Below, in pieces: positions 1 through 37,859 of a stretch of DNA of 37,859 nt. This DNA is from Myxococcales bacterium. GTDB taxonomy: Bacteria; Myxococcota_A; Polyangia; GCA-2747355. The notes under the pieces are model-generated. The model made no database searches. It was not told where the DNA came from and saw nothing but the letters and a program-made list of their open reading frames with translations. The DNA is taken from NCBI GenBank assembly GCA_020431405.1, contig JAGQIK010000009.1, forward strand, positions 1 to 37,859. Direction: 5' to 3'. Made by a program: the position numbers and the translations under genes. Each line of letters begins with the position of its first letter. Position 1 is the stretch's first letter.

Positions 1-600
1 CGCGACAACCCAGTGCACGAGACGCGAGGAGCGCTCGACGATATAGCGCACGAGGTGCGCCGAGAGGTCGACGCGATCGAGCAGCGGCTCGCAGACGATG
101 TAGCGCACGGCGGCCGGCGTGTGACGAAGCGGCGGCACACGCGCGTCGGCGTTGCGCTGGTCCTCCACGCTCACGCCGAGCCACACGTTGGGCGGCGGCT
201 TGGTCTCGTCGCCGCCGTAGACGCGCGTGACGAGGCGCTGCATGCGGCGCGCGCGTTTGGTCAGCACGCGAAAGGTGTGTCGGTCGGCCTGCCGCATCAC
301 GTCGAGCACGCGCTCGATGACCGCGTCGGGCAGCTGCTCGTGAAAGAGATCGCCGAGTGTGCCCACGGCGACGAGACGCGGCGAGCGCCCCCAACGCAGC
401 GGCTCTTCGAGCAGCTGCTCGTCGACGCGCACGACGCCCGTAAAACGCGCCCCGCCGCCGTGCGGCTCGACCAGCCCTTCGAAAGGCTCGCCAACGCCGC
501 TGAAGTGCCTGCCGATGCGCGCCGCGTAGCAGCGCTCGCAGCCTGGGCTGACCGGCGTACAGCCGCGTACGGGATTCCAGATCGTCTCGATTGCCGCCAC
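1..600 (-). CDS. Gp37/Gp68 family (DUF5131) protein, C-terminus beyond window
   Basis: The minus frame reads through the window edge for 200 residues. It opens with IETIWNPVRGCTPVSPGC followed by ERCYA, giving Cys14, Cys21 and Cys24, and later shows GTLGDLFHE, FRVLTKRARRM and NVWLGVSVEDQ. This series is the hallmark of the phage Gp37/Gp68 family (DUF5131), a cysteine-cluster family resembling radical-SAM barrels whose reaction is not settled. The start is taken as GTG at 600, the only usual start just before the conserved block; no clear ribosome site precedes it. It follows the flavoenzyme gene by 38 bases on the same strand, so co-transcription is likely. The family is found in phages and in chromosomes. 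The missing C-terminus prevents a check of completeness. Confidence 0.85.
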   Translation of the reverse strand, partial: MAAIETIWNPVRGCTPVSPGCERCYAARIGRHFSGVGEPFEGLVEPHGGGARFTGVVRVDEQLLEEPLRWGRSPRLVAVGTLGDLFHEQLPDAVIERVLDVMRQADRHTFRVLTKRARRMQRLVTRVYGGDETKPPPNVWLGVSVEDQRNADARVPPLRHTPAAVRYIVCEPLLDRVDLSAHLVRYIVERSSRLVHWVVA

Positions 601-638
601 GAGTAGAAGAGGTGGCGGCGGGGGCGTTTTCGCTATTG

Positions 639-1931
639 CTACAGGCCGAGCAACCGACGCATGTAGGGCGAGAGGAACACGCCGTCGGGATCGAGGCGCT
701 CGCGCACGGCGAGGAAGTCGGCGAAGCGCGGGTAGAGCTCGGCGAGACGCGCGGGGGGCACGCCGTGGGTCTTGCCCCAGTGCGGGCGTGCGTCGAAGTC
801 GGCGAGCAGCGCCTCGACCTGCGAGAAGTACGCGCTGTAGTCGCGAGCCAGCGCCATCGTCGGGCAGATGTAGCAGCTGTCGCGGCGATAGGCCGGGCTG
901 AGCCAGATGTCATCGGCGCGCACGAAGCGCACCTCGATCGGCATGTTGACCTCGAGGTCGCTGCGCTCGACGTGCGCGCGGATGCGGCGCAGCGCGGCGG
1001 CGGCGTGGCGGCGGTCGATGGCGTACTCGCACTCGTGGTGGCGAACCTCCACCGGGAAGCTCAGCACGCGGTAGCTTGCGTCGACGTACTGCACGCGGCG
1101 CGGCGTGGCCTGCCAGATCAGATCCGTCACCGCCGCCGCGGCGCGCCGCGAGCGTGCGGCGGCCGAGAGCAGCGCGCCATAGATCGGCCCGCGCACCAGG
1201 CGCTGATCGACGAGCTTGCGCAGCCGCGAGCGCGCCACCGGCTGACCGGTTCGATTCTGACGATAGATCAGGCAGCGGTCCGAACGCGGGATCCACCACA
1301 GCTTGAAGTGATCGTTGTCGTCGACGAGCTCGTCGAGCGCGTCGAGCACCCAGTCGATGCTGGTGACCTCCTCGACGCTGTGCAGGCGAAAGGCAGGCTG
1401 ACAAGCGAGCGTGACGCTGCAGATCACGCCCAGCGCGCCGAGACCGCAGCGCGCCGCCGCGAAGAGCTCCGCGTCGCGCGACCGCGAGCAGCGCCGAAGA
1501 TCGCCGCGGCCGTCGACGAGCTCGAGCTCGGTGATGAAGGTCGAGAGGTTGCCCAGCCGCGCGCCCGTGCCGTGGGTCGCCGTCGAGAGCACGCCGGCGA
1601 TGGTCTGGCGATCGATGGAGCCGAGGTTGGGCATCGCCAGGCCGTGCGCGTCGAGCGCGCGGTTGAGATCGTACAAGCGCATGCCGCCTTCGACGGTGGC
1701 TGTGCGCGCGGCGTAGTCGAACATCAGCGCGCGGTCGTGCTGGTCGAGCAGCAGCAGCTCTTCATCGCTCGCGCAGAGCGCCGTCCACGAGTGTCCCGAG
1801 CCCATCGGGCGCAGCGTAGCGCCGCGCGCGGCCGCTGCGCGCACGGCAGCAGCGATCGCGGCACGCCCGCGCGGCCTGTGGACGTGACGCGGCGCGAAGC
1901 GATGCTCGCCAGACCAGTTGGAGAGCGCCAT
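639..1931 (-). CDS. FAD-linked oxidoreductase, D-arabinono-1,4-lactone oxidase family
   Basis: 430 residues, a normal length for the aldonolactone oxidase family (vanillyl-alcohol-oxidase fold). The N-terminal FAD_binding_4 half has HRPRGRAAIAAAVRAAAARG, the GSGHSWT motif and the ATHGTG loop that contacts the flavin. The C-terminal ALO half ends with HWGKTHG and LDPDGVFLSPYMRRLLG, both diagnostic of L-gulono/D-arabinono-lactone and related sugar-acid or alditol oxidases. The His of GSGHSW is where some relatives attach FAD covalently. No signal peptide is seen, so a cytoplasmic enzyme is expected. The true substrate cannot be read from sequence; alditol or xylitol oxidase activity is an alternative. 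Starts at ATG 1931, 21 bases after the membrane-protein gene. Confidence 0.85.
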   Translation of the reverse strand: MALSNWSGEHRFAPRHVHRPRGRAAIAAAVRAAAARGATLRPMGSGHSWTALCASDEELLLLDQHDRALMFDYAARTATVEGGMRLYDLNRALDAHGLAMPNLGSIDRQTIAGVLSTATHGTGARLGNLSTFITELELVDGRGDLRRCSRSRDAELFAAARCGLGALGVICSVTLACQPAFRLHSVEEVTSIDWVLDALDELVDDNDHFKLWWIPRSDRCLIYRQNRTGQPVARSRLRKLVDQRLVRGPIYGALLSAAARSRRAAAAVTDLIWQATPRRVQYVDASYRVLSFPVEVRHHECEYAIDRRHAAAALRRIRAHVERSDLEVNMPIEVRFVRADDIWLSPAYRRDSCYICPTMALARDYSAYFSQVEALLADFDARPHWGKTHGVPPARLAELYPRFADFLAVRERLDPDGVFLSPYMRRLLGL

Positions 1932-1952
1932 GCTCGTCAGATTACCCGATCT

Positions 1953-2744
1953 TCAGCGCGGCGCGGCCGCCTCGTCGGGTCGCGCTCTCGCCGCGAAGCC
2001 GCCGATCAGGCGCGCCTGCGCCATCAGCGCGCCGAGCACCAGCATGTGATGCAGCACGTCCGACGCGAAGGGGATCGGCAGCGCGCGCTCGACCCACACG
2101 CCAACGCTGTCGGCGGCGAAGGTCGTCAGCGCGACGACGCAGACCAGCGCGAAGGTGCGCCGCCAGGACTCGCGCGTCGCGGCGTCGCTGGCGATGCGTC
2201 GCAGGCCGTAGCTCGGGTCGAACAGCGGCGCCACGCGCGGGCTCCAGCAGCTCGCCGCCAGCGTCGCCGGCAGCAGCAGCACCGAGATGCCGAGCGCCGT
2301 GTGCAAGAGCGCGTCAGGTCGTCGCAGCAGCGCCAGCGGCCGGCCGTGCACGCGCTCGAAAAACTCGGAGAGGCCCAAGGCGCGCGCGGCGAGCGCCATC
2401 AACGACACCACGTAGAACGCGCCCGCGGCCACCAGCTGCAGAAGCGGCACGATCAGCATGTCCCAGCTGTCGCGGTAGTCGTCGCGCTCGGGCAGCCGCA
2501 GCGAGCCGCGGGCCGCCTTGCGCAGGGTCAGATAGAGGTAGATCTGCGGTCCGAGCCGCGCCACGCCGAGCGCCAGCATGCTCGGTGTCCAGGGCAGCGT
2601 CGCGGCCCACTCGAGCGCCGTGGCCATCGAGCCCATGATGCCGAGCGCGAGCAGGCTCTCGACGTGCGCCACATAGAGCAGCGCCGCGCCGAGCTCGCGC
2701 CGAGCCGAGATCGGCGGCGGCGAGCTGAGGACCGCCTCGCTCAT
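1953..2744 (-). CDS. uncharacterised multi-pass membrane protein
   Basis: 263 residues from ATG 2744, which lies 10 bases after the stop of the transporter gene upstream; the open frame runs further back but only through that gene, so this start is preferred. I do not recognise a family. About six hydrophobic segments are visible, around LGAALLYVAHVESLLALGIMG, MLALGVARLGPQIYLYL, MLIVPLLQLVAAGAFYVVSL, LLHTALGISVLLLPATLAA, TFALVCVVALTTFAADSV and VLHHMLVLGALMAQARLIGG. The loops are Arg-rich and the C-terminal tail is charged. Tight linkage to the DASS transporter suggests an inner-membrane partner or accessory role, but this rests on position only. Confidence 0.7.
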   Translation of the reverse strand: MSEAVLSSPPPISARRELGAALLYVAHVESLLALGIMGSMATALEWAATLPWTPSMLALGVARLGPQIYLYLTLRKAARGSLRLPERDDYRDSWDMLIVPLLQLVAAGAFYVVSLMALAARALGLSEFFERVHGRPLALLRRPDALLHTALGISVLLLPATLAASCWSPRVAPLFDPSYGLRRIASDAATRESWRRTFALVCVVALTTFAADSVGVWVERALPIPFASDVLHHMLVLGALMAQARLIGGFAARARPDEAAAPR

Positions 2745-2754
2745 GGCTGCGCGC

Positions 2755-4524
2755 TCATCCCGGCACCAGCACGACGGCCACGATCCACCACACCAACGCG
2801 GCGAGCAGGTTGAGGATCGCCCCGGCACGAAACATCTGACCCATGCTGACCTGCCCGGTGCCGTAGACGATGGCGTTGGGCGGCGTGCCGATGGGCGACA
2901 TGAAGGCCATCGAGGTCGCCACGGCGGCGGTGGCCATGAAGCGCAGCTCGCCTCCACCCAGCGAGCGGCCGAGCGCGAACATCACCGGCATCAGCATCGT
3001 CGCCGTCGCCGTGTTGGACGCCACCTCGGTGAGCATCGAGGTCAACAGCGTGACCGCCAGAATCAGCAGGTGCTGCCCCGCGCCCGCCACCACGTGGAGC
3101 CCCTCGGCGATCCAGCTCGCCAGGCCGGTGGCCGAGATCGCGCTGCCCAGCGCGAGGCCGCCGCCAAACAGCAGCAGCGTGTCCCACGAGATGTCGAGGC
3201 CGGTCTTGAGATCGAGCGTGAAGACACGCTCGCGCAGGCTCACCGGCCACAAGAAGAGCAGCAGCGCGCCGAACATCGCCACCGACGAGTCGTTGGCCCA
3301 GGAGAAGCTCATCGCGCCCAGCGAAAACGAAGACCAGCCCGGCCAGCCGATGACCGACAGCTCGCGCCGCGTGACCCACAGCAGCACCATCATCAAGAAC
3401 ACCGCGGCGACCTGCTTCTCGCCGCGCGTCATGCGCCCGGGGGTCTCGAGGCCCTTGCGCCCGGGCAGCTCGAGCCCGCGCGGGATGAAGCGCCACGCCT
3501 GCACGAGCCACAGCATCGGCAGAAACACGAGCACGAAGGGCAGCCCGAAGGCCAGCCACTCGGTGAAGCTGACCTGGTGGTTGGCCAACGACGAGGCGAA
3601 GGCGGCGTAGATCGCGTTGGGCGCGGTGCCGACCAGCGTCGCCATGCCGCCCACCGTCGAGGCGTAGGCCACGGCCAGCAGAAGGCCCGTGCGATAGCGC
3701 CCGACGTCGGGGTGCTTGACCGAGGCGAGCACGGCGAGCGCCGTCGGCGTCAGCGTCGCCGTGGTCGCGGTGTTGGTGATCCACATCGAGAGAAAGCCCG
3801 ACGCCGTGACAAAGCCGAGCATCAGCACCGCCGGCCGCGTGCCGAAGACGCCGAGGATGTGAAAGGCCATCCGCTCGTCGAGCTTCCAGCGCGTCATCGC
3901 CTGCGAGAGCACGAAGGTGCCCATGAACAGGAAGATCAGCTGGTGGCCGTACTGCGCGCTGACGACGAAGTAGCCAGGGAACTTGGGCGAGACCAGGCTC
4001 GCCACGCCGAGCACGGGGAAGAGCACCAGCGGCAGCAGCGCGGTGATCGCCGTCGGCAGCACCGAGAAGATCCAGAACACCACCATCAGCAGCCCGCAGG
4101 CCAGCGCCCCGCGCGCGGCGCGCCGCATGCCCGCGATGAGCTGCGCCACAGTGCTGACCTTGCCGTAGCGGCGCCGCTCGGCCGGGCGCACGCGGGCGAG
4201 GTCGTCAGCGGCGATGATGCGGCCATCGCGCTTGTTGACGCGCACGCGGATGGCGCGTGCGGCGGCGAGCAGCTTGGCGTCAGCGACGGGCTCGGCCCCG
4301 TCGCGCGGCTTGGCGGTGAGCGGCGCGAGGCGCGCGGCGAGCGCGGCGGGTAGCCGCTGCTGCACCTTGAGCGCCGTGATGCGTTCGAGCCCGCGCGGCA
4401 GCGGCAGCGTCAGCGCGCCGACAAACACCGCCACGCCGAGCAAGAATCCGAGCCACCACAGCCACGCCGGCGTCGCCGTGCGGCCGTCTTCGTCCGAGAG
4501 CTGCCGTTCGCGCCCGTCGGACAC
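2755..4524 (-). CDS. DASS/SLC13 family anion:sodium symporter
   Basis: 589 residues starting at GTG 4524. The protein belongs to the divalent anion:Na+ symporter family, which imports C4-dicarboxylates, citrate or sulfate. It shows two copies of the family's SNT-like sodium/substrate motif: ITNTATTATLTPTALAVLAS in the first half and SNTATATMLMPVMFALG in the second, and many hydrophobic helices through to the C-terminus. A family-atypical soluble insert of about 90 residues (roughly 45-135) sits between the first helix (WLWWLGFLLGVAVFVGALTL) and the core. Whether the substrate is dicarboxylate or sulfate is not decidable here. It is followed after 10 bases by the six-helix membrane protein gene. 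Confidence 0.88.
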   Translation of the reverse strand: MSDGRERQLSDEDGRTATPAWLWWLGFLLGVAVFVGALTLPLPRGLERITALKVQQRLPAALAARLAPLTAKPRDGAEPVADAKLLAAARAIRVRVNKRDGRIIAADDLARVRPAERRRYGKVSTVAQLIAGMRRAARGALACGLLMVVFWIFSVLPTAITALLPLVLFPVLGVASLVSPKFPGYFVVSAQYGHQLIFLFMGTFVLSQAMTRWKLDERMAFHILGVFGTRPAVLMLGFVTASGFLSMWITNTATTATLTPTALAVLASVKHPDVGRYRTGLLLAVAYASTVGGMATLVGTAPNAIYAAFASSLANHQVSFTEWLAFGLPFVLVFLPMLWLVQAWRFIPRGLELPGRKGLETPGRMTRGEKQVAAVFLMMVLLWVTRRELSVIGWPGWSSFSLGAMSFSWANDSSVAMFGALLLFLWPVSLRERVFTLDLKTGLDISWDTLLLFGGGLALGSAISATGLASWIAEGLHVVAGAGQHLLILAVTLLTSMLTEVASNTATATMLMPVMFALGRSLGGGELRFMATAAVATSMAFMSPIGTPPNAIVYGTGQVSMGQMFRAGAILNLLAALVWWIVAVVLVPG

Positions 4525-4562
4525 AGCTAGCTGAGCGAGTTACTGCTGCGCGGGTCCATCGG

Positions 4563-5039
4563 TCAGCGCGCCCCGGGAATGCGCCGAATGTCGTGCAGCA
4601 AGTTGTCGAGGTACTTCTTGGAGAGCGGATCGAGCCGCATCACCAGCTGCTGCGTCTGCATCATCGTCGTCAGCAGCTGCTTGACCTCTTCCTGCTTCTT
4701 TTTGCTCAACAGCTTCGACACGCGCTCGAGCTGCGAGCGCGCCTTGCCGATCTGCTGGCTGGCGTTGCCGTAGTTGCTGCTCCACAGCTCGACCATCGCG
4801 CGCAGCAGGCTGACGCGGCAGCGCAGCAGACCCCGCCCCTTCTCGAGGCTGTCGACCTGCTGCTTGGCCTCGCGCTTGGCGTCGGCGAGCGCTGTCTCGT
4901 TGGCCTTGAGCTTCTGCGCCGCCTGCTTGGCGACGTCCTCGAGGTCACCCTTGCCCGAGGCCCCGAGCGCGTAGCCGACGATCACGCCGACGAGCAGCGC
5001 CGAGCCGACCGCGATCACGACTTTGAGCGTGTTGCTCAC
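4563..5039 (-). CDS. membrane-anchored coiled-coil protein of unknown function
   Basis: 158 residues. A single N-terminal membrane anchor (VVIAVGSALLVGVIVGYALG, about residues 7-26) is followed by a long charged helical region rich in Lys, Gln, Glu and Leu (for example DLEDVAKQAAQKLKANETAL and ARSQLERVSKLLSKKKQEEV) that should form a coiled coil. The start is GTG at 5039 and overlaps the stop of the upstream PgeF gene in a GTGA arrangement, so the two are translationally coupled. No enzymatic motif is visible. The anchor plus helical rod suggests a periplasmic or cytoplasmic scaffold tethered to the inner membrane; that is inference only. Confidence 0.75.
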   Translation of the reverse strand: MSNTLKVVIAVGSALLVGVIVGYALGASGKGDLEDVAKQAAQKLKANETALADAKREAKQQVDSLEKGRGLLRCRVSLLRAMVELWSSNYGNASQQIGKARSQLERVSKLLSKKKQEEVKQLLTTMMQTQQLVMRLDPLSKKYLDNLLHDIRRIPGAR

Positions 5040-5860
5040 TCGGCCGTCAGCCCGATCACGCTCAGGTGCCGCCCGGTGTCGGCGCCCTGCACGCGGTAGG
5101 AGAAGAACAGGTCCGGGCGGCGATCGGTCGACAGCGACGTCACCGCCACGTTGTCGGAAGCGAGCCCGCAGGAGGCGAGGATCTGGCGCACGGCGGCGCG
5201 CAGCTCGAGGTGCGGCTTGTCGCCGAGGTCGCGGCGCACGACGCCTTCGAAGCGCTCGAACTGCGCCGCCACGTCGTCATCGACCTCGTAGGCGTCCACG
5301 CCGATGCTCGGCCCCACCGCCGCGCGTGTGGCGGCCGGCTCGACGCCGAAGCGCTCGACCATCGCCTCGACGGCACGCTCGACAACGCCGGCGACGATGC
5401 CGCGCCAGCCCGCATGCACGGCGGCGACCGCCGCGCCCGCAGGCGAGCTCGCGCTCGGCGCGTGAAGCAGCACGGGGACACAGTCGGCGGTCTGCACGGC
5501 GACAAAATGATCGGGCACGTTGGTGACCAGCGCGTCGGCCTCCTGCGAAGCGACACCCGCCGTGTCGACGCCGGCGCGCTCGATGACCAGCACGTCGGCG
5601 CTGTGCACCTGACGCACGCGGTAAAGGCGCGTCATGTCGAAGCCGAGGCGCAGCCCGAGGCGCTCGAGGTTGGTGCGCAGCTGCCGCTCGGTCTGACCGC
5701 CGCTGCCGAACGTCAGCGACGCGCAGGGCCCCTCGGTGACACCGCCGAGGCGCGTGGCAAAGCCGTGGCTGATGCCCTTCTTGTCGAGCAGCCGCGCCAC
5801 CACCACGCCTGCTGGCCCCTCGGTGTGAAGCTCGAAGCCTTCGCCCGCGTCCTGCATCAC
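5036..5860 (-). CDS. pgeF: peptidoglycan editing factor / purine nucleoside phosphorylase PgeF (YfiH/laccase-domain family)
   Basis: 274 residues from GTG 5860; an in-frame ATG follows immediately at 5857. The Zn-binding triad of the family is present: His86 in RQVHSADV, Cys127 in AVQTADCVPVLL and His149 in AAVHAGWRGIV. AAVGPSIGVDAYEVDDDV and the C-terminal RPDLFFSYRVQGADTGRHLS are also typical. Members act on purine nucleosides (adenosine, inosine, methylthioadenosine), and E. coli YfiH has been tied to editing of peptidoglycan precursors; the older name multicopper polyphenol oxidase is a legacy annotation. It sits 30 bases downstream of the RluA gene, a very common bacterial pairing, and overlaps the next gene. 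Confidence 0.92.
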   Translation of the reverse strand: MMQDAGEGFELHTEGPAGVVVARLLDKKGISHGFATRLGGVTEGPCASLTFGSGGQTERQLRTNLERLGLRLGFDMTRLYRVRQVHSADVLVIERAGVDTAGVASQEADALVTNVPDHFVAVQTADCVPVLLHAPSASSPAGAAVAAVHAGWRGIVAGVVERAVEAMVERFGVEPAATRAAVGPSIGVDAYEVDDDVAAQFERFEGVVRRDLGDKPHLELRAAVRQILASCGLASDNVAVTSLSTDRRPDLFFSYRVQGADTGRHLSVIGLTAE

Positions 5861-5890
5861 CGCAAGACTACGACACCCGCGCCGTGAAGG

Positions 5891-6928
5891 CTATTCGCCG
5901 CGGAATTCCAGCGCGGCCAGCGCGGCGGCGAAGTCGTCGGGGGGCGCCGCCTCGAAGCGCAGCCGCTCGCCGCTTTGTGGATGGGTCAGCTCGAGCAGCC
6001 ACGCGTGCAGCGCCTGTCGCGCCAGCTGCTTGCCCACCTGGCGCAGCGTATGGTCGCGCGGGGCGCGCCCGTAGACCGGGTCGCCGAGCAGCGGGTAGCC
6101 GTGCTCGGCGAAGTGCACGCGCACCTGGTGCGTGCGGCCGGTCTCGAGGCGCGCCTGTACCAGGCTGGCACCGGTGAGCAGCCGCAGGCGCGTGAAGTGC
6201 GTGACGGCGCGGCGGCCGCGATCGGTGCGCGACGTGAAGCGCTTGCGGTCGCGCGGGTGGCGCGCGTGTAGCGTGTCGAAGGTGCCGCGCTCGGGCGCTT
6301 CGCCGACGACGATCGCCTGGTAGCAGCGCTCGATGCTGTGCAGACGAAACTGGTCGGCGAGGTGGTAGTGCGCGGCGTCGCTCTTGCTCGCCACCATCAC
6401 GCCGCTGGTGAGCCGGTCGAGGCGGTGCACGATGCCGGGGCGCAGCCGCCCGCCGACGCCCGAAAGCTCTTTGCAGTGCGCGAGCAGCGCGGCCACCAGC
6501 GTGCCGCGCGCGTGGCCCGGCGCCGGGTGCACCACCATGCCTGCCGCCTTGTTGACGACGACGATGTGCGCGTCCTCGAAGAGCACGTCGAGCGGGATCG
6601 CCTCCGGCTCTACGTCGCCCTCGGGCTCGGGCGGCGGCGGCGAATAGCGCACGCGCTCGCCCGCGCGCGCTTTGCGAGCAGGACGGCGCACGGGTTTGCC
6701 GTCGACGAGGCAGGCGCCTGCTTCGATGTGACGCTGGATCTGGGCGCGCGAGATCGGCTCGCCCGCGTCGGCCGTGAGCGTCGCGAGCAGCTGGTCGAGC
6801 CGGGTGCGGTCGAGCGCCGTGTCGACGCGTGTCTCGAAGAGCGGTAGCTCCTCGTCGTCGGCGCTGACTTGATCGTCGTCGTCGTCGCGCGCGCCGCGCG
6901 CGTCGGCGTCGTCGGGCGCGTCTACCAG
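5891..6928 (-). CDS. RluA-family 23S rRNA pseudouridine synthase (RluD-like)
   Basis: Converts uridines of large-subunit rRNA to pseudouridine. The catalytic block is clear: GIVHRLDRLTSGVMVASKSD holds the family's HRLDxxTSG motif with its catalytic Asp, preceded by VVNKAAGMVVHPAPGH and followed by ETGRTHQVRVHFAEHGYPLLGDPVYG. Upstream, the same frame encodes an S4 RNA-binding domain (LDQLLATLTADAGEPISRAQ, then HIEAGACLVDGKPVRRPARK), so the protein must begin before GTG 6691. Between 6692 and about 6920 no minus frame contains ATG, GTG or TTG. The proposed start is CTG 6928, overlapping the stop of the preceding gene, which gives 345 residues with an acidic Asp-rich N-terminus. The end and family are sure; the start is not. 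Confidence 0.88.
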   Translation of the reverse strand: MVDAPDDADARGARDDDDDQVSADDEELPLFETRVDTALDRTRLDQLLATLTADAGEPISRAQIQRHIEAGACLVDGKPVRRPARKARAGERVRYSPPPPEPEGDVEPEAIPLDVLFEDAHIVVVNKAAGMVVHPAPGHARGTLVAALLAHCKELSGVGGRLRPGIVHRLDRLTSGVMVASKSDAAHYHLADQFRLHSIERCYQAIVVGEAPERGTFDTLHARHPRDRKRFTSRTDRGRRAVTHFTRLRLLTGASLVQARLETGRTHQVRVHFAEHGYPLLGDPVYGRAPRDHTLRQVGKQLARQALHAWLLELTHPQSGERLRFEAAPPDDFAAALAALEFRGE

Positions 6929-7200
6929 ATCTTCGACTTGATGTGGCCCTTCGACTTGATCAGCACGTCGACGATGGCCCGATCGTAGATGTTGAGCTTG
7001 AAGATCGGATCGGTGACGCGGCTCTTGAAGAGCTCGCGGCCCTCCTCGATCTCGTCGGCCATGACGTCGAACAGCGAGTCGTTCTCGATCCCGTCGACGA
7101 TCTTGTCCTCGTGATAGAGGCTAAGGTCGGACGCGATTGCACGCGCCAACTGACGCGCGCGTTCCGGCTTGTCGATGGGCTGCCGGCCTGGTCTGGCCAT
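6922..7200 (-). CDS. small conserved protein of unknown function
   Basis: 92 residues from ATG 7200, preceded by a good ribosome site (GGAGAAGG, about 8 bases upstream). The sequence is mostly helical and charged: RARQLARAIASDLSLYHEDK, FDVMADEIEEGRELFKSRV, and a basic tail ending GHIKSKIW. No signal peptide or membrane segment. It looks like a small cytoplasmic protein of the kind conserved in Myxococcota and relatives, but I cannot assign a function. It is the first gene of the long minus-strand run, and the next gene, an rRNA modification enzyme, appears to start inside its last codons, hinting at coupled translation. Confidence 0.75.
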   Translation of the reverse strand: MARPGRQPIDKPERARQLARAIASDLSLYHEDKIVDGIENDSLFDVMADEIEEGRELFKSRVTDPIFKLNIYDRAIVDVLIKSKGHIKSKIW

Positions 7201-7227
7201 CGGATCCCTTCTCCGTTTAGTTGCGCA

Positions 7228-7257
7228 ATGTTACCCAGGTCTTCCGGGCGCTGTCAA
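7228..7257 (-). promoter_or_regulatory. sigma-70-type promoter for the minus-strand run
   Basis: On the minus strand a consensus -35 TTGACA (7257-7252) is followed after 18 bases by TAACAT (7233-7228). Transcription would start near 7221, about 20 bases before the ATG at 7200. All eight genes downstream are on the same strand with gaps of 38 bases or less, so this may serve the entire run. Confidence 0.6.
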
Positions 7258-7311
7258 AACCCTGCTGGCGTCTTTACCACGGCCTGCAGCGCGTGCTAGG
7301 ACCCGTCGGTG

Positions 7312-9204
7312 ATGGCGAGGAAGCGCAAGCGCAGGCGAACCACCGACGCCTCGGCAGCCCCCGACGAGGGCGTGCTCGTCATCGACGCCGAGCTGCCCGA
7401 GGGCGACGAGACCCTCGAGACGGCCGACTTCGAGGCGCTGCTCGAGCCTGCCGAAGCCCCCGGCGGCCCCGAGATGTACGACATCGTCGACGAGCTCGAA
7501 GCTGGCTCGGTGCCATTGGTGGACGAGGACGAGGAGACGGCCGCCGCGGCGGCGCAGGCCGAGGCCGAGATGGAGACGCCGCGGCTGCTGATCGCCATCG
7601 CCAGCGGCAAAGGCGGCGTGGGCAAGAGCCTGCTGGCGGCCAACATCGGCATCTACCTGGCGCAGCTCGGGCGCAAAGTCGTGCTCGTCGACGGCACCCT
7701 CGGCGCCGGCAACCTGCACACGATGTTGCAGGTAGACAGCCCCGACGTGTCGCTGGGCGACTTCTTCTCGCGCGACGTCGATCATCTGCGCGACGTGGTG
7801 GTCAGCACGCCGTTCGCCGGGCTGGGGCTGATCTCGGGCGTCGATGACGGCGTCACCGCCGCCAACCCGCGGCCGGCGCAAAAGAACCGCCTGCTGACGC
7901 AGCTCAGGCAGCTCAACACCGAGTACGTCATCGTCGATCTGGCGCCCGGCTGCGGCTTCAACGTCGTCGACATGTTCATCGCCGCCGACCTGCACGTGGT
8001 GGTGACGCACCCCGAGCCGACGGCCATCGAGAGCGCCTTCCGTCTCATCAAGTGCGCCTTCATGCGCAAGCTGCGCGCACTCGACAGCGCCAAGCCGCTG
8101 CTCGCCGAGATCCCCAAGGTGCCGCGCGGCATCCCATCGCCGCGCGAGCTGCTCGAGCTCGCCGGCGGCCGCGAAGCGCTGCGCGACGTGATCCGCGAGG
8201 CCATGGGCGACTTCAAGCCGCGCCTCGTCGTCAACGGCACGCGCACGCGTGAAGACCTCGAGCTCGGCCCCGCGCTGACCGTCGTCGGCCGTCGCCACCT
8301 CGGCTTGCCGCTCGACTACCTCGGCTATCTCGAGCACGACGACGCGGTGGGCGTCTCGGTGCGCCGCCGCCGCCCGCTGCAGGTCGAGTTTCCCGAGGCC
8401 AAGGTCAGCAAGGACATCGATCGCGTGGCGCGCCGCCTGCTCGGGCTCGAGAGCCACGAAAACCCGGCCTGCGCGCAGCTGCCAAAGACGCTCGAGCAGC
8501 AGAGCCACTACGAGCTGCTCGGTCTGCACCCCGGCGCCACCGAGCCCGAGATCCGCCGCGCGCACCGCCACGTGCGGCGCCTCTATCACGCGCAGTCCAA
8601 CGCCATCTTCGGCATCGTCTCGCCGGCGCACCTCGAGGCCGTGCACGAACGCATCGAGCTGGCCTACGCCACGCTGATCGATCCCGAGAAGCGCGACACG
8701 TACAGCCGTTCGTTGTTTCCCGACGGCCAGTGGCCCGAGCCATCGCAGATCCCGCCCGCCGACGCGGTGCCGCACGCAGCGCCGACGACGGCGACGTTGC
8801 GCCCGCACGTGCGCCGCGTCACCGGGCCGATGCCGCGCGCTGCGACGTCGCCGACCAACAACGAGCACGGCGACACCCTCGGCGAGCTGGTCGACGCCGA
8901 AGCGCGCCGCGCCAGCGGGCTCGAGCTGGTGGTGCAGACGCCCGACATGCCGCACTGGGGCGAGGACACCGAGTTTACCGGCGACCTGCTGCGCAAGATC
9001 CGCGAGGCCTGCGGCGTCGACCTGCGCGACGTCGCCGACCAGACGAAGATCTCGCTCAACTACCTGCGCGCCATCGAGACCGAGGACTGGAGCAGCGCCC
9101 CGGCGCCGGTCTACCTGCGCGGCTTCGTCAAGGCGATGGCGCGCTGTCTGCGCCTGCCGCCCGACCAGGTCGCGCGCACGTACATGGCGCGCTTCCCGTC
9201 ATAG
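7312..9204 (+). CDS. MinD/ParA-like ATPase fused to a J-like domain and a RodZ-like HTH domain
   Basis: 630 residues from ATG 7312 (a GTG lies one codon earlier; AGGA at about 7297 suits either). After an acidic N-terminus, residues ~95-390 form a MinD/FlhG-type P-loop ATPase: deviant Walker A SGKGGVGKS with Lys105, Walker B-like YVIVDLAPG, and HVVVTHPEPTAIESAF. Where MinD has DxDxG, this protein has D127-G-T129, so the second Asp is replaced by Thr. Residues ~408-465 resemble a J domain (HYELLGLHPGATEPEIRRAH) but HPD reads H426-A-Q. Residues ~555-630 match the RodZ-type Cro/C1 HTH (LLRKIREACGVDLRDVADQT; PVYLRGFVKAMARCLRL). No membrane helix follows. A role in positioning or cell organisation is inferred from the family. 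Confidence 0.88.
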   Translation: MARKRKRRRTTDASAAPDEGVLVIDAELPEGDETLETADFEALLEPAEAPGGPEMYDIVDELEAGSVPLVDEDEETAAAAAQAEAEMETPRLLIAIASGKGGVGKSLLAANIGIYLAQLGRKVVLVDGTLGAGNLHTMLQVDSPDVSLGDFFSRDVDHLRDVVVSTPFAGLGLISGVDDGVTAANPRPAQKNRLLTQLRQLNTEYVIVDLAPGCGFNVVDMFIAADLHVVVTHPEPTAIESAFRLIKCAFMRKLRALDSAKPLLAEIPKVPRGIPSPRELLELAGGREALRDVIREAMGDFKPRLVVNGTRTREDLELGPALTVVGRRHLGLPLDYLGYLEHDDAVGVSVRRRRPLQVEFPEAKVSKDIDRVARRLLGLESHENPACAQLPKTLEQQSHYELLGLHPGATEPEIRRAHRHVRRLYHAQSNAIFGIVSPAHLEAVHERIELAYATLIDPEKRDTYSRSLFPDGQWPEPSQIPPADAVPHAAPTTATLRPHVRRVTGPMPRAATSPTNNEHGDTLGELVDAEARRASGLELVVQTPDMPHWGEDTEFTGDLLRKIREACGVDLRDVADQTKISLNYLRAIETEDWSSAPAPVYLRGFVKAMARCLRLPPDQVARTYMARFPS

Positions 9205-9353
9205 CAGCCGGCGCGGCCGTGCAAACAACAGTGCGCGTATTTCGGTCGGTGTGCTAGCCGGCGCGCGCGCTGGTCGCGATCCGCACGCGATCATCGTCTC
9301 GCGCACAAACGACCGAGATCACGACCGACAGCGCTGGATCCTCCTTCGGCACA

Positions 9354-9390
9354 GCCGTTGCTCTAACGGCGAGCGCGACTCTCAAGGAGG
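9354..9390 (+). promoter_or_regulatory. leader hairpin and strong ribosome-binding site
   Basis: A perfect 6-bp stem (GCCGTT 9354-9359 / AACGGC 9365-9370) precedes AAGGAGG at 9384-9390, which sits 7 bases before ATG 9398. This Shine-Dalgarno site decides the start, since the frame is open back to 9251. It is one of only three near-perfect sites in the window. Confidence 0.6.
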
Positions 9391-9397
9391 ATTAGAG

Positions 9398-9946
9398 ATG
9401 AACCCGACGCTACTTCGTCGACTCGCTATCACAGGGACGCTCGCCACCTTGCTGGTGATGGGCACGATCACGACTTCGCACGCGGAGCCGACGCGTGGTC
9501 GCAGCCTTCGCGGGCGCGCCACGCGCACGCTGCGCCGTGGCCTTCGCAACGGCCGCAGCTTCATGCGCCAGCACAAGGGCAAGATCATCGTCGGCGGCGC
9601 GGCGGCGCTCGGCTTCGCCGTCGGCACGGCGGGCATCGGACCGACCGCTGCCTTCGTCGGCGGCGCGCTGGTCGGCGCGGCCAAGGTCGTCGGCGCCGTC
9701 GCCGCGACCAAGATCTCGCTCGGCGGCGTCGCTGCCGGACTCGCCGCTGGACGCGCAGCGCACGTCGTGTCGAGCAAGCCGCAAGGCACCAGCGCCTTCA
9801 AGGCGCTCAAGAACGACGCGAAGCACAACTGGTTCGGCTTGAAGGGCCTCTTCAGCCGCGGCAACAGCCATCAACAGGCGCCCGCCGCGGTCGTGCCGCA
9901 GGCCGAGCACGTCGGCGCGCCCATCGACGTCGCGCCGCACCAGTAG
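9398..9946 (+). CDS. small exported Arg-rich, Gly/Ala-zipper protein (paralogue 1)
   Basis: 182 residues with a Sec signal peptide (residues 1-29, hydrophobic core ITGTLATLLVMGTITTSHA, cleavage after SHA). The mature part starts very basic (GRSLRGRATRTLRRGLRNGR), then has about 70 residues of Gly/Ala/Val-rich, weakly hydrophobic sequence with glycine-zipper spacing (IIVGGAAALGFAVGTAGIGP; FVGGALVGAAKVVGAVAATK), then a short conserved tail, FKALKNDAKHNWFGLKGLFS. The tail and an ATK(I/L) block recur in the protein encoded at 11560-12231, so the two are paralogues. No known family is recognised. A periplasmic or outer-membrane-associated structural or membrane-active role is possible. It converges on the His-Cys lipoprotein gene with 23 bases between stops. 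Confidence 0.8.
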   Translation: MNPTLLRRLAITGTLATLLVMGTITTSHAEPTRGRSLRGRATRTLRRGLRNGRSFMRQHKGKIIVGGAAALGFAVGTAGIGPTAAFVGGALVGAAKVVGAVAATKISLGGVAAGLAAGRAAHVVSSKPQGTSAFKALKNDAKHNWFGLKGLFSRGNSHQQAPAAVVPQAEHVGAPIDVAPHQ

Positions 9947-9973
9947 TAGCGAGCGCTAGATCGATCGCGCTAC
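9946..9973. terminator. possible bidirectional hairpin between convergent genes
   Basis: GTAGCG (9946-9951) pairs with CGCTAC (9968-9973) around a self-complementary AGCGCT. It sits between the stops of two converging genes but has no T run, so only a weak call is possible. Confidence 0.25.
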
Positions 9974-11277
9974 GGCCGAGGCGGCGACCACGCGTTGTCG
10001 CGCACGCCGGCTGCACCGTACAGCACGCCTCGGTCCATGGCGTCCATCGCCTTGACGATCGAGAGCCAGTCCGGCGCGTCGGCGTCGCGGCCCGCGTTGA
10101 CCGCTTCGATGCCGGTGAGCAGGCGGCGGATCAGCGGCTCGAAAGTGCGCGCCGAGTACGAGACCCAGCCCGACTCGACGTTGGCGAGGAAGTCGGACGT
10201 CTTCCAGCCGGTGGGATCGCTGTCGGGTGACAGCTGCGCCTTGGCGCGGAACACCTGCCGCGCGTAGTAGCTGTAGTTGCGGCAGCTGTTCATCGAGATG
10301 ATCTGGTAGTCGCTGCGGTAGGCGCTGACCTCGGTGAGGTAGTCGGTGGTGCCGTAGCTCGAGTGGCCGTGATAGAAGACGAGCTGGTACTCGCCGAGCA
10401 CCTCGTGGAAACGATAGGCGCCGGGATAGAGATCGATCTCGATCTCGACCCCATCGCCGGCGAGCGTGTAGCGCTTGACGCCTCGCTCGAGCTCGGTGGG
10501 CTCGAGCCCGAGGCGGCTCTCCATCACGTTGACCAGCGTGTCGTGGGCCTCGCCAGCGAGCACCGCCGCGCGAAAGCCCTTCTTGCCGGCGCCACGGTCG
10601 CCGAGAAGCTGGTCGTACTCGGGCCACGCGGGCTTCTGCACGTGCACGCGCAGCAGCTTGATCTGCCCCTGCTGCATCTCGATCTTGCAGATCGGCTCGC
10701 CGTCGGCGTTCGTCTTGTCCGGCGCGAAGTAGTAGTAGTACTTGTAGTCGGCGAGGGCGTAGGGCGACCAGTCCTTGGCGCAGTCTTCGCCAGCGCGGCC
10801 GTAGACGTCGATGGGATCGAGTGGCAGCGGGATCAAAAACTCGCGCTCGGCGATCTGGTCGATGCTGGTCTTGGGCGCGCGGCCGTGGGTCTCGGCGACC
10901 ATGTCGATCTGCGCCCTGTAGCGCAGCGTCACCACGCCGTCGTTCTGCTCGGCGCTCAGCACCTCGGCGCTCTGCGCGAGCTGGTTCACGTGATAGCCGT
11001 GCGCCTTCATCGAGTTCTTTGCGAACTTGAGCTGATCGTCGATGAGCTCGAGCTGCAGCTTGGCGTTGGTGGCGAGATCTTCGTACCTGCCGCTGGCCGC
11101 GCGCACGATGGTCGACGTCAGCTCGCCGTCGATCTCGTAGGTCGTCGACGAGACCCAGGCCGTGTCGCTCTTGCCGCCGCCGCCGGTGTTGTTGCTGCTC
11201 GCGCCGTCACCAGATCCGCAGGCGGTCGCCGCTGTTGCTGCCAGCAGCAGGGTCGCCGGCCATCGAATCCATCTCAT
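9970..11277 (-). CDS. lipoprotein with gingipain/caspase-like (clan CD) His-Gly...Cys signature
   Basis: 435 residues from ATG 11277, chosen because GGAGTG precedes it and because it yields a proper lipoprotein signal: basic start, LLLAATAATAC, lipid-attached Cys20, then a Ser/Gly/Asn linker. The frame is open further upstream, but that extension would bury the signal. In the C-terminal half, VFYHGHSSYGTTDYL (His303-Gly304) is followed by YQIISMNSCRNYSYY (Cys332). A His-Gly then strand then Ser-Cys order with about 30 residues between is the dyad pattern of clan CD cysteine peptidases (gingipain C25, caspase-like). Overall family similarity was not recognised, so activity is inferred. It lies between two genes for paralogous exported proteins, possible substrates or partners. 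Confidence 0.8.
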   Translation of the reverse strand: MRWIRWPATLLLAATAATACGSGDGASSNNTGGGGKSDTAWVSSTTYEIDGELTSTIVRAASGRYEDLATNAKLQLELIDDQLKFAKNSMKAHGYHVNQLAQSAEVLSAEQNDGVVTLRYRAQIDMVAETHGRAPKTSIDQIAEREFLIPLPLDPIDVYGRAGEDCAKDWSPYALADYKYYYYFAPDKTNADGEPICKIEMQQGQIKLLRVHVQKPAWPEYDQLLGDRGAGKKGFRAAVLAGEAHDTLVNVMESRLGLEPTELERGVKRYTLAGDGVEIEIDLYPGAYRFHEVLGEYQLVFYHGHSSYGTTDYLTEVSAYRSDYQIISMNSCRNYSYYARQVFRAKAQLSPDSDPTGWKTSDFLANVESGWVSYSARTFEPLIRRLLTGIEAVNAGRDADAPDWLSIVKAMDAMDRGVLYGAAGVRDNAWSPPRP

Positions 11278-11358
11278 CACCACACTCCGTTCGCTCCCGA
11301 AGGCGCTCTCGTCAGTGCAAACAGCAGTCCGCGCGCAGGCGGGCGCCAAACGCACGAA

Positions 11359-11414
11359 AGCGCGTCGGAGACGCGCTGTGCAAAACGTCCCGCGGCCACT
11401 TACGTGGCCGCGGG
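11359..11414 (-). terminator. tandem hairpins, likely terminator after paralogue 2
   Basis: Read on the minus strand, a perfect 11-bp stem with a 4-base loop (CCCGCGGCCAC / GTGGCCGCGGG, 11414-11389) is followed by ACGTTTTG, then by a second perfect 8-bp stem (AGCGCGTC / GACGCGCT, 11377-11359). It lies about 145 bases after the stop at 11560 and about 80 bases before the lipoprotein start at 11277. It could end the first transcript or act in the second gene's leader. Confidence 0.6.
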
Positions 11415-11559
11415 TCTCTCGTAATTTCGAATCGGGGATCAGATAGCGGGGTGCGCGTGGTGGCGGCATCGCTTCCGCCGGTGGTCGAGGGGATTCCTCG
11501 ATGCCGCTATGTCTCCACGCACTGGGCGTCCGGCGATCGCCCTGCTGTCAGGCGACTGC

Positions 11560-12231
11560 TTACTGCTGCTGGTCGAAGTTCAGCTCGAGCTGCTGGTTGG
11601 CCGCCGGAGCCTTGTCCTTGCGACCGCTCCAGAGCGCCTTGAGGCCGAAGCCGCCCTTGGCGTCCGACTTGAACTGCTGCCACATGGTGTTGCCGTTGGC
11701 CTTCGCGCGCGCCTTGTACTTGGACGCGCCGTAGATGCCAGCGCCCGCGGCGACGGCGTGGCCGACGGTCAGCTTGGTGGCCATCACGGCGCCGATGGCT
11801 TTGCCGGTGGCGACGACGCCAGTGGCGACTGCGGTGGCGCCCGCGGCGAGGATCGGAGCGGCCTTCGCGGCGGCAGCGCCCACGACGGGGTTGGTCACGG
11901 CGAGGCCGAGGATCACGCCGCCGGCGATCGCTTTGCCCGGGTTCTTCGCGACCCAGTGCAGGCCGTCTTTGCCCTTCTGGACGATCTTGTTGCCGGCCGC
12001 TTTGAGCGTGCCTTTGATGCCGTGCTCGCCGACGAAGCTGCGAGCGTTGGAGATGCGATTGGAGACGTTGCTGCGCGCGCGGCTAAGGCCGCGGCCCATG
12101 CTCTGGCCCATGCTGCGCACGCGTCCGCGGAATCCGCCGCCGGCGAGGGCGGGGCCGCTGGTCACGACGAGTAGACCGAAGGTGGCGACGGTGGCGAGAA
12201 ACAGGCTCGTGCGATTCGTGCGGGTCGTCAT
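11560..12231 (-). CDS. small exported Arg/Lys-rich, Gly/Ala-zipper protein (paralogue 2)
   Basis: 223 residues from ATG 12231, fixed by AGGAGG at 12243-12238. Signal peptide residues 1-30 (SLFLATVATFGLLVVTSGPALA). The mature start is GGGFRGRVRSMGQSMGRGLS, then a basic helix-like stretch (KGTLKAAGNKIVQKGKDGLH), a long Gly/Ala-zipper hydrophobic region (AIAGGVILGLAVTNPVVGAA; ILAAGATAVATGVVATGKAI), and a tail FKSDAKGGFGLKALWSGRKD. Block order, the ATK block and this tail match the protein at 9398-9946, so they are duplicates that have diverged strongly. Same strand as, and upstream of, the His-Cys lipoprotein gene but separated by strong hairpins. Function unknown; the strong ribosome site suggests abundant product. 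Confidence 0.8.
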   Translation of the reverse strand: MTTRTNRTSLFLATVATFGLLVVTSGPALAGGGFRGRVRSMGQSMGRGLSRARSNVSNRISNARSFVGEHGIKGTLKAAGNKIVQKGKDGLHWVAKNPGKAIAGGVILGLAVTNPVVGAAAAKAAPILAAGATAVATGVVATGKAIGAVMATKLTVGHAVAAGAGIYGASKYKARAKANGNTMWQQFKSDAKGGFGLKALWSGRKDKAPAANQQLELNFDQQQ

Positions 12232-12352
12232 TGGAATCCTCCTCATTGCGACTCTGCGTGTGCATACAGCACGTTGCATGCCCAACTCGGATCCACCCCC
12301 GATCCCTTGAAATCACTACGAAAGCATCTGATGGTCAGTTCTTGGCCAGTGG

Positions 12353-13357
12353 CTATCGCGGTTGCCGATCGGCAGGCGCCGCTGCCGTCCGCGTGGCCGA
12401 TTTTGAACAGTGCAGTAGCCGGCGGCGGGCGATCGCGGCGGCCATCTGCAGCGCCGCGACCATGCTCTCGGGTCGCGCGACACCCCGGCCGGCGATATCG
12501 CGGGCGCTGCCGTGCGCCGGCGAGGTGCGCACGAACGGCAGGCCCAGCGTCACGTTCACGCCGTCGTCGCGATGCACCATCTTGAACGGGATCAACCCCT
12601 GGTCGTGGGTGCATGTCACCACGGCATGACAGCCGTCCTCGCGCACACGCGCGAAGAACGCGTCGGCGGGCAGCGGGCCAACCAGCTCGGCGCCCACGCC
12701 AGAGCGGCTCAGCTGCTCGCGCGCGGCAGCGATCTGCGGCGTCATGACGCGCTGCTCCTCGTCGCCGAGCATGCCGTCCTCGCCGGCGTGCGGGTTGAGC
12801 CCGGTGATCACCACCCGCGGCCGCGCCACGGCGAAGTCCTGCTGCAGCGCGCGCACGATCAATAGCAGCGTGGCGGCGATGTCGACCTCGGCGAGCGCCG
12901 CCGGTGCGCCGGCGAGCGGCACGTGCCCGGTGAGCGGCACCACGCGCAGCCACGGCCCGGCGAGCATCATCGCGTGCTCGCTGGCGCCGCCGCGCTGCGC
13001 CAGGTATTCGGTGTGGCCGGGAAACGCGAACCCGGCGGCGGCCGCCGCGCTCTTGGTGATCGGCGCCGTGCAGAGCGCGTCCGCCTCGCCGGCGAGCACT
13101 GCGTCTACCGCGCGCTCGAGCGCCCGCACCTGGCGCGCGCCAGCGCTCGGCTCGGCTGGGAGCTCGTCGTCGCAGTCGCGCAGCGTGGTGCCTGCCGGCA
13201 GCGTGAGGCCGAGCTGCGCCTCGAGCTCGGCAAACACGCGCGCGCTGCCGTAGACCGTGATCGCGCTCGCATCGAGGGCCGCGGCCTGCAGCGCGCGCAC
13301 CGTGATCTCGGGGCCGATGCCGGCCGGGTCTCCCATGCTGATGGCGATGCGCGTCAC
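12353..13357 (-). CDS. pdxA: 4-hydroxythreonine-4-phosphate dehydrogenase PdxA
   Basis: 334 residues, the usual PdxA length, from GTG 13357 with AAGGG about 8 bases upstream. It catalyses NAD-dependent oxidation of 4-phosphohydroxy-L-threonine in the DXP-dependent pyridoxal-phosphate pathway, giving the product that PdxJ uses. Family motifs: ISMGDPAGIGPEI at the N-terminus, CTAPITKSAAAAAGFAFPGHTEYLA (substrate and metal His), LTGHVPLA, ITGLNPHAGEDGMLG, CTHDQGLIPFKM and LPFVRTSPAHGSARDIAGRG. All metal-binding positions I can recognise are kept. The last residues (RLLHCSKSATRTAAAPADRQ) are a basic tail. Only 28 bases separate its start from the divergent DUF3108 gene, so the promoters must overlap or lie inside coding sequence. 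Confidence 0.95.
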   Translation of the reverse strand: MTRIAISMGDPAGIGPEITVRALQAAALDASAITVYGSARVFAELEAQLGLTLPAGTTLRDCDDELPAEPSAGARQVRALERAVDAVLAGEADALCTAPITKSAAAAAGFAFPGHTEYLAQRGGASEHAMMLAGPWLRVVPLTGHVPLAGAPAALAEVDIAATLLLIVRALQQDFAVARPRVVITGLNPHAGEDGMLGDEEQRVMTPQIAAAREQLSRSGVGAELVGPLPADAFFARVREDGCHAVVTCTHDQGLIPFKMVHRDDGVNVTLGLPFVRTSPAHGSARDIAGRGVARPESMVAALQMAAAIARRRLLHCSKSATRTAAAPADRQPR

Positions 13358-13385
13358 GTCGGCTACCCTTACCACAGGACAGGAA

Positions 13386-14609
13386 GTGAACAATCCCCGT
13401 GCAACGAGCGTCGTAGCCAGCGTGAAGGGTCCCCTGCTCTTGGCGCTCGCGCTGCTGCTGCTCGGCACCGACGCGCACGCCGACCGCTTCGAGCGCCTGC
13501 TCGACGATGTCGTGCCGCGCGCCCTGCGCCGCGCCGCCGACCGGCTCGCGCGCGCACAGCGTGCCTACGAGCCGCGCGCGAAGCGTGGCTATTATCCGTT
13601 CGGACACTGGAGCAGGTCGCGCCGTCGACGCGTTGTAGCCCTGCGCCGCCGCAACGTACAGCAGCGCATGCGCCGCATCATCGCGATGCACCGCGCACGC
13701 ATCGCGCGCCGTCGCCGCGCGCGGCTGCTCTCGCTGCGCGCGCGCGCGCCGCGCCCCAAGGTCGTGCTCGATCGGCGGCGCCTCACCGGCTGGGGCCCGG
13801 GCGAAGCGATGACGCACGAGGTGCGCATCGGCGGCATCGAGACCGCGCGCTCGGCCATCGCCGTCGGCAACATCGGCGGCACCGGCGGCGCGCGCACGAT
13901 CAAGGTGCGCGCGCGCGGCGAGACGATCCCCTTCATCAGCGTGCTCTACCGCATGCGCGAGGACCTCGTCTCGCACCTCGAGATCGCCGGGCTGCGCCCG
14001 TTGAAGACCACCTCCAAGCGCCAGGTGCGCAGCGCGACGCGCCTGCTGACCACCACGCACCAGACCAGGCCCCGCGACCTCACGCGGCTCGACATCCGCC
14101 GCGGCAAGCGGCGCTGGCTGGCGCGCTACTACATGCGCTGGCACCTCTTCGACACCATCGGCGCGCTCTACCACCTGCGCTCCACGCCGCTTCGCCTCGG
14201 CAAGCGCATCGTCCTGCCCGTCTTGTCGGGCACCGCGCTCTACCGCGTCGAGCTGCGCGTCAGCAAGCGCGAGCGCGTGCGCAGCAAGCTCGGCGTGCTC
14301 GACTGCTGGCGGCTAGACGGTCAAGCCGTGCGCATGCTCTCCGATGGACGCGCCTACCCGCGCCGCAAGCCGCGCGCCGTGACCTTCTGGCTGAGCGCCG
14401 ACCGCCGCCGCCTGCCCGTCAGGATCGCCGGCCGCAGCAAGATCGGCTGGATCGATGCGCTGATCAGCAGCTACCGGCCCCCCCGCCAGGCGCTCGCCCT
14501 GCGACCGCTGCTGCCCGCTCCGGTGACGCTCCAAACGCTCCAAACGCCGCGCAAAGCGAAGCCGCGCGTGCAGGTACGCCCTCGCCCGCCTGGGCGCCGA
14601 GAGCGCTAG
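13386..14609 (+). CDS. exported DUF3108-type protein with Arg-rich N-terminal region
   Basis: 407 residues from GTG 13386 (AGGAC just upstream); an alternative GTG at 13422 would also keep the signal peptide. Signal: SVKGPLLLALALLLLGTDAHA, cleaved before DRFERL. The next ~100 residues are extremely Arg-rich (RSRRRRVVALRRRNVQQRMRR; ARIARRRRARLLSLRARAPR), unusual for an exported protein. The C-terminal half fits DUF3108: FDTIGALYHLRSTPLRLGKR, GTALYRVELRVSKRERVRSK, CWRL, VTFWLSADRRRLPVRIAGRS, then GWIDALISSY. DUF3108 proteins are periplasmic or outer-membrane-associated beta-rich proteins of uncertain role. It is followed after 32 bases by clpX on the same strand. Confidence 0.8.
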   Translation: MNNPRATSVVASVKGPLLLALALLLLGTDAHADRFERLLDDVVPRALRRAADRLARAQRAYEPRAKRGYYPFGHWSRSRRRRVVALRRRNVQQRMRRIIAMHRARIARRRRARLLSLRARAPRPKVVLDRRRLTGWGPGEAMTHEVRIGGIETARSAIAVGNIGGTGGARTIKVRARGETIPFISVLYRMREDLVSHLEIAGLRPLKTTSKRQVRSATRLLTTTHQTRPRDLTRLDIRRGKRRWLARYYMRWHLFDTIGALYHLRSTPLRLGKRIVLPVLSGTALYRVELRVSKRERVRSKLGVLDCWRLDGQAVRMLSDGRAYPRRKPRAVTFWLSADRRRLPVRIAGRSKIGWIDALISSYRPPRQALALRPLLPAPVTLQTLQTPRKAKPRVQVRPRPPGRRER

Positions 14610-14641
14610 CTTCCGCGTTCAGGCAGTGCAACAATAATTGC

Positions 14642-15847
14642 GTGAGCGAGATCAGCTGCTCATTCTGCGGGAAGCGACGATCGGAAGTCCGCAAGCTCAT
14701 CAGCGGACCGAACGTCTATATCTGCGACGAGTGCGTCACGCTCTGCAACGACGTGCTCGAAGCCGACGAGGCGGTGCCGACGCGCCGCTATCCGCGGCCG
14801 CGCGAAATCCGTGACGAGCTCGACCGCTGGGTCATCGGCCAGGCGCGCGCCAAGCGCGTGCTCGCCGTCGCCGTCTACAACCACTTCAAGCGCATCTCCT
14901 ATCGCCACCGTCCCGGCGACGTCGAGCTGGCCAAGGGCAACATCATGCTCGTCGGCCCGACGGGCGTCGGCAAGACGCACCTGGCGCAGTCGCTGGCGCG
15001 CAAGCTCGACGTGCCCTTCGCCATGGCCGATGCCACGACCCTCACCGAGGCGGGCTACGTCGGCGAAGACGTCGAGAGCGTGATCAAGGCGCTCTATCGC
15101 GCCGCCGACGGCGACGCCGATCGCGCCGCCCAAGGCATCATCTGCATCGACGAGGTCGACAAGCTCTCGCGCCGCGGCGGCGGTCCGTCGGTCAGCCGCG
15201 ACGTCTCCGGCGAGGGCGTGCAGCAGGCGCTGCTCAAGCTGCTCGAAGGGCGGCTGGCCACGATCACGCCCGACGGCTCGCGCAACCGCCCGCAGCAGGA
15301 GCTGATCCAGGTCGACACCTCGAAAGTGCTGTTCATCCTCACCGGCAGCTTCACCGGCATCGAGGAGATGATCCGCCAGCGCGTCGGCGAGCGCGGCCTC
15401 GGCTTCGGCGCCTCGATCGATCCCAAGCTCGACGACAAGAACGAGCTGCGCCGCCAGGTGCAGCACGAGGACCTGATCCGCTACGGGATGATCCCCGAGT
15501 TCATGGGCCGCGTGCCGGTGGTCGTGCCCTGCGACGACCTCGACGTCGACGCGCTCTCCGAGATCCTGTGGCGCCCCAAAAACGCCCTCGTGCGCCAGTA
15601 CGAGACGCTCTTCAAGATGGAAGGCGTCGAGCTGCGCGTCACCGACGAGGCCACCCGCGCCATCGCCGAGAAAGCCATCGCGCGCAAAAGCGGCGCGCGC
15701 GGTCTTCGCGCCGTGCTCGAAGAAGTGATGCTGGACGTGATGTACGAGCTGCCCTCGATGGAGGGCGTCACGGCCTGCGTCATCGATGAAGACGCCGTGC
15801 ACAAGCGCGCCGAACCCAAGCTGATCCGCGAGAAGAAGGCGTCTTAA
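14642..15847 (+). CDS. clpX: ATP-dependent Clp protease ATP-binding subunit ClpX
   Basis: 401 residues from GTG 14642. AAA+ unfoldase that feeds proteins into ClpP. The N-terminal zinc-binding domain has Cys6-x2-Cys9 and Cys28-x2-Cys31. The ATPase core has Walker A GPTGVGKT (105-112), the pore loop TEAGYVGEDV, Walker B IICIDEVDKL with Asp170-Glu171, and ARKSGARGLRAVLEEVMLDV at the sensor-2 region. The ClpP-contacting loop reads ERGLGFGAS where most ClpX have IGF, a mild change that should still dock. No clpP or tig is next to it, unlike the common tig-clpP-clpX-lon order, so this may be a second copy. No strong ribosome site is visible, and an intrinsic terminator overlaps the stop codon. Confidence 0.95.
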   Translation: MSEISCSFCGKRRSEVRKLISGPNVYICDECVTLCNDVLEADEAVPTRRYPRPREIRDELDRWVIGQARAKRVLAVAVYNHFKRISYRHRPGDVELAKGNIMLVGPTGVGKTHLAQSLARKLDVPFAMADATTLTEAGYVGEDVESVIKALYRAADGDADRAAQGIICIDEVDKLSRRGGGPSVSRDVSGEGVQQALLKLLEGRLATITPDGSRNRPQQELIQVDTSKVLFILTGSFTGIEEMIRQRVGERGLGFGASIDPKLDDKNELRRQVQHEDLIRYGMIPEFMGRVPVVVPCDDLDVDALSEILWRPKNALVRQYETLFKMEGVELRVTDEATRAIAEKAIARKSGARGLRAVLEEVMLDVMYELPSMEGVTACVIDEDAVHKRAEPKLIREKKAS

Positions 15848-15869
15848 CGCGCCTTTTGCGTTAAGTTTT
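15843..15869 (+). terminator. intrinsic terminator of clpX
   Basis: CTTAACGC (15843-15850) pairs perfectly with GCGTTAAG (15858-15865) around a 7-base loop, and TTTT follows directly. The clpX stop codon TAA (15845-15847) lies inside the left arm. Confidence 0.75.
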
Positions 15870-15894
15870 CACCAGACGCCTTCTAGTGTAGTAT
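15866..15894 (+). promoter_or_regulatory. possible promoter of the kinase-glgC pair
   Basis: TTTTCA (15866-15871), a 17-base spacer and TAGTAT (15889-15894) lie directly after the clpX terminator and about 33 bases before ATG 15927. Each box differs from consensus at two positions. Confidence 0.4.
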
Positions 15895-15926
15895 CGGCTA
15901 CGAATCCTCCATGATTGCGCGCGTCT

Positions 15927-17378
15927 ATGGCTAGCGCCGAGCAAAAATACAGGATCATAGACAAGCTGGACGCCGGCGGCATGGCCGAGATCTATCGTGC
16001 CGAAGCCGAGCTGATCCAGGGGATGAAGAAGAAGGTCGCTATCAAGCGCATCCTTCCTCATCTGACGAAGAACGAGAAGTTCGTCGCGATGTTCCTCGAC
16101 GAGGCGCGGCTGAGCCTCTATCTCGACCACGCCAACATCGTCCACGTCTTCGATATCGGCCGCTCCGGTCAGACCTACTTCATCGTCATGGAGTACGTCG
16201 ACGGGATGAACCTGCGCGCGCTCAACGAGTCGCTGCGCCGGCAGAACCGGCGGCTCGAGCTGGCGCAGTCGGTCTTCGTCGCGATGGAGGTCTGCAAGGG
16301 CCTCGGCTACGCGCACGACATGCGCAGCCCCGACGACGACGAGCCGCTCGGCATCGTGCACCGCGACGTCAGCCCGCCCAACATCCTCATCTCGCGCAAC
16401 GGCGAGATCAAGCTGGCCGACTTCGGCCTCGCCAAGGCCGCGAGCCAGATCGAGACCACCGACCCCGGCGTGGTCAAAGGCAAGTTCTCCTACCTCTCGC
16501 CGGAAGCGGCGAGCGGCCAGGAGGTCGACTGGCGCGCCGACATCTTCGCCTGCGGCATCATCCTCTTCGAGCTGCTCACAGGCCGGCGCCTGTTCTACGG
16601 CGAGACCGACTATCAGACCGTCGAGCTGGTGCGCCAGGCGCGCGTGCCTTCGCTCACCGCGCTCAACAGCGACATCCCCGACGAGCTCGATCAGGTGGTG
16701 CGGCGCGCGCTGGCGCGGCGCAAAGAAGATCGCTTCCAGCACTCCTACGAGCTGCAAGACGCGCTGGCGCAGTTCCTCTTCGCGCGCGGCCTCAAGGTCA
16801 CCAGCCGCGACCTCGCGCGTCTCGTGCGCCGCTGTCACGAAGAGCGCTCGCACACCATCCCGCCCAAGTCGCGCACGGGCGGCGTCATCGACGCGCTGAT
16901 CTCCGAAGAGATCCTGCGCTTCACCTCCCTCGAGCCCGAAGGCGTCGACGAGGGCTCGCCCTCGCCTGGAAACGTGCCGCTCGATGCCAACGCGCTCGGC
17001 GGCAGCGCCGCGCTCAACCCGCGCGACTTCATCGACCCGCGCGACTGGACGAGCGAGTTTTCCACCGACGCGGTAGGCGGCGGCGGCGCCGCGCCGGCCG
17101 GCGCGCCCGGCCCCGGCTCCACGGGACCGTCACAGATCCCGCCCGAGGTCACCTCGCTGGAGAGCATGCTCGAAGGCGACGAGGCGGCCGACGAGCCGGT
17201 GCCTGCCTCGCGCAGCACGTCGAGCAGCAGCAGCGGCGGCAAGAGTCGGGTCAAGGGCATCGTGATCGCCCTCGTGGTCTTCGTGGTGCTCGGCGCTGCG
17301 ACATTTTTCGTGCTGCACACGCTCGGCCTGCTCGGCGCCGGCGGCGACAGCAACCAAGACATCGTTCACCCCAAGTAG
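15927..17378 (+). CDS. membrane-anchored Ser/Thr protein kinase (Hanks type)
   Basis: 483 residues from ATG 15927. Kinase domain residues ~8-285: Gly-rich loop [12 protein letters not shown], Lys40 in VAIKRI, catalytic loop [10 protein letters not shown] with Asp147, DFG Asp165 in LADFGLAKA, and [20 protein letters not shown] for the APE/DxW part. The HRDVSPPN variant, where most kinases have HRDLKPxN, is common in myxobacterial kinases. A Pro/Ser/Gly-rich linker leads to one membrane helix near the C-terminus (~445-471, [20 protein letters not shown]) and a short outer tail with no sensor domain. All catalytic residues are present, so it should be active. It precedes glgC by 12 bases, so the kinase may report on or control carbon storage; that link is inference. 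Confidence 0.93.
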
Positions 17379-17390
17379 TAGGGTGCGGCC

Positions 17391-18656
<1,266 letters not shown>

Positions 18657-18660
18657 GGGC

Positions 18661-19023
18661 TTAGGTTTCGGCGGCGGCGACGGCGCAGACGTCGGAGCGG
18701 ATGATGAAGCGCACACCGTCGGGCGCCTCGAGCGAGAAGCCCGAGCCGCGGCCGGGCACCACGTCGAGCGTCAGCCGCGTGTGCTTCCAGCGCTCGTACT
18801 GGTCGCCGCCGATATAAAACGGCGTCTCTTCGATCTCGCCCAGCAGGACGTCGCGCGCGCCGATGCGCAGCTCGCCGCGCGGATAGCACATCGGCGCGCT
18901 GCCGTCGCAGCAGCCACCTGACTGGTGAAACATCAGCGGGCCGTGGCGCGCTCGCAAGCTACGGATCAGCTCGCGAGCGGCCTCGGTGGCGCCGACGGTG
19001 CTGGCGCTGTCGCTGCCAACCAT
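18661..19023 (-). CDS. DUF779 family protein, companion of aldehyde dehydrogenase
   Basis: 120 residues from ATG 19023. The family signature FHQSGGCCDGSAPMCYPRGE is present, followed by RIGARDVLLGEI, FYIGGDQYERWKHTRLTLDV and RGSGFSLEAPDGVRF. The Cys-Cys and nearby Cys suggest metal or redox chemistry, but the role of DUF779 is not established. Across bacteria DUF779 is typically found next to AldB/AcoD-type aldehyde dehydrogenase genes, as here, where it lies 4 bases downstream in the same transcript. A supporting role in acetaldehyde or other aldehyde oxidation is therefore likely. Confidence 0.9.
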   Translation of the reverse strand: MVGSDSASTVGATEAARELIRSLRARHGPLMFHQSGGCCDGSAPMCYPRGELRIGARDVLLGEIEETPFYIGGDQYERWKHTRLTLDVVPGRGSGFSLEAPDGVRFIIRSDVCAVAAAET

Positions 19024-19027
19024 CGGC

Positions 19028-20545
<1,518 letters not shown>

Positions 20546-20583
20546 GGTTCCTCCTGGTTGTGGCCTTGGGCGTGGCGGCACTC

Positions 20584-20599
20584 AGCACGGGGCGTGCCA
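20584..20599 (-). promoter_or_regulatory. sigma-54 (-24/-12) promoter of the aldehyde dehydrogenase gene
   Basis: Minus strand TGGCACGCCCCGTGCT matches the TGGCACG-N4-TTGCW pattern with one mismatch in the -12 element (GTGCT). It implies a start near 20572 and a leader of about 27 bases ending in the AGGAGG site. The activator required for such promoters is encoded divergently. Confidence 0.75.
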
Positions 20600-20674
20600 G
20601 CACGCCAAAGGCCCCTGCAGCCATCGGATCGACCGTCTGGGGACGGCGGTTGGCGCGACGCGCGACAGTCGGGA

Positions 20675-20691
20675 TGTAGCGAATCGCTACA
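20675..20691. promoter_or_regulatory. perfect palindrome, likely activator binding site (enhancer)
   Basis: TGTAGCGAATCGCTACA is an 8-bp perfect palindrome around one central base. It lies about 76 bases upstream of the -24 box, roughly -103 to -119 from the predicted start of the aldehyde dehydrogenase transcript. That is the usual place for a sigma-54 activator to bind. It is also 53 bases before the activator's own ATG, which would allow autoregulation. Confidence 0.7.
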
Positions 20692-20744
20692 GGTGCAGCG
20701 CGGCCGCGACAAGTGCCGTGCCGCGTGCGCTATCCTGATCGGCG

Positions 20745-22756
<2,012 letters not shown>

Positions 22757-22760
<4 letters not shown>

Positions 22761-23092
22761 CGACCCGAGACGCGATCACGATCGTTCGAGAGTATTTCCG
22801 TAAATGCCTCTGCGCCGATCCGGCGCGCATCTACGACTACGTGCACGAGAGCTTCTCGGGCAACGTATCCGGCCGTGACCGCGACTCGCTGAAGAAGGTC
22901 ATCGTCGACATGCTCAAGGCCTATCCGGGCCTCGACGTCGACATCGTCAAGATCTTCGCCGTCGACGATCAGGTCGCCTTGCACGCGGCGTTTCACCAGA
23001 ACGGCAAGTCGATCATGCGCATGACGGCCATCTTCCGCCTCGAGGATGGCCTGATCATCGAGAGCTGGACCAACAGCGACTCGTTCGTGTGA
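22757..23092 (+). CDS. SnoaL/NTF2-like small protein
   Basis: 111 residues whose ATG overlaps the activator's stop codon (ATGA), so the two are translationally coupled. The pattern fits the SnoaL-like NTF2 fold: an N-terminal helix (TIVREYFRKCLCADPARIYD), YVHESFSGNV, a middle helix (SLKKVIVDMLKAYPGLDVDI) and strands VDDQVALHAAFHQ and MTAIFRLEDGLIIESWTNSD. The His in YVHESF and the Asp/Glu residues in the strands are where family members bind ligand or do catalysis, but the family is functionally very diverse. Coupling to an AcoR-type activator suggests a part in aldehyde metabolism or ligand handling. Confidence 0.8.
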
Positions 23093-23097
23093 GCGCG

Positions 23098-26000
23098 CTA
23101 GTCGCCTGATCGCAGGCTCTTGATCGCCTCGCGCGCGTCGCGCGCCAGCACCTCGTCGGGCTTGAGCGCGAGGCAGCGCTCGTAGGACGAGATGGCGTCG
23201 CTCTTGCGATCGTTGTTCTCGTAGATCTTGGCCAACGCGCAGTGCAGGTCGGGCGCCGTGGGGTCGAGCTTGAGCGCGTCCTTCATGTTGCTGATCGCGT
23301 CGCTCTTGCGCTTCTTCTCGTCGAGCACGATCGCGCGCCGACGCAGCGGCTCGGGGCACTTGGGGCAAGCCTTGTTGGCCTTGTCGAACTGCTCGGCCGC
23401 GGCGTCGAGCCGGCCGTTGTCGCTGTTGACGCGCCCGAGCAGCACGCGGATGCGCGACTCGATCACCGGCGGACGCGGCGACGAGGCGAGCTTCTCGACG
23501 GCCTTCTCCAGCTCGCGGCGCGCCTTGCCGAGGTTGCCCTTGATCCACTCCACGCGGCCGGCGGCCGCCCAGCTGTCGGGCAGGGACGGCAGCGCCTTGC
23601 GCATGCGCGCCACGGCCGCGCGCGCCTCGCTGGCGTTGCCCTTCTGCCCGCCGTCATCGAAGACCAGCGCGCGCACCAGCAGCGACCACGCCTCGGCGTT
23701 GGACGGCAGCTTGGTCGTCGCCAGCGACAGCTCGCGGCGCGCCGGTCCGCCCTCGCGCCGCATCAGCGCCAGACGGCCGCGCTCGAGCGCGATCGCGCCG
23801 TCGCCCACCGCCGAGCTGCGCACGCGCTTGAGCTGCCGCTCGGCCTTGTCGTACTCGCGAAGCTCGGTCAACGTGCGCACCAGCAGCAGGCGCGCGTGAT
23901 CGTCGCGCGGCGCGCGCTTGAGCACCGCCTCGAGGTCCGTGCGCGCCTGCTTGAGCTCGCGGCGCTCCAGCTCGAGCTCGGCGAGGCGCCGCTGCGCCGC
24001 GACGTTCCACGAGTTCTTCGAGGCCCTGATCAACAGCTTGTGCGCCTTGTCGAAGCGGCCGCTGGCGACGTAGGCGTCGGCCAGCGCCAGCTGCGCTTCG
24101 TGCCAGTTCTTGTTGGCCGCCACCGCCTGCTTGAGCTTGGCGATCGCCTCGTCGAATTTGCGCTCGCCGACGTGGATCTTGCCCAGCGTGACCAGCAGCT
24201 TGGCGTTGCGTGGCTGCGTGCGAAGCAGCGGCGAGAGCAGCGCGCGCGCGTCGCTGTAGCGGCGCTGTGCTGCGAGCACCTCGGCCTTGACGACCTTCGA
24301 CTCGAGGTCGCCACCGCGGCGGCTGATCGCGTTCTCCGCGGCGTTGAGCGCCTCGGAGACCTTGCCCAGCTTGAGCAGGATGCGCGCGCGCAGCAGGTTC
24401 GAGACCTTGAGCACGGACGCCGATTTCTCGAGCGACGCCAGCGCCTCTCCCGGGCGCCCTTGCGCCAGATAGACCTGTGCGCGGCGATAGGCGGCCAGCG
24501 GCCGCCCCGGCATCAGCTTCTCCGAGCGATCGGCGGCGTTGCTCGCCTCGCCGTTCTTGCCGACGGCGATCCACAGCGCCGCCAGCTCGTCGTAGAAGGT
24601 CGGGTCCTTCTGCGGCTGGCTGACCTTGGCCTTCTGGATCTCCTCGAGCGCGCGCGTGAGCCGGCCCTGCTTCATCCGCATGCGGGCTCGCAACAGGTGC
24701 GCCCAGCCCACCTCGCCTTGCGACGCGAAGCGCTTACGCTTGCCTTCGACGATGCTGTGCAGCGTGCTCTCGGCCTTGACCAGCTCGCGGCCGGCTTCGA
24801 TTCGAAGGCGCGCGCGCAATAGCAGCGATCCGATGTGATCGGGGTTGAGCTTGAGCGCGTCGACGAGGGTGGTGAGCGCTTTGTCGGGGTGTCCGTCGGC
24901 GCGCTGCGCCTCGGCCAGCCAGCGCAGCGCGAGCAGATCCTTGGGCGCGACCTGGTGCGCCCGTTCGAGGTAGGCCGCCGCCGCGTCGGCCACGCCCTTG
25001 AGCAGGTGCACGCGTCCGTCCAGATAGCGCAGCAGCGCGCTCGCCGGCGCCGCCTTGCGGTTTTCAAAAGCGAGCTTCTCGGCTGCCTTGAGGTCGCCTT
25101 GGCCGAGCGCGGTATAGAGGTCTACCGCGCGCTTGGCCTCGTCCTCGCTCGGCGCTTTGACGCGTTTTTGCTCCTCGGGGACGCGGTCACCGAACTCGAC
25201 GGGGATCGCCGCGATGACCCGCGCGTAGAGCGAGGTGGCCATCTTGTCGTTGGGCCGGCGCGCGAGGATGGTGGCCATCATCTGGCGCGCCTCGGCGAAG
25301 TCGCTCAGGTTGCCGCGGCTGATGCGCGCCACCGCGGCGCCTCGCTTGCTCTCGATCTCGTCGCTGACGCGCAGGTAGCGCACCAGCAACCCGACGCCGA
25401 CGGCCAAGGCCAGCACGCCGAGCGAGCCGAGCAGCAAGAAGACCCAGCGATGGCTGCCCGGCTCGCCGAGCAGCATCGTCAGAAACGAGGTCGTGTTGCC
25501 GCGCCGCCGCGCCAGATCGGGGCGCTTGCGCCGATCGATGACGCGCGGCTGGCCGCGATCGGGCCCCACCGCGTGCCCGCCGGTCATCTGCTCGAGCATC
25601 TCCTCGTCGCGCGAGCGGCGCCGCCGCGGCTCGAAGCGCGAGTCCTCGAGGCTGTCGGCAGGCGGGTGCCGATCGTCGGGCAGATGCTCGGTGGCTTGCC
25701 GCCGGTAGCCAGCGCCGCCCGCGTCGTGCTCGGACTCGAGGTCAGCGTAGGGGTCGGAGAACTCCGCGGCGGCCGGCGCCGGCGCGGGCGCTGCGCGGCG
25801 GCCGAGGTCTGCCGGCTCGAGCGCCAGCTCGTCGTCGTCCGGCGAGCGCGGCATCGAGACAGCCGGCGGGAAGTCGCCCGGGAAACCGCCGTGGCCATCG
25901 AGGTGCTCTGGCGCTGACTGCGGGAAAGCCGGCTCGAACGCCGGGCCGCTGTCGTAGTGAGGCTCGGGCGCGTAGTCGGGGCCGACGTCGTGCGAGAAGA

Positions 26001-29000
26001 ACGGTTGCGCGTTGGCGCCCGCGCCACCGGCACCACCGCCAGCGCCGCCGCCCCACGGCTGAGGTGCCCCTCCAGCGCCAGGCTGCCACGCGTCGTGGCC
26101 GCCGTTGCCGCCCATCCAGCTGTCCTCGGGCATCCCGTGCATCGCGCCGTGCGGCGGATACTGCGTGCCGGCGTGTGGGTCGGCTTCCTCGGGATACGCG
26201 CCGAGCCGCTCGGGCGCCACGGGATCGAGCGAGTCCCCCGGCCACGGCGCCATCATGTCCGACGGCATGTCGTGCGGATGCCCGTCGTCGAGCATGTCGG
26301 GCGGCGGCCCCATCATGTCGGGCGGCGGGCCCATCATGTCCGGCGGCGGGCCCATCATGTCCGGCGGCGGACCGACGTCGCGCAGCTCGGAGTCGCCGCG
26401 GCCAGCGAAGTCGAGACGCGGCCGCGGTGCGCCAGCCGCGTCCGACGGCGCGTCGAAGTTGATGTGCGTCTCGTCGGCGCTGTCATCGTCGTCAGCGCGG
26501 TCGTCGATGCCAGGTCGCGGCGGCGGCATCACGATCACGCTCGAAGACGCGGGCACCGGCGGCATCGCATCCGGCATGCCGGCGGGCGGGCTCGAGCGCC
26601 GCACGGCAGCTGCCGCCGGCGGACGCGCGCGGTCTTCGATCACGTCGTCGATGTCGGCGATGATCGAGACCTGCGAGAGCTCCATCAGGTCGCTCTCGCC
26701 CGAGCTGCGCGGCGCGTCACTGTGCAGCGGAACATCACTGTGCAGCGGAACATCACTGTGCAGCGGAACATCACTATGCAGCGAGATGCCGTCGAGGTCG
26801 CTGATCTCGGCCACGTCGTCGTCGGAATCGGCGCCGGCGCGGCGGCCCAGCCGCTCGATGGGAAGGTGCGCGGCGGGGCTGCGCGGCTCGGCGAGCTCGT
26901 CACCCGCCTCGGTGGGCTCGTGACGCCAGCGCTCGCCGCCCGCTTGCGGCACCTCGGGCAGCGGCGCGGGCCGCGCCGGCGTGCCCGACGACGGCTCGAG
27001 GTGCACGTCGGAGATCATCTTCACGCGCGACACGTCGGGCACCGAGGGATCGGATGGCTCGGCGTAGATCGGGTCGCTGTCGCCCGGGTAGCTCGTGCTG
27101 CGCCGCGCCTTCGAGCTGTCGACATCCGGCGGCGTGACCACCGGCGTGACGGCGAGGCGCGGCTGCTTGCGCGAGCGTGGCCGCGGCACACCGGCAGCTG
27201 TCGCTGCGGTTTTGGGGCGCGAGTCGTCGTCGTCGTCGTCGATGGGCGGCGTGCCGGCGAAGGCCGCCTGGGGGCGCAGGCTGCCCGGGTCGTCTTCGAG
27301 ATCGACCATCGCCGTGGAGTCGGAGTTCTTGCGCGGCATCGAGCCGCCGCCCCACATCTCGAGCGACTCGTCTCGCAGCGGCCGCCCCCCACTAGACAGC
27401 TGCCCAGTCGAAAGGGGGCCGAACCTGACGTCTGCCGCGTCGATCACCGACGACGGGCCCGAGATGCCGGGCGTGGCCATGCGCTCGTCGGCGATCATGT
27501 TGTCGTCCACCGACACCACGCCACCCGAGCGCGAGTCGAAGACACCATCGGCGTCGACGGTGGGCTCGTCGTCGACGTCGTCCTCGATGGGCAGATAGCG
27601 CCGCTCGTCGGCCGAGACGCGACCGAGGGTCGCCGCCGTCACCCGCGGATCGTCCGGCGAGAGCAACGAGCCCGAGCCGAGGCCGCGCGGCGAGCTGTCG
27701 TCGCCAAACAGCGCCTGCTGGTCGGGCGGGCTCTGCACGCGCCCCAGCGGCAGGTCGGTGGTGATCGGCGGGTCGGCGTTGACGTTGGTCTCGTAGTCCT
27801 CTTCGTCATCGTCGATGCCGATCAGCGCGCTGTGGATGACCTTCGGCATCGCCGGAGACGACGACGACGCCCGCCGCTCGGTGGCGCCCGACTCGCGCGT
27901 CGCCTCCGAGTCGTCATCGCGATCCTGATGATCCGGCACCGTCAGCGAGTCGTGGCTCGGCTCCGGCGCGAAGGCGTCGAGCCGCGCCCGCCAGTCGTCG
28001 GCGGCGGTGTCGTCGGCCTCGTCGTCGTCGGGCAGCCGCACGGCGGTGGCCGAGCCGTGACCACGCAGCACGCCGGGGGGCGCGTCGGTGCGCCGCAGAT
28101 CGGCCGGCGTCGCCGAGTCTCGCAGCGCACGCAGCGGCGATGACGAGTCCCCGCCGCTGTCGATATCGGTGTGGTCGTCGTCGTCGAGCGTGGGGTCGAT
28201 GCTTAGATCGCTCTCCGGCTCGAGCGCGCCGCGACGCTTCGGGTGCGAGGGCGGCAGCCACGGCGCGGTCGTGAACTCGCGATCGTCATCGTCCTCGAGC
28301 TCTTCGCGCTCGTCGTCGTCGTCGTCATCGACATCGAGCGCGCGCACGCGGCGGATCTCGAACGGCGGCTTGTCGATCTCGTCGTAGCGGCGCGGCGGCT
28401 GCGTCTTGTCGTCGGTGCCGTCGAATGGAGACGGCGCCTCGACGCGCGCGACGTCGTGCTCGTCGGAGGTGTCAAAGGAGCCGTCGCCGCCCGTAACGGT
28501 GGCGAGCGCGCGCGGCAGAGCGGCCATACGCGCGCCGGCAGCGTTGTCGTAGGGCCGGATGGGGTCTTCGACGTCGGTGCTCGGCGCCGAGTTGTAGGGG
28601 CTCTCGTCGAGCTCGGTGTCCTCTTCTTCCTCGTAGATCTCGCTGTCGATGGGCGTGAAGGGCTGGGCCGCCGAGGCCGCCGGATGCGACGCCATCGACT
28701 CGTCGTCGTCCGAAGGCGCGGTGCGGACAGCCTGCGCCGCCTGCGCCGGATAAACCTTGGTGTTGGTCTTGGCCCGCTCGAGCCCGAGCTGCGAGCGCAC
28801 GTCGCCGTCTTCTTCGATCTCGCCGAGGAGCTTGTTGACCTTCTCGTTGCGCGGATCGAGCGCGCGCGCGCGCTTGAGCACCTCGTAGGCCTTCTGGCGC
28901 TGACCTCCGAGCAGCAGCGCCTCGCCCTTGAGCAGGTGCCCCATGGGGTTGTCGCGCTCGCGCTCGAGGGCGACGCGCATCTCGGCCAGCACCTCGTCGA

Positions 29001-29196
29001 AGCGCCCGAGCGCCATCAGCGCCATGCCGAGCACCAAGCGCCCCTCGACGTTGGTCGGGCTGGCCAGCAGCCCCAGGCGGCAGACCTTGACCGCCTCCTG
29101 GAACTGGCGCCGAACGATCAGCACCTTGCCGCGCTGGACAAAATCGCCCCCATCCGCTCGCGAGCTGGCCTGCGGTGGCTGAAAGGGACGAACCAA
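23098..29196 (-). CDS. giant TPR membrane protein with long acidic disordered region
   Basis: 2032 residues. The start is taken as TTG 29196, with GGAG about 10 bases upstream and no ATG or GTG near. Residues ~18-140 are TPR repeats (LLASPTNVEGRLVLGMALMA; ALDPRNEKVNKLLGEI). Residues ~150-1240 are a low-complexity region rich in Asp, Glu, Pro and Ser with in-frame tandem repeats. One membrane helix follows (~1252-1274, VFLLLGSLGVLALAVGVGLL), then about 650 residues of further TPRs (PAYLAQ-type units, WLAEAQRADGHPDKALTTLV; LVTLGKIHVGERKFDEAIAK) ending KSLRSGD. The positive-side pattern suggests a cytoplasmic N-terminus and periplasmic TPRs. It should act as a scaffold for a large complex; function unknown. 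Promoter at 29276-29305. Confidence 0.9.
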   Translation of the reverse strand: MVRPFQPPQASSRADGGDFVQRGKVLIVRRQFQEAVKVCRLGLLASPTNVEGRLVLGMALMALGRFDEVLAEMRVALERERDNPMGHLLKGEALLLGGQRQKAYEVLKRARALDPRNEKVNKLLGEIEEDGDVRSQLGLERAKTNTKVYPAQAAQAVRTAPSDDDESMASHPAASAAQPFTPIDSEIYEEEEDTELDESPYNSAPSTDVEDPIRPYDNAAGARMAALPRALATVTGGDGSFDTSDEHDVARVEAPSPFDGTDDKTQPPRRYDEIDKPPFEIRRVRALDVDDDDDDEREELEDDDDREFTTAPWLPPSHPKRRGALEPESDLSIDPTLDDDDHTDIDSGGDSSSPLRALRDSATPADLRRTDAPPGVLRGHGSATAVRLPDDDEADDTAADDWRARLDAFAPEPSHDSLTVPDHQDRDDDSEATRESGATERRASSSSPAMPKVIHSALIGIDDDEEDYETNVNADPPITTDLPLGRVQSPPDQQALFGDDSSPRGLGSGSLLSPDDPRVTAATLGRVSADERRYLPIEDDVDDEPTVDADGVFDSRSGGVVSVDDNMIADERMATPGISGPSSVIDAADVRFGPLSTGQLSSGGRPLRDESLEMWGGGSMPRKNSDSTAMVDLEDDPGSLRPQAAFAGTPPIDDDDDDSRPKTAATAAGVPRPRSRKQPRLAVTPVVTPPDVDSSKARRSTSYPGDSDPIYAEPSDPSVPDVSRVKMISDVHLEPSSGTPARPAPLPEVPQAGGERWRHEPTEAGDELAEPRSPAAHLPIERLGRRAGADSDDDVAEISDLDGISLHSDVPLHSDVPLHSDVPLHSDAPRSSGESDLMELSQVSIIADIDDVIEDRARPPAAAAVRRSSPPAGMPDAMPPVPASSSVIVMPPPRPGIDDRADDDDSADETHINFDAPSDAAGAPRPRLDFAGRGDSELRDVGPPPDMMGPPPDMMGPPPDMMGPPPDMLDDGHPHDMPSDMMAPWPGDSLDPVAPERLGAYPEEADPHAGTQYPPHGAMHGMPEDSWMGGNGGHDAWQPGAGGAPQPWGGGAGGGAGGAGANAQPFFSHDVGPDYAPEPHYDSGPAFEPAFPQSAPEHLDGHGGFPGDFPPAVSMPRSPDDDELALEPADLGRRAAPAPAPAAAEFSDPYADLESEHDAGGAGYRRQATEHLPDDRHPPADSLEDSRFEPRRRRSRDEEMLEQMTGGHAVGPDRGQPRVIDRRKRPDLARRRGNTTSFLTMLLGEPGSHRWVFLLLGSLGVLALAVGVGLLVRYLRVSDEIESKRGAAVARISRGNLSDFAEARQMMATILARRPNDKMATSLYARVIAAIPVEFGDRVPEEQKRVKAPSEDEAKRAVDLYTALGQGDLKAAEKLAFENRKAAPASALLRYLDGRVHLLKGVADAAAAYLERAHQVAPKDLLALRWLAEAQRADGHPDKALTTLVDALKLNPDHIGSLLLRARLRIEAGRELVKAESTLHSIVEGKRKRFASQGEVGWAHLLRARMRMKQGRLTRALEEIQKAKVSQPQKDPTFYDELAALWIAVGKNGEASNAADRSEKLMPGRPLAAYRRAQVYLAQGRPGEALASLEKSASVLKVSNLLRARILLKLGKVSEALNAAENAISRRGGDLESKVVKAEVLAAQRRYSDARALLSPLLRTQPRNAKLLVTLGKIHVGERKFDEAIAKLKQAVAANKNWHEAQLALADAYVASGRFDKAHKLLIRASKNSWNVAAQRRLAELELERRELKQARTDLEAVLKRAPRDDHARLLLVRTLTELREYDKAERQLKRVRSSAVGDGAIALERGRLALMRREGGPARRELSLATTKLPSNAEAWSLLVRALVFDDGGQKGNASEARAAVARMRKALPSLPDSWAAAGRVEWIKGNLGKARRELEKAVEKLASSPRPPVIESRIRVLLGRVNSDNGRLDAAAEQFDKANKACPKCPEPLRRRAIVLDEKKRKSDAISNMKDALKLDPTAPDLHCALAKIYENNDRKSDAISSYERCLALKPDEVLARDAREAIKSLRSGD
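26294..26374 (-). repeat. 21-bp in-frame tandem repeat (PPPDMMG)
   Basis: Unit starts at 26294, 26315, 26336 and 26357; about 3.9 copies with few differences. They encode repeated PPPDMMG in the disordered region of the giant TPR protein. Confidence 0.9.
26717..26784 (-). repeat. 18-bp in-frame tandem repeat (HSDVPL)
   Basis: Three identical 18-bp units (26717-26734, 26735-26752, 26753-26770) and a partial fourth with one change. They encode repeated HSDVPL. The exact identity points to recent expansion. Confidence 0.92.
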
Positions 29197-29222
29197 AGCG
29201 CACGACTCCGTTGGCCGTCAGA

Positions 29223-29242
29223 CGCTCTTTTCGCAAAGAGCG
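29223..29242 (-). promoter_or_regulatory. leader hairpin before the giant TPR gene
   Basis: CGCTCTTT and AAAGAGCG form a perfect 8-bp stem with a 4-base loop, 27 bases before the TTG start and downstream of the predicted promoter, so it would be in the 5' leader of the mRNA. Confidence 0.5.
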
Positions 29243-29275
29243 CCGCGGCGCCGACTGAGATCAAAATTCTCTAAT

Positions 29276-29305
29276 AGTCTACGGAGCGTTACAGGTGCCG
29301 GTCAA
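29276..29305 (-). promoter_or_regulatory. promoter of the giant TPR gene
   Basis: Minus strand TTGACC (29305-29300), an 18-base spacer and TAGACT (29281-29276). The start would be near 29269, with a leader of about 72 bases that includes the 29223-29242 hairpin. This fits a separate transcript from the lipoprotein gene upstream. Confidence 0.45.
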
Positions 29306-29317
29306 ACGGCGGAGGGC

Positions 29318-29929
29318 TCATTTTTTGGCGGTGGGGATCGCACCGAGGCGGCGCTTGGGCGCGGGCGCGGCGGCGAGCAGCGGCAAAGTCGGGCCGCGCA
29401 CCCAGCGCTGGTCGGTGATGTGCCAGTCACCTTTGCTGTCCCAGTGCTGCGTCATCGTCGTGTGATGCATGCGGCCGCGCAGCTCGGAATACCAGTTGAA
29501 GCGCACCAGGACCACCGCACGCTTCGATCCGACGAACTTCACGTGGCGGATCTGATAGTGCGTGACGCGCACGTCGCCGCGCCGATCGGCGGCGTTGACG
29601 AAGTGCGCGCGCGCGCGGCCGCGCAGGTATTTCGACGCGCTCTCGTGCCTGCGCCAGCGCAGGGCGTCGTTGTAGGCTTGCAGCGACTCGAGCAGGTTGT
29701 CTTTGTTCTGCGCGTTGCAGCCGGCGCAGAGGCCGAACGCGAGCAAGGCGACGCATAGGACCCGTGCAGGAGTAGCTTGCTTGCCGACGCCGCCGATCCA
29801 TCCCGCCTGGCCGCGTTGCTCGTCGTCGCCGTACGCACCAGTATGGCTTCTCCTCGCGCCTTGCCAGGCGGGCGCCTCGACGCCCTCGATCGAGCAATCT
29901 ATTCCTGCACGGGTCCTGAGGGTTCGCAT
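29318..29929 (-). CDS. small lipoprotein with displaced signal peptide
   Basis: 203 residues from ATG 29929, the only ATG, GTG or TTG in frame ahead of the signal. The signal core VLCVALLAFGLCAGC lies at residues 57-71, far from the start, with lipobox Cys71. Residues 5-58 are encoded by a 161-bp inverted-repeat element. Removing 162 bp (29757-29918) would join ATG-CGA-ACC-CT to A-TGC-GTC and give MRTLCVALLAFGLCAGC, a standard lipoprotein signal. The mature part has helix NLLESLQAYNDALRWRRHES and strands VTHYQIRHVKFVGSKRAVVL, then HTTMTQHWDSKGDWHITDQR, an NTF2/SnoaL-like layout. As it stands the protein may be mislocalised or made from another start. The original function is not recognised. 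Confidence 0.7.
   Translation of the reverse strand: MRTLRTRAGIDCSIEGVEAPAWQGARRSHTGAYGDDEQRGQAGWIGGVGKQATPARVLCVALLAFGLCAGCNAQNKDNLLESLQAYNDALRWRRHESASKYLRGRARAHFVNAADRRGDVRVTHYQIRHVKFVGSKRAVVLVRFNWYSELRGRMHHTTMTQHWDSKGDWHITDQRWVRGPTLPLLAAAPAPKRRLGAIPTAKK
29757..29917. repeat. 161-bp MITE-like element with 27-bp inverted ends
   Basis: 29757-29783 pairs with 29891-29917: the outer 15 bp are perfect (AGGACCCGTGCAGGA / TCCTGCACGGGTCCT), and the rest has one mismatch and two G-T pairs. Inside, CCCGCCTGGC (29802-29811) pairs with GCCAGGCGGG (29863-29872). It sits between the start codon and signal peptide of a lipoprotein gene. No target duplication is obvious. A structured RNA is the alternative. 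Confidence 0.75.
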
Positions 29930-30008
29930 CCTTCGACGTTAGGGGATCTGCGATCGAGGGCAACTTTTTGGCCCAAAGCGCCCCCCCCGGCGCGCGGCAC
30001 GCGCAGCG

Positions 30009-31514
30009 CTAGCGCCGCACCAGGCGCTTGATCTCGGCGAGCTCGCGCTTGCCCAGCTCGCCTGTGATCACGAGCACGACGAGGTAGGCCACGAAGACGA
30101 GCGCCGATTCGGCCAGCGTCACGACCTTGCTGACCTCGGGCAGCAGCCAGCCAAGGGCGACGGCCGCGCCCGCGGCGATCGCCACGCGCAGCAGCGTCAG
30201 CGGCGCGATGCCGGCGCGGAAGGTGCGGTAGAGCAAGAGGCCCGCGACCAGCGAGCCGACGAGCATCGCGCCGGCGCTGGCGGCGGCGGCGCGTGCCATC
30301 GCCTCGGCGGGGGTCGCCGCGGAGCCGATGGCGAGGTAGTTGGCCAGCGCCGCGCCGCCGAGGGTCAGGACGCCGCTGAGGATCGCCAGCGTCGTGCGCC
30401 CTGCGCCGTTGAGCACGGTGTTGATGATCGTGAACATGGAAAAGCCGATCATGCCCGCCGCGAGCAGGCGCAGCGCGGGCGCCGCGACGCGATAGGGCGC
30501 CGGGAACGGCACGCCGAGCAGCGCCTCTGGGTTGGCGCACAGCGTGGCGGCCAAACCGGCGACGAAGATCAACGACAGCCGCAGTGTCTTGCGGATGTAG
30601 GCCTGCGTGGTGGCGAGGTCCTCGTCGAAGGTCGTGCGCGAGACCAGCGGGAAGATCACGAAGGCCACCGCGACGATCGCCTGATACGGGATGAAGGCGA
30701 TGTACTGCGCCGAGGCGTAGAAGCCGGCGGTGGTCGAGGCCGCCTTGGCGCGCGCGGCCGCGCTCGCAGCGCCCGACAGCGCGCCGCTCATGCGCTTGAT
30801 CAGCAGCAGGTCGACGCGCAGCAGCAGGTTGAGCGCCAGGTTGTAGACGAAGAGCCTCGCCATGAAGCGCACGATCTCGCTCGCCGCGAAGCGCTCGCCA
30901 CGCGGGCGAGGCAGCCCGACGACCAGCGCCGACGCCAGCAGCACGACGAAGGCGGCGCCGACAAAGCCGCCGACGGCGCCCAATGCGCCGAGCGACAGCG
31001 CGGCCGCGCCGAGGATCATCGCCGCGCGCAGCGTCGCGAACGCCACGTCGAAGGCGGCCTGGCGACCGAAGCGCCGCTGCCCGTTGAGCGAGCCGATAAA
31101 GACCGCGTAGAACGCGTAGCAGAGTACGATGCCTGCCGAAAGACGCACCATCGGTGCGAGCGACGGGTCTTCCTCCCAGCTGGCGATTAGCGGCGCGCAG
31201 GCGCCGTAGATCACGGCGATCACCCCGCCTAGCATCAGCTGCCCGCGCAAGCCGGCGGCCTTGACCGCCTCGACAGCCTGCGGCGAATCCGCCGTGGCGG
31301 TGAAGCGGCTGATGCCCTGGATCGTCGCGGTGACGATCACGTTGTCGATCACCGAGACCCAGGCGATGACGACGCCGTAGTCGCCCCAGCTCGCGGCATC
31401 TCCGAGCAGCCGCGGCAGGCTGAACACGATGGCGTAGCCGGCCACCATAAAGTAGCCCTTGGCCGCCGCGAGAAAGAGCACGCCGCGGCCCGCGTTGTCG
31501 GCGCCGCTGGCCAT
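30009..31514 (-). CDS. polysaccharide / lipid-linked oligosaccharide flippase (Wzx/MATE-like)
   Basis: 501 residues from ATG 31514. About 12-14 membrane helices cover the whole protein, for example YFMVAGYAIVFSLPRLLG, GDYGVVIAWVSVIDNVIVTA, FIGSLNGQRRFGRQAAFDVA, LFVYNLALNLLLRVDLLLIK and YLVVLVITGELGKRELAEIK. The arrangement (RFGRQAAFD, a paired Arg-Asp in helix 7, FIPYQAIVAVAFVIFPLVSR) matches the MOP superfamily polysaccharide-synthesis flippases that move undecaprenyl-linked sugars across the inner membrane. No other polysaccharide genes are close, so the substrate is unknown. No ribosome site is visible, and the promoter lies so close to the ATG that the mRNA may be leaderless. Confidence 0.88.
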   Translation of the reverse strand: MASGADNAGRGVLFLAAAKGYFMVAGYAIVFSLPRLLGDAASWGDYGVVIAWVSVIDNVIVTATIQGISRFTATADSPQAVEAVKAAGLRGQLMLGGVIAVIYGACAPLIASWEEDPSLAPMVRLSAGIVLCYAFYAVFIGSLNGQRRFGRQAAFDVAFATLRAAMILGAAALSLGALGAVGGFVGAAFVVLLASALVVGLPRPRGERFAASEIVRFMARLFVYNLALNLLLRVDLLLIKRMSGALSGAASAAARAKAASTTAGFYASAQYIAFIPYQAIVAVAFVIFPLVSRTTFDEDLATTQAYIRKTLRLSLIFVAGLAATLCANPEALLGVPFPAPYRVAAPALRLLAAGMIGFSMFTIINTVLNGAGRTTLAILSGVLTLGGAALANYLAIGSAATPAEAMARAAAASAGAMLVGSLVAGLLLYRTFRAGIAPLTLLRVAIAAGAAVALGWLLPEVSKVVTLAESALVFVAYLVVLVITGELGKRELAEIKRLVRR

Positions 31515-31522
31515 TGCAGCCG

Positions 31523-31549
31523 TTTATCCGCGCCGCTCCACGCTGTCAA
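31523..31549 (-). promoter_or_regulatory. promoter of the flippase gene, possibly leaderless
   Basis: Minus strand consensus TTGACA (31549-31544), then 15 bases and GATAAA (31528-31523), or 16 bases and ATAAAC. The start would fall at or within a few bases of ATG 31514, and no Shine-Dalgarno site exists. Confidence 0.5.
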
Positions 31550-31611
31550 ACTCGCCGCGGAAGACCTCTCCGCGGCCGCGAATCGGACCAACATTGTCGC
31601 TGGTCTTCGCG

Positions 31612-31617
31612 TATAGT
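31612..31617 (+). promoter_or_regulatory. -10 box of the S8 protease gene
   Basis: TATAGT 30 bases before ATG 31647. No good -35 is visible at the right distance (CCAACA at 31588 is the best), so an activator or other sigma factor may help. GGGAGA at about 31632 is the ribosome site. Confidence 0.4.
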
Positions 31618-31646
31618 CCCGCCTTCACGCAGGGAGATGTAGTGCT

Positions 31647-35357
<3,711 letters not shown>

Positions 35358-35361
35358 CGCC

Positions 35362-36246
35362 ATGGGCACCTTCTTCGACAAGATCGTCTCGATGGTCGGC
35401 CGGCGCGCCGACGACGAGGCGCTGGTCGCGTTTGTCAGCGACGAGCTCGGCAAGAAGGTGCCCCAGACCATCGGCGTAGACGGCGACATGAAGCACGTTG
35501 TCGCCAAGAAGCAGGGTCTCGAGCTCGGCTTCAGCAACGACGTGCTTCACCACGGCTACCCGCCGATCTACAAGACCAAGCGCTCGCTGATCCCCTACCT
35601 GCAGATCGCCTGGCTGCGCGACAAGCTCGGCGACGCGCTGCCCTTTGGCCTGAGCTTCGCCATGTCCGTCGAGGAGATCGGCGAGGCGCTGGGCGAGCCC
35701 GACGACGAGTGGCGCGTTGGCGAGCGCGTGACACCGATCTGGCGCCGGCCGCTCGACGCGGCGCGTGGCGTGGTCTTCGAGGCCTACGGCACGCAGCTGA
35801 CCGTGCAGGTCGACGCGGCGCGCGAGCTGCATCGCACGCACGACGACCGCCGCGACGTCATCGGCGGTCTGCTGCTCAGCTGGCTCGCGGCGCGCTCGCT
35901 CTTCGACGACGAGGGGCTCGATGACACGCAGCGCGAGCTTTGCGAGATCGTGCGCGGCGGCAAGATGACCGGCTCGGAGCTGATGGCCGAGGCCTTCGGT
36001 CGCGGGCTGTGGGACAGCCACGTCGAGAACCTGCGCGCCCGCGACGCCATCGGCCTGCGCGCGCAGCTGTACCGCTACTGCCACAACATCGGCGGCGAGT
36101 GGATCAAGAAGGACCTCATCGCGCTCTTCGGCGGCCGCGAAGGCCCCTACGGCCACCAGGAGCCCGACCTCGACGACGACGGCGCCGAGGCCGTCGCCAA
36201 GGCCAGCGCACGCTTCGACGAGCAGTTCAAACGCTGGTTGTCTTGA
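35362..36246 (+). CDS. uncharacterised protein, possible immunity-like fold
   Basis: 294 residues from ATG 35362, 4 bases after the protease stop, so co-transcribed. Soluble, no signal peptide. I do not firmly recognise the family. The stretch GLELGFSNDVLHHGYPPIYK, then RSLIPYLQIAWLRDKLGDAL and LPFGLSFAMSVEEIGEALGEP, resembles proteins seen as immunity partners in polymorphic-toxin loci, where a FGL...M...E...LG block recurs, but no toxin is visible nearby. The C-terminal half is helical (DVIGGLLLSWLAARSLFDDE; LRAQLYRYCHNIGGEWIKKD) and acidic (DLDDDGAE). Its job could be to protect against or regulate the protease, but that is inferred from order only. Confidence 0.75.
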   Translation: MGTFFDKIVSMVGRRADDEALVAFVSDELGKKVPQTIGVDGDMKHVVAKKQGLELGFSNDVLHHGYPPIYKTKRSLIPYLQIAWLRDKLGDALPFGLSFAMSVEEIGEALGEPDDEWRVGERVTPIWRRPLDAARGVVFEAYGTQLTVQVDAARELHRTHDDRRDVIGGLLLSWLAARSLFDDEGLDDTQRELCEIVRGGKMTGSELMAEAFGRGLWDSHVENLRARDAIGLRAQLYRYCHNIGGEWIKKDLIALFGGREGPYGHQEPDLDDDGAEAVAKASARFDEQFKRWLS

Positions 36247-36259
36247 CCTAGGTCGATCA

Positions 36260-36613
36260 GTGGTCGCGATGCAAGAGCGGCAGACGTGCTCCGAGGCGGC
36301 GCTGAGCGACGACACGCTGACCCTCTTCGCCAAGGATCACGTGTCGCGCGCGCGCGTGTTGCTCGTGGTGGGCGGGGCCGGCGTGCCACCGCGCCTCTTC
36401 GCGCCGCTGCTCGATGCGGTCGCCGATCGCTGGCCGCTGCTCTTCGTGCAAGGCGAGCACGACACCTACAGCGTCACGAGCGATGTCGAGCGCTACGCCG
36501 CCGACGTCGAGGCCCCGAGCACCCGAGTTGCCCTGCTCCCCGGCGGCGGCCACAGCGCCTTCATGCTCGGCACCGCGCTGCGCGAGATCCTCGAACGCGA
36601 GCTGCCGCGCTAG
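36260..36613 (+). pseudogene. remnant of an alpha/beta hydrolase
   Basis: 117 residues from GTG 36260 (ATG 36269 also possible). The C-terminal half reads like the end of an alpha/beta hydrolase or prolyl-aminopeptidase: RWPLLFVQGEHDTYSVTSDV carries the late acid residue, and VALLPGGGHSAFMLG carries the catalytic His. The nucleophile elbow (GxSxG) and the central sheet that should come before are absent, and the first ~60 residues do not supply them. A full relative is about 300-400 residues. It is best read as a decayed 3' end, though expression as a short protein cannot be excluded. A transposase region lies just downstream, which could explain the loss. Confidence 0.45.
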
Positions 36614-36728
36614 CCCCACGAGCGGCCAGCGCTAGCGTGACGCGAGCGTGGGGGGACGCCTCCTGCGTTGGTGGTTAGGGAGCGTTCGGGCGCGGCTGGG
36701 CCGAAACGGGATGGGAGGCTGGCGGCCT

Positions 36729-36797
36729 GCGGGCGTTTGGCGTGATTGGCGGGCCTGGGAGGCGCCGCGGGCGTGGCGCGGCGGGCCGAGTTGCAGG
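36729..36797. repeat. left inverted repeat flanking the RAYT gene
   Basis: A 24-bp core at 36774-36797 is the exact reverse complement of 37625-37648 on the other side of the transposase gene. A shorter block (GCGGGCGTT at 36729, GGCGGGC near 36747) recurs in the right copy. Within the left flank, CGCCGCG (36763-36769) and CGCGGCG (36777-36783) form a 7-bp hairpin of REP type. The rest of 36614-36898 is GC-rich with no gene seen. Confidence 0.8.
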
Positions 36798-36856
36798 ATT
36801 CGATGCGTCGGGGGGACTTCGCAGCGCATCCAAGCGGCTCTGACTGCTCTTTTCGG

Positions 36857-36885
36857 TTGATCTAAGCAGTGTTTCTGAATAAGCT
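36857..36885 (+). promoter_or_regulatory. possible promoter of the RAYT gene
   Basis: TTGATC (36857-36862), 17 bases, TAAGCT (36880-36885), 14 bases before ATG 36899. The surrounding AT content is higher than in most of the window. No ribosome site is seen. Confidence 0.3.
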
Positions 36886-36898
36886 AGCGGATATCTAA

Positions 36899-37597
36899 AT
36901 GGCCAATCCCACACCAAATCGCCGCAGGCCTCGCCAACTCGAGCTGAGGCGCAAGCCGCCAGCCACTTGGGGCGGGTGGCGACCTGGTGCGGGGCGGCCG
37001 CGTAAGCCTGGGGCCGAGCAGAAGGTTGCGCGAGAGCGGTTTTCGCGCCCTGCGGTTGTGCATGTCACGGCGAAGGTGCACGAGGACGTTCCCAATCTGC
37101 GCGCGCGCGAGGTGGCGCGAAAGGTCGCTGTCGCGCTGTGGCTGGGCGCCCGACGCGAGGACTTTCGCCTCGTGCACTTCAGCATCCAGAGCAACCACCT
37201 GCACCTCATCGTCGAGGCGAGTGATTGGCGGGCGCTTTCGCGCGGCATCCACGCGCTCTCGGTGCGCGTCGCACGCGCCGTCAACCGCGCCGCTGAGCGC
37301 AAGGGCAAGGTGTTCGCGCAGCGCTACCACGCGCACATCCTTCGCACGCCAACACAGGTACGCAACGCGTTGCGCTACGTGCTTAACAACCGGCGCAGAC
37401 ACCAAGGCCAACGCCAGGCGCACGCCGGCTGGGTTGACCCACTGTCAACGGCATGCTGGTTTGACGGCTACCGCGACCGCGAGCCCAACGAGACCAACCC
37501 TTGGCCCACAGCACGCACCTTCTTGCTCACCACCGGCTGGCGCCGCGGTCGAGGCGGCCGCTTCAGCGTCAACGACATCCCGGGCAAGCGCCGCTAG
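36899..37597 (+). CDS. REP-associated tyrosine transposase (RAYT, Y1_Tnp family)
   Basis: 232 residues from ATG 36899. The single-strand transposase of the Y1/IS200-like superfamily: the HUH metal site reads SIQSNHLHLIVEA with His100 and His102, and the nucleophile candidate is Tyr143 in GKVFAQRYHAHILRTPTQVR, followed by ALRYVLNNRRRH, typical of the RAYT branch. The N-terminal ~40 residues are basic and Pro-rich (RRPRQLELRRKPPATWGGWR), and the C-terminus is also basic. RAYTs are usually single-copy, domesticated, and associated with short palindromes (REP) or paired REPs (REPIN). Here inverted repeats with a 24-bp perfect core flank the gene. All catalytic residues are present, so it should be active on its cognate hairpins. 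Confidence 0.9.
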   Translation: MANPTPNRRRPRQLELRRKPPATWGGWRPGAGRPRKPGAEQKVARERFSRPAVVHVTAKVHEDVPNLRAREVARKVAVALWLGARREDFRLVHFSIQSNHLHLIVEASDWRALSRGIHALSVRVARAVNRAAERKGKVFAQRYHAHILRTPTQVRNALRYVLNNRRRHQGQRQAHAGWVDPLSTACWFDGYRDREPNETNPWPTARTFLLTTGWRRGRGGRFSVNDIPGKRR

Positions 37598-37624
37598 TCC
37601 TCACGTAGTCTCCCACGCCCCACG

Positions 37625-37687
37625 CCTGCAACTCGGCCCGCCGCGCCAAGACGACAGTCCATCAGCGCCGTGCCCGCCAACGCCCGC
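37625..37687. repeat. right inverted repeat flanking the RAYT gene
   Basis: 37625-37648 is the exact reverse complement of the 24-bp core at 36774-36797, and GCCCGCCAACGCCCGC (37672-37687) continues the weaker match to the left flank. The remaining 37688-37859 shows no gene or further repeat I can support. Confidence 0.8.
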
Positions 37688-37859
37688 ACACGCACAACGC
37701 CCCGAGGCGTCTCGCCACGGTCCGCCAAAGGCACGCCCGCAGCGGCCACAGGCCACAGGAGAGGGCTTCAGATCCTATGCGGGCCGGCTGGACTGGCCTG
37801 ACGTGCGCTGCTGAGTTGGGTCAGCCCGGCTAATCTCAGGTCTTTCCACGGACAGGAGA

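What the first reader, a model, noticed from the sequence alone, without database searches (positions are those of the whole stretch)
9398..12231. Paralogous exported Gly-zipper proteins around a clan CD-like cysteine peptidase lipoprotein
Two small exported proteins share an Arg-rich start, long Gly/Ala-zipper segments and a common tail (FK..DAK...FGLK.L). They have near-perfect ribosome sites. Between them lies a lipoprotein with a His303-Gly...Cys332 dyad pattern like gingipains and caspases. None belongs to a family I recognise. The set could be a peptidase with its substrates, a surface-assembly system, or a membrane-active peptide system with its processing enzyme.
Basis: partly seen in the sequence, partly recalled or inferred. 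Interest (0 to 1): 0.75.

Follow-up and report, generated by a model that had tools for sequence, protein, structure and literature searches.

The report
Caspase-like surface lipoprotein with secreted pair
A myxobacterium carries, at a spot where a related genome has nothing, a three-gene locus with one shared upstream DNA motif: a surface lipoprotein with a caspase-like predicted fold, from a widespread but unnamed family, and two sister secreted proteins found in no other genome searched.

Summary
The genes are real: GZ1 (9398-9946 +), lipoprotein (9970-11277 -), GZ2 (11560-12231 -). GZ1 and GZ2 are true paralogs, cationic and Ala/Gly-rich, but 'Gly-zipper' spacing does not exceed composition. 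The lipoprotein belongs to a family found in 91 of 379 Myxococcota genomes sampled, with no Pfam or NCBIfam model for its core. Its AlphaFold model (pLDDT 88.9) best matches clan CD proteins (RgpB, CHAT, separase, Kgp, caspase-7). The conserved dyad is His305/Cys332 (37/37), not His303. Relatives often end in P- or PPC domains, typical of secreted peptidases. The three genes do not co-occur elsewhere: the GZ tail is unique among 318 genomes, and no other lipoprotein neighbourhood examined has a GZ homolog. Two new facts still tie them together: the locus is absent between the same flanking genes in a same-order genome, and one 12-mer (TGYTGTWTGCAC) lies upstream of each gene, with no other exact copy in the window or in 1.2 Mb more of the genome (p about 1/6000). 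Most likely: a lineage-specific, co-regulated surface module of a caspase-fold cysteine peptidase and two secreted membrane-active proteins. Activity, substrate and function are inferred.

The parts
9398..9946 (+). GZ1: 182-aa exported (signal peptide ending ..SHA), cationic Ala/Gly-rich protein
   Evidence: perfect AGGAGG site
9970..11277 (-). 435-aa lipoprotein (Cys20), caspase/haemoglobinase-type fold, conserved His305 and Cys332
10363..10365 (-). codon of His305 (motif Y-x-G-H-[SA]-x-x-G), presumed catalytic
   Evidence: invariant in 37 of 37; follows predicted strand 299-303
10282..10284 (-). codon of Cys332 (motif C-x2-[YF]-x-Y), presumed nucleophile
   Evidence: invariant in 37 of 37; follows predicted strand 325-330
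11560..12231 (-). GZ2: 223-aa exported (signal peptide ending ..ALA) paralog of GZ1 with a longer basic N-terminal part
   Evidence: perfect AGGAGG site
9219..9230 (-). shared upstream motif TGTTGTTTGCAC, 167 nt before the GZ1 start, inverted relative to GZ1
11315..11326 (-). shared upstream motif TGCTGTTTGCAC, 37 nt before the lipoprotein start
12260..12271 (-). shared upstream motif TGCTGTATGCAC, 28 nt before the GZ2 start
11389..11414 (-). perfect 11-bp G+C-rich hairpin followed by ACGTTTTGC on the - strand; probable terminator of the GZ2 transcript
   Evidence: z -6.1
9205..12352 (.). extent of the three-gene locus, between a ParA-DnaJ-HTH_25 gene and pdxA; absent at the same place in genome G003

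Best explanation
A lineage-specific, co-regulated cell-surface module. The lipoprotein is anchored (probably in the outer membrane) by Cys20 and is a cysteine peptidase of caspase/haemoglobinase (clan CD-type) fold using His305 and Cys332; this is shown only at the level of predicted fold and conservation. GZ1 and GZ2 are Sec-exported paralogs with a basic N-terminal part and hydrophobic Ala/Gly-rich segments that can insert into membranes (inferred from composition). The three genes are switched together through a factor that binds the TGYTGTWTGCAC site before each of them (inferred). The peptidase cleaves, trims or otherwise controls the exported pair at the cell surface (inferred, no direct evidence).
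For: Fold: model pLDDT 88.9; rows 1-16 of the structural comparison are all clan CD (RgpB Z 10.5, SAVED-CHAT 10.5, separase 10.2, Kgp 8.4, procaspase-7 7.6, C11 7.5, metacaspase 7.4), the first unrelated row is 6.2. Dyad: H305 and C332 in 37/37, each just after the expected strand, the placement described for clan CD (PMC4357240). Secreted-peptidase architecture: P_proprotein domain in 15 and PPC domain in 9 of 37 homologs. Link of the three: empty site in G003 with flanks only 18 bp apart; 12-mer exact three times in the window, 0.00 expected, each upstream of one of the three genes; 0 exact and 1 one-mismatch copy in 1.22 Mb of the same genome; 1 of 6000 random distinct upstream triples as good.
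Against: GZ1/GZ2 have no homolog elsewhere and no other lipoprotein of the family examined has a GZ neighbour, so an obligatory enzyme-substrate pair is not general. The residue after the conserved His is Ser/Ala instead of the usual Gly. Foldseek alone ranked small GTPases first. The GZ model is poor (pLDDT 44). The motif was found after the fact. The hairpin suggests that the genes are not one transcript.
Confidence: 0.4

Rival explanations
1. The lipoprotein is a general surface or predatory protease of a large Myxococcota family and has nothing to do with GZ1/GZ2, which are fast-evolving orphan exported proteins that happen to sit beside it.
For: Family in 91 of 379 phylum genomes with several paralogs per genome (6 in this one) and no conserved neighbourhood; GZ genes unique to this genome; probably separate transcripts.
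Against: Shared 12-mer upstream of all three and nowhere else in the window; joint absence at the empty site in G003.
Confidence: 0.33
2. GZ1/GZ2 form a secreted antibacterial or self-lytic two-component membrane-active system and the lipoprotein protects the producer by degrading them, rather than activating them.
For: Two paralogous cationic hydrophobic exported proteins (about 14% Lys+Arg, 3% Asp+Glu), strong ribosome sites, an anchored protease beside them, very restricted distribution.
Against: No similarity to any bacteriocin or toxin family at significant E-value; immunity by a protease would be unusual.
Confidence: 0.15
3. The lipoprotein has a caspase-like fold but is catalytically inactive (binding or scaffold role), as the atypical His-Ser/Ala replaces His-Gly.
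For: Residue after His305 is Ser or Ala in all 37; some prokaryotic caspase homologs lack an intact dyad (PMC3501461).
Against: Both dyad residues are invariant over sequences down to about 20% identity; P/PPC domains typical of secreted peptidases.
Confidence: 0.12

Closest known systems
Gingipains RgpB/Kgp (MEROPS C25, clan CD)
   Same: Extracytoplasmic bacterial cysteine peptidase fold; among the best structural matches of the model (Z 10.5 for RgpB, 8.4 for Kgp); His before Cys, each after a core strand
   Different: 12-14% identity over the structural alignment, no Pfam C25 match, anchored as a lipoprotein, G-H-[SA] instead of H-G
Metacaspases/orthocaspases and caspases (C14, clan CD)
   Same: Y-x-G-H and x-x-C signatures resemble Y-S-G-H-G ... 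D-x-C of metacaspases (recalled from memory); fold matches Z 7.4-7.6
   Different: Exported lipoproteins with P/PPC domains; no Peptidase_C14 profile match in any of 37 members at E 1
Separase and CHAT proteases (clan CD)
   Same: Same core fold (Z about 10)
   Different: Intracellular, unrelated domain context, about 12% identity
Glycine-zipper and other small Ala/Gly-rich exported membrane proteins
   Same: Hydrophobic Ala/Gly-rich stretches after a signal peptide
   Different: No family match; GxxxG spacing not enriched; unique conserved tail K-x-DAK-x(2-3)-FGLK

Membership tests
Clan CD cysteine peptidases | Caspase/haemoglobinase alpha/beta fold | tested here: met
   AlphaFold model pLDDT 88.9; top 16 matches all clan CD, Z 7.2-10.5, 11 of them above 8. 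A predicted, not a solved, structure.
[quoted passage not shown]
   H305 after strand 299-303, C332 after strand 325-330, both 37/37; distance between side chains not measured
Clan CD cysteine peptidases | Glycine adjacent to the catalytic His (PMC4357240); usually directly after it | tested here: inconclusive
   Gly304 directly before His305 is invariant; the residue after it is Ser/Ala
Clan CD cysteine peptidases | Thiol-dependent peptidase activity | not testable with these tools
   needs purified protein
Pfam catalytic families of clan CD (C11, C13, C14, C25, CHAT) | Profile match to the catalytic domain | tested here: not met
   none of 37 members matches any of these at E 1; no NCBIfam core match
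Glycine-zipper proteins | GxxxG or small-xxx-small spacing beyond composition | tested here: not met
   counts within shuffles
Anti-phage defence proteins (PADLOC) | Profile match | tested here: not met
   no match at E 1

The most novel reading that the evidence does not exclude
A new kind of bacterial surface system: a lipid-anchored caspase-fold peptidase that matures or controls two dedicated, co-regulated secreted membrane-active paralogs, acquired as a cassette in one myxobacterial lineage.
Probability: 0.3. Interest if true: 0.75.

Novelty: new variant of a known kind. Interest (0 to 1): 0.5.

Why it matters
It points to a widespread, unnamed family of exported caspase-fold lipoproteins in Myxococcota (predators with large secreted proteomes), with an unusual G-H-[SA] active-site motif and P/PPC partner domains. 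The locus offers a small, testable candidate for a peptidase with genetically linked secreted partners and a defined common regulatory site.

Tried and rejected
First tail pattern was wrong: it did not match the window itself, so its zero count is void; replaced. Searches were translated one base off. Foldseek's own ranking (Arf/Rab GTPases, TM about 0.2) was set aside in favour of the realignment. The weak GZ2-like hit beside a lipoprotein in G026 proved to be an off-frame reading of a 660-aa phosphoesterase-like gene. Low E-value GZ hits in other genomes are short stretches of signal peptide or low complexity, without the tail. The GZ structure prediction is too poor to use. Named-genome scans with the window protein or broad alignments found nothing or could not run; one with a subgroup worked. 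A first significance test of the motif allowed overlapping regions and one used random genomic, mostly coding, DNA, where 10 shared columns are not rare (49 of 300); the clean test with upstream regions and base-weighted scores is. The whole genome could not be scanned for the motif, only about 11%. Side-chain geometry of the dyad could not be measured.

Full report
What is there. Three genes lie between a ParA-DnaJ-HTH_25 gene (7312-9204 +) and pdxA (12353-13357 -): GZ1 (9398-9946 +, 182 aa), the lipoprotein (9970-11277 -, 435 aa) and GZ2 (11560-12231 -, 223 aa). Both small genes have a perfect AGGAGG site, found before 45 of 911 called genes in a sample of the same genome.

The two small proteins. 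GZ1 and GZ2 are true paralogs. Their mature parts align with score 139, whereas 2000 shuffles that keep local composition reach at most 109. The conserved parts are K-x-x-GAV-x-ATK and the tail K-x-DAK-x(2-3)-FGLK-x-L. The tail, written as DNA, occurs exactly twice in 318 genomes of the class, both times here. Profile searches of the same genomes give only short low-complexity hits. They are about 35% Gly+Ala, 14% Lys+Arg and 3% Asp+Glu, with about three hydrophobic stretches after the signal peptide. The Gly-zipper spacing is not enriched over shuffles. No Pfam, NCBIfam, PHROG or PADLOC family matches significantly. The structure prediction is mostly helical but unreliable (pLDDT 44).

The lipoprotein. 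It has relatives in 23 of 59 related genomes by single-sequence search and, with a core profile, in 91 of 379 genomes of the phylum, with six matches in this genome. Named relatives are Myxococcota assemblies. In 37 aligned members, Cys166, Cys197, Pro219-Glu220, Gly266, Gly304-His305, Gly309, Tyr324, Cys332, Tyr337, Gly424 and Asn428 are invariant. No catalytic Pfam or NCBIfam family matches any member's core, but 15 carry a P_proprotein domain and 9 a PPC domain, domains usual in secreted peptidases (established knowledge). The AlphaFold model from this alignment has mean pLDDT 88.9. Realignment of Foldseek's candidates puts clan CD structures in the first 16 rows: RgpB 10.5, SAVED-CHAT 10.5, separases 9.1-10.2, mature gingipain R 8.6, Kgp 8.1-8.4, procaspase-7 7.6, C11 7.2-7.5, metacaspase 7.4; the first unrelated row is 6.2. 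Foldseek alone preferred small GTPases with low TM-scores. His305 follows strand 299-303 and Cys332 follows strand 325-330, the placement given for clan CD dyads (PMC4357240). That paper also notes a glycine next to the catalytic His in all families; here it stands before, and Ser/Ala after it.

Do the three belong together? Not by co-occurrence: the neighbourhoods of 37 lipoprotein family genes vary and none has a GZ homolog. The closest relative of the lipoprotein is a paralog in the same genome (43%), also without GZ genes or the upstream motif. Two new observations favour a link. First, in a genome of the same order (G003) the same flanking genes stand 18 bp apart with nothing between them, in otherwise largely conserved gene order (11 window genes matched), so all three genes were gained or lost at one place. 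Second, TGYTGTWTGCAC occurs three times without mismatch in the window, once in the intergenic stretch upstream of each of the three genes (9219, 11315, 12260), against 0.00 expected. In 1.22 Mb of other DNA of the same genome there is no exact copy and one with a single mismatch. Among 6000 triples of distinct upstream regions of the same genome, one shares a 12-mer as informative. The motif was noticed after the fact, but this test looks for the best motif of each triple anew. The site is partly palindromic (GTGC-N5-GCAC at GZ2) and stands in reverse orientation at GZ1, so it looks like an operator rather than a promoter (inference). A perfect 11-bp hairpin (11389-11414, z -6.1) followed by four T probably ends the GZ2 transcript before the lipoprotein gene, so the genes are probably transcribed separately and joined by regulation.

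Mechanism. Shown by computation: export signals, paralogy, predicted fold, invariant dyad, locus-specific shared motif, empty site. Inferred: peptidase activity, outer-membrane anchoring, membrane insertion of GZ1/GZ2, co-regulation, and cleavage or control of GZ1/GZ2 by the lipoprotein. The main rival is that the lipoprotein is a general surface protease of a large family and its neighbours are unrelated orphans.

Known or new. No paper found in the open-access library describes this lipoprotein family; prokaryotic caspase homologs in general are well known (PMC3501461). The library lacks many journals, so absence there is weak. The lipoprotein family is best called a new variant of clan CD-type peptidases; the three-gene module has no known counterpart that I could find, but its function is unproven.

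Noticed in passing
9219-9230, 11315-11326, 12260-12271: A 12-mer TGYTGTWTGCAC upstream of each of the three genes and nowhere else in the window; used in the argument, but the binding factor and any further targets in the genome are unknown.
   Followed up: partly
L088:1137-3680 (-): A lipoprotein family member of 848 aa carries a C-terminal stretch matching Peptidase_M1 (E 1.7e-17), apparently a fusion of two peptidase types.
   Followed up: no
window 7312-9204 (+): ParA-type ATPase fused to a DnaJ domain and a HTH_25 domain, with conserved gene order in related genomes.
   Followed up: no
window 31647-35357 (+): 1236-aa subtilase (Peptidase_S8) with FG-GAP repeats, another large exported peptidase in the window.
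   Followed up: no
L100, L109, L104, L073, L101, L103, L107, L099, L102: A distinct subgroup of the lipoprotein family with N-G-H-A-G-L-G and N-G-C-D-T motifs; L104 of it has a PPC domain rather than a P-domain.
   Followed up: partly
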